A stretch of 64,000 nucleotides of DNA, from assembly GCA_007130045.1 (NCBI GenBank), contig SLTG01000021.1, forward strand, positions 1 through 64,000, written 5' to 3'. The stretch's first letter is position 1. Every line of letters begins with the position of its first letter. Under the pieces are notes generated by a model, which saw only the letters and a list, made by a program, of their open reading frames with translations, made no database searches and had not been told where the DNA came from. Of this stretch, positions 1-64,000 are shown piece after piece. Both the position numbers and the translations under genes were made by a program. The DNA is from Opitutales bacterium. GTDB lineage: Bacteria > Verrucomicrobiota > Verrucomicrobiia > Opitutales > T3Sed10-336.

Positions 1-115
1 CAGGGTATTAAGAAGAAAATTGATACAATTAATTAGGGCATAGCCTTCCCAATCCGGTACTCCTTTTCAATCAGCGAATTGTGAAAATCAGGGCCTGGTA
101 ACTAGTAAACTCGGG

Positions 116-925
116 CTAGCGGCGCCTTCTGACGGACGGCGGGTCAGGCAGCGACGCACGCTCTTCTCCGTCGATCTCGATCAAATCGGCGTGAAAGCTG
201 CCGACGACGACCTTGCTGGAAAGGCGGACCGGTATGCGGCGGTCGTCATCGCTTAGCCAAATCTGCAACGTGGCGTCGTCGCTCTCCTCGAAAACGCCTC
301 CAACGTCCCGCATATCCGGCTCCACCAGAATGGCTTCGAACTCCCCGGCGGGCACCCGGATTTTTTCCCTTCTCCCGATTCGGCCCTCGCCGAGCTGAAG
401 CTCTTTTCCGTCGGTCACGTAAAGTTGTACTGTCGAATTCTCCTCAACCGGCTGCATGCGAAACGCATAAAACACGGACAGCGGATCAAACGTATTCGGC
501 TTGATATCAATAGGATCGTCTTCCTTGCCGAAATTGGAATACAGCGCCTTGCCTTCATCGAGATCGAAAGTCACCAGAATATCCCGCTCGTGCCGGCCTT
601 CCCGCTGCTTCTTCCTGTATAGGGCCGACGCCCCCATGTCACTCGTTGCATACGCGTCGATACGGTCGCGTACCTTGTAGATCCGGTCCACGAACGAGTT
701 CGTCCTTACCGTGAGCGAAAAATGATACACTTCCTCGCCATTGAGCTCAGCCATGGGATGGACCTCGAGTATGGCGGTGCCGGCCGAAAAGACTCCCCAC
801 CGAAGGTTGAATGTGAGTTTCTCTCCCGGCTGAAACGGCGGGTTTGTGGAGGCGTTGACGGAAGTCGCGGTCCAAAGCACCGTCAGCACGACTGCCGACA
901 ACAGGAAAAGGAATGGTTTTCTCAT
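116..925 (-). CDS. DUF3108-like exported protein
   Basis: ORF track 116..1126; internal start MRKPFLFLLSAVVLTVLWTATSVNA looks like a signal peptide. FQPGEKLTFNLRWGVFSAGTAILEV is typical of DUF3108 proteins. Confidence 0.75.
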   Translation of the reverse strand: MRKPFLFLLSAVVLTVLWTATSVNASTNPPFQPGEKLTFNLRWGVFSAGTAILEVHPMAELNGEEVYHFSLTVRTNSFVDRIYKVRDRIDAYATSDMGASALYRKKQREGRHERDILVTFDLDEGKALYSNFGKEDDPIDIKPNTFDPLSVFYAFRMQPVEENSTVQLYVTDGKELQLGEGRIGRREKIRVPAGEFEAILVEPDMRDVGGVFEESDDATLQIWLSDDDRRIPVRLSSKVVVGSFHADLIEIDGEERASLPDPPSVRRRR

Positions 926-1027
926 AAAAAATCGCTGGATTCTCTGTTCGGACAATGACACGGGAACAAAGCAAAGGTGTCTTCGAAAGAACGATTTCCG
1001 GAAAAAGAATTTGTCTGCGAAACAAAG

Positions 1028-1071
1028 CTCGATAACGTGATAGCAAAGACTCGATAACGTGATAGCAAAGA
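1028..1071. repeat. Perfect 22-bp tandem direct repeat (ctcgataacgtgatagcaaaga x2) between divergent genes
   Basis: Read directly: 1028-1049 and 1050-1071 are identical. Confidence 0.9.
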
Positions 1072-1106
1072 ACGCGCAGCAACGCAAACCTTCAGCCTGA
1101 AACGTC

Positions 1107-1589
1107 ATGGGCCCGATCGAACTCATCCTTCAATTTCTGATTTTCACGATAATTGCCGGTCTGGCCGGTGCCGCGGGCATGGACTTGGTCATGCACCTGA
1201 TCTCGAAAAGCGGTTACAAACATGCGTCCATGACCCTTGCTCTCGGCAGTTTTTTCACAAAATCGACTGAAACGGCGCAAGTCATCGGCTGGTTTATCCA
1301 CGGAGTCGCCGGGGTCCTGTTCGCCATGGTTTACACGCTCCTGTTCATCGCGTTCGGCCTGGAAGCCGCCATCGCCTGCATGGCCGCCGGTCTGGGTATC
1401 GGCTTCCTTCACGGGATAGTGGTGAGCATCATGCTGGTTATGGTCGTCTCCGAACATCATCCGATCGAATCGTTTCGAAATGCGGGGATCGAGGTGGGAG
1501 TCGCCCACCTTGCCGGCCATCTCGCCTACGGTGTTCTTGTCGGGCTGGTCATCGGGATCACCGGCTTTGTTGTCCGGGCTGCTGGATAA
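1107..1589 (+). CDS. Small integral membrane protein, unknown function
   Basis: ORF of 160 aa with several hydrophobic segments (LILQFLIFTIIAGLAGAAG, GVLFAMVYTLLFIAFG, GVLVGLVIGITGFVV). Confidence 0.65.
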   Translation: MGPIELILQFLIFTIIAGLAGAAGMDLVMHLISKSGYKHASMTLALGSFFTKSTETAQVIGWFIHGVAGVLFAMVYTLLFIAFGLEAAIACMAAGLGIGFLHGIVVSIMLVMVVSEHHPIESFRNAGIEVGVAHLAGHLAYGVLVGLVIGITGFVVRAAG

Positions 1590-1726
1590 GCCGGTGCGGG
1601 ACGGCGGGCGGATATTTGACTCGATTACCCGCACTTCCGGTGTTTCGGAATTCCGGCAGACCGATTGCAGAACGGGCGAAACCATTGTATGTTCGCCGTC
1701 AGTATAACTTGTGTTTGCGTTCTTCA

Positions 1727-3649
1727 ATGCCTCTTTTTAAAGCCATAGTGGCCGCAGTCCTTGCCGTTTGTTGGGCTTTGACCGCGGCGGCAGAGGAGGT
1801 CAGGATCTGGACCGACCTCGAAGGCCGCACGATCGAAGCCCGGTTACTCTCCGCGGAAGGCGACGCGGTGACTATCCGCCGCACCGACGGACGCGTGTTT
1901 ACCTTTTCAATCGAAAGACTGAGCCCCGAGGACCGAGCCTATGTCGAGGAACAATCCGCGGCGTCTTTTCCCGCCATCGTCATGCATCGCCGCCCGTCGG
2001 AACAAACCATCCACGAGCTGATCCGCTTCGCAGACGAAGGAAGATGGAAAGCGGTTGCCGAGCGGCTTCGCAGCGAACTGATCAAAAATTATTCGGGGGC
2101 GTCTCCAGCTCCCCATATCCGCGACTGGTACCTGGTTTACCGGTGGATGGACCTGTTCCAGGACGAGCCGTTTCACCGCGAGCTTCAGCCGCGAGCCAAC
2201 GCATTCGGCGAGGGCTGGCCCGAATCCCTCCGTCGATTCGCCGCATCCAACCGCGACTTTTCATCGGAGTTCTTTCGCCTCGTCTCTCCGGCCGACGACA
2301 CCGGAGAGGTTTCCCGGATATTGAAGGAACTGTACGAGAACGATCCGGAAACGTTCCAATCCTACCGGGCTCTGGCGCTGGCGATTTCGGTTGTTTACGA
2401 TCGTCAACCACCCGGCAGGTGGCCCCACCACCAGGTCTCCCGGGATCTGCTCCCGCGCCGGCTTCCCGACCCGACGGATGCCTTTGAGTTTTTCGTGCAG
2501 AGCCACCGCGGCGGACGCCTCCTCCTCAGTCCGCAGAGCCTGAGCGCCGAAGAGCTCCGCTTTACCGTCGACATCGTGGCACCCTTCGAAGAACTGAGGT
2601 GGGCGCAACAGCGGGTCCGCCAGGGAGTGCATGTTTTTGACCGGGTTTACTATTCGGTGGAATACGACGACAGCCGCTTCAGTCGCACCGTGGAAGAGAT
2701 CCAATACCACTGGGAGCACTCGGATTACCGGCTCTCCACTATCTTGGAACGAGGCGGGATCTGCGTGGACCAGGCTTATTTCGCCACCCAGGCGGGAAAA
2801 GCGCGCGGGCTCCCGACCCTCTATTTTTCCGGAACCGGCAACGATGCCGGCCACGCCTGGTTCGGTTACCTTCGCGGAACCACCGGAGGGTGGAACCTGG
2901 ATGTCGGCCGCTATTTCCTGCAGGACGAATACGTAACCGGCCACGCGCTCGACCCCCAGACATGGGAACCGATAAGGGATCACGATATTTCCTTCATGCA
3001 GGAGCGCTTTCACAGCTCCGAAGTGTACCGCGATTCCCTCCTCCACAGCGATTTCGCCCGGGAGTTCCTCCTGATGGGCGACCACTCCCGGGCGCTTTCA
3101 ATCGCCGAACGCGCTCTCGAGATCGAATCACGCAACCGCGACGCCTGGGACGTCGTCTTTCAGGTCAAGTGGGAAAGAGACGGGCCCGATGCCTACGAAC
3201 AGGCGCGACGCGACGCCGCCGATGCGTTCTCCCGCTATCCCGACATTGAAGCCCACCACATCAGTTGGCTCGCGGGCAGCCTTCTCGCGCGGAACGAACG
3301 CGAGACCGCGTTCGACGAACTTCAGCGAATCAGCCGAAAGAACCGAAGCGCCCGTCCGGACATCAGCCTCGCGCAAGCCGCGATATTCCTGCGGTTCAGT
3401 CGCGAAAACGACAGCCTCGAACAACAGATCGCCACCTACCGCCGGACCCTGTCGGATTTGGGAAATCACGCTCTAGGAATGGGTTTCTACAGGGAACTGG
3501 CTCGCCCTTTTTTCAACCATCTCTCCGGAAACGGACACGTCGACGCGGCACGGCGGATGATCGCACAGACCCGCCGCACCCTCAATCCTCCACAGGGATC
3601 GCCGCTGGACCGCGAGCTCAGAGATATGGCTGAACGCGTCAGCGGCTGA
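1727..3649 (+). CDS. Exported SHD1-domain protein with transglutaminase-like core and TPR-like C-terminus
   Basis: Start at MPLFKAIVAAVLAVCWALTAAAEE (signal peptide). SHD1-like VRIWTDLEGRTIEARLLSAEGDAVTIRRTDGRVFTFSIERLSPED; transglutaminase-like Cys/His/Asp motifs GGICVDQAYFATQAGKARGLPTLYF, NDAGHAWFGYL, WNLDVGR. Confidence 0.7.
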   Translation: MPLFKAIVAAVLAVCWALTAAAEEVRIWTDLEGRTIEARLLSAEGDAVTIRRTDGRVFTFSIERLSPEDRAYVEEQSAASFPAIVMHRRPSEQTIHELIRFADEGRWKAVAERLRSELIKNYSGASPAPHIRDWYLVYRWMDLFQDEPFHRELQPRANAFGEGWPESLRRFAASNRDFSSEFFRLVSPADDTGEVSRILKELYENDPETFQSYRALALAISVVYDRQPPGRWPHHQVSRDLLPRRLPDPTDAFEFFVQSHRGGRLLLSPQSLSAEELRFTVDIVAPFEELRWAQQRVRQGVHVFDRVYYSVEYDDSRFSRTVEEIQYHWEHSDYRLSTILERGGICVDQAYFATQAGKARGLPTLYFSGTGNDAGHAWFGYLRGTTGGWNLDVGRYFLQDEYVTGHALDPQTWEPIRDHDISFMQERFHSSEVYRDSLLHSDFAREFLLMGDHSRALSIAERALEIESRNRDAWDVVFQVKWERDGPDAYEQARRDAADAFSRYPDIEAHHISWLAGSLLARNERETAFDELQRISRKNRSARPDISLAQAAIFLRFSRENDSLEQQIATYRRTLSDLGNHALGMGFYRELARPFFNHLSGNGHVDAARRMIAQTRRTLNPPQGSPLDRELRDMAERVSG

Positions 3650-3728
3650 CCCGGATTGTCCAAAAGGTCCTGAAACTTCTCCTGAATCCAATTCCGGAGT
3701 TGGAAATTCACGGAATTTTCGCGACTGT

Positions 3729-6700
3729 TTGTCCTTTTCAATGGATGAAACTTATCATGCGCCCATACGTCTCCGGGGTGTTCGTCAGAATAACCTGAAC
3801 GCACTCGACCTCGACCTTCCGCGCGGAAAACTCATCGTCGTCACCGGCCTCAGCGGCACGGGAAAATCTTCGCTGGTGTTTGAAACGATCCACGCCGAAG
3901 GCCAGCGCCGTTACGTCGAGACCTTCAGTCCCTATACCCGGCAGTTCCTCGAACTCCTCGACCGTCCCGACGTCGACAGCATCGAGAACATTCCCCCTTC
4001 CATTGCGATCGAGCAGAGCAACACGATCAAGACGTCCCGTTCGACGGTCGGGACCATGACCGAACTCTGCGATTACTTCAAAATCTGGTTCAGCCGCGTC
4101 GCCGAACTTTTCGATCCGGATACCGGCGACAAAATCGACGACGAATCCGCCCCGGTCATCTGGAAGAAGGCCCGCAAACGGTTTTCCGATGAAACCGTCC
4201 TCCTCTGCTTCCCGATCGCCCGGCCTTCGTCGATATCCTGGAAGGAAATCTTCGAAAACCTCCTCCGCCAGGGCTACCGCCGGGCCGTATTCGACGAAAA
4301 GGTCGAAAAGATCGACGCGCTTCTCGAGCGCGCCGGATCGCTCGCCGGCAAATCGACCCCGCCCGCCGTCAACGTGATCCAGGACCGTCTCACCCTCAAC
4401 TCAGGCGGCCGGAAACGTTTCCTTGAGGCGGCGGAAGCCGCCCTACATTTCGGGCAGGGCGAGCTCCGCCTTCTCTATGCAGGCGGCGGCGAGATCGCCC
4501 GATTCTCGACCGGACTCCGTTCGCTCGCCACGGGCAGAAAGTTTCGCGAAGCGATTCCCGCCCTTTTTTCATTCAACTCGCCGCTCGGCGCGTGCCCGCG
4601 CTGCCGCGGATTCGGAAGAATCATTGAAATCGACTACAGGTTGGCCGTCCCCGACCCAAAACTCAGCCTTTCCGAAGGCGCGATCAAACCGTGGCAGGGA
4701 CAGGTTTACGGAGAATCGCAAAAGGATATGCTCCGTTTTGCGCGGAAAGCCCGCATTCCAACCGACGTGCCCTACGAGGACCTTTCCGACGACCACCGGC
4801 GCCTCATCGAGTACGGCGAACCGGATTACGGCGTGAACGGAAAGGACTGGCCGGAAGCGTGGTATGGACTGAAGGGGTTCTTCGACTACCTCGAAACGAG
4901 AACCTACAAGATGCACGTGCGGGTGTTTCTTTCGCGCTACCGCGCCTACCGGAAATGCCCGGATTGCCGAGGCTTTCGCCTGCAGCCCGAGTCGCTTTGC
5001 TGGCGCTGGAAAGGACAAACGCTTCCGGCGCTCTACCAACTCCCGGTCGGCGAACTCCTTGAGCAACTCCGCAAGCACCATCGCCCGACCGGAAACCGGC
5101 AGGCGGATATCGCTTTTGACGCGATCCTGAACCGTCTCGGATACCTCGACCAGGTCGGCCTCGGCTACCTCACCCTGGATCGATCCTCGCGCACGCTTTC
5201 GGGCGGAGAGGTCGAACGCGTCAACCTGACCTCCTGTCTCGGCACTTCCCTGGTGGATACGCTCTTCGTCCTGGACGAGCCGTCGATCGGACTGCACTCG
5301 CGCGACATCGACCGGCTCATCGGAATCCTGCGCCGCCTGACCGCGCTGGGCAACACCGTCGTTGTCGTCGAACACGACGAAGCAATGATTCGGGCCGCCG
5401 ACCATGTCCTTGAACTCGGGCCGGAGCCGGGAAGCAAGGGAGGGCGGCTGGTATTCCAGGGCGGCCGCGACGAACTCCTCGCAAGCCCCGACAGCCTGAC
5501 CGGCGCCTACCTGTCCGGCAGACGGGAAATCGCCCCGCCTTCCACTCGGCGTCCGACAAAACTCCCGGGCCGGAAAAGACAAGCAGGTGTCACCGATAAA
5601 TGGATACGATTTCGAAACGCCCGTAAACACAACATTGAAACGCTCGACTTCGATCTTCCACTGCGCCGGATGGTCTGCCTCAGCGGCGTCTCGGGCTCCG
5701 GAAAATCCACGCTCCTCGACAACATTATTTACCAGGGCATCCTCGCCGCCCGCGGACGCCTCGCCGACGATCCCGCCGAGATCGGGGAAATCGAAGGGAT
5801 CGACCTCGTGAACGAAGTGGTCCTCGTCGATCAGTCTCCGGTCAGCCGGACCCCGCGTTCGAACCCCGCGCTCTACACCGGGGCATGGGACGGCATCCGG
5901 GAGTGTTTCGCATCCACCGGCACCGCCGTCGCACACGGGTTCACCGCGTCGAACTTTTCCTTCAATGCCGGCGAGGGCCGCTGCGGAAACTGCCAGGGAC
6001 TCGGTTACGAGCGGGTCGAGATGCAGTTTCTTTCCGATATCTACGTTCCCTGTTCCGTTTGTGACGGGAAACGTTTCAAAGAAGAGATCCTCGCCGTCAG
6101 GTACCAGGGAAAATCCATCGAAGAGGTCCTCCGAATGACCGTTGACGAAGCGGCGCTTTTCTTCGGCGAGAAACCGAAGATCCGTTTCGACTTGGAAAGT
6201 CTCCGGGAAGTCGGGCTCGGATACCTGACGCTCGGGCAGCCGCTGAATACGCTTTCCGGAGGCGAGTCGCAGCGGCTCAAACTCGTCAAATACCTGTCCG
6301 TTCTCGGAAGGGAAAAACGCCAACGAAGCGAAGAATTCAGTCCGGCCGGCGGCGCCCTTCTCCTTCTCGACGAACCCACCACCGGCCTCCATCGTCACGA
6401 TATCAAACGCCTGATTTCGGTGCTCCAGGCGCTCGTCGATAAAGGGCACAGTCTAGTCGTGATCGAGCATCAGCTCGACGTTCTCAAATCCGCCGACTGG
6501 CTCTTCGAGATCGGTCCGGGCGCCGGACGGGAGGGCGGCGGACTCGTCGCCCAGGGAACGCCGGAAAAGATCGCCGCAGGTTCCTGCCCTTCGTCCGGGT
6601 TTCTCGCCCGGGCTCTTGCTCCCGTCGTACCCGTGCCGGTCCCGGCCGCCCGGAAAACCGCCGCGCGCAAGGTCGCCGAACCGGCCGCCACCTACGGGAA

Positions 6701-9509
6701 GCGCAAAGGGGCTCGTCAAAGGGTTTCGCCTGCTCCCTCAAAGTCCCGTACGCCCGACGGTCGTTCCGGCGACAACAACACTTTTATTCACCTGTCCGGC
6801 GCCCGCGAACACAACCTCAAGAACCTCGCTCTGGATATTCCCCATCGAAAGATGACGGTCGTTACGGGCGTCTCGGGCTCCGGGAAATCGACACTGGCAT
6901 TCGATATCATCTTCGCCGAAGGACAACGCCGTTTCATGGAGTCCATGTCCGCCTACGCGCGCCAGTTCGTCGAACAACTTCCCCGTCCCGACATCGATAG
7001 GCTCGAGGGAATTCCACCCACTGTGGCGATCGAGCAGCGCGTCACGCGCGGAAACCGAAAATCCACGGTCGCCACGGTCACCGAAGTCGCGCAGTACCTT
7101 CGCCTCCTCTACGCACGCATCGGCGTACAGCACAACCCCGCGACCGGCCGGGCGGTCATCTCCCAGTCCGAGGGCGCGCTGCTCGCGCGCCTTCGAAAGC
7201 TGACCCGGACTCCCGGCGGACGGCGGACCTCTCCTCTTTACCTTTGCGCCCCGTTGGTGCGAGGACGAAAAGGCCACCACGAACCTGTCGCGAACTGGAT
7301 CGCCGAACACGGTTACGAACTGATGAGGGCCGACGGAAAGCTCGTTCGCGCGAGGGAGTTTCGTCGTCTCGATCGCTACCGCGAGCACGATATCGAAGTG
7401 GTCGTCACAGACTTGACCGCCGAGTCACGCCTCAAACGCCACAAAAACGCCCCCGCGCTCGGCGCGCGTCTCCGCGAAGCCCTCCGCCTCGGCAAGGGCG
7501 CCTGTTTCCTGCTTCGCGGCGACGGAACCATTCTCGCGTGGCTCTCCACCGCCCGCACCGATCCCGTCACCGGCGAATCGTTCCCCGAACTCGACCCGAA
7601 ACATTTTTCGTTCAACTCCTCGCGCGGATGGTGCGAGACCTGCCGCGGTTACGGCCGCCTTTACAGCGACCTGCTGGATGCGGATGAAAGCCAGATCGAA
7701 GTCATCGAAGACGGCGCGATCTGCCCGGACTGTTTGGGCGAACGCCTCAACCCGGTCAGCCGCTCGGTCAAACTCTATTTCCGGGACAACACCGCGCGCT
7801 CCCTTCCCCAACTCCTGCAGTGCGGCGCCAACGAGCTGGTCAAAACCCTGCGAAACCTCGACCTCGACCGGCGCGGCAAGCTGATCGTCCGCGATGTTCT
7901 GCCCCAGATCGAAGAACGGCTTCGGTTCCTCGGCGAAGTCGGTCTCGAGTACCTCAGTCTCGACCGTCCGGCGCACACTCTTTCCGGGGGCGAGGCCCAG
8001 CGCATTCGCCTGGCCGCCCAACTCGGCTCCAACCTCTGCGGGGTCCTCTATGTCCTCGATGAACCTTCGATCGGCCTGCATCCCAGGGACAACCGGCGGC
8101 TTCTCAAGTCTCTCGAAAACCTCAAGGACAAGGGAAACACGCTGCTGGTCGTCGAACACGATGAGGAAACCATGCGGGCCGCCGACGGGATCATCGATCT
8201 CGGCCCCGGCGCGGGCATCCGCGGCGGCGAGATCCTGGCTCACGAGGACCTCACGCGACTGGCGAAAAACGACGCCTCGCTGACCGGAAGGTACCTGAGG
8301 AACGGGCTCGTCCATCCGCTTCGCGGCCGCTACCGGGAACTTCCTCCGGCGCGGCGTTCGGGAAGGCCTCTCGCCGAATCCGAGTGGCTCGTCCTGAAGA
8401 AACCCGCCCTGCGCAATCTCAAGGGCGACGATCTTCGCGTTCCCATCGGACGTCTGATAATGGCGTGCGGCGTTTCGGGCGCGGGCAAGTCCACCCTGCT
8501 CCGCGACCTTCTTCGTCCCCTGGTGCGGCATGCCGCAAAAAACGGTATTCCGCGGATGAAACCCGCCGATTTCGCCGGCGGAATCCCGGACGCTTCCGAT
8601 GACAATTCGGGCTCGATCGACGGACGCTCCGTGTTTCGGGAACTGATCAACGGCGACCGTTTTCGCAAGGTGATCGAAGTCGATCAGGACCCCATCGGCA
8701 AAACGCCGAGGTCCACGCCGGCCACGTATCTCGGCGTGTTCGACATTATTCGCAAAGTTTACGCCACCCTTCCGGAATCAAAAATGCACGGTTATTCCCC
8801 GGGGAAATTCTCGTTCAACACCGCCGGCGGACGCTGCGAAACCTGCAAGGGGGCCGGACGCATCAAACTTGAAATGAACTTCCTTCCCGACAGCTACCTC
8901 GCCTGCGAGGACTGCAACGGGCGGCGTTACGGCGCCGAGCTGCTCGACATCGAATGGAACGGCAAGTCGATCGCCGACGTTCTCGAAATGACCTTCGAGG
9001 AAGCCGCCCGCCACTTCGACTTCCACACTCAGATTCGGACCATGTGTCAGTTAATGGTGGATACGGGACTCGGCTATCTCACCCTCGGCCAGAGCAGCCC
9101 GACCCTGTCCGGCGGGGAAGCGCAGCGTATGAAAATGGTGACCGAACTGATCAAGGGCGAAACGACGTTGACCACCCGCCGCCGCGACGCGGGAAAGGGA
9201 AACCTTTACATTCTCGAAGAACCGACGATCGGCCTGCACTTCGACGACTGCGAAAAACTGATCCACGTCCTGCACAGGCTCGTGGACCAAGGTCATACGG
9301 TCATCGTGATCGAACACAACGTCGATCTTCTCGCCGAAGCCGACTACCTGATCGAGATTGGTCCGGAAGGCGGCGATGGCGGCGGCCGCATTCTCTACCA
9401 GGGTCCGGTCCACGGCATCCTGGCCATCCCCCGCAGCCCGACCAAACCATTTCTGAAAACCAAACTGAAAAAGCTGCCGAAGAATAAGATTCGAAAAGAG
9501 AAACCATGA
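3729..9509 (+). CDS. uvrA: Double-length (tandem fused) excinuclease ABC subunit UvrA
   Basis: 1926 aa with four ABC signatures ([44 protein letters not shown]), four Walker A regions ([20 protein letters not shown] twice, [10 protein letters not shown]) and two C-terminal UvrA zinc fingers ([54 protein letters not shown]). Confidence 0.95.
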
Positions 9510-9814
9510 AAGAACCTGACGGAAATTCCGATTCACCCGATCGGGGAATGATCCGGGCACTGAACGCGTCGCAGCCGTGGCGTTCCCGGACTGCGCCAGC
9601 AGTATCGACGATTACGGTGACGCTCATTCCGTCGCCATTCAGTTTTGTGGCGGAGAAAGATTCGAAAACCTGGCGGCGGGCGGTATCGCGTGCAAGTGAA
9701 ACGATATGAAATGTGGTTCAACCGCGATAGTCGCTTACGCCGCGTGGTCCGCCATGTGGACCCGCGGCTGGACAGGCTGGAGAAAGGGAGGCGGAATGGA
9801 TGAGCAAAAACCAG

Positions 9815-11341
9815 TTAAATGTCAATTTGCCTGACCTCGGCATCCACAACCCATAGGAGCGGCTGCCGAACCGGAAAGTTGCGGATGACTTCGTGAACGT
9901 TCGAGCTGGCGGGAAGTCCGCTCCAGGTATCTATGTAAGCATCATTTCCATACGCCAGCCCGGCGAAAAGCAAAGTCGGGTGACGCACCGGCCATTCGTC
10001 GTGATACATCACATCGGGCTCGTAGGGCCACTTGGACTTGTCTTCGATAAACGGATAGATGAAATCCATCGCCGGTTTCATGCCGCGGCCGTCTTCGGTG
10101 GCAAACTCCCACAGGTTCTCTTCCGGGGTGGAAAGAAGTTGGGCCAGGACGCCGAGCAGGTCCCAGTTGAAAAGCGAATACCCGTAGGGCTTTGTACGAC
10201 CGATCTCGCGCGGGAAGCTTCCATCTTCGGCCATTTGCCCGGGAATAATGATCTTCTTAAAACGCTCCCGGTACTCTTCAAGTTTCTTCTCGTCTCCAAC
10301 CAGGTCGGCAAACGCCGCCGCCTGGAGGAGCCAGGCGGTGCTGTGATTGTTGGGATGATCCCGCTCGTCGAGTCCATATTCGTGGGTGTTCAGCCAGTTG
10401 TGATAGCTTTCGAACCACTTTTTGACGCCGTCCCGGACGGCGTCCGAGATGGCTTCTTTCTCAATAAGGACCTTTGCAGCGCGGGCGACCTCCGCCAGAT
10501 GGATTGTATCTATTATTCCGATACCCCGCCCCTCGACTCTCCCCGGTATGGCCTGAGAGTATTTCAGGCTGGGATTCATGCGGGTGCCCTCGTCGACAAA
10601 CCAGGCTTCCAGGTGTTCGGCCGCGTGCTCGGAGTAGCGTTCGTTGTCCGTAATGACGTAGGCTGCGACCAGGGCCGGGACGTGCAGGCTGAGTCTCCGC
10701 ATCACCAGGCGGTGATTAACGAAATTGGCCGGATTGGTCCGCCCGTCACGGTGGATATAGGGCAAGCCGTCCTCACTTTCCGGATCCGGCCACCAGTAGT
10801 CGCCCTCGGAATAATAATCGTGTTTGCCGCCCGCACTGCGTTCCGCGGGAAATGCGGTTATCGTAACCGGCGGCTCGAGAATATATCGATCGGCAGCCGC
10901 GAGCACATGAGGTTTCTCGAGATCGGTCAGGTTCGGAGTCGCTGATATGGCTCGGTTCGTATAAATGAGTTCGCGACCGGCAGTCGATTCGGCGGCATTG
11001 AAAAGCAGCTTTCGGAAATTTATGTTCTCAAAATCAGCCGGTCGTCCCATCGAGGTATAAATAGCGCGGCCGTTTTCCCCATAACGATGGATCCAGGCCA
11101 GGGATTCGTATATACCGATTTCCATGCCTTCCCCGAAAAGCAGGACCTGCGTGTTTGAGCCAAGCTCCGGGTTATGATATAATTTCCCGGAACATTTCCA
11201 TTCGCTCACACCCTCCGGAATGGGGCGATCAATGGCACCTTCGGCGATGCCGACATCCACAGGCTCACCGTCGCAGTTTGCGAAGCTTAACAGAATCAAA
11301 TAGAGAAAGGAAGTACAAGCAAACCGGATAATAGCTGACAT
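9815..11341 (-). CDS. Alginate-lyase-family protein (PL5-like alpha/alpha toroid)
   Basis: YSEGDYWWPDPESEDGLPYIHRDGRTNPANFVNHRLVMRRLSLHVPALVAAYVITDNERYSEHAAEHLEAWFVDEGTRMNPSLKYSQAIPG resembles the alginate lyase domain. Confidence 0.75.
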   Translation of the reverse strand: MSAIIRFACTSFLYLILLSFANCDGEPVDVGIAEGAIDRPIPEGVSEWKCSGKLYHNPELGSNTQVLLFGEGMEIGIYESLAWIHRYGENGRAIYTSMGRPADFENINFRKLLFNAAESTAGRELIYTNRAISATPNLTDLEKPHVLAAADRYILEPPVTITAFPAERSAGGKHDYYSEGDYWWPDPESEDGLPYIHRDGRTNPANFVNHRLVMRRLSLHVPALVAAYVITDNERYSEHAAEHLEAWFVDEGTRMNPSLKYSQAIPGRVEGRGIGIIDTIHLAEVARAAKVLIEKEAISDAVRDGVKKWFESYHNWLNTHEYGLDERDHPNNHSTAWLLQAAAFADLVGDEKKLEEYRERFKKIIIPGQMAEDGSFPREIGRTKPYGYSLFNWDLLGVLAQLLSTPEENLWEFATEDGRGMKPAMDFIYPFIEDKSKWPYEPDVMYHDEWPVRHPTLLFAGLAYGNDAYIDTWSGLPASSNVHEVIRNFPVRQPLLWVVDAEVRQIDI

Positions 11342-11502
11342 GGAAAAATCAGTAATAGAGATTACCGGATATCACAATCCTGATGGAAAACTTGCATTTC
11401 GGCATCGGGACTTTAACGGGCTTCGGCAACCGGGCGAATAGTCCGGCGCCCGACGACCGGAACGGAAAAACCGTCGGAACCCATCCACCTCGGCGGCCAT
11501 TC

Positions 11503-12534
11503 TCACGGTCTCCGCAGGTTATACTCGAACCTTTCGATGCTCGATAATTCGGGACGGCCACCCCGGTTTCCGCTACCGGCGACTATATAGATATTATCGT
11601 CATGAACGATCGCCTGGGTGCCATGCCTGCCTCTTGCAAGAGGAGCCAGGGTTCGCCATTCATCTGATTCAAGATCATAGGCTTCCACTTCATCATGAGC
11701 AGTGGCGATTAATCCGCTTTCGCCTCCAATCACAATAAGGTGATTGTCCGCGATAACCGTTGAGGTTCCCGCCCTGGGTGTAGGTAAATCGTGCGATTCG
11801 GGAAACGACTCCCACGAATCACTATCAATGTCGTAAACATCCACCTCCGGTCTGGTCAACTCGAACGTCTGGCCGGTGGCACGTGAGCTGTTCCTTCCTC
11901 CGGCACAATAAATCTTTCCATCCTTCATTGCGGCATGAAAATGATCACGGGCTCTTGGCGCATCGGCAAGAACGCTCCACTCTCCTGTAATGAAATCATA
12001 CTGGTCAACCCATTTCACATGGTTGCCGCGGTGCCCATCGATAATCCCGCTTATTATAATGGCTTTGTCACCATCAACCACTACACCCGCCGAAGACCTT
12101 CTTCTGTCCTCCGGAATTTCATCCCCTTCCTCCCAGCGATCTTCAGCAGGATCATAAATCCAAATATGGCTCAATGGCCGTTCTCCGTCGGCTCGTCCGA
12201 TCATTCCCATAAACGCATATATTTTGCCTTGATGCTCGACTGCCTGAAAATGATGCAATTCAATCGGTGATCTCGCCCCTTCCGACCATTCCCTGGAAAC
12301 GGGATCAAAGATATCAACCGGTTTGATACCCCGACCTCCCAATAAATAGAATTTCCCATTCACCTCAACAAAAGCATTCTCATGCCGAGCCGTGGGTTCT
12401 CCGTCGCAATCGATCTTTTCCCACATGCCCTGCACATTTACGATCAAGCCAGCCCAAACGAGAGCCGCGGTTAACACTATTACGCCGTTCGTTTTCATAT
12501 ACATATGCCTTTCATTCATTGAGACGGATTTCAA
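11503..12534 (-). CDS. Kelch-repeat beta-propeller protein, exported
   Basis: Repeated Kelch-type blades (YLLGGRGIKPVDIFDPVSREWSEGA, KIYAFMGMIGR...IWIYDPAEDRWEEGDEIPEDRR, IYCAGGRNSS) and hydrophobic N-terminus. Confidence 0.8.
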   Translation of the reverse strand: MKSVSMNERHMYMKTNGVIVLTAALVWAGLIVNVQGMWEKIDCDGEPTARHENAFVEVNGKFYLLGGRGIKPVDIFDPVSREWSEGARSPIELHHFQAVEHQGKIYAFMGMIGRADGERPLSHIWIYDPAEDRWEEGDEIPEDRRRSSAGVVVDGDKAIIISGIIDGHRGNHVKWVDQYDFITGEWSVLADAPRARDHFHAAMKDGKIYCAGGRNSSRATGQTFELTRPEVDVYDIDSDSWESFPESHDLPTPRAGTSTVIADNHLIVIGGESGLIATAHDEVEAYDLESDEWRTLAPLARGRHGTQAIVHDDNIYIVAGSGNRGGRPELSSIERFEYNLRRP

Positions 12535-12785
12535 CCTTCGGTTGCACGCCGAAATATTATCGAATCCTCAGCGAAGATTTCCCCGGAAGCAAGGACTACT
12601 GTAGATTCTGACAAAGCAATGGTCAATTGTAAAAATATCCTTTTAAAAGCCTCTAATGAGGGGGATCAGGGGACGGGATGCTCTTTTCGAGGAATCTCCC
12701 GATCCCAAATTAGGGATTGCTCTCGAATGGAGAAACTTGATTTCATGAGGAGAAAGGGATTACCCGCCTGAGTGCAAGGCGAATT

Positions 12786-14021
12786 ATGGACAACAATGAA
12801 TCAATCCGTCGCATCGTTGACGAGGTTTTAGCGAAAGTCGGAGGGCGGTCGAGCGGAGGCGGACGGGCATCCTCCTCGGCATTGGCCGCGGGGCGGAACA
12901 CTCCCCTTACCGGGCGGGTCGTCCAGTTGGTCGCGCCGGAAAAGCTGGAGATCCGCGAATATCCCCTGCGAACGATTCGTCCCGATGAAATCCTGGTTAA
13001 AGTGGAGGCGTGCGGTATTTGCGGGACCGACATTCACTGTTATCGCTCGGATCCATTCGGAATCGCTCCGGCAGTGCTCGGCCACGAGGGTACAGGCGTG
13101 GTTCTTGAGGTGGGGTCGGCGGTGAAAGCGGACAGTGTTGGGAAGCCGGTTCGTGTCGGTGATCGGATTGTCACGAGCGTCCTCGACACCTCGGAGGCCT
13201 GCATGATCGCGAAGTACAATCCGCTTAAGGCGAACCTTTGTGACGATCTCAAGGTGTACGGTCTGCTGCCGGACGAGCCGAACAATCATTTCAACGGATA
13301 TTTCGGCGAATACCTCATAATCCGGCCGGAATCCTCCTATTTCGTGGTGAATGACATGAGCGTGGACCTGCGGGTGCTGATCGAGCCTTCGGCCGTTGTT
13401 TGCCACGCTCTCGAACGGGCCAAGAATTCAGGTGTGAACATCAATTTTCGCACGCGAGTGATTGTCCAGGGCTGCGGCCCGATCGGATTATTGATGGTCG
13501 CCGTCCTCAAGACGAGCGGGATAAATAATATTATCGCGATCGACGGCAATTCCGGTCGCCTTGAGATTGCCCGTCAAATGGGGGCCGATGATACCTTGAA
13601 TTATCATGCTTACGGCGGGATCGACGAATTGGCCGGCGCGGTATCCGATCTAACCAAGGGGCTGGGAGCGCACTACGGATTCCAGGTGACCGGTGTGCCC
13701 TCGGCGTTCGCGGGCTTGTTCAAATGCATTCGCAGGGGTGGAGGGATCTGCGAAGTCGGACATTTCGTTGACGGCGGAGAATGCGGAATCAATCCCCATC
13801 ATGACATTTGCCGAAAAGAAATCACCGTAACGGGAAGCTGGGTCTACAACCGCTTCGAATACCCGAACGCATACCACTTTCTCCAGCGCGCGGAACGTAT
13901 TGGTATTCCGGTGACGAATCTTATTACTCATAAGTTTCCCCTTGACCGGATACAGGAAGCGTTTGACGTGAACCTTCGCCAGGAGGGCATCAAGGTCATG
14001 GTCGAGAATCCGCGAGCTTAA
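12786..14021 (+). CDS. Zinc-dependent medium-chain alcohol dehydrogenase family protein
   Basis: EACGICGTDIHCY, LGHEGTGVVLEVG, Rossmann segment VIVQGCGPIGLLMVAVLKTSG, C-terminal HKFPLDRIQEAFD. Confidence 0.85.
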   Translation: MDNNESIRRIVDEVLAKVGGRSSGGGRASSSALAAGRNTPLTGRVVQLVAPEKLEIREYPLRTIRPDEILVKVEACGICGTDIHCYRSDPFGIAPAVLGHEGTGVVLEVGSAVKADSVGKPVRVGDRIVTSVLDTSEACMIAKYNPLKANLCDDLKVYGLLPDEPNNHFNGYFGEYLIIRPESSYFVVNDMSVDLRVLIEPSAVVCHALERAKNSGVNINFRTRVIVQGCGPIGLLMVAVLKTSGINNIIAIDGNSGRLEIARQMGADDTLNYHAYGGIDELAGAVSDLTKGLGAHYGFQVTGVPSAFAGLFKCIRRGGGICEVGHFVDGGECGINPHHDICRKEITVTGSWVYNRFEYPNAYHFLQRAERIGIPVTNLITHKFPLDRIQEAFDVNLRQEGIKVMVENPRA

Positions 14022-14062
14022 GCGCACCCTCTACACTGATGCTGGAAGGATCGCAGAAATTC

Positions 14063-14083
14063 GGACTTCGACGAGCTCAGTCC
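14063..14083. repeat. REP-like inverted-repeat motif GGACTTCGACGAGCTCAGTCC
   Basis: GGACT/AGTCC arms around a CTTCGACnAGCTCAG core, in the intergenic gap. Confidence 0.4.
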
Positions 14084-14284
14084 AGCCGCCGGCAAGCTTA
14101 CAGTCCCGCCGGGGGAAATAAGCGAAGCGGGAGCGGCCCCAAAACCCGCGCAGGGGTGGTACTTTATATCAACAACTCATAAATTCCAATCTCACCAGCT
14201 TCCGTCCGGGAAGGGGTTGATTATCCGAGCGTGCGCTCTGTGATCCTCCCCCAAGGTCACCTGTCGCATGTTGGAGCGTGGAAT

Positions 14285-16102
14285 TCAGGTGGATTTTTTC
14301 TCTTCCTTGCGTTTGCCGACAAAGATGGTGATGTCGGCATCGCGTTGGCCGAGCAACTCCTGGGCTCTGCGCAATGCGTTTCGGGTCGAAAAAGTGGGGT
14401 TGCTTGGCTTGTCCATAAAGAAATTATCACGTCCCAGTTTTTCCAGCAAACCGGAGTTACGGAAAACCCGGTAAACTTCCCTGTGCGCGCCGGAAACCAG
14501 CAATTTGCAGCCATTGGCCTGCAACACATGCAGCAACTCCTCAATCGCAAGGGCACAGGTGGCATCGAGATGGCGGGCATTTTTCAGTCGAAGAATAACA
14601 ATCTTAAGATTTGGATCTAGAGTCGCATTAACGGCCTGTTCGACGAAAAGTTCCGTCGAGCCGAAAAACAGATCTCCCTCGGCGTGTAAAATCGAGATGC
14701 CGGGAGCCTTCTTACGTTCCGGATCATCAATCGCCGCCAATTGACCCTCGGGGGTGAATTCATATTCAATGAGTTCCGGTGAGCCAACCTTGCGCAGGAA
14801 CAGAATAACCGAAGTGAAAACTCCGATGTAGATTGCGGTATCCAAGGTGAATAACAAGCCTGACAACAGAGTTATCACAAAAACCACCGCATCAGCGTTC
14901 GTGGTGCGTATCGACACCCTGATCTGATGCCGGTTGAACAGTGAAAACGCCACCGCCAGCACCACTGCCGCCAAGGCTGCCATGGGGATGTAACTGATCA
15001 GAAATCCGACGGTGAAAAGCAACACCAGACAGAAACCTCCGCTGATGACAACGGAAACCGCCGTGCGTGCTCCACTGGCCCAGTTCAGGGCGGATCGGGT
15101 AATCGAACCGGAAGCATCCATGCCCCCGACAAGGCTATTGGCAAGATTGCCCATGCCCATGCCAAACATCACCTGGTTCACATTGATCCGTTCGCCGGAC
15201 CGGGAAGCTAGACTGCGCCCTACTGACGCCCCTTCCACGACCCCGAGAAAAGCGACCGCAAAAGCAGGAGCAGCCAATCTGGCCACCAAATCCAGGTCGA
15301 ATGGAATGGCAAAATATTCTATGGCATCCAGTGAAAAACCTGTCAGGTAGCGCAAATCCCAGCCCACCCAACTGAAATACAGAGCAATCAGGCTGGTGAC
15401 AATCAGTGTAAGTGCCGCATCGGGCAGTTTGGGAACAAATCGCCGGAAAGCCAGCAATGTTACCAATGCGACGGCGCCCATGATTATTTCCGGGAGGCGC
15501 GTTTGATCAAGATTGGCCAATGTTCCACCGAGGATCGTGAAAAAAGTAGTGCCCTCTTCCAGACTGAAGCCAAGCAGGTTCTGGCTCTGGTTCACGACGA
15601 TCAGCGCGGCGGCTGCGGTGATATAGGCGGTTACCACCGAGCGCGACACATAGTTGAGGACCAGTGAGAGGTTGGCGAGGGCACCGATAATCTGAAAACA
15701 GCCGACCATGAAAATGAACAGCGGCAGGGCAAAGATCCGTTGTTCCTCGGATAATCCCGCCGCCACCATACCTGAGAACAGCAAAATCGCCGTGGAATTC
15801 CCCGGGCCCATCACCACCAGTCGCGATCCGGAGAAAGCCGCTGAAACAATGGCTCCCAGTCCAACGCTGAGCAGCCCATGTTGTGGATGAAGACCGGCAA
15901 TTAGCGCAAAAGCTATCCCTTGCGGAAAACCAACCAGCGCGACATTGAAACCCGCCCGCAGGTCCGCGCGGGCCTGCTCGCGAGTGTAAGCGCGAAGGAT
16001 GCGCCTGAGGGGGAGAAGTTCCAGCTTCCGCAAGCGAAAAGCATTGCCCAACCCGCGGAAAGCTTTCTCAAGGGAAGTCAGAAACACACCAGTTTTCTCC
16101 AA
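14285..16102 (-). CDS. SulP family anion transporter with C-terminal STAS domain
   Basis: ARADLRAGFNVALVGFPQGIAFALIAGLHPQHGLLSVGLGAIVSAAFSGSRLVVMGPGNSTA; MGMGNLANSLVGGMDASGSITRSALNWASGARTAVS; C-terminal STAS-like ILHAEGDLFFGSTELFVEQ...ILRLKNARHLDATCALAIEELL. TTG start as called by the ORF track. Confidence 0.9.
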   Translation of the reverse strand: MEKTGVFLTSLEKAFRGLGNAFRLRKLELLPLRRILRAYTREQARADLRAGFNVALVGFPQGIAFALIAGLHPQHGLLSVGLGAIVSAAFSGSRLVVMGPGNSTAILLFSGMVAAGLSEEQRIFALPLFIFMVGCFQIIGALANLSLVLNYVSRSVVTAYITAAAALIVVNQSQNLLGFSLEEGTTFFTILGGTLANLDQTRLPEIIMGAVALVTLLAFRRFVPKLPDAALTLIVTSLIALYFSWVGWDLRYLTGFSLDAIEYFAIPFDLDLVARLAAPAFAVAFLGVVEGASVGRSLASRSGERINVNQVMFGMGMGNLANSLVGGMDASGSITRSALNWASGARTAVSVVISGGFCLVLLFTVGFLISYIPMAALAAVVLAVAFSLFNRHQIRVSIRTTNADAVVFVITLLSGLLFTLDTAIYIGVFTSVILFLRKVGSPELIEYEFTPEGQLAAIDDPERKKAPGISILHAEGDLFFGSTELFVEQAVNATLDPNLKIVILRLKNARHLDATCALAIEELLHVLQANGCKLLVSGAHREVYRVFRNSGLLEKLGRDNFFMDKPSNPTFSTRNALRRAQELLGQRDADITIFVGKRKEEKKST

Positions 16103-16115
16103 TTTGAATTGGTAT

Positions 16116-16223
16116 GAAATCGCTCTTCAGGCGGCGCGGACACGCACCCGCCGGGAGCGGTCTGAAGATTGGCTTTCATGAGAAAACTGCAGCTTGTCTG
16201 AATCAGGATGTACGCGTCAAGCC
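16116..16223. repeat. Copy A of a ~105-bp repeated, potentially structured element
   Basis: First ~63 nt align with 27538-27599 (5 mismatches in the first 36 nt); internal inverted repeat TCTTCAG (16124-16130) / CTGAAGA (16162-16168). Confidence 0.6.
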
Positions 16224-16481
16224 GAACGTCAAGACGCCTTCCGGGCGATCCCGGGGCTGGTCCGCCGTATTTCCATTTTCCGATTCCGGCCGCGAAAACA
16301 GGGGGAATTTCAGAAAAACCTACGGCATGGGTTCATCCTGGTTGAGACAGGCTGGAATAAAACCGACAATATCCGAAGCATTCGGCGAGGATCCTTCGAC
16401 TATCCTGTTGAAAAAGCTGAATGTGCGCGATCCGGATGCCGCCGAATACTCCCGAGCCCGTAAGCGTCACTGCGGTTTTGG

Positions 16482-17957
16482 TTATGCCCAGGAGCTGATC
16501 TTCAACCGGAGCTTTCCCCGGAAACCCTTCTTTGAACTCAAGGGAATAAACGTCCCCTTCGCGTCGCCTTCCGCCGCGCTGCCCGCGTTCTCGCCCCAGG
16601 AGTCGTCCGTAAGGTTGTAGCGGATATGCCATTCATCCCGGCGCGGCGTGGCGCGGACGGCCAGGGTATTCCGGAAAAGGTTCTCGCCCGGAATGTGACG
16701 GTTGAAAATGAGGAATCCATCGATCTCGTAACCGGTGGTCAGAACGCGCAAGTCGAGACTGAACATGAAACTTCGTCCGACAGTGATCTTCCGTGTATCC
16801 AGAAACGCGGAAAACAGCACGGGAGATCGCGGGGCGCTCAGGCCGGATTTCTCAGGCCGGAACAGATCGTCGAATTTCCTCAGCACCGCCGAAAAGGTCT
16901 CCGTGCGGCGTTCGGTCAGTTTGAAATTCACCGCGCCGCGGGGCGAAACGGTCGATTCGAAGTAGTAAGAAGCCCGGACCCGCTTTCCCCGCTTGAATTC
17001 CTTCCGCACCGACGGCGGCAGCGGTATATCGTCGACCTCCAGCACCCCGTCCACCCGGACGTTCCCGAAGAAGAACCTGGCCATGTTCTGATAACCCTCC
17101 TCCGAGTTCACGATCCCATAGGGACCGCTGTGGCTGCGATACGTGAACGCCCGCGGGGCGCCCCGGACCGCGGCGTTTTCAATCTTCACAAGACCGTCGC
17201 TCATTTCACGTGAAGCCCCCATTCCGGCCCCGTAGTCCTTGTGATTGGTACCGATCAAACAGAAGAAGCGGTTCGGCTCGAACTTTCCGTCGAGGGAATC
17301 GACCCGTCCGTCCCTCGGCTTGAGCGCCAGATACTCGGCCATCCGGCCGCGATTGAAATTGTTAATGTCCCGGATTCCCAGGAATCCGGGAACATTGAGG
17401 CCGGCCATCTCGATGCCGTTGTGCGGGGTGGCGTAGGTGAACACCTTGTCCACCAGTTTCCTCGCCTCTTCGTCTCCGGCGTCCGGGTTCTGCAGGAAAC
17501 AACGGCAGATCAGCCCGCCCATCGAATGGGCGGCGAGGTAAACCTTGAAAGCGGCCCGCGCATCCGGGTTCCGGCCGCAAACCTGGTCCCGTATCCGAAG
17601 AATCAATGCGCCGAGTCCCCTGGCGGCATCGATAACGGACGGGGCGCCGCCCTCCCCGAGCTCGCTGTCGGCCCGCTCGTAGTACCGGTAAATAACAATG
17701 CTTTTCGCCGGCAACCGGCCCTGCTTTTCCGCCCCGTTTTCGTAAATATCCTCGTATCCGCAGTCCTTCATCATTCGAACCAGCGGAGACTCGAAAATAT
17801 GCCGGACCACTCCGCCTTCCCAATTCTGGCGGACCTTGGTGGAGCCGAGGTTGAAACCCATGTAGGGCGTGGCGACCGTCGCGTCGATTTCGGCCTGGGT
17901 CATGGCGTAACCGCGAACGTAAACGATGGGATAATAAGGATGTCGGATGATTTTCAT
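16482..17957 (-). CDS. Putative alpha/beta-hydrolase (lipase/PGAP1-like esterase)
   Basis: Start at [18 protein letters not shown]. Nucleophile elbow [13 protein letters not shown] with later [13 protein letters not shown] is typical of lipase-like hydrolases. Confidence 0.65.
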
Positions 17958-17983
17958 AACAGCGGCTTTTTCGGATTTGCCTG

Positions 17984-18013
17984 GGAGTCTGTCGGGCTTC
18001 GCCGACAGACTCC
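17984..18013. repeat. Perfect 12-bp inverted repeat (hairpin) GGAGTCTGTCGG-gcttcg-CCGACAGACTCC between divergent genes
   Basis: Read directly; the arms are exact reverse complements with a 6-nt loop. Confidence 0.85.
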
Positions 18014-18132
18014 TAAAAGGCATCGCCCGACGCGATCCTAAATTCACGTCCGTCGCAAGGAGCGCAGCGCGAATGGAATACGGACTTGCGGGCTTGACCC
18101 GCCGCACGAAACGGACATTGGATGGTCTGTTT

Positions 18133-19638
<1,506 letters not shown>

Positions 19639-20155
19639 TAGACGCTTACCGGATTGCGCGGGCCGAGCGCTCGCAAGCAAGCACGCCACAGGGGGAAACG
19701 TCGCGAATCAGGAACTTCCCTGAGGTCTAATTATTTCCGGTGGACTACACGGGAACTCCGGCCCGGCCTCCGGCAGCGATTGCGGCGCAACCGGTTGCCC
19801 CCGCCTCACCGCCACCTGGGTCGCCCTCCTTCACCGAGTCAAAAGGAAGATTCACAAATTTTTTATCCGCGATCCAATCATCCCCGCCGCCTTCAATCCC
19901 TTTCGTGAAGCCGACTCCCGGATATCGACACGGGGAAACCCCTAGGCGTAGGCGCCAAACACGCGTCACGCCTTTCACCTTGACCGGAAACCGTTTGTGT
20001 AGGAGGCTTTGAAGCCTATCAGATTAATTTCTAACGTTTTCCCGCACCGGTACGGCGCGGGATTTCACAAGAAACTTGACTTTGCAAAGGCGTTTGCTCC
20101 TTTCAAAACGGACACTTGTTTATAAGAATGCGGGACGTATTCCCAGCTCATAAAA

Positions 20156-21046
20156 ATGGCGCGTAAAATCAGCTTTCTCAACTACAAAGGGGGTGTCGGA
20201 AAAACCTCTCTGATCGTCAACCTGGCATCCTGCCTGGCCCTGGAGGGCAAGCGGGTTCTGCTCTTCGATTTCGACACCCAGTCCAATGCAAGTATTTGGC
20301 TGCTTCGCCTGGACCGCTGGAATCAGATCAACAGTTCCGGGGAAGGAGCCGTGTATTCGATTTTCAATCCGGGCAACGCCACGATCGCGGACTGCCTGGT
20401 GCGCGACGTGATCGAGAGCAAGGACGGTGAAAAGCTCATTCCAGGTCTGGATCTGGTTCCCACGACTTTTAACCTCGTCGATCTCGAAAGCGATCTGGAA
20501 AGCGGAAATCCCGAACAGCCGCCCTACTCGATCTTCCACGAACAACTCGAAGAACTGGAAGACCAATACGATTTCATCCTGTTCGATTGTCCTCCGAATA
20601 TTCTTCGAGCGTCCCAATGCGGGGTTTACAGCAGCAATGAGATCTACGTCCCTTCGAACCCCGACGCCTTGAGCCTGGTGGGCTTCACCCTCCTTGTGGA
20701 GAAACTCCAGAAGTTCCATCGGGCTTCCGCGAGCTTCCGCAAGAGCGGCATGGGCGTCCCGGCGGAAATCCGCGGCATCATTTTCAATTCGATCAAGGGG
20801 AACGTGGACATCGAGGTTCCGAAGATTCGCATGCAGCTTCGGATGAACCAGTTCCGAAGCCAGCGAAAGGTATCCCCGCAGGCAAAGATTTTCAATACAC
20901 AGATTCGCGATGCGAACATCGTGCGCCGCGCGGTGACACTCGGTTTGCCCGTGGTGCTGGTCGGAGATCAACGGAGAGAAGCCGACAGCGTCGTCACCGA
21001 CTACCAGAACCTCGCCCGGGAACTGATCGAGCACGAACCGAATTAA
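20156..21046 (+). CDS. ParA/MinD-superfamily P-loop ATPase
   Basis: Deviant Walker A NYKGGVGKTSLIVNLASCLALEGKRVLLFDFDTQSN; Walker B YDFILFDCPPN. Confidence 0.9.
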   Translation: MARKISFLNYKGGVGKTSLIVNLASCLALEGKRVLLFDFDTQSNASIWLLRLDRWNQINSSGEGAVYSIFNPGNATIADCLVRDVIESKDGEKLIPGLDLVPTTFNLVDLESDLESGNPEQPPYSIFHEQLEELEDQYDFILFDCPPNILRASQCGVYSSNEIYVPSNPDALSLVGFTLLVEKLQKFHRASASFRKSGMGVPAEIRGIIFNSIKGNVDIEVPKIRMQLRMNQFRSQRKVSPQAKIFNTQIRDANIVRRAVTLGLPVVLVGDQRREADSVVTDYQNLARELIEHEPN

Positions 21047-21066
21047 TCCTTTCGCTCATACTTGCC

Positions 21067-22101
21067 ATGCCGGAATCAGAAGACAACAAACAGGAAAAAT
21101 ATACCTCGGCTCGCTGGGATAAACTCCGGGCCAGTTTCCAGAGTTCCATGCTCGTCGACACACGGCTCTCCAGTCTCGCCGAAAGTCTGGATACGGAGAA
21201 ATGGCCGATGTCGGGGAAGGACGAAACGCCCGCCAAGTACATTGACCTGTCTTTCGAGGAATTGAGCGAGAGCGAGGAGATGCTCGACCGCCCGGAACGG
21301 ATCAGGCTCCTGATGGACATCCTCGAAGGAACCCTCGCGTTCGATGATCCGTTTGGCGAGATGGTACAGCACGAGGAATCGCAGGCCGACGACGACAACG
21401 ATGTCATCAAGAATCTCCGCCGTCTGCAGATCTCCCCGGATTTCCCCCTTTCATTGACAAACCTGTCGAGGGAGTCACGCCAGCTTTGCAGGAACCAGGA
21501 GTTGCGCACCCTGAAGGAATTCGCCGAATTCTCGCAGAACATGGCGCAACACATCGTCCTCGCCGGGGACTTCCGCAAACTCCTCAACGCACTCGCGCAC
21601 ATTGACGAAAAAACCATTGCCAACTATCTGCCGTACCGCCCGGGAAACAAAGGCCTCCACCTTCCCGAAGCAGTCGGATTCGCGGTGGGGCGGATCGAGA
21701 CCGAAGAGCGCCTCGCGCTTTACCGGCGCTGCGGCGGACGTCTCGAAGACGACGAACGAGCGTTGGCCGAACGGGTTTCACAACAGAGGATAAAGGAGCT
21801 GGAACGGGAACTCGAAGCGAAAATCGAGGAAATGTTCACCTGGTTCGCCAGAGAAAAGGAAGACCTTAAATCAATGATCCATTACGGTCAGTCGCTCGAT
21901 CGATTCTTTATGCCGATCAACGCGCCGGCCACCGAACTGATCGCTTCAAAGACGGTCGCCGGCCTGTTGAGAAAGGAAACCGGGCCGGTGCCGCGCACGG
22001 ACGCTCCAACGGGCAAATCTCCGACGGCGGATTCCGGAGAGGAGAAAGGCGGATTTCTTCAGGGAATCACCCGGTTCATACGCAGAATGCGCGACAGGTA
22101 G
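21067..22101 (+). CDS. Hypothetical protein downstream of the ParA-like gene
   Basis: 344-aa ORF starting 21 bp after the parA-like stop, same strand; no family recognised. Confidence 0.7.
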   Translation: MPESEDNKQEKYTSARWDKLRASFQSSMLVDTRLSSLAESLDTEKWPMSGKDETPAKYIDLSFEELSESEEMLDRPERIRLLMDILEGTLAFDDPFGEMVQHEESQADDDNDVIKNLRRLQISPDFPLSLTNLSRESRQLCRNQELRTLKEFAEFSQNMAQHIVLAGDFRKLLNALAHIDEKTIANYLPYRPGNKGLHLPEAVGFAVGRIETEERLALYRRCGGRLEDDERALAERVSQQRIKELERELEAKIEEMFTWFAREKEDLKSMIHYGQSLDRFFMPINAPATELIASKTVAGLLRKETGPVPRTDAPTGKSPTADSGEEKGGFLQGITRFIRRMRDR

Positions 22102-22146
22102 CCCCGAATTGCATTCGGGCTTTACCTTGTCCGATTTTCAAATACA

Positions 22147-22785
22147 ATGGCTCCCATGGAACACAGGCCACTGCCTCCATTAAGGAGAAAGCTCAGCCTT
22201 CCCAGTCTCGAAAGCTACTCGGCTGAGCTCTCACGGGAATCTCAGCGCTCGGTGGAATCCATTCGCTCGCTGATGCGCTCCTCCGCGGGCGAGGTCAAAT
22301 CGTTTGACCAGGCGAACCTCGAGGAGCTTCAAGCGTCGTTGCTCGAACTTGAAGAAACCCTGGACGAACGGGAAAGGGCGCTCCAGGAAGCGGAAGCGCG
22401 GCTGGAGGAGAAAAAACGCGACATCTGGGAGACGGAAGCACTCATCAGCGCCAGGGAAAACCTCCTGTTAAGCAACGCACAGAACGCGTCCAAGGACAAG
22501 GGAGGACTCACCCCGGAGGCGAAAAAAGCCCTCGAAGACTGGCAGGCGGAACTGGACAAACAGGAAAAGGCGCTTCAGCAAGCCAAGGCATCGTTGAAAG
22601 AACGCGAGGCGTTCCTGGACAGCAGTGAAAACACTCTCATGGACAAGTTCCAGCAGCAGCAGGAAGAGGAAACCCAATTGGAACAGTTGAAAGAAGAGCT
22701 CGAATTGCGCCGTAAGGAGCTTGATCAAAAGGAAAAAATGCTCACCGAAAAGGAGAAAGCCGGTTACCCGGGCGGCGGCGAATAA
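22147..22785 (+). CDS. Coiled-coil hypothetical protein
   Basis: 212 aa with long E/K/L/Q-rich heptad-like stretches (LQASLLELEETLDERERALQEAEARLEEKKRDIWETEALISARE...). Confidence 0.75.
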   Translation: MAPMEHRPLPPLRRKLSLPSLESYSAELSRESQRSVESIRSLMRSSAGEVKSFDQANLEELQASLLELEETLDERERALQEAEARLEEKKRDIWETEALISARENLLLSNAQNASKDKGGLTPEAKKALEDWQAELDKQEKALQQAKASLKEREAFLDSSENTLMDKFQQQQEEETQLEQLKEELELRRKELDQKEKMLTEKEKAGYPGGGE

Positions 22786-22788
22786 GCC

Positions 22789-23220
22789 CTACCGCCCGTC
22801 GATCATTCGGATCCGGCGCTCGTGGCGCCCTCCTTCAAATTCGGTCGCGAGCCAGGCATCCACGACCTTCATCACGGTTTCGCGGTCAATGACCCGTTCT
22901 CCCAGCGACAGAACGTTTCCGTCGTTGTGCATTCGGTTGAGCCGCGCCACTTCCTCGTTCCAGCAAAGGCCGCAACGAATGCCGGGAATCCGGTTCGCGA
23001 CGATCGCCTCGCCGTTGCCCGACCCGCCGAGCACGATACCGCGATCGTATTCCCCCGCAGCCACCGCTTCGGCCACCGGACGGACATAGACCGGATAGTC
23101 CACCGGTTCGGCCGAATAGGTCCCGAAATCCTTCACCTCGATTCCCTGATTCTCGAGGTGCTTCCTGATTATCTCCTTGTACGTGAATCCGGCGTGATCC
23201 GAACCGATGGCAATCTTCAT
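22789..23220 (-). CDS. rpiB: Ribose-5-phosphate isomerase B (Ser-type, GGSGNGE active site)
   Basis: MKIAIGSDHAGFTYKEIIRKHLENQGIEVKDFG, IVLGGSGNGEAIVANRIPGIRCGLCWNEEVARLNRMHNDGNVLSLGER. Confidence 0.9.
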   Translation of the reverse strand: MKIAIGSDHAGFTYKEIIRKHLENQGIEVKDFGTYSAEPVDYPVYVRPVAEAVAAGEYDRGIVLGGSGNGEAIVANRIPGIRCGLCWNEEVARLNRMHNDGNVLSLGERVIDRETVMKVVDAWLATEFEGGRHERRIRMIDGR

Positions 23221-23272
23221 AAGGAAGCCCATTAGAAACGATTACCCGGGCGCGCCAAGCAGAAAAAATTCC

Positions 23273-23403
23273 TCACCCCTGCAGCGGCGGATAATCGGTT
23301 TCCGCCTCGAAGAGTTCCAACGTCATCTTCCGTATCTCCGCGGGCGAACAGACCGTCGCGGCAAGCGGTTCAAACTTCGGCCGCCCGGTCGCGTAAAATT
23401 CCT
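23273..23403 (-). pseudogene. C-terminal coding remnant of an unidentified enzyme
   Basis: Minus-strand reading GGKEFYATGRPKFEPLAATVCSPAEIRKMTLELFEAETDYPPLQG* looks like a protein C-terminus but has no supporting ORF upstream. A GH4-like origin is only a guess. Confidence 0.3.
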
Positions 23404-23448
23404 TCCCACCCCGAGAAACGGCACGTCCGTCCAACCTGAAGGCCCGGT

Positions 23449-23690
23449 GTACGCGGCATCATCCCGCTCTCACGGGCCTGTAATCGACGATAACGGTCCC
23501 AGGGAGGAACAATCCGAGAAGGCCCTCGCCAAACTTCGTCCCGTCTTCGACCGGGAATTCGGGACGATAACCGCGGGCAACGCCTCGCACATTCCTTCGC
23601 GAATTGGCCCGCCGCAAGGGCCGGCGCGCGCTGGTTTCCCTGTGCGTCGGCGGAGGTCAGGGAGCCGCGCTCTGGCTGGAAAGGAGCTGA
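23449..23690 (+). pseudogene. Remnant of a thiolase (acetyl-CoA acyltransferase, fadI-like) with internal deletion and frameshift
   Basis: Reading DNGPREEQSEKALAKLRPVFDREFGTITAGNAS joined, in another frame, to TFLRELARRKGRRALVSLCVGGGQGAALWLERS*. Both are thiolase motifs normally separated by over 100 residues. Lies immediately upstream of the fadJ-like gene. Confidence 0.75.
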
Positions 23691-23766
23691 TTCACCGCAC
23701 GATTACAACCGCATTCGGTATTTCAGCCTGAATCATTCGTGAATAATCCAGGATTCCAGGAACGTC

Positions 23767-26130
23767 ATGAAGGATAAAAACAACGAGCAGCCGGCCGCAA
23801 GCGCCGAAACCGCGAACGCGGCTCCCGAACCGACCCGATTCCGGCTGGAACGCCGGGAGGACGGGATCTGTATCGTCACTTTCGACCGTCCGGGTTCATC
23901 GGCCAACCTGCTCGACCGAACGGTCTTCAAAGAGCTCGGCCAGGTTCTCGACACCCTTGGGGAAGACCGGGCGGTTCGCGGACTGGTATTCGCCACGGCC
24001 AAACCGTCGATCTTTATCGCGGGGGCCGACCTGAACGCGCTCTCCGAAGGCGTCCCCCGGGAGGAAGTCGAACGGTTGGTTGACGAGGGGCAGAGCGTGA
24101 TGAATCGCATCGCCGGATTTCCGAAGGCCACGGCGGCCGCGATTCACGGGGCCTGCGCGGGCGGCGGCTTCGAACTCGCCCTCGCGTGCGACTGGCGCGT
24201 CGCCTCCGACGACCGCTCCACCCGAATCGGTCTGCCCGAAACGCAACTCGGCCTGATTCCGGCCTGGGGCGGCTGCACCCGCCTCACCCGGCTCGCCGGC
24301 CCCGCCTCCGCGGCCGACCTCATTCTGAACGGAAAGCTCCTCCCGGCGACGCAGGCTGCCGCGCGGGGGTTGATCGACGCCGTGTGTCCAAAGGAACACC
24401 TGATCAGCCTGGCCATCCGCAAGGTCCGCTCGGGCAGGAATCGAGCCGCCCTCCGCCCGGACGAACTCCTGCGCAGAGCGCAGGCGCCGGTCGTGAAAAT
24501 CGTGGCGCGACGGAAACTCCGGCGCCGCGGCGGCGGACATTACCCGGCGCCCGCCCTGGCGCTTTCCGTAATCACCGACGGCGCCCTTCGCTCGAAACAG
24601 GAAAGTTTCCGACTTGAGAAGGAAGCGATCGCCCAGGCGGCGCTGACCGATGTATCCAAAAACTTGATCCGAATATTCCTTCTCCGCGAAAAGGCGTCGA
24701 AAAAGACGGGCAAAGCCGCAGTGCCGTCGCGAATGGCGGTCATCGGCGCGGGCGTGATGGGATCCGGGATCGCCCATTGGTTTTCCTCCCGCGGATCGCG
24801 CGTGCTCCTCAACGACATCGGTCCCGACGAGGTCGACCGGGGAATGGCTGCCGTCGTGCGGCTCTACAGGAAGGGAGTCCAGCGGAGAATCTTTACCGAT
24901 AACGAAATGCGCAGAGCGCTCGACCGGATCTCCCCAACGGCCGACCCGGCGCCTCTGACCCATACCGAACTCGTTATTGAGGCGGCGATGGAGGATCTGT
25001 CCGTAAAAAAGGATCTTTTCCGGCAGCTCGAAGCCCGCGCCGGACCGGATACGATCCTCGCGACCAATACTTCCGCCCTTTCAATCGCCGGGATCGCCTC
25101 GGCGTGCCAACGCCCGGAACGGGTGATCGGGATTCATTTCTTCAATCCGGTTCATCGGATGCCCCTGGTGGAAGTCGTGCCGGGAGAGAAGACCGATCCC
25201 GGCATCACGGACACAGTCCTCGACATCGTGAGAAGCGCCGGGAAAGTTCCGGTCGTGGTTGGAGACAATCCGGGGTTCCTCGTCAATCGGATTCTGATGC
25301 CGTACCTGGTGGAGGCCGTCCTTCTGTTTGAAGAAGGAATTCCGGTAAGCGGGATCGACGCGGCGATGACGGGCTTCGGCATGCCGATGGGACCGCTCAG
25401 GCTCCTCGACGAGGTGGGAATCGACGTTGCGGGTCACGTGGCGAAAACCCTCGCCGACGCCTACCCGGACCGGATGCAGACGCCGGCCACACTGGATACG
25501 CTTATTGAGAAAAAACGCTTCGGAAAGAAGGCCGGAACCGGATTCTACGACCACACCGGCCGGCACGCGAAACCCAGCCGCGAAACCGGGCGGCTGCAAC
25601 GGGTCCGTCACGGCGAAAACCTTTCCAGGGAAGCGATCGTCGAGCGGCTCGGCTTTGCCCTCATCAACGAGGCCGCCCGCTGCATCGACGATCCGCCCCC
25701 GGGCGCAAGGTTTCCCTCCGCCGGATCGCCCGGGGACGTCGACCTGGCGATGGTCCTGGGCACGGGCTTCGCCCCGTTTCGCGGCGGACCGTTGAGGTAC
25801 GCGGATTCGCTCGGGATCGGCGCGATCGTCTCGCGCATGCGGACTCTCGAGAAATCGGCGGGTGAACGCTTCGCTCCCTGCGGCCTCCTCGTGCCGCGGG
25901 AAAATATTCTGCTGGAGGAAGGGAAAGGGCTGAAGGTCGCCCTGACCACTCTCAATACCGGTCGTCTTACCCTGCCGGCCGCCTGCGCCGGCCTCTCCAA
26001 GCGGTGCCTGGAGATCACGCGGAAGTGGGCCTCCGAACAAATGCTCGCTGCGAGCGCGAAACCGACCCGTCTCACGGCGCCGGTACCGCCTGACGCAGGA
26101 CGTAATGAAAGGCGACTACCGCTGGATTGA
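23767..26130 (+). CDS. fadJ: Bifunctional enoyl-CoA hydratase / 3-hydroxyacyl-CoA dehydrogenase
   Basis: Crotonase segment [20 protein letters not shown]...[21 protein letters not shown] segment [68 protein letters not shown]. Confidence 0.9.
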
Positions 26131-26211
26131 AGATGGAATTCTTGGCGACGGATGAAGCCGCGTCCGGCCGGCCTTTCTCCCGGAAGGCGAGCCGGACCCC
26201 TGCACCAACTC

Positions 26212-27477
26212 CTATAACCTGTTTTTCCTCGATATAATTTCGCCGGATGACAGAACGATCTCGGCGGTCCATTCCCCTCTCATGTCTTCTACCAATACCG
26301 GATCCTGTCTCCAGTTATTGATCCAGAATACTGAAAAAGGTTCATCATAACAGGTATATATCAATTCATCATTTCTATAGAAATTCACATAGTTTATTGT
26401 CTCAGGATATAGGCTTGAAACCCTTAACCACCTCTTTCCTTCATATTCCATCCCAGGCTCAAATCCATGAAAATAAAACTGCTCTTCCCTGGGTATTTCG
26501 TCTAATTTTATCCCTATTCCCTGTGCCATTCTATGTGCGAAAAACCTGTCCTCGCCGTCCAGCACTCCCCATTTCACCGGAGGTTCTTGTTTTGTCATAT
26601 TATTATAATACCCCCATGATGCATGCAGATTAAATGACACCTCCATGTTCCCGATTGCCTGGGAATCTTCATTGCAAACCACAGGTTTACCCGGAGAAAT
26701 TTCCCGTACCTTCTTAATTAAATTATAAAATTTCTGCCTGCTACAATTATTGCCATGAATCAATATTACATCCGAAGCCCTTGTTACCTGCTCATTATAG
26801 CGACCTCCGGTGAGACTACAACCCACCGGCATCCCGCCGGATGCTTCTCTTGCAATGTTTATCAAAACCGCCATCCCCTCATCTTCCATTGCTATTGGAT
26901 GTGATCTAAATGCGTTATGTTCATTAGCAATTTCGATAATAACATTTGTACATTTTTGATCTTTTAGATATTTTGAAGCAGTTTTTACCGAGTTTACGAC
27001 AGCAGTGGCATCTTTTATTCGACTGATCTGCATATGATAAAAGTAGCTAACGATAACTACCATACCTTTTTCGTCGGCTGCTCTGATAATTCGTCCCAAT
27101 CTGTCCAAGTATTTACTATCAATACTTAACCCATCATCGCTGAACGGGTTATTATTAATGGTGTCATTGCTAATGGTAAAGCACGGCCCCCCACCCTGTA
27201 AACCTACTGTAAATGCCCGTAAGCCATACGAATACCATTCATCCAGTGATGCTATTAAATTATCTGTGTTCTTATCCGGGTCATACTTTTTTACGCCAAA
27301 TCGATTAAACCTGGAAATATCTTCTTTTTCATCAAATATTCCCTGTATGAATCTAGCGTTCATCAATAACCCATGAGACTGCTCTTTACTCCCGATAATT
27401 TCAGAATATGTCTTCTTCCCGTTAACAAGAAAATCCTCACCCTGTATTGATAAAACCGTTTTTCCCATAATATTCAT
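26212..27477 (-). CDS. GH5-like (cellulase-fold) glycoside hydrolase-type protein
   Basis: TIM-barrel style motifs (NVIIEIANEHNAF; IHGNNCSRQKFYNLIKKVREISPGKPVVCNEDSQAIGN). The ORF is clearly AT-richer than its neighbours. Confidence 0.55.
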   Translation of the reverse strand: MNIMGKTVLSIQGEDFLVNGKKTYSEIIGSKEQSHGLLMNARFIQGIFDEKEDISRFNRFGVKKYDPDKNTDNLIASLDEWYSYGLRAFTVGLQGGGPCFTISNDTINNNPFSDDGLSIDSKYLDRLGRIIRAADEKGMVVIVSYFYHMQISRIKDATAVVNSVKTASKYLKDQKCTNVIIEIANEHNAFRSHPIAMEDEGMAVLINIAREASGGMPVGCSLTGGRYNEQVTRASDVILIHGNNCSRQKFYNLIKKVREISPGKPVVCNEDSQAIGNMEVSFNLHASWGYYNNMTKQEPPVKWGVLDGEDRFFAHRMAQGIGIKLDEIPREEQFYFHGFEPGMEYEGKRWLRVSSLYPETINYVNFYRNDELIYTCYDEPFSVFWINNWRQDPVLVEDMRGEWTAEIVLSSGEIISRKNRL

Positions 27478-27537
27478 TCTCCCTTAATTAATATCATCTG
27501 TGAATTTTGCACTATTAAATTGATATAATAGTGACGA

Positions 27538-27642
27538 GAAATCGCTTTTCCGGCTGCGCGGACACGAGCCCGCTAAACCGACCTGAAAAAGCGCTTTCAC
27601 CGGAAGGATGGTGGCAGAAGCAGCAATGATGCGTCAAGACCC
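27538..27642. repeat. Copy B of a ~105-bp repeated, potentially structured element
   Basis: Aligned to copy A (16116-16223); arms GAAATCGCTTTTCCGG / CCTGAAAAAGCGCTTTC. Confidence 0.6.
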
Positions 27643-27776
27643 CGTTTTGACAATTGGCAACCAATCATGATTCTGCCGGCGGTATTTATAAGTTGCAAAG
27701 GCGATTACCATTAGCTTGAAGACGGGATACCTGTGCGCGGGGAGGACCAATCGAACCTGTAATCGCGCGGAAAGAG

Positions 27777-28832
27777 TCAGCGCTTCAGCATATTTGCAAA
27801 CGCATCCTTGTCGGAGGCTTTCATGTACGCTTCCTCGTTCGAAATCTTCCCGGCTTCGAGGCATTGTTTGATGGAGCTGTCCATGAGGCGCATGCCCCGG
27901 GACGAGCTGCTTTCAATGATGCTCCTGATGTCGCTGATTCGGCCGGTTCGGATCGTATTGGGGAGCGCTTCGTGCTTGAGAAGAATCTCGTGCACGGCGA
28001 TTCGACCCTTCGGGACGCGTTTGCAGAGCAGTTGTGAAACGACACAGGCGAGACTGTTGGCCAGCATGACGCGGATCTGCGCCTGCTCGTCCGCCGGAAA
28101 GGCGTCGATGATCCGGTCGACCGTCTTGGGGGCGTTGTTGGTGTGCAGCGTACCGATGACCAACATTCCCATCGAAGAGCAGTTGAGCGCCAGCTTGATC
28201 GTTTCAAGGTCGCGCATTTCTCCCACGAGCACAATGTCGGGGTCCGCGCGCATCGCTCCGCGTAACGCGTTGCCAAAGGAGGCGGTGTGGGATCCGACCT
28301 CGCGGTGAACGATCACACTGCGTTTGTTGGGATGCACGAACTCGATCGGATCCTCGATGGTGATAATGTGTTTTTGAAAATTCTCGTTGATGTGGTCGAT
28401 CATCGCGGCGAGCGTCGTCGATTTGCCGCTCCCGGTGGGACCGGTGACAAGCACAAGCCCCTCGTTGTAGGCGCAAACCTCCCGCAGGACGTCGGGCAAT
28501 CCCAGTTTGTCGAAGGAGAGGATTTCGGCGGGAATCTGGCGGAAGACGGCGGCCTTGCCCCAGTGGTTGTAGAGATAACTTCCGCGAAATCGCGCCAGCC
28601 CGGGAATCTCGTAGGCGAAGTCCAGGTCCTGCCGGGCAAGATAATCGTTCCAGCGGTCGTCCGGACAGATTTCCCGCAGGAGCGCGGTCATCTCATCGGC
28701 GGAGACCGCCGTTTCATATAGGGGACGGATCGCGCCCGAGGCGCGGATTTTCGGAGGCGAGCCAATGGTGAGGTGAAGGTCGGAGCCGTCCGCATCCAGC
28801 ATTGCCCGCAGGTATTCATCGATTCTGGCCAT
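27777..28832 (-). CDS. PilT/PilU-type type IV pilus retraction ATPase
   Basis: VTGPTGSGKSTTLAAMIDHIN; IITIEDPIEFVHPNKRS; MRADPDIVLVGEMRDLETIKLAL. Confidence 0.9.
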   Translation of the reverse strand: MARIDEYLRAMLDADGSDLHLTIGSPPKIRASGAIRPLYETAVSADEMTALLREICPDDRWNDYLARQDLDFAYEIPGLARFRGSYLYNHWGKAAVFRQIPAEILSFDKLGLPDVLREVCAYNEGLVLVTGPTGSGKSTTLAAMIDHINENFQKHIITIEDPIEFVHPNKRSVIVHREVGSHTASFGNALRGAMRADPDIVLVGEMRDLETIKLALNCSSMGMLVIGTLHTNNAPKTVDRIIDAFPADEQAQIRVMLANSLACVVSQLLCKRVPKGRIAVHEILLKHEALPNTIRTGRISDIRSIIESSSSRGMRLMDSSIKQCLEAGKISNEEAYMKASDKDAFANMLKR

Positions 28833-28835
28833 GAT

Positions 28836-30140
28836 CTATCGGTTTCGGGCGAAAAATCCGCGCTTTTTCGGTTCGGCCGGCTCCGGAGCGGGAGCCGGAT
28901 TTCGGATCTCCCTGCCGGCAATCTCACTTCGGAGATTCGCCAGGGCGACATCATCCGAAAGTTTTCCCTCGCGCCACAGTTCCAACACCGAGCTGTCCAT
29001 CGTCATCATACCCTCCGCCTTGCCGGTCTCCATGACGTTGCCGAGTCCTTGTGTCTTGCCTTCGCGGATGAGGGCCGACACAGCGGGACTCCGGAGAAGG
29101 AGTTCGGTCGCGAGGACAAGTCCCCCTCCCCTTGCCGGAAGCAGACGCTGGCAGATTATCCCGCGCAGGCTTTCCGCCACCATCGCCCGGATCTGAGGCT
29201 GCTGGGCGGGTGGAAAGACATCGAGCAACCGGTTCAATGTGGTCGCGGCATCGCTGGTGTGGATCGTTCCGATTACAAGGTGTCCGGTTTCCGACGCGCT
29301 GATAGCCATTTCGACCGTCTGGAGGTCACGCATTTCCCCGATCACAATGATATCGGGATCCTGCCGAAGCGCTCCTTTCAGCGCGCGATGAAAGGTCTCG
29401 GTGTGCTCACCGACGCCGCGCTGGGTGATCGCGCAACGATCGGGGTGGTGGACGAACTCGATCGGCTCCTCGACGGATATCAGATGGTCGTCGCGTGTCC
29501 GGTTGAGTTGCTGTACAAGGGAGGCCAGGGTTGTCGTCTTGCCCGAGCCCACGGGACCCGCAACAATAATCAGGCCGTTGTGGTAGGAAAGGAGCCTGTC
29601 GATCGTTTTCGCGCTGCGAAATCCCAGCTCCAAAAAGGATCGGATCTCGCGGGGAACGGTTCGATACGAGCCGGCAAGCCCGTCCTTATGCACCATGAGA
29701 TTCGCGCGGTACCGCTCGCCTGTCGGAAACGGAAGCGCAAAATCAAGCTCCCGGTTCTGCTGAAAGTCGGCCCATTGCGATTCGGACAAAAGCGCGCGGT
29801 TCAGGCCTTCGGCCACCTCGGAGCCGAGCGGCTCGGAATCAAGATAGTGAACCTCCCGGTCGCGCCGCACAAACGGCCGCGCCCCGGCGCTCAGATGTAC
29901 ATCGCTCGCGCCGCCGGCCGCCGCGTGTCGAAGAATGGCGATCATCGCCTCCCGCCAAACACCGTCACCGGCTCCCCCCATCGCTGAAAAGTCGGGAAGT
30001 TCGGGAGTTGCCGATTCAACGAATACCGAGGTTTCGCCGGAACCGCCTCCAGGAGCGGCCATCTCGGCCGGCGGTTCAAGAGTGGATTGCGTGTTGGCGT
30101 ACATTCGTGGGAATAGAAAGGAGAATGCATGGGAGCGCAA
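28836..30140 (-). CDS. PilT-type type IV pilus ATPase (second paralogue; start may be Met at 30104)
   Basis: VAGPVGSGKTTTLASLVQQLN; ISVEEPIEFVHHPDRCAITQRGVGEHT; RQDPDIIVIGEMRDLQTVEMAI. 3 bp from the next PilT gene. Confidence 0.88.
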   Translation of the reverse strand: MRSHAFSFLFPRMYANTQSTLEPPAEMAAPGGGSGETSVFVESATPELPDFSAMGGAGDGVWREAMIAILRHAAAGGASDVHLSAGARPFVRRDREVHYLDSEPLGSEVAEGLNRALLSESQWADFQQNRELDFALPFPTGERYRANLMVHKDGLAGSYRTVPREIRSFLELGFRSAKTIDRLLSYHNGLIIVAGPVGSGKTTTLASLVQQLNRTRDDHLISVEEPIEFVHHPDRCAITQRGVGEHTETFHRALKGALRQDPDIIVIGEMRDLQTVEMAISASETGHLVIGTIHTSDAATTLNRLLDVFPPAQQPQIRAMVAESLRGIICQRLLPARGGGLVLATELLLRSPAVSALIREGKTQGLGNVMETGKAEGMMTMDSSVLELWREGKLSDDVALANLRSEIAGREIRNPAPAPEPAEPKKRGFFARNR

Positions 30141-30296
30141 GCAAAGATAGTGTAAAACCCTATTAAAATGTTAGCCATTCACCTCATTTACTCGCGTCAA
30201 CCACGCCGCGGCGACAGTTCTCCCGGCCGAAAAACCCGTGGACGGCCGCAATTTCCCTTCCAACGCCCGGCCCCGTCAACGAGGGGCGGGCTGAAG

Positions 30297-30512
30297 GATA
30301 CGCGTGTGGGATGGCGAAAATATGGGGAGTACCTGGAGTTTCTTGCTGCGGAGAAAGCGTCTCAGAGGGATTTGGTTTCTAAGAGGATTACTCGTGGGTG
30401 GTGCATGGGGACCAAAGAGTTCAAGACGGAAATGAGGAAGGAAGCCGATCCGGAGGGGTTCATGCCGAACCAGGTAACAATTGAACTTGATTTGGTTGCC
30501 GATGGGCGATAA
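30297..30512 (+). pseudogene. Possible truncated transposase C-terminus (REP-associated tyrosine transposase-like)
   Basis: RVGWRKYGEYLEFLAAEKASQRDLVSKRITRGWCMGTKEFKTEM resembles C-termini of IS200-like/RAYT transposases (KRxxRGWxxGTKEFK). No catalytic HUH region upstream. Confidence 0.4.
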
Positions 30513-30879
30513 GGCTGTCGCAGAATGGTGAACAGAGACTTGACAGATAAGGCGGCACAATGCGGCTTATGAATCCCCGTTTTGAGTGACGCAAAATTTG
30601 CCGATATTCGGGAATCGTTTTAAGCTGTTTTCAACAAACCGACATAAAGCCATGAAAGCCGGATGCCATTTCCTTAGTCCGCCGATGGATTCGGTGGTTT
30701 CGCACTCATGGGCCTTTTCGGCCGGAGCATTGGCATTACTCGGAGTCAACCCTTCTCCTTCCGGGCGCCGGGACGATCCGTTCGTTTGCCGGCCCGGCGT
30801 GCCGCGTGGATTTTCGCGGCGCATTTCTCCTCCGTCCGGAGGATAATCTGTTCAATACGGGACCTGAAAGGAGGTCGCG

Positions 30880-33800
30880 ATGAAAAGTCTACACGCCGAA
30901 TGGTCCAAACACCTCGGCGGTCTCAGGCGATGGGCACGGCGGCGCTTGCAGTTCAGCCGGAAAATTCTGCGGAAGAGATTCCGGTTGCTTTGCCAAACAT
31001 TCTTCCTTCGCACGTTGCTCCTTGCGATCTCCGTTTTCGTTTGCGGATCCGGATTCGCCGACGAGGCGCCGAAATACAGCTATTACCACCAGGACGAACT
31101 GATCGTCCTCAAGCCGAGCCCGCGACTCATTGTGCTGCCGTCCGATGAAATCACGATGAGCGAATTCCTCGGCGATCGCCGGATACATCGGGACAGACTG
31201 AGCGACTCGTCCGCCTTGCGGGAACGGGGAATCGCGGTCTACCGGATTCCGGTGTCGAAAGGGCAGACTCCGGAGCCTGCGATGAGCCCCGCGCTGATCG
31301 AAATTTTCATTCACAACACCGGGAAAGTCTCGCAACCGGTCTTCGAACAGGGAGCATCGGTTCTGATCCCCGCCGACGAAGTGATCGTCGGATTGGATGG
31401 CATCGCATCGCTCGATCAAGCCGTCGCGTTCCTGGGACCAAACATGGATAATCTCGGGATCGTCGCGATGCGCGCCCACCGTCCGAACACCTTCATTGTC
31501 ACCATCCAACCCGCCGGCAACGGGCGAGCCTTCGACATCGCCCGCGCGTTATCGGCTCGCAAGGAGGTGACCTTCGCCGAACCGAACTTCATCGTGATTT
31601 CACGCAACGGTCTGTATTCTCCCGCGCCGGCCGCCCGCACAATCCCGACCGCACGCCCCGTGCCGGAAGTTGCCGCCCTGCCGGCGGAAACGTGGCGCGA
31701 AACCGAAGCGCCATTCACGACGGTCACGACATCCGGAGCCGGCGCGGTCGAATGGGTGACCATCGCGAGCCTGGACTTCGAATCGCCCGATCTGCCCTAC
31801 GGGTGGTCGTCCGTTTACTATTTGGGCGCCACTCCCGCCCACTGGGGTCGAACCTCCTACCGGGCGCGCAGCGGTTCCCACTCCCTATACTGCGCGGCCG
31901 GAGGATTCTTCGGGACCCCTGCCCCCGGTCCCGCACCCGCCAGCATGCACGCTTATTTAATGAGCCCCTTCTTCAATTTTCAGGCATACCAGGAGGTGTA
32001 CCTCGAGTTCTGGTTCTACGCGAAGAACGAGCAGTATCCGGACTCAAATCCCGAACAGTTCTTCGATTACGCGGAAATCGAAATTATCGATTACGACACC
32101 GGGCGCACCGACAGCCGGATGCTGGTCTCGGGAGCCGGTGGCGACATGACGCTCGATCCGACCACCGAAAACGGCTGGCGCAGGGCGTTGATCCGCGTCG
32201 GGCCGGGTTTGCGCAAAAACGTGGTGTTCTTTTTCAACTTCATCACGGACTGGAGCGTGCAGACCGAGGGCGTTTACCTCGACGACATCCGCATCATCGG
32301 CACGACCAACGTCGACGCCTTTCCGGTCAGTAACGATACCTACAGCGCGCGCCAGTACGAACTGAGAAACTCCGGGCAGATCGCCGGGCTCGGAAATCGC
32401 ACGAACGACATGAAGGTTCCGGAAGCGTGGGATCTCGTATCCGTCTCTCCCGACATCGTCGTCGCGGTGATCGACAGCGGGGTCGATCTCGGCCACCCCG
32501 ACCTGAACCTGGTCACCGGCTACAACGCCGACGGAACGGTCGGCGGCGGACCCGACGCAAACTACCCGGACGCCCACGGAACCGCCTGCGCCGGAAATGT
32601 CGGGGCGATCGGAAACAACAATGCCGGAGTGGTCGGGGTAGCTCCCGGGGTGAAGATCATGCCCATCAACAACGGCGGAGAAACCGCGACGATGGCAACC
32701 GCCCTGGACGTTGCCGTTCTGCGCGGCGCAAAGATTCTCAGCAACTCGTGGGGTTGGGTGGGTGCGCCTTCCACCGACATCACAAACGCGGTCAACGACG
32801 CCCTTTCCGCCGGGCGCATCGTTGTTTTCGCCGCCGGAAACGGACCGGACCGCGCGCCCTGGACTTACGAAGTCGCTTTTCCGGGAAGTTTGACGGGAAG
32901 CAGCGACGTCATCTCCGTCGGCGCGTCCAGTCCAACCGACGAGCACAAGTCCGCCTCCAGCAGTGACGGCGAGTTCGCCTGGGGCTCCAGCTATATCGGC
33001 GCCGGGCCCGACATCGTCGCTCCGGGTCCCTGGAGTTACACCACCGACATCCGCGGCGCCGCCGGCTACAACGACGGATCGAAACTCGCCGATCCCGCCT
33101 ACAATCCCGCCTTCGGCGGAACGTCTTCCTCGGCCCCCAAGGTGTCGGGGATCGTCGCACTGATGCTTTCTGGCAATCCGCATCTGACGCCGGGACAGGT
33201 AAAATCGATCCTTGCATCGACGGCCGACGACATCGATGCTCCCGGACTCGACGACAAGACCGGCGCGGGACGGGTGAATGCCTTCAAGGCGGTGCTGGCG
33301 GCTCAGGGAGGAAGCGTCCCCGAGGCGCCGGCGGCGCCCACAAACCTCACGGCCGCGGCGACCGCGACCGATCGGATCGACCTGGCGTGGACCGACAACG
33401 CGACAAACGAAGACGGCTTCCGGATTCAAATCCGAACCGGACTTGCGGGCGACTGGACGACGGACCCCGGTGTGTGGCCGGCAGACACGACCGGCGCAAG
33501 TATCCAAAATCTGGATTCATCGACACCGTATTTCTTCCGCGTGTATGCCTTTAATTCAGCGGGTAATTCCGGCTTTTCGAACGAAGCGTCCGCAACGACC
33601 CCACCCGATGAAACCGGTCCGTCCAACGACCGTTTCGCCGGCGCCACCATAATTCACGGTCTGTCCGGCGCCGTATCCGCGACAAACACCGGCGCCTCGA
33701 GAGAGCCCGGCGAGCCCGATCACGCGAATGTGCCGGGAGGCGGTTCGGTCTGGTTCAGATGGACCTCTCCTTCACAAGGGGTCGCAAGCTTCGACACTTT

Positions 33801-34641
33801 CGGAAGCGATTTTGACACGGTTCTCGCCGTCTATACCGGCGACAATGTCGCCGCGCTCACATGGATTGCCTCGAACGACGACGCCGATTTGTCTCTTCAG
33901 AGCAAGGTCGAGTTTCAAGCCGTCAGAGACACCGTCTATCACATCGCCGTTGACGGATACAGGGGCGCTTCTGGTCAAATCGCGCTCAACTGGGCACTCG
34001 TCGTGACGTCCGAACCGCCCGTCATCACCAGCCCGTTGACCGCCGCGGGCAACGTCGGCGTGCCGTTCCGCTATGAGATCATCGCAACAAACGATCCCCT
34101 CTTTCACGGGTGCGCCGGATTGCCCGAGGGTCTAACGGTTGACGAGACCACGGGCGTCATATCCGGGATACCGCGAAAAATGGGGATATTCGATGTTGCG
34201 CTCACAGCTTCGAACGAATCCGGTGAATGCGCCGAAACGCTCAAAGTCACGATCGCCGCAAGACCGTTCGATCTGTGGCGGGTCGAACATTTCGGCCCCG
34301 ACGCCGGCGATCCGGAAAAGGGAGGAGCGTACGGCGACTACAACGGCGACGGAGTCGTGAACCTGATGAAATACGCGCTCGGCCACGACCCGGCAACCCG
34401 CACGCCGTTCGAGCCGCCGCACCTTGAGAAAGGGGCGATAGTCCTCACCTATACCCGCCGCCGCGAACCAACCGATGTCGAGTACACCGTAAAAGTATCG
34501 GAGGATCTGCATTACTGGCACGACCCCGGAGCGGCGCTCGTTGAGAAAGTTCTCGAAGACGGCGAAATCCAGAAGATCGAGGCAGGAATCGCGACCGACC
34601 ATCGCAGACTCTTCCTGCGCCTGGAAGTTCGGTTGCGGTGA
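30880..34641 (+). CDS. Secreted multidomain subtilisin-like (S8) serine protease with FN3 and putative-Ig domains
   Basis: Triad motifs VAVIDSGVDLGHPDLN, DAHGTACAGNVGA, GGTSSSAPKVSGIVALML; FN3-like APTNLTAAATATDRIDLAWTDNATNEDGFRIQ; C-terminal putative-Ig segment. Upstream SD-like aaaggaggt. Confidence 0.9.
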   Translation: MKSLHAEWSKHLGGLRRWARRRLQFSRKILRKRFRLLCQTFFLRTLLLAISVFVCGSGFADEAPKYSYYHQDELIVLKPSPRLIVLPSDEITMSEFLGDRRIHRDRLSDSSALRERGIAVYRIPVSKGQTPEPAMSPALIEIFIHNTGKVSQPVFEQGASVLIPADEVIVGLDGIASLDQAVAFLGPNMDNLGIVAMRAHRPNTFIVTIQPAGNGRAFDIARALSARKEVTFAEPNFIVISRNGLYSPAPAARTIPTARPVPEVAALPAETWRETEAPFTTVTTSGAGAVEWVTIASLDFESPDLPYGWSSVYYLGATPAHWGRTSYRARSGSHSLYCAAGGFFGTPAPGPAPASMHAYLMSPFFNFQAYQEVYLEFWFYAKNEQYPDSNPEQFFDYAEIEIIDYDTGRTDSRMLVSGAGGDMTLDPTTENGWRRALIRVGPGLRKNVVFFFNFITDWSVQTEGVYLDDIRIIGTTNVDAFPVSNDTYSARQYELRNSGQIAGLGNRTNDMKVPEAWDLVSVSPDIVVAVIDSGVDLGHPDLNLVTGYNADGTVGGGPDANYPDAHGTACAGNVGAIGNNNAGVVGVAPGVKIMPINNGGETATMATALDVAVLRGAKILSNSWGWVGAPSTDITNAVNDALSAGRIVVFAAGNGPDRAPWTYEVAFPGSLTGSSDVISVGASSPTDEHKSASSSDGEFAWGSSYIGAGPDIVAPGPWSYTTDIRGAAGYNDGSKLADPAYNPAFGGTSSSAPKVSGIVALMLSGNPHLTPGQVKSILASTADDIDAPGLDDKTGAGRVNAFKAVLAAQGGSVPEAPAAPTNLTAAATATDRIDLAWTDNATNEDGFRIQIRTGLAGDWTTDPGVWPADTTGASIQNLDSSTPYFFRVYAFNSAGNSGFSNEASATTPPDETGPSNDRFAGATIIHGLSGAVSATNTGASREPGEPDHANVPGGGSVWFRWTSPSQGVASFDTFGSDFDTVLAVYTGDNVAALTWIASNDDADLSLQSKVEFQAVRDTVYHIAVDGYRGASGQIALNWALVVTSEPPVITSPLTAAGNVGVPFRYEIIATNDPLFHGCAGLPEGLTVDETTGVISGIPRKMGIFDVALTASNESGECAETLKVTIAARPFDLWRVEHFGPDAGDPEKGGAYGDYNGDGVVNLMKYALGHDPATRTPFEPPHLEKGAIVLTYTRRREPTDVEYTVKVSEDLHYWHDPGAALVEKVLEDGEIQKIEAGIATDHRRLFLRLEVRLR

Positions 34642-34793
34642 TTCCTCTGAAGAACGTAACGCGCCGGCGTACCCGGGCACATGCCGCTGCCGCACGAAGC
34701 GCCCGCAGGCGGTCACGATGGAAGCTCCGGGGATAAACCCCGTCGCCAAAAAAATACAGACAACAACCAAATACCACCAACCGACACCAAACG

Positions 34794-34832
34794 CCCCACG
34801 ACCCTCGCCCCACGACCCTCGCCCCACGACCC
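34794..34832. repeat. 14-bp tandem repeat (ccccacgaccctcg, ~2.8 copies)
   Basis: Read directly between convergent genes. Confidence 0.85.
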
Positions 34833-34870
34833 AACGAGCGCCAACCGCCAACCCGGGGCAAGGCCCGTCC

Positions 34871-35710
34871 CTACCCCATCAACGCGGGACGGTTCGTCCG
34901 GTTGGTCACTTTCTTGCGGATCCACTCACCGAGGAAATCCAGTACCGTGACGAGGACCAGGATGAAAATCAGCACGGTGGCGAACCGGTCCCACATTCCG
35001 TAATCCTGGTAGAAAAAAAGCTGAACCCCGATCCCGCCCGCGCCGACGATTCCGACGATCGCGGCGGAACGGATATTGTATTCGAGCATCCAGAGCGAAT
35101 AACTCCAGACCAGCGGCTTCGCGTGGGGCCACATGCCGTGCTGAAACGCCTGCAACGGATCGGCCCCGATCGCGCGAAGGCTCTTGGCAACCTCCACGTC
35201 GACCGATTCAAAGGCATCCGAAAAAAACTTTCCGAGATACCCCATGCTGTAGAACGTCAGCGCCACCACCCCGGCAAGGCTGTTGGCGCCCACGACCGCA
35301 ACCGCGATCAGCGCCCAGATCAGGCTCGGAACCGTTCGAATCATGTTCATGATCATCCGCGCGACGATCACCAGCCACTTCGGCGAAACGGTCTGCGCCC
35401 CTGCGGCGGCGAGCGGGAAGGACAGGATCACCGCGAAGAACGTCGCCATCACCGCCATCTGAATCGTTTCCAGGAGCGCGAGAAGAGTCACTCCGACAAC
35501 CTGCGCCGAGAAATCGGGGGGGAAGAAATTCCCCGCGAACCGGATAAAGTTGCCCAGGTAATCGAGGTCGCGCCCCGAGCCCTTGACGACCGGGCTGGAA
35601 AGAACGACCGCAACAAGAAAGATCAACAGCGAGACATTGAGCACATTGAGGCGCTCGTGCCATTTGAGTTCCGGGTACTCACCGGTGGGACGCGCGGCTG
35701 GATCGGTCAT
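34871..35710 (-). CDS. phnE: PhnE-type phosphonate/phosphite ABC transporter permease
   Basis: IQMAVMATFFAVILSFPLAAAGAQTV...RMIMNMIRTVPSLIWALIAVAVVGANSLAGVVALTFYSMGYLGKFFSDAFES; location with PhnC and PhnD homologues. Confidence 0.85.
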   Translation of the reverse strand: MTDPAARPTGEYPELKWHERLNVLNVSLLIFLVAVVLSSPVVKGSGRDLDYLGNFIRFAGNFFPPDFSAQVVGVTLLALLETIQMAVMATFFAVILSFPLAAAGAQTVSPKWLVIVARMIMNMIRTVPSLIWALIAVAVVGANSLAGVVALTFYSMGYLGKFFSDAFESVDVEVAKSLRAIGADPLQAFQHGMWPHAKPLVWSYSLWMLEYNIRSAAIVGIVGAGGIGVQLFFYQDYGMWDRFATVLIFILVLVTVLDFLGEWIRKKVTNRTNRPALMG

Positions 35711-35857
35711 CGGTTATCTGATCGCACCGAGCCGCGCGCACCGGTATCACGCCGCGTTCCGGCTTCCGGATCAACGCCCGCCGAATCGGTCGGCTCGCTC
35801 CGGGAATCAATTTGAATATCAGGCCGTCGCCCGTGAACTGCCCTGATCGAACCCATT

Positions 35858-36643
35858 TCAACGAACGTCCCGAAGCCGCCACCCCTCGGGATTGAGGGGG
35901 TCGAGGCTCAGCGCCTTGTCGGCGAACCGGGCGACGAATTCAGGATTGTGAAGGACGCAGAAGACCGAACGGCGGCGCACGCTTGCCTCCTGGCGGAGAA
36001 TCCCCAGGACGCGCCCGGAAAAGTAGCCGTCGAGGTTGGAGACCGGTTCGTCGGCCAGAAAGAGTTCGGGTTGCTGAAAAAGCGCCCGGGCGATCGCGGT
36101 GCGCTGCTGCTCGCCGCCGGAGATTTCGACCGCCCAACGGTGAAGGTAACCGCCAAGGCCGAGATCATCCAGAATCGCATAGGCTTCACGCCTGTCCGAC
36201 TTGGGAAATCCGAACAGCGTCCGCAAACCGGAATAGCGCCCCATCCGCCCGCACAGGACGTTCGATAGAACGGTGTTGTTCGGCGTGAGCATGAAGTTCT
36301 GGAAGATGATCCCGGTACGGCGACGGAAATCCTGCGGTGCATGGAGGCAGCCCTCCGTGCACCGGTACTTCACCTCCCCTTCCGTCGGCTTCAGGATCCC
36401 CGCAAGACACGCCAGCAGACTGGACTTGCCGACACCGGAAGGCCCGACGACCGCCAGAAACGAGCCCCGCGGCACGTCGAGATCGAGATTGCGCACGAGC
36501 CAGCGGCCCCCGCGCCGGATCCCCAGATTGCGCACGCTCAGGTGCGGGGCTTCGTTCCCGGTCGCATCGGCCGCCTCTGCGGCCGCCTTCCGGTTGTCCG
36601 GCGAAGTCCCGCCGGAAACGTTCTTCGTGTTTAAGGTTACCAT
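35858..36643 (-). CDS. phnC: PhnC-type ABC transporter ATP-binding protein
   Basis: VVGPSGVGKSSLLACLAG; ISGGEQQRTAIARALFQQPELFLADEPVSNLD. Confidence 0.85.
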   Translation of the reverse strand: MVTLNTKNVSGGTSPDNRKAAAEAADATGNEAPHLSVRNLGIRRGGRWLVRNLDLDVPRGSFLAVVGPSGVGKSSLLACLAGILKPTEGEVKYRCTEGCLHAPQDFRRRTGIIFQNFMLTPNNTVLSNVLCGRMGRYSGLRTLFGFPKSDRREAYAILDDLGLGGYLHRWAVEISGGEQQRTAIARALFQQPELFLADEPVSNLDGYFSGRVLGILRQEASVRRRSVFCVLHNPEFVARFADKALSLDPLNPEGWRLRDVR

Positions 36644-36687
36644 GTCCTCTCAGGGTCGGCGGTTGCAGGAATGAATTCTCTTGAATC

Positions 36688-37614
36688 CTATCGAACCGGC
36701 ATGCGGCGCGCCAGCGCCAGCGCCTCTTCAATACTGGCCAGGTGCTCTGCCGCATCCACTTCAATGATACGCGAAGTGAAAACCCGGTCGCGCAATTCAT
36801 GATGTTCTTCTTCATTCAGAGTCAGGAGCGCGTCGCGAAGCAGGGACTTGTCGTCATCCGACAACGCCGACCTCACCGCGATCACGTGAGTGGGCACCGG
36901 TCCCTGTTCGGCCATCATCCGCAGACGCGCACGCTGGTCGTCGTTTAAATGCCGGTCCTCTTCCAGCACGTAATAACTTACCGCTGCCGCTTCGGCGTCT
37001 CCATTCAGAACCCGGTTGACCGCGGAAACGTAGCCCGTTCCGTAAAAAACATTGCCCGTTCCGAAGAATCCTTCGGGTCCGGTCTCCTCGTCGATCAGCC
37101 CTCTGCGGTGAAGGTCCCAAAGCGGAATGACGTAGCCCGAAGTGCTGGTGCGGCTTGAAAACGCGACCGGCCGCCCCTCGAGATCCTCGACACTCCCGGA
37201 GCCGTTGTCCGCCAAGGTCACCCAGTAGCTGGTGTAATACGTTCTTCCCTCGATCTCACCGGCCAGAAGAATTTCGGCCAGGTTTCGCTCCTTCGCGTGC
37301 GCCATTTCCGTGCCGCTCACGAAGGCGAGATCGATTGTCCCGTTGGCAAAGCCTTCCTGAATCACCGATCCGGACAGCGGCACGATAACCTCCACCGGAA
37401 CTCCGATTCTCGAGGACAGATAGGCTTCCAGCGCCCTTGTCTCGCCGAGCATCTTGTCGGGATCCTTGTCCGGTTTGAGAGCGATCACCAGTCGGCTTTC
37501 CGAAAACGGCGAATCTCCGTCGACCCCGCCTTGCTGCGAACAGGCCGCCAAAAAGAACAACAGCGACACTCCGGTCGCCCCGAAAATGAAATTGAGTCTC
37601 ATGATTGAAATCAC
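36688..37614 (-). CDS. phnD: PhnD-type phosphate/phosphite/phosphonate-binding lipoprotein
   Basis: Lipobox-like FFLAACSQQ; LVIALKPDKDPDKMLGETRALEAYLSSRIGVPVEVIVPLS; LEGRPVAFSSRTSTSGYVIPLW. Confidence 0.85.
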   Translation of the reverse strand: MISIMRLNFIFGATGVSLLFFLAACSQQGGVDGDSPFSESRLVIALKPDKDPDKMLGETRALEAYLSSRIGVPVEVIVPLSGSVIQEGFANGTIDLAFVSGTEMAHAKERNLAEILLAGEIEGRTYYTSYWVTLADNGSGSVEDLEGRPVAFSSRTSTSGYVIPLWDLHRRGLIDEETGPEGFFGTGNVFYGTGYVSAVNRVLNGDAEAAAVSYYVLEEDRHLNDDQRARLRMMAEQGPVPTHVIAVRSALSDDDKSLLRDALLTLNEEEHHELRDRVFTSRIIEVDAAEHLASIEEALALARRMPVR

Positions 37615-37623
37615 CTTTGATGA

Positions 37624-39054
<1,431 letters not shown>

Positions 39055-39126
39055 ATAATTAATTCTCCCGAATGAGGTTGATCTTTGCGCGGTTAATCCC
39101 ACAATGTAGAGTCAGCTTAGGCTTCG

Positions 39127-39852
39127 TTGATGAGCGACTACGATCACGAAAACTTCTCCGAAGGCGATTGGGACGACAGGAGTGAACTTGCATGGAGCGA
39201 GTTCGACTGGGAACGGTACCTTTGTGAACAGGAGGACACCTTCCACCGGTACCTCGCGCTCTACGCAAAGTACCGGACCCGTCCGGACAGGCTGGACAAG
39301 GTGGCTTATCACATGGGCTGGGATTCGGGCGAGTGGGCCTCCGCCCACCCGCTCGGAGAGGATGAGGACTTTCCGGACGACGACCTGTTCGCCGGTTTGG
39401 CGGACGAACGGTTTGAGGACGATGACACGGAGGATCCGATGGATCCCTACACTCTCTACCGTCATCCGATCTTCGTCGCCACCAAGTCCCTTTATATGAG
39501 TCTGCACGAAACGTGGGAACGTTTGATCTCGAATCCGGCCAACCAACTGCATCCGCAACTGGTCAATTCCTACCAGAAATGTTTGCAACAGGGGGAAACG
39601 AATGCGATTTTTGCGATTCACGCACTGGACATGGGCGATTACACGCTTTGTGTCGCCCAGCTTAAACGCGCGCTGAGCGCGCTCAACAACTCCATTCATT
39701 TCCTGGAGGAGGTCTCGGGATCCAGGACCTACGCAACGTCGATTTATCAACAGGAAGCACTGACACAACTTTTCGACCTCAGAGAAATCTGGTTGAGAGT
39801 AATTAAATATTGCCGGGAAGAAGCCAATCGTCGCTATAACGAAGGCGACTGA
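39127..39852 (+). CDS. Acidic hypothetical protein
   Basis: 241-aa ORF with D/E-rich N-terminus (MSDYDHENFSEGDWDDRSELAWSEFDWERYLCEQEDTF), same strand as eno. Confidence 0.65.
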   Translation: MMSDYDHENFSEGDWDDRSELAWSEFDWERYLCEQEDTFHRYLALYAKYRTRPDRLDKVAYHMGWDSGEWASAHPLGEDEDFPDDDLFAGLADERFEDDDTEDPMDPYTLYRHPIFVATKSLYMSLHETWERLISNPANQLHPQLVNSYQKCLQQGETNAIFAIHALDMGDYTLCVAQLKRALSALNNSIHFLEEVSGSRTYATSIYQQEALTQLFDLREIWLRVIKYCREEANRRYNEGD

Positions 39853-39884
39853 TTTCCGAACGCCACCAGCCCGTTCCTTTCGCC

Positions 39885-40706
39885 GTGATCAATACAGTTA
39901 TGGCCTATAGGTTTGATTGCACCCTCAATCCGGGGCAATGCCGTGCCCGCCTCCAGGGATGGCAGCGTCGCGCCCTCCGCGGCGACTCCGAAGCGTTTGC
40001 CTCGCTCGCGGCGCCCTATCTCGATCTGATTACCGAATACCTGACTCTTTGCGGGGTTAAAGGGGAAGAGGAGCTCCGCGTGAAAATTCGGGACATTCTG
40101 CACGAGAACTGGAGACTGCTTCCTTTTGCCAACAAGGTCACCGAATTCGAGAGACTGCTGGCCACGGTTCTTTTTTCGGTTCGCCTGACCGATAACGCCG
40201 CATCCTGTTCGAGCGTCATCGAGCCGCTGACCGGGCTCGACCCGCGAAGCAGGTTTGCTTTCCTCGCCCGCGATTTTGAAGACTGGGACTACGCCGCGAC
40301 AGCAGCCACGCTGCGGATTACCCGGAAAGACCTGGATGAAATCCTTATTTCAGTGCGATGCCGCCTGCTCGGTGTGGACCTGCGAAGGCTCGACAAGCCG
40401 ACCGTCGCATGCATCCGGAAGCTCTCGCTCGACTTCGACGGTCGCCGCTCCCGGCGCGAAAAAAAGAAGCTGTCATGCGAACTCGGACTACTTCCGGAAG
40501 CCCTGGACTTCAAGTCCCGGTGGCTCGACCTGCGGTGCCAACTGATTGAATTCCGGCAAGAAATCCGTCTGTCCGACGAGGATAAAGCGGAGCTGCTGGA
40601 GAATGTTGCCGGGGAACTGCAGTCCGTCGAAATGATTCGGGTCCCCTTCCTCGAACGCTTTGTCAACCGCTTCACGGCGCGTCCGGCGTCGGTTACATCG
40701 CTCTGA
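39885..40706 (+). CDS. Divergent sigma-70/ECF-like protein
   Basis: Region-2-like RALRGDSEAFASLAAPYLDLITEYL and region-4-like LDPRSRFAFLARDFEDWDYAATAATLRITRKDLDEILISVRCRLLGVD. Confidence 0.5.
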   Translation: MINTVMAYRFDCTLNPGQCRARLQGWQRRALRGDSEAFASLAAPYLDLITEYLTLCGVKGEEELRVKIRDILHENWRLLPFANKVTEFERLLATVLFSVRLTDNAASCSSVIEPLTGLDPRSRFAFLARDFEDWDYAATAATLRITRKDLDEILISVRCRLLGVDLRRLDKPTVACIRKLSLDFDGRRSRREKKKLSCELGLLPEALDFKSRWLDLRCQLIEFRQEIRLSDEDKAELLENVAGELQSVEMIRVPFLERFVNRFTARPASVTSL

Positions 40707-40912
40707 CCCCCAATATGCCCCGCCCGAACGCCCGTGACCGCATCCTCGACTGAACGTCACACCTTCGTTGGCTGCCGAGGGCCGGATGCAGGCGTGTTTG
40801 ACGTGATTTTTATTGTTCCTCAACGTGTTTGTTGAAGGCCAACGGCGCAGTCCGATTTTGTCCAGTCCGTGCAAGGGGCGCTTGAGCCGCTTTGTGGTCG
40901 TGCGGGTACTGG

Positions 40913-42196
40913 TCATTCGATGGTGAATGAATGAAACAGAAGGCGGTTCACCTTCGGCGCTTCGAAAACAAAACACAAATCCTCACGCCGGGCGTTTCCC
41001 GGAAGGTCGATGGTCAGTCTCCGGACTCCCTCCCCGGAGATCGCACCTCTGCCTTGTCCAAGGAGGACGCCGGAGGGATTATGACGACGGACGGAAACAA
41101 CGGTTTCGCCCGGATTGCCTTTGAATTTCAGAATTAACCTGCGGGCTGAAGCCGTCGGCACCTCCACACGAGGGAAGGTAACGAATCCGCCCGAAACCGC
41201 AGGTCTCACAACGACACTGCCATCGTCGTCCAGCTCTTTCTCCACTTGATCCGCTGCAAAGTAATGACCGGCTGTGACGGCATGCCGCCCTGGAAAGTAT
41301 TGGCCCACTCCCCAGGTTTGTATCCAGATGGGATCAATGTCGCCGCCGGGCAGGTAGTGAACATAGCTAATCCATGAACTCCGGAAATACCGGTTCCCCG
41401 AATGACTCATATCGCAATAGGTGAAATAGGACTGGTTGTGCCAGTCAAAGAAAGATCCATGGCGGCCCTGCGTCGGTCCGTGAGGCCACGTTGGTTGCCG
41501 CATTTTGAAATCAATTCGTTCCGCACAGAGAAAACTTCCTTTGCACTGGTAGGGCCCCATCAGAGTATGGGACACGGCGTAATAACACCCCCAGGAAAGA
41601 TAATAGAGTCCATTCCTCCGATGAAGAAAAACTTTATCATCGGTCTTCCCCTTCCCGTAGGGACCTTCCGGATCCAGGATCTCCAATCTGCGTGGCGCTT
41701 CAGCAATCCCCGTCATGTCGTCAAGCAACGGAGCGATATAATAATCCCAAACGCCAAAGATGATGTAAATTCGACCATCGTCGTCCTTGAAGAGTGCGGG
41801 GTCGTAAACTTCCGTGGGAACGATGCCGTTCTTGAGAAAAGGCCCCTTAAGATAGTCCTTCCATGGGCCACCCGGACGCTCCCCCACGACAACTCCGATC
41901 TGACGACGATCCTCCTGGGGCACGACTTCGGAAAAGAACCAGTAGTAGCGCCCCTTGTGCTCGACCGCGTCAGTCGCCCAACAACCTTGTATCGGCTTGC
42001 CGATGTAGGTTTGCTCAGGCTTCAGAGTCGATTCCAACGACCAATCGAGAAGATTGTCCGAAGACCAGACCTGCCAGTCCCGCATGTCAAAGCGAGTGTT
42101 GGCCCGATCAAAATCATGAGAGGCGTAAAGGTATGCGCGGTCCCGGAAAATGCGAATGTGAGGATCGGTAATTCCGGCGTCGGGCAAGTTCATCAA
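40913..42196 (-). CDS. GH43-like glycoside hydrolase
   Basis: DAGITDPHIRIFRDRAYLYASHDF, WSSDNLLDW, YDPALFKDDDGRIYIIFG motifs of the five-bladed GH43 propeller. Confidence 0.8.
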   Translation of the reverse strand: MMNLPDAGITDPHIRIFRDRAYLYASHDFDRANTRFDMRDWQVWSSDNLLDWSLESTLKPEQTYIGKPIQGCWATDAVEHKGRYYWFFSEVVPQEDRRQIGVVVGERPGGPWKDYLKGPFLKNGIVPTEVYDPALFKDDDGRIYIIFGVWDYYIAPLLDDMTGIAEAPRRLEILDPEGPYGKGKTDDKVFLHRRNGLYYLSWGCYYAVSHTLMGPYQCKGSFLCAERIDFKMRQPTWPHGPTQGRHGSFFDWHNQSYFTYCDMSHSGNRYFRSSWISYVHYLPGGDIDPIWIQTWGVGQYFPGRHAVTAGHYFAADQVEKELDDDGSVVVRPAVSGGFVTFPRVEVPTASARRLILKFKGNPGETVVSVRRHNPSGVLLGQGRGAISGEGVRRLTIDLPGNARREDLCFVFEAPKVNRLLFHSFTIE

Positions 42197-42263
42197 GGAC
42201 CAATGGATTGATAACAGTGGCTAATTCGGTTGAAGCGGAATTTCTTACTCTTTTACAGATGGG

Positions 42264-43631
42264 TTATTTCGCGGCCTTCAACATCTCTTCCAGTCGCTTG
42301 CGCATCTCCTCGAGTTCCCTGGCATAAGCGGGGTTGTCCACTTGATTCGTCTTCTCCGTTGGGTCCACCTGCAAGTCGAAAAGCTGTTCGTAGTCCCACT
42401 CCGGCCAATAAGCGTATTTAAGGTCCCGGCGCACAACAGCCTGTGATGCGGGTATGCGGTTCTTGTCAGTGATGGTTGGATGTTCATACAAGAATTCATC
42501 GCGCCAACCCGAAGGATCATCGACAAGGTAAAGCCGAGCCAGATCTTCGCCCTGGATCCCCTCGGGAACAGTCAGTCCGGCGGCGGCGAGAATGGTAGGC
42601 GCCAAGTCGATGTTCAACACCATTTCATCCCGCTTGATCCCACGTTCCTCCGCCGGCAAACGGGGGTCGTACACAATCAGGGGTACGCGGATGGACTCCT
42701 CATACGGATACCACTTATCAGCCAGCCCGCGATCGGCGTGAAAGTAACCATTGTCTCCCATGAAAATGATCAACGTGTTTTCGTACACCCCCTGATCTTT
42801 AAGCTCGGTGACGAGCCGGCCGACCGCTTCATCAAGCTCCGTGATCAAACGAAAGTAATTGGTCATGTATTCCTGGTATCGCTCCGGCGTATCAAAGCGC
42901 CAGTGGAAGCGGATGCGGCCCTCGTTGGACTCCTGGGAGAGAAATTCCGGCAGCGCTTCAAGATATGATGGGGCCATTTTCACCGACTCGGGTATCGTCA
43001 CCCCTTCGTAGTATTTGGCGCTCCAATCCTGAGGCAGGTATTGCTCCGGCGCCCGGTCTTCAGCGTGGGGGGCAAAATAGGACAGGCTCAGGATAAACGG
43101 CTGACCGGTTGGGCGTTCTCTGAGAAACTCAAGCGAGTCCTGCGCGTTTCGCTCGGTGACGTGAATACGTTCTCCGTCGATTTCATACCAATGACGGCCA
43201 TGATACGAACGGACGAAATCAAAGTCGTCTTCTCGAATGGAGCCGACATGATATTTCCCCACAAACCCACTCCAATAACCGGCGGACCGCATGACCGCGG
43301 GATACGTCTCGGAAAACGCCTTCGGGGCAAGCTCCTTGCCGAACCGGTCGATCCCGTGCCGCGACATGTACTGGCCGGTTAGAATCGATGCCCGGCTGGT
43401 CATGCAGATGCTGGTGGTGACAAACGCATCGGTAAAATGCACGCCGGTTTCCGCGAGTCTATCCAGGTGTGGCGTGTGAATAAATTCGCTTCCCCCGGCG
43501 CCGAACGCGTCCCAACGCTGATCGTCCGAAACCAGGACCACGACATTCATCGCCTCGGAACTTGCTTTGCCGCCGCAAACGCACGCGGTTACAGCCGTTG
43601 CGAGCAGAGTGAGAGCAGACAGTTTCTTCAT
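42264..43631 (-). CDS. Sulfatase (S1 family, arylsulfatase-like)
   Basis: MNVVVLVSDDQRWDAFGAGG; FGly-site region TSICMTSRASILTGQYMSRHGI; IIFMGDNGYFHADRGLADKWYPYEES. Confidence 0.9.
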   Translation of the reverse strand: MKKLSALTLLATAVTACVCGGKASSEAMNVVVLVSDDQRWDAFGAGGSEFIHTPHLDRLAETGVHFTDAFVTTSICMTSRASILTGQYMSRHGIDRFGKELAPKAFSETYPAVMRSAGYWSGFVGKYHVGSIREDDFDFVRSYHGRHWYEIDGERIHVTERNAQDSLEFLRERPTGQPFILSLSYFAPHAEDRAPEQYLPQDWSAKYYEGVTIPESVKMAPSYLEALPEFLSQESNEGRIRFHWRFDTPERYQEYMTNYFRLITELDEAVGRLVTELKDQGVYENTLIIFMGDNGYFHADRGLADKWYPYEESIRVPLIVYDPRLPAEERGIKRDEMVLNIDLAPTILAAAGLTVPEGIQGEDLARLYLVDDPSGWRDEFLYEHPTITDKNRIPASQAVVRRDLKYAYWPEWDYEQLFDLQVDPTEKTNQVDNPAYARELEEMRKRLEEMLKAAK

Positions 43632-43637
43632 GATTGA

Positions 43638-45113
43638 TTATTCTCCTTTTTCGTTCGGCATTTCCCCGTCCAACGGGAGCCAGGTGTCGATGCGGCGCGA
43701 CAGATGCCTCACACGCTCCGGTTGTTCATCCGCGAGATTGTTCTTCTCGTGCGGATCATCTTTTACATTGTACAATTCGATCCCCTCATGCACAGCAACA
43801 ATCGAATCTCCGACGAAAACTTCAGGAGCAAGGCCGGGGTCGGGCAGGATCAGCTTCCAGTCCCCCTCGACAATCCACCGATAATAGAGTCCCTTGAGCG
43901 GTTCGTCGATCGGAGCCGGCATGTCGTGCCCGTATATGTCTCCAAACACAGCATCTCTCTCCTCCACCGCCCTCCGATTCAGCAGATCGATTCCCTGCGA
44001 ATCAGCCGATGGCTCCAGCCCCGCCGCCCGCAAAATCGTCGGTTTCAAGTCGATGCTGCCGGCCAGGTTTTCCTCGTCCCTAAAGGGTTTCACCTTTCCC
44101 GTCCAGCGGACCATAATCGGCGTTCGCACGCCTCCTTCATGCGGACTGCGCTTCGATCGCGGAGCGTATCCCTCCTGTCGCCAATCCTCCGGCAGCCCCT
44201 CCATCTCCGGTGTGAGCTGGATCCACCCGTTGTCACAAACATAAAGAATGACGGTGTTGCCGCCCATCCCGTTCTCATCGATGTAATCGACCAACTGGCC
44301 ACAAGTTTCATCGAACCACTCGACCATCGCATAATACCGGGCCAGTTCCATCGGCCTGCCCTCAAGCATATACTTATTCAGCAGGCGCTCCGGCGGGTTG
44401 TGTGGCGTGTGCGGCAGGAAGGGAGCGTACCAGACGAAAAAGGGCTTCTCCTCTCCCGCGGCATGCTCGATGAATTCAAAAATCGGCTCCATTCCATCCC
44501 GGCCAATCCTCAACCCCGCATCGCCATGCCGGGCTCCGCGGGCGGGATCGCCGTGTGTCATCCCGTGCGTGAACCCGCCGACGCTGTAATTGCCTTCCCA
44601 CCACTTGCCTGACTGATGCGAAAGGTACCCCTCCTCCCCCAACCGCCGCGCGATTGTCGGCAGTTCCGCCATGCGGTCAACATACGGCTGGTTCGCCTTC
44701 GGACGTCCACCCGAGGCGCGCCGCGCCTCAGGATCGGGGTCATTGCCCGTGATTCCGTGCTCGTGCGGATACATCCCCGTCGCGATCGACGCCAGCGACG
44801 GCCGGCACAGACTTGAGGGCACATAACCTCTCGTCATCAACAGGCTCTCCTCCGCCAACCGGTCCAGGTGCGGGGTTTGAATGTGCTCGTGACCCATAAA
44901 ACCATAATGCCACCAGGACTGGTCATCGGAGATAATCAGCACGATATTCGGCCGATCCGCGGCTTCCGCTTCGCTCACTAAGCCGAAGACGATCAAAAAC
45001 GACAAGGAAACACCTGCACGGCAAAGGTTTATCATAAAATCAGGTCTGTACAAGACAGGCGTCATCAACAAAGTACTCCGAATAATTAACGATATGAGCG
45101 TTTCACTTCCCAT
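43638..45113 (-). CDS. Sulfatase (S1 family, arylsulfatase-like)
   Basis: PNIVLIISDDQSWWHYGFMGH; FGly-site region SSLCRPSLASIATGMYPHEHGI; VILYVCDNGW. Confidence 0.9.
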   Translation of the reverse strand: MGSETLISLIIRSTLLMTPVLYRPDFMINLCRAGVSLSFLIVFGLVSEAEAADRPNIVLIISDDQSWWHYGFMGHEHIQTPHLDRLAEESLLMTRGYVPSSLCRPSLASIATGMYPHEHGITGNDPDPEARRASGGRPKANQPYVDRMAELPTIARRLGEEGYLSHQSGKWWEGNYSVGGFTHGMTHGDPARGARHGDAGLRIGRDGMEPIFEFIEHAAGEEKPFFVWYAPFLPHTPHNPPERLLNKYMLEGRPMELARYYAMVEWFDETCGQLVDYIDENGMGGNTVILYVCDNGWIQLTPEMEGLPEDWRQEGYAPRSKRSPHEGGVRTPIMVRWTGKVKPFRDEENLAGSIDLKPTILRAAGLEPSADSQGIDLLNRRAVEERDAVFGDIYGHDMPAPIDEPLKGLYYRWIVEGDWKLILPDPGLAPEVFVGDSIVAVHEGIELYNVKDDPHEKNNLADEQPERVRHLSRRIDTWLPLDGEMPNEKGE

Positions 45114-45330
45114 TCATCAAATCGGCTAGTGAATCGCGCCATGCTTCCACATTCAAACAAATAACATACCCCTTCAGTCATTTCGCGGTATTTTCATTCA
45201 CATCATCGGATTTTTCACTTCCAGTGTCTAATCTGAAATTTCATATTCACGCGCCATCGTGCCAGCCCTTCGCTGATTCACGGTCGACCGTCACGGTGGA
45301 TACCGGTAAAAATCGCGGCAGTGGCACGGA

Positions 45331-45464
45331 CTATTTCCATATGCCGTCATTCGAATCGGGGCAATAAGGCGGGAATCATGGAACAGAAAGAATGTTGCAC
45401 TGTCCAAGCCTGTCCAAGCCTGTCCAAGCCACCGTTTATTTTCATGTGCCGTCATTCTGAATCC
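45331..45464. repeat. Imperfect direct repeat flanking a 10-bp x3 tandem repeat
   Basis: ctatttccatatgccgtcattcgaatc (45331-45357) versus ttattttcatgtgccgtcattctgaatc (~45436-45463); tgtccaagcc x3 at 45401-45430. Confidence 0.7.
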
Positions 45465-45616
45465 TGGATACCGGGCCGCAAAAAATCCCGTGTATCTCGG
45501 GGAATAATTCCTCTTGACTCGCTGCATCGGCCCTTTCTATCGTCTATTCTGCGGCTGTCCTTAAAGTGAAAGTTGCCGGTAACCACGTTTAAGTTCGAAA
45601 ATCCCGACCAGTTCTT

Positions 45617-47245
45617 ATGAAATTATCCTTTTGCACCGTCCTCTTGGCGATCGTCTGCGGCGCCCTGCTTTTCCATCCTTCCACGAAGGCATCCGCCGCC
45701 GTGGCCAGCCCCGATTACGAAAGGGAGAATTGGCCCGAAGTCCCCAAGCTGGTCTGGGCCAAGCCCGGTGAAAGCGGCGACTTCAACGATCCCGCAAACT
45801 GGCTGAAGAATGGGCAAGTATCCACTCGGGCGCCCGACCGCGACACGGATGTCGTCCTTCCTCCCGCACCGGGGCGATACCGCGTCAACGCCGGGCGCGA
45901 TCGCGAAGTCCGCCATCTCACGGTCGGCGAAAACGCCGAGATTCGGGGCGTACACCGCAATGAGCTGGAAATATGGGGCAATGCCTGGGTGAAGGATGGA
46001 GGCTGGGTGGAATACATCTCCATTCGTGGGCCGAAGAATACCTTTTTCCGGATGGACAGCGCCGAGTTTCCGACGAAGGAGAACGGCCTCACCTTTCTCG
46101 GCGGGCGATCCCGGACGTCCAAACCGCAGAGTCGTGGCCGGATCTCGCACAAATTCGAGATCGCCAAATACGGCGATGGTTCGGTGGAGCTCATTGGCAA
46201 CATCGGGGTTGGCGATGAGATCATGGTGCAGCACGGAAGAGCGATCATAAGCGGCGAGCTCCGCTGGTCGGGCGTAACCGACAAAGGCGCTATCGAGGTT
46301 TTCGACGGCGCGGTTCTCGAATTGCAGTCCGGCGCCACGATCGCGCCATTCCTAAGCAAGAACGGTAAAAACGTGTACAACGTCAACATCTACCGCGGCG
46401 GCATGCTTCAAGGGGGCTCGCCCGAACGCCCGCTGACCTCCGACGCCTACGTCCGGCTCGGCTACGGCTCCGACAACTCCGTGCAAGGCGAAAGCGGTCT
46501 CTTCGCCGCGCGAGGCTCGATTATCCGGGTCCACAGCAGCGATCCCGAAAACGCGCGGCTTGTCTTCCCCTCGATCACCGGCACGCCGGGATTCCACGAC
46601 GGCGACGGCAATCTCCTCGCCGATACTGAAACTCCCGCCCGCGGCCCCGGCGGCATCGTGCTCGACCTCGCCGGTGATGTCGATTTGCACGGAGCCTTCT
46701 TCGATTACGTCAGCGAGGGCGGAATTCGCCTTATTAACGCGGAAGTCCGCGACCAGTGGCGCGAGGTTGAATTTGGCGAGAATAACGCCGGTTCGCCCGA
46801 CCGGCTGTTTGCCCAGCTCGAGGTGGATGCGGACGTCTATTATCATGAGCGGCTCGACGGCGCGAGCGAGTTCGCGCTGACGAGGAGGGCGCGGCAGACA
46901 ATGGACGAGTTCATTCAACAACAGGATCCCTATCGGATCTCAGTCTCGCCCGAATCCGTCCAAATGGGGGAAGCCTTTGATCCACACCGCGGTGGACGCA
47001 CGTTCAAAAGGCCGGAGGCTGTCATCTTTAAAGACCCCATCGAGGTTTCCATCGAGGTCGAGGTTCCGGGAGCCGCGATCCACTACACAACCGACGGATC
47101 GGAAGTCTCACACGAGTCTCCCCGTTACACCGAACCGCTGCGGATCGAGCAAACGACCCGCCTTAATGTCCGCGCTTACGCCGAAGGCAAATCCCCGAGC
47201 ATGCCGGCCGCCTTCACTTATGTTTTCGAGGATGAAACCGATTAA
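45617..47245 (+). CDS. Exported beta-helix/G8-like protein with C-terminal chitobiase/beta-hexosaminidase-type (CHB_HEX_C) domain
   Basis: Signal peptide MKLSFCTVLLAIVCGALLFHPSTKASAA; WAKPGESGDFNDPANWLKNGQ; C-terminal VEVPGAAIHYTTDGSEVSHESPRYTEPLRIEQTTRLNVRAYAEGKSPS. Confidence 0.7.
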   Translation: MKLSFCTVLLAIVCGALLFHPSTKASAAVASPDYERENWPEVPKLVWAKPGESGDFNDPANWLKNGQVSTRAPDRDTDVVLPPAPGRYRVNAGRDREVRHLTVGENAEIRGVHRNELEIWGNAWVKDGGWVEYISIRGPKNTFFRMDSAEFPTKENGLTFLGGRSRTSKPQSRGRISHKFEIAKYGDGSVELIGNIGVGDEIMVQHGRAIISGELRWSGVTDKGAIEVFDGAVLELQSGATIAPFLSKNGKNVYNVNIYRGGMLQGGSPERPLTSDAYVRLGYGSDNSVQGESGLFAARGSIIRVHSSDPENARLVFPSITGTPGFHDGDGNLLADTETPARGPGGIVLDLAGDVDLHGAFFDYVSEGGIRLINAEVRDQWREVEFGENNAGSPDRLFAQLEVDADVYYHERLDGASEFALTRRARQTMDEFIQQQDPYRISVSPESVQMGEAFDPHRGGRTFKRPEAVIFKDPIEVSIEVEVPGAAIHYTTDGSEVSHESPRYTEPLRIEQTTRLNVRAYAEGKSPSMPAAFTYVFEDETD

Positions 47246-47311
47246 TCCCTCGATTCCTAAGCGACCGTGGCCTTGCCCGGATCGTTTCGCATACTTTGCG
47301 GGAGAATTCCA

Positions 47312-49321
47312 ATGACAACGAATGTTAGAACCGTCCTTTCCGTCCTGCTTTTTTCAGTGCTCGCGCATTTCCCGTTAAAGGCGGTAATCAACGTCGGCCT
47401 GCAGCCGGCAGACCTCTTCGAACGTTACGAAACCGTCCTTACCGGCGAAATCGAACGGGTGGACGAGGAAGCCGGCGGCTTTTTCCTGCGGGTGACCGCG
47501 TTACACAAGGGCGAAACCCCGGAGGTCGGCGAGATCATCGAAATCTCGGCGGTAGACGCCATGGCAGAGGCTCTCGCGGACCAGGTGGACCCGATCGTCG
47601 ACATCGCTCCCGGCAAGCCAGTCGCCGCCTTCGTCGGCATGCGCCAGCGCCGGGCCGAGGACCAGCTGCTCTTCTACGCCGGGGGCTTCTACCTCGGCAC
47701 CCGGGTGTCGGATTCGCGATGGAACTGGACCGATGGAGACACTCAAATGACCGGCGTGGACGGCCAACCCGTGCCGACGATGGCCGGGACTTGGAACGGA
47801 TCGACGCCTCAACTGAATCACATGCTTGAGGATTTGGCCCGCGGCGAAGCGTATTTCCCCCGGCGCGGATACGCCGCGTTTAAGGAGGACATTCTGATCG
47901 ACCAACTTGATGACACCGTGCGGGGCATCGCACTTTACGATCTATATGGCAATGGGCTTCCCGACATCTACGTCTCCTCGCCCGACGGCGATCGCGTGTA
48001 CCTGCAGATGGCGCCGCTCGAATTTATCGACGCCACGGAATGGCTTGGCCTCGAGCAGGCAAGCGTGAGCATCGACGTTGCCGACTTTGATCTCGATGGC
48101 ATCCCCGATTTGCTCGTCGGCGGCACCCTGCTCCGCGGCTCCGCCAACAGATCAGGGCAGCACGGCTTCACGCCCGTGGAGTCTTTCCCGCACGACGACG
48201 AGGAACGGGCCGCGCTCAAGGCCGCGGCGTTTATCGAAGCTGACGGGGACGGCTACCCTGATGTCATCGTATCCCTCGAAGGAGGCGGTTTGCGTCTCTA
48301 CCGCAATCCGGGCGAATCCGGCGGAGCTTTCACGGATATCACCGAGCATGCCGGCCTGGACCGGACGGAAGCCGGGGCCGGTGGCAACGGCTATTTCACG
48401 CTCGGCGATTGGACCGGGGACGGCCGAACCGATATCCACTACGCCGCCGGGCCAGGATTTCTGTTGATTCAGGATAGTGAGGGTCGCTTCGCGCCGCATC
48501 CGGACATGCCGGAATTGCGTTTCACGTCCGGCCCGGATGATGCACCCGGTCTGACCGGCGCCGGCGCCTTCGCCCCGATCATCGGCTCCGGCCGGTTCGA
48601 TCTCATCATCCCCGTGGCGAGCAGCTGGCATGTGATCGAGAATCGCAATGGCCAGCCGATCGACGTCACCGAGTACGGCAACGAGATCAACGAAGGTTCG
48701 TTTCTGCACCTTTCCACCGTCGCTTCGGACCTCACCCTGGATGGCAATGTGGACATCTATACGATCAGTCGCGCCCAGTACGGACACAACCGATTCATCA
48801 TCAATCGCGGTTACGGCTCATTTATGCTCGCTACCGTGCATCGCGCTTACGACAAGATGTTCTCCGGTCCGTCGCAGGAACTGGGGGGCTGGGCTCTCGC
48901 GACCGGGGATGCCAATGGCGATGGGCAACCCGATATTCTGCTCGGCAACGAACACGGACATGTGGTTCTCATTTTGAACGACACGCTGTCGTATCGAGAA
49001 CCGGTGGAGCACCCGACCGACGACGTCGCGCGTATGCTCCAGGCAGGCGTACTCGCCGTCACGGTTGAAGGCCCGCGCGGCGTCGTCGGCGCCATCGTCC
49101 AGCTCGAAACTCCAGAGGGTGCCACAGTCGATATGCGGTTCATTGGTGGCAATAACGCAGCCGGCAGCCGAGGCCCTGACGAGGCCATCTTCGGCGTGCG
49201 TAAGCCCGGCGACTACCTCGTTCGCGTGCGCTACGCCGACGGCCACGAACGCACCTGGCCGGTGGAGATTTCGCCCGCAACCCAGGCGATCGCGCGCTTG
49301 ACGGCAACTCGATCCGACTGA
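47312..49321 (+). CDS. Exported FG-GAP/VCBS-repeat (integrin-type propeller) protein
   Basis: Start MTTNVRTVLSVLLFSVLAHFPLKAV (signal peptide). Repeats DLYGNGLPDIYVSSPDGD, DFDLDGIPDLLVGG, EADGDGYPDVIVSLEGG, GDWTGDGRTDIHYA, GDANGDGQPDILLGNEHG. Confidence 0.85.
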   Translation: MTTNVRTVLSVLLFSVLAHFPLKAVINVGLQPADLFERYETVLTGEIERVDEEAGGFFLRVTALHKGETPEVGEIIEISAVDAMAEALADQVDPIVDIAPGKPVAAFVGMRQRRAEDQLLFYAGGFYLGTRVSDSRWNWTDGDTQMTGVDGQPVPTMAGTWNGSTPQLNHMLEDLARGEAYFPRRGYAAFKEDILIDQLDDTVRGIALYDLYGNGLPDIYVSSPDGDRVYLQMAPLEFIDATEWLGLEQASVSIDVADFDLDGIPDLLVGGTLLRGSANRSGQHGFTPVESFPHDDEERAALKAAAFIEADGDGYPDVIVSLEGGGLRLYRNPGESGGAFTDITEHAGLDRTEAGAGGNGYFTLGDWTGDGRTDIHYAAGPGFLLIQDSEGRFAPHPDMPELRFTSGPDDAPGLTGAGAFAPIIGSGRFDLIIPVASSWHVIENRNGQPIDVTEYGNEINEGSFLHLSTVASDLTLDGNVDIYTISRAQYGHNRFIINRGYGSFMLATVHRAYDKMFSGPSQELGGWALATGDANGDGQPDILLGNEHGHVVLILNDTLSYREPVEHPTDDVARMLQAGVLAVTVEGPRGVVGAIVQLETPEGATVDMRFIGGNNAAGSRGPDEAIFGVRKPGDYLVRVRYADGHERTWPVEISPATQAIARLTATRSD

Positions 49322-49327
49322 AATCCA

Positions 49328-50971
49328 ATGGTACCCGACATCACACCGCAGCTCGCGGTAGTTCCGATCCTCATCAACGCCGGTGCGGCGGCGCTGCCCG
49401 CCCTGATTGCGGGCGTAGCCAGTGTGGCCGCGCTCATCTTTAAGCCGCGCCAACTCGTGCGCGCCTGTCGCCGGCATCCCGGTCGCGCTCTTGGCGTGTT
49501 GTTCGGAATCGCGGGGCTTACCGCCTTGATCGCATTCTGGCCGGCTGGTGATGCAACGGCTACAGGTACGGGGCGCCCGGCCACTTCCGCCAGCGCCTCC
49601 ACCACCGATTGGACGCGTGTCGCGCTCGAAATCATCCGCGAGGAACAGCGCCGGCAATCCCGCGGACCCGCAGTGACGCAACAGGTTTCGGCTAACGCCG
49701 AAGGCGGCACGGTTGACGTCGCGACCAGCGACGTTGACGCCCAGCCCGCAATCTTCCGTGGCGGCATCGAACGCACGGGGTACGCCGGAGGTCCGGCACC
49801 CCTCGGCCTGCAACCGCTCTGGGAATACGAGGAGCCATTCGCGATGTTCCTCTCCTCGCCGATTGTTCATGCCGATCGGGTCTATGCCGCATGGACCCTG
49901 CTGGATCCGCCAAACAGCTATGGCGGCCTGATCGCTCTCGATGCCGCAACCGGTGACCTGCTCTGGGAGATCGACGAGCGCGACGACGGAGAACCCTTCG
50001 TAGGCATCTTCAGCTCCCCCGCGGTCAGTGCCGACGGCCGCTACGTCGTGATCGGCCAGGGTCTGCACTATGATGCGAACTGCGACTTGATCTGCGTTGA
50101 CACACAGACGGGTGAAATCAAGTGGGTGGCGCCAACGCTCCTCCACCTCGAAAGTTCCCCGGCGATTTATGGCAACCTGGTGGTCATCGGCGCGGGCGCC
50201 ATCGAAGTGGGCAGTGACCGCCAACCGGAGGGACATCCGGGGTACGTGTTGGCGGTGGATCTCGAAACGGGCCGCGAGGTTTGGCGGCACGACATCGCGG
50301 ATCCCGAAAGTTCCCCCGCCGTGATCGACGGCATAGCCTATATCGGAAGCGGATTCAACGGCAACGCCGTCGTCGCCCTCCGCACCGAGTCTGAAGATGC
50401 CTTGCAGGCCAGTGGAAAGGACCGTGAGCTCTGGCGGCGCGACACCCCCTATCCCGCCCTGGGCCCGATCACGATCGCTGGCAATCTCGTGCTTGCCGGC
50501 TGCGGGAATGGAGATTTCGTCTTTAGGGCGCAGAATCCCGCTGGCGCCGTGCTCGCCCTCGATCGCGATAACGGTGAGGTTCGCTGGGAAACCGCACTGC
50601 CCGATACGGTGCTTGGTGCCATTGCCGTGCGCGACAACCTTGCCATCTGCCCGGTGCGTAACGGCGAGGTCATCGCCCTTGATCTCGACGATGGTGCCAT
50701 CGTCTGGCGCCAACGGATCAACGGCTCCGCCGCCATTCTCGGCGGTCCCGCGGTCACCGAGGATCTCGTTTACGCGGTCAGCCAGGATGGTTATCTCGCC
50801 ATCCTGGAGTTGCAGGATGGCTCCGTGCTGGAAAGACACTATTTGAACTCCGAAAGGCGGCCGGGCACACTCGGGCTGTCGGTAAGCTCACCCTTCGTGA
50901 GCGACGGCCGCGTTTATATCGGCAGCGAAACCGGCGGCTTGCGCGCCTTCGACGGAAGCACGTCACGGTGA
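49328..50971 (+). CDS. Membrane-anchored PQQ/BamB-like beta-propeller protein
   Basis: N-terminal hydrophobic helices (LINAGAAALPALIAGVASVAALIF; ALGVLFGIAGLTALIAFWPAG), then PQQ-like blades (GGLIALDAATGDLLWEIDE, LICVDTQTGEIKW, VLAVDLETGREVWRHD, VLALDRDNGEVRWETALP, VIALDLDDGAIVWRQRI). Confidence 0.85.
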   Translation: MVPDITPQLAVVPILINAGAAALPALIAGVASVAALIFKPRQLVRACRRHPGRALGVLFGIAGLTALIAFWPAGDATATGTGRPATSASASTTDWTRVALEIIREEQRRQSRGPAVTQQVSANAEGGTVDVATSDVDAQPAIFRGGIERTGYAGGPAPLGLQPLWEYEEPFAMFLSSPIVHADRVYAAWTLLDPPNSYGGLIALDAATGDLLWEIDERDDGEPFVGIFSSPAVSADGRYVVIGQGLHYDANCDLICVDTQTGEIKWVAPTLLHLESSPAIYGNLVVIGAGAIEVGSDRQPEGHPGYVLAVDLETGREVWRHDIADPESSPAVIDGIAYIGSGFNGNAVVALRTESEDALQASGKDRELWRRDTPYPALGPITIAGNLVLAGCGNGDFVFRAQNPAGAVLALDRDNGEVRWETALPDTVLGAIAVRDNLAICPVRNGEVIALDLDDGAIVWRQRINGSAAILGGPAVTEDLVYAVSQDGYLAILELQDGSVLERHYLNSERRPGTLGLSVSSPFVSDGRVYIGSETGGLRAFDGSTSR

Positions 50972-53900
50972 TGAGCGATTCACCCTGGATTCTCCCGCTC
51001 ACGTTGGCGCATGACGTGAGTTTGGTCGGCGGTAAAGCATCGAATCTCGCCCAACTCATCAACTCCGGTCTCCCGGTTCCATCGGGGTTCGCCATTACCA
51101 CCGCTTCCTTCCATGCGTGGTGCGATGCCGGAGACAATGGTATTCCAGAACCGGTCCGCGAAGCGATGATCGCCGCTTATCGCACGTTGGGCGGGCCGCA
51201 GGTCGCGGTGCGCTCTTCCGCGACAGCCGAGGATGGCAAGGAAGCCTCCATGGCTGGACAATACGAGACGATTCTCGGCGTGGAGGGCGAGGACGCGCTG
51301 TGCGCGGCGGTTTGTCGCTGCTGGCAGGCGTCCGACTCAGCCCGCGTCACGCACTATCTCGCGAAGCATGCCCCCGGCATCGAGACGGTTTCGCTCGGAC
51401 TTGTCGTTCAGCCCATGATTTCAGCCGATGCGGCGGGCGTGCTCTTCACGGCGAATCCCCGCAATGGGCGCCGTAACGAGATGCTGCTTGAAGCCGCCTG
51501 GGGACTTGGCGAAGCTGTAGTGTCGGGGAAGGTCCAACCCGACGTTATCACACTGGATCACGACACCGGGCATGTGCTCGACGCGTCGATCGCGGAAAAG
51601 TCCGCGACATACGATCCCGCGACCGGCGAAATGAGCCCGCTTCCCCCTGAGCGGCGCTCGGTACCGGTCCTCGGCAGCGCCGATGTCGCGGCGCTTGCGC
51701 GTTGGGGCCGGCGCGTTGAAGATATCTTTGGCGAACCTCAGGACATCGAGTGGGCACTCCATCGTGGCCGCGTTTACCTCCTTCAATCTCGGCCCATCAC
51801 CACGCTGGCGATTGCCGCGGCGCGTGAGGAGACACTGAACGAAACACGCGCCCGACTGATTACCGCCCTCGAAACGGGACAGGGTCCTTGGATCGTGCAT
51901 AACCTGGGCGAGACGGCGCCTCGGCCTACTCCGCTAACATGGACCGTTTTGCAGCGGTTCATGTCCGGGCAGGGTGGATACGGAAACCTCCAGCGCAAAG
52001 TGGGTTTCACTCCCGGTCCGTCCGTCGAGCGTGAAGGGTTCCTCGATCTGATCGGGGGGCAGATTTATATGGACGTTAGCCGCGGTCCCGAAATGTTCGG
52101 CGCAGGTTTTCCGTTTCACTACGATATCGAAAAGCTGCGGGCGGATCCGGATGCGGCAAATGGGCCGCCGACTCTGCCCGCGGGATCGATCGCGGCATTG
52201 TGGCGGGCAGGCCGGGTTTCCCGCTCGGTCGAACATCGCCTCGAAACGTATGCCGCCGATTTCGATCACCGGCTCGAAAGCGACATCATCCCGGCATTTG
52301 CAGCCTGGGTCGCGGAAGAGCGGAAGCGCGATCCGACGAAGCTCAGCCCGGCTGAATGGATCGATCTCTGGCGCATTCGCGAACAGCGGACCATGGACGA
52401 CTTTGCTTCCAGCGCTCTGCTGCCGAGCGTGCTTTGCGTCTGGACGACGGACCGCTTTCGGCAATTCCTCGAGACCCGTTTTTGGGACGACGAGCCGGAC
52501 GCCCTCCTGGCCACGCTCTCCGTCCCCGTCCGCCACGATTCCACTATCAAATCGAACTCAGGTTTGTGCGAGTTGGCCGAGGGCCGGAACAGCCTCGAAA
52601 ACTGGCTGGGAGAGCATGGTCATCGTGCGCCGGAGGAGTTCGAACTCGCGACGCCCCGCTGGTCCGAACGGCCTGAAGCCATTGCCGGACTGGTTGAGCA
52701 CATGCGCGGCCGCGAGGATCCGGCGATGCGGCATGACCAGCGCCAGCAAGCGGCGCGGGATTGTCTCGCCTCCCTTTCGCGGCGCCTCTCTTCCCGCGAC
52801 TCCGCCACGCTCCAGACCCTGGCCGACCGGCTTTCGCGTTACCTGCCTTACCGCGAAGACGGGAAGCACCACCTGATGCTCGGCTATGGCCTGCTGCGCG
52901 ATCTTGCCCTGGAAGCCGCGCGCCGTCTCGACCTCGACGCGGAGGTTTTCCTGCTTACGCCCGCGGAGATCGAGCACGCGCTTGAAACCGGCTACGCGCC
53001 TCACCACCTTATCAACGAGCGTCGCCTGCGCCGGGAAGCTGAGAAAGAGCTCGCATTGCCGACACTGCTGACGCGCTTGGAAGTCGAGAATATAGGGGAC
53101 CCGCCGCCCGTGGATTTCACTGTGGAACGATGGAAGTCAGTACCGCTCGCCGGAGGTCGCGGGAGTGGACCCGTGCGCATCCTGAACGCGCCGGATCAGA
53201 TTGACGCGGGCGAGCGTGGCTTCGTCCTCGTTTGTGCCACAACCGACCCGGGATGGACGCCGCTCTTCGCGAGCGCCGAGGCCGTTGTTGTGGAGCGTGG
53301 CGGCAGCTTGTCGCACGGCGCGGTCGTCGCGCGCGAAATGGGTGTGCCGGCCGTGACCTTGCCGGGAGCGACGCGGCTGTTGCGCGAGGGCGAAACGGTC
53401 ACCGTCGATGGCCGGCATGGCTGGGTCGCACGCGGCGCCCCGCCTTCGTCCGCTTCTGACGAGGCTGGTGCAGCGGATGACGAGCCAATCCCCCGCGAAC
53501 TCCAGCCACCGCCCCCCGGCGACGGCGAGGAGCAGGCCGCACGCTGGCGCCGTATTGGTTTTTCCGTTTGGGGCGTGTTTCTTGCCGCCTTTTTCCTGCT
53601 CCCTGCGCCGTGGCTTCAGTACCCGGCAATCCAAACAGTGGACCTGCTCCTCTGGCCGCTGGTGGCCACCTGGGGCAAAGTGGCAACGGTCGCGATTCTC
53701 GCCGCGGTCACGGCCACTGTAATACTGGTCGGCCAGCGCGTGCTCAACGACCATGCACGGCTCGTAATCGCCAAGCAGCGCTGGCAGCGACTGCAGGCCC
53801 GGGCCCGGACGTTGCCCGAGGACGCCCCGCGACGGAAACAACTGCTCGCCTGCGGCGCGGGAGTGCAGAAGCGCCTGACTCTCGCGGCGTTTACTCCCCT

Positions 53901-54582
53901 CGCCATCCTGCTGGGGCCGATGGTGCTTTCGTTCATGTGGCTTATGGAACGGATCGATCCGCTCGCCTGGAATCCATCGCCCGGCAGCAGCGCCGCGATC
54001 GTGGCGCTGGTCGATGGCGACCATCTTGAGCCGCTGACCATCGAGCTTTCCGACTCGTTGCAACTCGCCCCCCATAGCTCTTTCGAGCAACAGGTGCCGC
54101 CCGTGCGCGAAACCCTTGAAGCGCTTCGGCAGCGCTGGCAGGCCGCGCCCTCGGGCGACAACAGCTTGCCTTGGGATGTTCGCGCCGCCGCCAGGCGCAC
54201 ACGTGCCGAGTTGCTTGACGACTTGCGCTCCTTCCTTGCGCAGCCGGTGCCGCCGCAAACGGTTGCGTGGACTGTTGATCTCCCGGAGGAACGGGGACGG
54301 TTTCCTGTTGTGATCCGTACAAGCGGAATGGATCCCGTCCATTTCAACCTTCTCGCCGGGGACGCGGCTCCCCCTTCGCCACCCATCGCATTCACGAGCG
54401 AGTCAGCGCCTATCCGCGAACTCAGCGTCGAATACCGCGAAGCCCGCATTCAAGATGACCGAGTGTTCGCGACTCCGTTTTCTCGTTTCGGATGGGCTTG
54501 GGACGTGGGCTGGCTCGGCGTCTATCTGCTCGTCTATCTCCCTGTCATGGTCGTCGTGCGGCGCGCGCTGCGACTGCCGTGA
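50968..54582 (+). CDS. Fusion of rifampin-phosphotransferase/PEP-synthase-like module with a C-terminal membrane domain (possibly DUF106/EMC3/Oxa1-like)
   Basis: PPDK-type ATP-grasp motifs [76 protein letters not shown]; swivelling His domain [41 protein letters not shown]; then several TM segments. GTG start at 50968, or ATG at 50971 overlapping the upstream TGA. Confidence 0.85.
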   Translation: [1204 protein letters not shown]

Positions 54583-54666
54583 AACCTCGCTCGCATCTGG
54601 ATTCCCGCCGCTCTGTATTGTGCCGGCGCCGGATCCCAACTATCGTCCCCGGAACCCACGAGCTTT

Positions 54667-56169
54667 TTAGCCTGATCTCCGAAATGCATAATCTCTAAGT
54701 CGCTTCCACCAACTGGTCCGGCTTCCCAGCGAAATGATGATTGCCAGCAGAAAGAGCAGCGCAAAGGGCCTGGTCATAAATGGCAGCAGCGACCCGTCAT
54801 GAACCGTAAGGGCACGGCGCAGGTTCTCGTCGAGGAGGGGCCCAAGGATCAGCCCGAGAATCAGCGGAGCCGCGGGATATTTCATTTCGGTGAGCAGGTA
54901 ATAAATCAGACCGATCCCCAGCATGATCCAGACGTCAAACAAGCTGAGGTTCAACGAATAGGCCCCAATCACACAGAGAACGGCGATGATCGGCATAAAT
55001 ATCCCGCGCGGAATGCTGAGGGCCTTTGCCACCACTCGCGTCAGCAACAAACCCCACGCCGACATGATGCAGGCGGCCACCAGCAGCATGGCGCCGATCT
55101 GGTAGATGAACCCGGGTGACTCGACGGCAAGCATCGGGCCGGGTCTGATCCCGTGCAGCCACAGCGCGCCCAACAGTACGGCGGTCGGTGGACTGCCCGG
55201 CACGGCAAGTGTCAACAGCGGGATCAACGCTCCGCCAATGGCCGCATTGTTGCCGGTCTCAGCCGCCAGAACCCCTTCATAAGAACCTTTGCCAAACTCC
55301 TCCGGATGTTTGCTTAACTTCCGCGCCACCCCGTAAGACCCCCAACTCGCAATGTCCTCCCCTACTCCGGGAATCGCCCCGATGCTTGTGCCGACGGCTC
55401 CCGAACGGAGCGAGGCCGGAATCAGTTTCTTGAAGTCCTTCCAGGTGGGAAGGATGCGTCCTGATTCAGCAATTACCACGTGCTTCGCATCCGGGGTTTT
55501 CATCGTCCGGATAATTTGCGGGATTCCGAAAACCCCAATCATAGCCGGCACCAGGGCTATTCCTGTCAACAGCATCGGCGTCTCAAAGGTGAACCGAGCG
55601 TATCCGTGGAGGGGATCGATACCGACCGTTGAGAGCAGAATTCCCAACACCCCGGCGATCCATCCCTTGATCGGCCAATCCTGCGAGGTAATCGAACCAC
55701 AAATCAAAATGCCGAACAACGCGAGCAGAGAAAATTCCACGGCGGTGAATCGCAGGGCCAACCGGCTGATCCAGGGCGCCAATGCCATGAGAATAATCAG
55801 CCCGAAAATCGTCCCCATCAGAGATCCAACAGTCGCGTAGCCCTTGGCCCTCCCTCCTTCCCCTTTGAGCGCCAATGGATACCCATCCATAGCCGTGGCC
55901 GCTGCGGAAGCGGTGCCCGGTATGTTCAACATGATCGCCGTAAACGAACCGCCGTAAATAGCTCCCACGTAGATCCCCAGCAGAACAATCAACGCCGCCT
56001 GCGTATCCAGTCCGTAGGTCACTCCCGTCAACAACGCGATGGCCAGGGTTGCCGTCAAACCGGGAAGCGCTCCGACCAGGATCCCCAGTACCGTGGCTCC
56101 GGCGAAGATCAGCAACGTCATCGGCGTCAATAACGCCAGGACTTCTTTGAAGAATGTTACGATCTCCAT
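54667..56169 (-). CDS. Tripartite tricarboxylate transporter large permease, TctA family
   Basis: GILVGALPGLTATLAIALLTGVTYGL, GIYVGAIYGGSFTAIMLNIPGTASAAATAMDGYPLALKGEGGRA, GVGEDIASWGSYGVARKLSKHPEEFGKGSYEGVLAAETGNNAAIGGALIPLLTLAVPGSPPTAVLLGAL. Confidence 0.95.
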   Translation of the reverse strand: MEIVTFFKEVLALLTPMTLLIFAGATVLGILVGALPGLTATLAIALLTGVTYGLDTQAALIVLLGIYVGAIYGGSFTAIMLNIPGTASAAATAMDGYPLALKGEGGRAKGYATVGSLMGTIFGLIILMALAPWISRLALRFTAVEFSLLALFGILICGSITSQDWPIKGWIAGVLGILLSTVGIDPLHGYARFTFETPMLLTGIALVPAMIGVFGIPQIIRTMKTPDAKHVVIAESGRILPTWKDFKKLIPASLRSGAVGTSIGAIPGVGEDIASWGSYGVARKLSKHPEEFGKGSYEGVLAAETGNNAAIGGALIPLLTLAVPGSPPTAVLLGALWLHGIRPGPMLAVESPGFIYQIGAMLLVAACIMSAWGLLLTRVVAKALSIPRGIFMPIIAVLCVIGAYSLNLSLFDVWIMLGIGLIYYLLTEMKYPAAPLILGLILGPLLDENLRRALTVHDGSLLPFMTRPFALLFLLAIIISLGSRTSWWKRLRDYAFRRSG

Positions 56170-56652
56170 CTAAGGAAGGGGAATTCGCGCCAAATGTTCG
56201 AATACAATGCCAATGGCGGTGGAAACAATCGCCGAGATCGAAAGAATCTTCCACCATGCCGTCGCCTTGAAGAGGAACATAAAGGCCACCAGAAATAAAA
56301 AACTGGCCAAAATGAAATGAACGCGCCCGAGCAACCCGAATACATAGACCATGAGAAGAAGGGCGGCCAGAGCGCTTCGTCCGGAAGCCGGATCGGCGAT
56401 CGCTGCCTTCAGCCGCGAAAAATCCTCGTGCTTCCAGGCTCCTCCTTCCTGAAAAGCGTGGAATGAAAGAGCGCTGCCCAGCAAAAACAGGACGATCGCG
56501 GCGGCGGCGGGCACCAGCCCCGGAGCCGTGTACCACCCGTCACGTTGAACGACGCTCAAATCCCAGCCAAGCTTGAGGCTCAGCGCGAATGCCGCCAACC
56601 CCAACGCGGCCAGCATAATGCCTGTAATGAAATCCGCTTTGCGCAACCACAT
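56170..56652 (-). CDS. Tripartite tricarboxylate transporter small permease, TctB family
   Basis: 160-aa protein with four hydrophobic segments directly upstream of the TctA homologue. Confidence 0.85.
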   Translation of the reverse strand: MWLRKADFITGIMLAALGLAAFALSLKLGWDLSVVQRDGWYTAPGLVPAAAAIVLFLLGSALSFHAFQEGGAWKHEDFSRLKAAIADPASGRSALAALLLMVYVFGLLGRVHFILASFLFLVAFMFLFKATAWWKILSISAIVSTAIGIVFEHLARIPLP

Positions 56653-56669
56653 TGATTTGTTCCGCGGAA

Positions 56670-57701
56670 TTACGGTCTGGCGATTCCATATCTCTCCGGC
56701 GAGTGCCGGGCAAGTTGCTCGTCGTATAGCAGCCAGGTCAGCCTGCTCTCTCTCTCGGCAAAAAGGGCGGACGCCTCCTCTCCCGAATAACCAAAAAGTT
56801 CGGAATGGCTCGCCTCGCCGAATTGTCTGATTTCATCCGAGTCCATGGCGCGCTTGAAGGCCCCCTCGATAGTCTCCAGAATTTCCGCAGGGGTATCCGC
56901 CGGCAAAGCGAACCCGATGTACTGGCGGAGCGGAAAATGATCCTTTAACTCAGGGAGCGGTCCGCTAATCGGCGGCAGTTCGCCGATTCCTTCGTATCGA
57001 CGCGGCTCCGTCTCCATGACGGCAAGAGGGCGGAGGTGTCCGGACCGCAGGAGTTCGACCTGTTCGCCCAGACCGGTCAGGACTACATCCACTTCGCCGG
57101 ATAGGGCCGCCACCTGCGACGGATGACTTCCCGGATAGGAAATCCAGCGGACCTGCAACCCGGCCGCCTTCGACATAACGAGGTATTGCTCGTGCCAGAC
57201 GGTTCCGGGAAATGCCGAAGCCATTCGGATTTGGTTCGGCCGGTCGCGAATAGCCGCAATCAGCTCCTCCAATGTATGATAGGGAGAATCAGCCGGTACC
57301 GACAAAATTCCCGGAGTCCCGCAAATCAGGAAGTAGTGCCAGTCCCGCGAGGTGGTCGAGTGAGCGCCGAACACCGGCATGGCCAGAGCGCCCTCCGACA
57401 TGCCAAACCAGGTATGTCCGTCACGCCGGGCATTCCATACATGATTCGCCGCCGAACCGCCCTGGGCTCCGGGTATGTTGAGCACGGATATGGTCGCGCC
57501 CAGTTCTCTTTCCATCACGTTCGCCATCGTTCGATTGGCCAAGTCCGTCGATCCGCCGGGCGAAGCAAACACGGCAACATTAATTGTTTTGCGCCCGGGC
57601 CATTCTCCGGCGTCCCGCCCGTTCGGTTCGGAATCGCATCCCCCGAGAAACAGGCCAATAAATAGGGTGGTTATTACAATGTAATGGGAGAGCGTTTTCA
57701 T
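56670..57701 (-). CDS. TctC/Bug-family tripartite tricarboxylate transporter substrate-binding lipoprotein
   Basis: Lipobox LFLGGCDSEP; INVAVFASPGGSTDLANRTMANVMERELGATISVLNIPGAQGGSAANHVWNARRDGHTW. Confidence 0.9.
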   Translation of the reverse strand: MKTLSHYIVITTLFIGLFLGGCDSEPNGRDAGEWPGRKTINVAVFASPGGSTDLANRTMANVMERELGATISVLNIPGAQGGSAANHVWNARRDGHTWFGMSEGALAMPVFGAHSTTSRDWHYFLICGTPGILSVPADSPYHTLEELIAAIRDRPNQIRMASAFPGTVWHEQYLVMSKAAGLQVRWISYPGSHPSQVAALSGEVDVVLTGLGEQVELLRSGHLRPLAVMETEPRRYEGIGELPPISGPLPELKDHFPLRQYIGFALPADTPAEILETIEGAFKRAMDSDEIRQFGEASHSELFGYSGEEASALFAERESRLTWLLYDEQLARHSPERYGIARP

Positions 57702-57896
57702 AGGTTCTGCATCGTATCGTAGTCTGGTTGAATTTCAAGAGGATGCGGGAATGCCCCGAACTCCTGTTGAAATCCTCGGGAGGATTTCCCGTGGTGGGTC
57801 AGTGTTTCATTGAGTGAGTGTCCGGTCAAGATGCTTCGATTCTCCGTTGGGTGAAAAAATCTGGCGTCTGCGGGCGTTGATGGTAGTCTTCTCGAC

Positions 57897-59915
57897 ATGG
57901 AAACCGGAAAAGCGACGAACGATTGGTGGGAGGGTCGCCCGTGGCGGTTGATCCAGACGAACCTGCGCGAGATTGACATGATCGACATTCGCGCCGATCA
58001 GGTCGTGCGGGACCTGGCGGACTTCCAGGCGACTGTGTTGATGATCAACACCGCGGGCATCATTGCGAGCTATCCGACACATCATCCGCTTCATTATCCG
58101 AGTCGGTTTCTACACGGCGACAGCCTGGAAGCGATCATTTCGGCCTGCCACGACGCGGGGATCCGGGTGATCGCGCGGACCGACTTTTCAAAGGTGCGCA
58201 GGCCGCTGTTCGAGAAGCATCCCGAATGGGCCTACCGCACCCAGGGAGGCGAGGTCGTGGATTACAACGGGGATGTACACGTTTGCATCAACGGCGCCTA
58301 CCAGCAGGAGGTTGCCCTGGAGATTATCAAAGAGCTGATCACTACTCTGCAAGTGGACGGCATCTTCATCAATATGGGCGGCTACCGGACGCGGGACTAC
58401 AGCGGCAACGAGTACGGAATCTGCCACTGTGAGAGCTGCTTGCGAGAGTTTCGAAAAGCGTTCGGATCGGATTTGCCCTCATCGACCGATATCGAGGATC
58501 CGGTCTTCCGCAAGCACGGGATCTTCCGGCGCGAAACCGTGCGCGCGCACCGGGAGAAGGTGGGACGCCTGATCGAACGGTTGCGTCCGGACATGTGTAT
58601 TGACAGTTACTTCGAAAGCGGGCGCGGGTTTATCCGGCGGGAGGCGAACACCGCCCTCGACCGCGCCCTGCCGCGCTGGCAGTACCACGCCTCCGAGAAC
58701 ACGCGGTGGGTCGTCGGCACGTATCCCGGCATGATCTCGTCGAACTCGACGGTGGACTTCATCGATTTTCCCACTCGGCACGTTGCGGTTTCGCCGCACC
58801 TCCAGAAACTCAGACTGGTACAATGCCTGGCGAACGGCGGCGCCCTTGACTACTATCTGATCGGCCGGATTGACAATCACGAGGATCGATCCGGCTTCGA
58901 ATCCGTCCGGGAGATATTCCACTACCATGCCGCCAACGAGTTCGCGTACCGCGACCTCGTCCCTCGCGCCACAATCGCGCTACTGAAGGACGGTATGTGC
59001 GATTCGGATGAATACAGGGGCTGGTTTCGGTTGCTTGTCGAAGAGCATCACCTGTTTGACGTCATTCTCGCGGATGCCGTCGGCGAACGCGACCTTAGCC
59101 GGTATTCGTGTATCGTGCTTCCCGACACTCAGTGCCTTGGCGATGGTCTGGCCCGTGCCATCGATCGCTTCGTCGAACAGGGAGGATGCCTGGTCGCCAC
59201 CGGGCGGAGCGGTTTCCGCGACGGGGATTTCGAGCCGCGGCCGGTTCCGGCGCTCGGATGCCGGGGGATGGCGGAAGCGCCTGAGATCGTTCCATCGATC
59301 CGCGGAGCGTACTTCCGCCTGGACGGGGAGGAGGGATTCCCCCGCTGTCGCGACACCCGGTTGCTGTTCGCGGACGATCTCTATGTAAACGGCGTGTACG
59401 AGGAGGGCTCTGTTCGTAGACTGCGGATGATCCCGCCGCAGCGATTCGGTCCACCGGAGCGTTGCTATGCCGACGTGGAGGGGTTCGACCCCGGGTTTCT
59501 GACGCGTCCTTACGGGAAGGGTCGATGCATCTACCTCCCATGGCTGCCGGGGAAGCTCTACCATCGACAGGGATACCCGAACACCGGCCTGTTTATGGGC
59601 GACCTGCTGGAACGTGAAGCGAATCTGGAGCCGGTGGGCGGGGAAATTCCGCCAATGGTCGAGGTGACCGTGCTCGACAAACGCGACGGCAGCGGATCGC
59701 TGATCCACCTTGTCAATCACTCGGGCCATTTCGGAGTCAGCTTCCACGCGCCCTTGCCAATACACGGCATAACGCTCAGGATTCCCTGGCCGGAGGCGCC
59801 CACCCTCGTGCGCAGTCTTCGAAGCGACGAGAAGATTCCCTTTGCTTGGGAAGACGGTCGGCTTATCCTCACCGTTACGGAGTTGGGTGATTTCGAGGCG
59901 CTTTCTCTGAGCTGA
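57897..59915 (+). CDS. Putative glycoside hydrolase (GHL6-like TIM barrel with beta-galactosidase trimerisation-like domain)
   Basis: RVIARTDFSKVRRPLFEKHPEWAYRTQGGEVVDYNGDVHVCINGAY, VDGIFINMGG, YGICHCESCLREFRKAFG; C-terminal LVNHSGHFGVSFHAPLPIHGITLRIPWP. Confidence 0.65.
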   Translation: METGKATNDWWEGRPWRLIQTNLREIDMIDIRADQVVRDLADFQATVLMINTAGIIASYPTHHPLHYPSRFLHGDSLEAIISACHDAGIRVIARTDFSKVRRPLFEKHPEWAYRTQGGEVVDYNGDVHVCINGAYQQEVALEIIKELITTLQVDGIFINMGGYRTRDYSGNEYGICHCESCLREFRKAFGSDLPSSTDIEDPVFRKHGIFRRETVRAHREKVGRLIERLRPDMCIDSYFESGRGFIRREANTALDRALPRWQYHASENTRWVVGTYPGMISSNSTVDFIDFPTRHVAVSPHLQKLRLVQCLANGGALDYYLIGRIDNHEDRSGFESVREIFHYHAANEFAYRDLVPRATIALLKDGMCDSDEYRGWFRLLVEEHHLFDVILADAVGERDLSRYSCIVLPDTQCLGDGLARAIDRFVEQGGCLVATGRSGFRDGDFEPRPVPALGCRGMAEAPEIVPSIRGAYFRLDGEEGFPRCRDTRLLFADDLYVNGVYEEGSVRRLRMIPPQRFGPPERCYADVEGFDPGFLTRPYGKGRCIYLPWLPGKLYHRQGYPNTGLFMGDLLEREANLEPVGGEIPPMVEVTVLDKRDGSGSLIHLVNHSGHFGVSFHAPLPIHGITLRIPWPEAPTLVRSLRSDEKIPFAWEDGRLILTVTELGDFEALSLS

Positions 59916-60424
59916 ATCCTCGATTATTCTCCTTGCATTCGTGTCGCGCGGGCCGGAACGTGAACCTCTCGACAACTCCCCCGCTGGGTGCGCCCCCTCT
60001 GCGCTCGAAAATCAGTCGTTGCCAAAAACCCGACTTGACTTTCCATGTCCGAAAATGATTTCCTCGCGGAATCGCACTTTATGCAGCTCATCGTCGCGAA
60101 GTGAAAGCAAACCTGACCTCCCGGTTCATTATTCAGCCTTAATCCTTCCGCATTTATGAAGTCCCTCCTCCTTAACCTCCCGCTCGGCGGCGACCCCGCC
60201 AAAATGCAATCTTCCACCGGTATTTGAAAGCCCGGCAACTGCCATTGTTTTAATGTCTGTTGCAATATTTGGCGCTTGCATGACGCTCAGTCCATCCTGA
60301 TGCATTTTGCGTTGAAATTTCAAAAAGGAAGGGCAAGCTTGGTTTAGGGTACGACGAATATGACCGGGGACTTGGGTGCATTTTTGTCAATCCTTGCTGT
60401 TCTCTGTTAAAATATAGGTAATTT

Positions 60425-61288
60425 ATGAATCTTGCATTAAACACGTTGGTTTACGAAGTTGGAAACAAAGGACCACAAGAGTCATTGAAAAGTGCTGCTG
60501 ATTTCGGGTTTAAGTATATAGAATATGCCGGAATTCGAAAAGGTAATCCCGCCACTCTTACTGCACAGCAAAAAAAAGAAGTTATCAAGATTGCTCACGA
60601 TAACGGACTGATCAGTTCGCAGATGCTTCTGGTTGCCACACAGGATACGGCGCATCCCGAGAAGAAAAAAAGGGACGCGGTCCTTGACTATATGAAAGAG
60701 TGCGCGGACATGCAGTTGGAGCTGCGCGGGAAACAGGTTCTGGTATGCTGGGGGGGCGGCTTGTATGAGTCGGGTGTCCCCAAGGAACAGTCATGGATGT
60801 ATATGGTGGAAAACATCCGGCGTTTTGGCGAATGGTGCATCGATAAGGATATATTGGTGGGCATAGAACTGGATCCTCATGTCTACTTCATATGCAATAG
60901 CACGGGAAAACTGGCTCAAGCTATTGAAGATATCGCGCTTCCCAACGTTTATCCGAATGTCGATGTCGGCCATTTGGTGATTACGCGTGAAAGTCCCGAA
61001 TCACTGGAAAAACTCTCGAACAGACTTCTGCATGTCCACTTAAGCGAAACAGAGTCATTTGCTCATACGAACAGTATTTTGGGAACAGGTTGCGTGGATT
61101 TCAAAGCCTACGTTGACAAACTTATCGACCTTGGGATAGAGGAGAACTGCAAAAAACATGGAGAACCCTGCGTGGCCGGTATAGAAATGGGCAGTGAAGC
61201 CAGTGGCGGTTTCGTGGAAGATCCTGACCGATGGGTAAAGGAGAGTCTTGGTTATCTGCAAAAGATACTTCCAGACCTCGAAAAGTAA
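60425..61288 (+). CDS. Sugar phosphate isomerase/epimerase-type TIM barrel protein
   Basis: LNTLVYEVGNKGPQESLKSAADFGFKYIEYAGI, VYPNVDVGHLVITRESPESLEKLSNRLLHVHLSE. Confidence 0.8.
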   Translation: MNLALNTLVYEVGNKGPQESLKSAADFGFKYIEYAGIRKGNPATLTAQQKKEVIKIAHDNGLISSQMLLVATQDTAHPEKKKRDAVLDYMKECADMQLELRGKQVLVCWGGGLYESGVPKEQSWMYMVENIRRFGEWCIDKDILVGIELDPHVYFICNSTGKLAQAIEDIALPNVYPNVDVGHLVITRESPESLEKLSNRLLHVHLSETESFAHTNSILGTGCVDFKAYVDKLIDLGIEENCKKHGEPCVAGIEMGSEASGGFVEDPDRWVKESLGYLQKILPDLEK

Positions 61289-61306
61289 ATCTCACATTGG
61301 ACCATT

Positions 61307-61759
61307 ATGAAAATTGTAATTGATGCGGACGAAGTAGCGGTTGACCTGAAAAAGACAATCATTGAACACTTGGAAAAGAAGGGCATTGAGGTTGTTGACC
61401 TTGAACATATCTCCAAACACCCCGGTGCGCACTATCCGGATGTCGGTTACAACCTGGCACTTAAGATTCAGTCCGGAGAATTTGAGAGAGGAATTTTGAT
61501 GTGCGGCACGGGTCAGGGCGTCGCCATGATTGCCAACAAGGTGGAAGGCGTTTACGCCGGAGCCTGCAATGATGTCTATTCAGCCGAGCGTATTCGCAAG
61601 AGTAATAATGCCCAAATATTGACCCTTGGATCTCGAGTGACGGGCCCCGAGTCAGCCAAGACGATTGTGGATGCCTGGCTCGAATCGGAGTTCCAGGGTG
61701 GAGGTTCACAGGAAAAGGTTGAGCAAATGCGGCGATTGGAGAATAAATCTTTCTCCTGA
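61307..61759 (+). CDS. RpiB/LacAB-family sugar-phosphate isomerase (Cys-type, MCGTGQG active site)
   Basis: MKIVIDADEVAVDLKKTIIEHLEKKGIEVVDL, GILMCGTGQGVAMIANKVEGVYAGACNDVYSAERIRKSNNAQILTLGSRV. Confidence 0.85.
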   Translation: MKIVIDADEVAVDLKKTIIEHLEKKGIEVVDLEHISKHPGAHYPDVGYNLALKIQSGEFERGILMCGTGQGVAMIANKVEGVYAGACNDVYSAERIRKSNNAQILTLGSRVTGPESAKTIVDAWLESEFQGGGSQEKVEQMRRLENKSFS

Positions 61760-61905
61760 TTCGCGTAAAATTCTCCGACGAGAATTTTTTCGATCTCAAT
61801 CGCGGCAACGTAAATCCTTTAATAGCGGCACAAAAATACCGGAAATTTAATTAACCAACGTAAAAATACGCCATTCCCGATACTTATTAATTACTAATTA
61901 AAAAA

Positions 61906-62913
61906 ATGAAAAAATTCATAAACAATCCGGCAAATGCTGTCGACGAAATGCTGCAGGGTTACCTGAAAGCACACCCAAATATTATTGCGGCAAAAGAAAA
62001 TGACCGAGTTTTAATGGATAAAAGAGTGCCCATTAAAAATAAGGTTGGCATAGTGACGGGTGGCGGAAGCGGTCACAAACCCGCGTTTATCGGGTATATT
62101 GGAAGAAATATGGTGGATGCCGTAGCCGTGGGCGAAATATTTTCTTCTCCCCCGGGACAAATGTTTTATGATGCTATAAAGGCTGCTGATTCAGGAAAGG
62201 GAGTTGCCGTTTTATACGGAAATTATGCCGGCGATAACATGAATGTCGCCATAGCGATGGATATGGCGGAAAATGAGGGCATCCAGGTCGGAAAAGTCGT
62301 AGCAACTGACGACGTGCCCTCCGCCGCTAAAGAAAAAGTGGATCAGAGAAGAGGCGTAGCCGGTGAAATTCTCATGTGGAAAGTGGGAGGAGCAAAGGCT
62401 TCGATGGGCGCTTCTCTCGATGAAGTTATTTCGGTATCCAAAAAAGCCATAGACAATACCCGAAGTATGGGAGTTGGCCTGAGTCCATGTATTATACCCG
62501 AGGTTGGACATCCAAACTTCACTATAGAGGAAGGGAAAATGGAAATTGGAATCGGCCATCATGGAGAACCGGGAATAGAAGTAATCGATCTGGAATCTGC
62601 TTCAGAAATTGCCCGGCGTATGTGTGATGTAATATTGCCGGATTTGCCATTTGATAAAGGTGATGAGGTTGTCGTCCTGCTGTCAGGACTGGGGGCAACT
62701 CCAATGATGGAACTTTATATCCTTTTTAATGATATTGAAAAGATCTTGTCTGAAAAGGGAATATCAATCTTTGCTTCATATGTTGGAAATTACTTTTCTT
62801 CACTCGAAATGGCAGGGGCAACTCTTACCCTGATGAAATTGGACTACGAGTTAAAAGATTGCATCAGCTTAGAATCCGATTCCGTTGGGTTAACGCAATT
62901 CAATAAAGAATGA
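61906..62913 (+). CDS. DhaK-like dihydroxyacetone/tetrulose kinase subunit
   Basis: VGIVTGGGSGHKPAFIGYIGRNMVDAVAVGEIFSSPPGQM, LYGNYAGDNMNVAIAMDMAE, MEIGIGHHGEPGIEV. Confidence 0.88.
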   Translation: MKKFINNPANAVDEMLQGYLKAHPNIIAAKENDRVLMDKRVPIKNKVGIVTGGGSGHKPAFIGYIGRNMVDAVAVGEIFSSPPGQMFYDAIKAADSGKGVAVLYGNYAGDNMNVAIAMDMAENEGIQVGKVVATDDVPSAAKEKVDQRRGVAGEILMWKVGGAKASMGASLDEVISVSKKAIDNTRSMGVGLSPCIIPEVGHPNFTIEEGKMEIGIGHHGEPGIEVIDLESASEIARRMCDVILPDLPFDKGDEVVVLLSGLGATPMMELYILFNDIEKILSEKGISIFASYVGNYFSSLEMAGATLTLMKLDYELKDCISLESDSVGLTQFNKE

Positions 62914-62919
62914 TATACA

Positions 62920-63588
62920 ATGAAAAGCTTTACGAACGACGAAGGTGCAAGGGTCATAGTCAACATGGTCAATGTCATACAAGATAATAAGGAGTATCTC
63001 AGCGATATTGATGGGAAAATTGGTGATGGCGATCACGGCATAAACATGAACAAAGGATTCACCCTCGCCAGGGAAGAATTAAATAACAACCCGGGAAACC
63101 TGTCACATGGTCTTGAGACTTTATCCAAAGTCCTGTCCCTTAAAATCGGCGGCAGCATGGGGCCTTTGTACGGATTCTTTTTCAAGGCAATGGGCCGTTC
63201 GATCGCTGAAAAGGAGAGTATCAAAGCGGACGATCTAAGGGAGATGCTAGATGCGGGACTGGGGGCCGTTCAGAAGACATCCAACGCACAAGTTGGTGAC
63301 AAAACGTTGATGGACGTTTTGATCCCTTCGGTTGAAGCCTATAAAAAAAGTCTGAATGATGGAAATTCCTTCCATGCCGCCCTGGATGATTTGAAGGCCG
63401 CGGCTATCCAGGGAAAGGATTCCACGGAAAACATGGTGTCTCAAATTGGCCGCTCCAGCCGTTTGGGTGAACGGTCCAAGGGAGTAATTGACCCCGGTGC
63501 GGCTTCGTGTTGTCTGATTCTTTGTTCTATGGCTGAGACCGTTCAGGAGTTATTACAAGAAAGCTCAGGCAAACGAAATCCAAATTGA
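62920..63588 (+). CDS. DhaL-like (ADP/ATP-binding) kinase subunit
   Basis: DGKIGDGDHGINMNKGFTLA, LKIGGSMGPLYGFFFKAMG, GDKTLMDVLIPSVEAYK, RSSRLGERSKGVIDPGAASCCLIL. Confidence 0.88.
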   Translation: MKSFTNDEGARVIVNMVNVIQDNKEYLSDIDGKIGDGDHGINMNKGFTLAREELNNNPGNLSHGLETLSKVLSLKIGGSMGPLYGFFFKAMGRSIAEKESIKADDLREMLDAGLGAVQKTSNAQVGDKTLMDVLIPSVEAYKKSLNDGNSFHAALDDLKAAAIQGKDSTENMVSQIGRSSRLGERSKGVIDPGAASCCLILCSMAETVQELLQESSGKRNPN

Positions 63589-63645
63589 TTCGGTGTGCCG
63601 GTTTCCATTGAAATTATTCAGGATATACTTCGGAGATTTTAACAG

Positions 63646-64000
63646 ATGATTGACGTAAATAAAAGTAAAGAGCCCAAACAAGCGGTTATTATCGGGTTTT
63701 TAAGTAAAACACAGGACCGTTTTGCAGAATACCAGCAACCATTGTCCACCCGGGAAAGATTGGAGATAGTTACGAAAATTGATGGATTCAGCGGTGCCGA
63801 AATAGTCTACCCATATGAAACCGGGGATGCTTCCGAGACCAGACAATGGCTGAAGGAGCTCAATCTTGAGATTGCTGCTATAAACGTAAACATAAAAAAG
63901 GAAAAAGAATGGGTGGCGGGTGCTCTCAGCAGACCCCGAAAACAGATACGTGATCGTGCCGTTGAAATGATCAGGAAATCAAAGGATTATGCAAAACAAA
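63646..64000 (+). CDS. Sugar phosphate isomerase/epimerase-like TIM barrel protein, truncated by window edge
   Basis: Open frame from ATG at 63646 (MIDVNKSKEPKQAVIIGFLSKTQDRFAEYQQPLSTRERLEIVTKIDGFSGAEIVYPYETGD...) to the end of the window. Not in the ORF track because there is no stop. Confidence 0.6.
   Translation, partial: MIDVNKSKEPKQAVIIGFLSKTQDRFAEYQQPLSTRERLEIVTKIDGFSGAEIVYPYETGDASETRQWLKELNLEIAAINVNIKKEKEWVAGALSRPRKQIRDRAVEMIRKSKDYAKQ

Follow-up and report, generated by a model that had tools for sequence, protein, structure and literature searches.

The closest described enzyme to the one considered here is the rifampin phosphotransferase (RPH) RPH-Lm (PDB 5FBS, 5FBT and 5FBU), of the type by which the antibiotic rifampin is inactivated; this enzyme, like the Rph-type small-molecule dikinases in general, has its ATP-grasp, middle and His domains in that order. 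Lys22, Arg117 and Thr136 serve its ATP half-reaction, His825 carries the phosphate, and Arg666 and Glu667 serve the transfer to the substrate, which is held mainly through hydrophobic contacts; Glu297 is dispensable (PMC4844700). As for membrane proteins, the relevant family acts in membrane protein insertion in archaeal and eukaryotic cells. Descriptions of its DUF106 branch, within the Oxa1 superfamily, place it in archaea and propose that eukaryotic EMC3 and Get1 derive from it (PMC8887752). Archaeal DUF106 (MJ0480, PDB 5C8J) and eukaryotic EMC3/TMCO1 (PF01956) share the order transmembrane helix (TM), cytoplasmic coiled coil, TM and last TM, and in the eukaryotic EMC the EMC3 subunit stands beside EMC1, which is membrane-bound and bears an extracytoplasmic propeller.

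We analyzed a 64,000-nucleotide stretch of an Opitutales bacterium genome (contig SLTG01000021.1, positions 1 to 64,000; hereafter the window), in which relatives of both kinds of module appear to be joined in one protein (Table 1). The reading frame, listed as a single ORF in the first-pass annotation, has no internal stop and gives 1204 aa when counted from GTG 50968, the numbering used throughout for this protein. An ATG at 50971, overlapping the stop codon that ends the preceding gene (TGATG, 50969-50973), would give 1203 aa and is more likely the true start. The survey for recurrence that had been proposed with the annotation returned the same fusion, in a single frame, at 21 further loci, including a single-contig assembly (G564); many of the genomes compared are draft assemblies. 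These one-frame loci rule out chance and an assembly or frameshift artefact, and the fused ORF is real, intact and recurrent. In a comparison of two of its homologues (L058 and L060), dN/dS was 0.15 in the dikinase and 0.14 in the membrane part, and both parts are therefore under purifying selection.

Table 1. Features of the cassette and of the fused protein in the window
Feature	Coordinates	Strand	Basis or remark
Secreted CHB_HEX_C/Fn3-associated protein	45617..47245	+	Pfam; homologues in 15/49 loci
FG-GAP propeller protein, N-terminal signal-like hydrophobic segment	47267..49321	+	Pfam, hydropathy; homologues in 24/49 loci
PQQ/BamB-like beta-propeller protein, two N-terminal TMs	49328..50971	+	Pfam, hydropathy; homologues in 40/49 loci
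Fused dikinase + EMC3/DUF106-like protein	50968..54582	+	Probable start ATG 50971
ATP-grasp domain (K23, R82, T101, E261)	50968..51828	+	PF01326, 247.8 bits; mapping to RPH-Lm
Middle (substrate) domain, Rph type	51829..53127	+	R629, E630, K633 at 52852-52866
Swivel phosphohistidine domain	53128..53457	+	PF00391, 73.7 bits; His783 at 53314-53316
Extra TM helix (863-882)	53554..53613	+	In fused proteins, not in split ones
DUF106/EMC3 core, residues 898-994	53659..53949	+	Profile matches to MJ0480/archaeal DUF106; hydropathy
Extracytoplasmic inserted domain (995-1177), predicted	53950..54498	+	Not in archaeal DUF106
TM3 (1178-1197) + positive 7-residue tail	54499..54582	+	Collinear with the last TM of MJ0480

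Judged by its sequence, the stretch from residue 1 to 830 is an Rph-type dikinase with ATP-grasp, middle and His domains. In Pfam, the best stretch for PPDK_N was 58-287 and PEP-utilizers matched 749-818 (scores in Table 1), with no match to the window protein past residue 830. The motifs on which the dikinase assignment had first been based were all located: GGK at 21-23, a 10-residue motif at 81 and LLQSRPIT at 271 in the ATP-grasp domain, and a 13-residue motif at 778 containing the catalytic His at 783. Both the domain order and every catalytic residue tested are of the Rph type. When aligned to RPH-Lm (PDB 5FBS), K23, R82, T101 and E261 correspond to Lys22, Arg117, Thr136 and Glu297, and R629, E630, K633 and H783 to Arg666, Glu667, Lys670 and His825, so that equivalents of the residues for both half-reactions are present. 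These eight positions are near-invariant in 22 fused and 23 split dikinases (truncated ends aside), the exceptions being a Ser at T101 in two members and an Arg at K633 in one, and His783 is invariant across all catalytic members of the system. They are not kept in one degenerate member (L158, 4469-6934), from which the ATP-grasp and His domains have disappeared; its middle and EMC3-like domains persist, and the PQQ protein is still encoded next to it. Catalysis is therefore dispensable in some versions.

Unlike RPH, the window dikinase is attached to a membrane protein, as it is by fusion or linkage elsewhere, and has a middle-domain signature of its own. Forty-six positions of this domain are at least 90% conserved in both the fused and the split clades, among them H311, T316, W325, F331, M332 and Y385, each at least 90% in both; in a rough alignment with 41 other Rph-type dikinases, the same residues were found in 0%, 14%, 17%, 8%, 8% and 8%, respectively. 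The signature shared by the two clades points to one distinct substrate class. The window protein also scored far under the cut-offs of the NCBIfam RPH model (NF041857; 319.5 bits versus 999) and of the PEP synthase (TIGR01418; 268.6 versus 739.75) and PPDK (TIGR01828; 65.5 versus 843.45) equivalogs, and we therefore regard it as an Rph-type dikinase that probably has another substrate. A role in rifamycin resistance, which the RPH-like domain order and catalytic residues would allow, is made highly improbable by the score against the RPH model and by the position of the gene in a conserved multi-gene membrane system. Ordinary soluble-type metabolism of PEP or pyruvate by an enzyme simply tethered to the membrane would suit a member of the PEP-utilising superfamily, but it seems very unlikely: Pfam found no PEP/pyruvate TIM-barrel domain in the window protein, both equivalog cut-offs are far off, the genome has other PPDK_N genes, and the close linkage to a membrane cassette would be left unexplained. 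For the split dikinases, whose N-terminus is suggestive of PPDK, that identity was ruled out, the His domain being C-terminal as in Rph. Elsewhere in the genome of the window, two adjacent large dikinase genes of 1196 and 1152 aa (L275, contig C47:1244-8302 of G000), judged by eye from their translations, resemble those of alpha-glucan water dikinases, and the first of them opens with what looks like a xylose-isomerase-like TIM barrel.

The first-pass annotation had drawn three TM segments in the remainder of the protein; the membrane region is there, and hydropathy gives four segments (ca. 863-882, 898-925, 971-994 and 1178-1197). Residues 898-1204 are, by profile comparison, a bacterial homologue of DUF106/EMC3 in the Oxa1 superfamily. 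The core comprises TM1 (898-925), a positive, predicted cytoplasmic coiled coil (926-970) and TM2 (971-994). The single-sequence Pfam scan of the window protein gave no match to PF01956, and family profiles were therefore needed. With a profile of five C-terminal-domain sequences (A2), a search of the whole PDB returned MJ0480 (5C8J) as the sole significant match (E=1.9e-7), spanning TM-coiled coil-TM and, collinearly, the last TM, in agreement with the DUF106/EMC3/Oxa1 likeness suggested beforehand. A 41-sequence profile (A4) matched MJ0480 at E=8.6e-15, with the next PDB match at 0.07, and recovered archaeal DUF106 proteins at E down to 4e-18, most of them as two collinear stretches flanking the inserted domain in the model. 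Conversely, PF01956 (EMC3_TMCO1) matched 21 of the 41 aligned members at E up to 1 (best, 1.8e-9), and two split relatives exceeded its gathering score of 27.1 (L159, 293 aa, with 35.3 bits, and another with 28.6). Among 14 control genomes, this family was present in three archaea only and in no bacterial one.

An AlphaFold2 model of the C-terminal domain built from the 41 sequences had a pLDDT of 93.2 and a pTM of 0.83. When it was compared with the PDB by Foldseek, no Oxa1 or EMC3 structure was among the matches listed and nothing reached E<=0.001; the matches of two C-terminal-domain models were weak and mostly to soluble proteins. This outcome probably reflects the dominance of the soluble insert, a domain of 130-180 aa in the family (183 residues in the window protein) placed before the last TM. 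The insert, a further N-terminal TM in the fused form and the tie to a dikinase set this bacterial type apart from archaeal DUF106 and EMC3.

In the window protein, the loop joining the second and third of the four segments carries 11 K/R against 3 D/E and is strongly positive, whereas K/R are absent between the first and second segments. The net charge of the 183-residue domain is negative and that of the tail positive; the mean net charge of the TM1-TM2 coiled coil is +6 to +7 in fused and split forms alike. Because of this charge distribution and following the positive-inside rule, the dikinase, coiled coil and tail would be cytoplasmic and the 183-residue domain would lie outside. The split EMC3-like proteins start at about model position 28, that is, downstream of the extra TM 863-882. 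The N-terminus of the archaeal and split core would be outside, and the extra helix may thus be required in the fused form for keeping the dikinase in the cytoplasm. Near-invariant residues of the membrane domain are D892 before TM1, P977, W991 and R995 at the end of TM2, and W1182, Y1186, P1192 and K/R1198.

These features bear on the possibility that the module is an EMC-like insertase of particular envelope proteins, with the propellers as partners or clients and the dikinase exerting control through phosphotransfer. Its nearest solved relative, MJ0480, is an Oxa1-superfamily protein, Oxa1 can be functionally replaced by EMC (PMC8887752), and the partners encoded in the cassette are propeller proteins that are exported or lie in the membrane. 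However, none of the columns of the 41-sequence alignment shows a conserved charge midway through TM1, TM2 or TM3, unlike the YidC homologues, which are reported to keep a positive charge at the centre of the groove (PMC8920935). The tail, at 7 residues, offers no ribosome-binding extension, and the Rph catalytic residues for small-molecule transfer are retained. On balance we consider an insertase unlikely.

The genes around the fused ORF form a conserved cassette that is absent from the first-pass reading and became apparent in the present analysis. HMMs of the cassette proteins were run against all ORFs of 49 loci, and the recurring order was FG-GAP protein, PQQ-propeller protein with two N-terminal TMs, dikinase and EMC3-like protein, frequently with a CHB_HEX_C-type secreted protein as a further member; dozens of bacteria have these partner genes together. 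Twenty-two members are fused (the window, L058-L061, L150-L157 and L233-L241). In the split form, found in Planctomycetota, Verrucomicrobiota and Sumerlaeota (L271), the EMC3-like protein (ca. 290 aa) has its own gene, adjoining that of the dikinase. This linkage is an independent test, because the membrane-domain profile alone found the stand-alone EMC3-like genes (L159 and L209-L232): a dikinase is directly adjacent to 24 of the 25, the sole exception being a weak match (L223). The PQQ protein is also beside 18 of these 24 pairs, the other 6 lying at or near contig ends. In one locus (L213) the EMC3-like gene precedes the dikinase, and the split cassette also occurs in two genomes from the same family as the window (L245 and L246). 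Around the weak EMC-like matches L160 and L223, no cassette was found. Outside the cassette, neighbouring genes recur in at most 4 of the 49 loci, and thus no pathway names the substrate.

The positive loop between its two TMs would place the PQQ propeller outside the cytoplasm. The arrangement resembles that of EMC3 and EMC1, and the PQQ protein matched the EMC1 family PF25293 at E 0.002-0.006, below the cut-off. PQQ propellers are common, and the similarity is generic, since the best PDB matches were designed propellers and PQQ and BamB proteins; a bacterial EMC1 was therefore dropped as a claim. The predicted placement of large propellers outside and of an enzyme inside the cytoplasm would also suit a transmembrane sensor in which the propellers bind a ligand and the helices switch the dikinase, which would make a phosphorylated signal or modify a protein. 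However, no regulator or receiver gene is conserved near the cassettes, and an Oxa1-type core is not known as a sensor module, which leaves a sensor rather improbable, more so than an insertase.

Several other genes were seen near the cassettes. Upstream of the one in the window are two sulfatase-like genes (42264-45113, minus strand; 43638-45113 confirmed by Pfam), and sulfatase-related genes also lie near three others (L153, L236 and L241). A tripartite tricarboxylate transporter operon (54667-57701, minus strand; TctA and TctC by Pfam) is convergent with the window cassette. In two Opitutaceae loci (L058:245-2743 and L060:345-2708), the CHB_HEX_C gene is immediately preceded by a TonB-dependent-receptor-like gene, recognized by eye.

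A maximum-likelihood tree of 49 dikinases, obtained by a quick method and with long outgroup branches, placed the 22 fused and 24 split forms on opposite sides of a fully supported branch, and one fusion (or one fission) therefore suffices. Two genomes carry both forms (fused L156 and split L225 in G303; fused L155 and split L228 in G399), which can thus coexist as distinct systems.

The explanation that we tentatively favor over an insertase or a sensor, with a confidence somewhat short of even, is a complex spanning the cytoplasmic membrane, at which it would phosphorylate a substrate that is hydrophobic or linked to a lipid. The domain make-up, the catalytic-residue conservation, the DUF106/EMC3 homology, the gene linkage and the tree are the observations on which it is built. 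An active, membrane-anchored enzyme would use ATP to phosphorylate His783 in the cytoplasm, yielding AMP and Pi, and the swivel domain would carry this phosphate to the middle domain, where the substrate would lie beside R629, E630 and K633. The outer half of the complex would consist of the inserted extracytoplasmic domain together with two partners, the FG-GAP protein and the PQQ-propeller membrane protein. Phosphate transfer to a dedicated substrate is proposed because the residues for both half-reactions are intact and the middle-domain signature is shared, and the membrane module and exported partners suggest that this substrate sits at the membrane. More speculatively, it would be lipid-linked and be met at, or moved through, the EMC3/DUF106-like module. 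A hydrophobic or lipid-linked nature is preferred in view of the hydrophobic contacts in RPH, the lipid scrambling by Oxa1-superfamily proteins in vitro (PMC10491306) and the phosphodiesterase or sulfatase neighbours of some EMC3-like genes. The latter are dikinase-less genes in two Acidobacteria (L273 and L274) and one Poribacteria (L272) whose neighbours encode phosphodiesterases (PF01663) or sulfatases, members of the alkaline phosphatase superfamily that give a thin hint of phosphate esters. A CysD-like gene is also near the EMC3-like gene in L273 and L274.

No description of this system was found in the open-access literature, which is not proof of novelty, and the dikinase/EMC3-like/propeller cassette is apparently an undescribed machine across the cell membrane. 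That it couples the phosphohistidine chemistry of the dikinase to the EMC3-like module and the extracytoplasmic propellers, for an ATP-driven modification and passage of a membrane substrate (a lipid-linked molecule or a protein), is possible, if doubtful.

The DUF106 branch thus extends to bacteria, here linked to an enzyme whose phosphotransfer residues are intact. Many Rph-type dikinases have no known substrate (PMC4844700), and the cassette provides a genomic context for part of them. If the dikinase acts on the cargo of the membrane module, an Oxa1-family protein would gain a chemical partner, and there would be a handle on roles of this family besides protein insertion.
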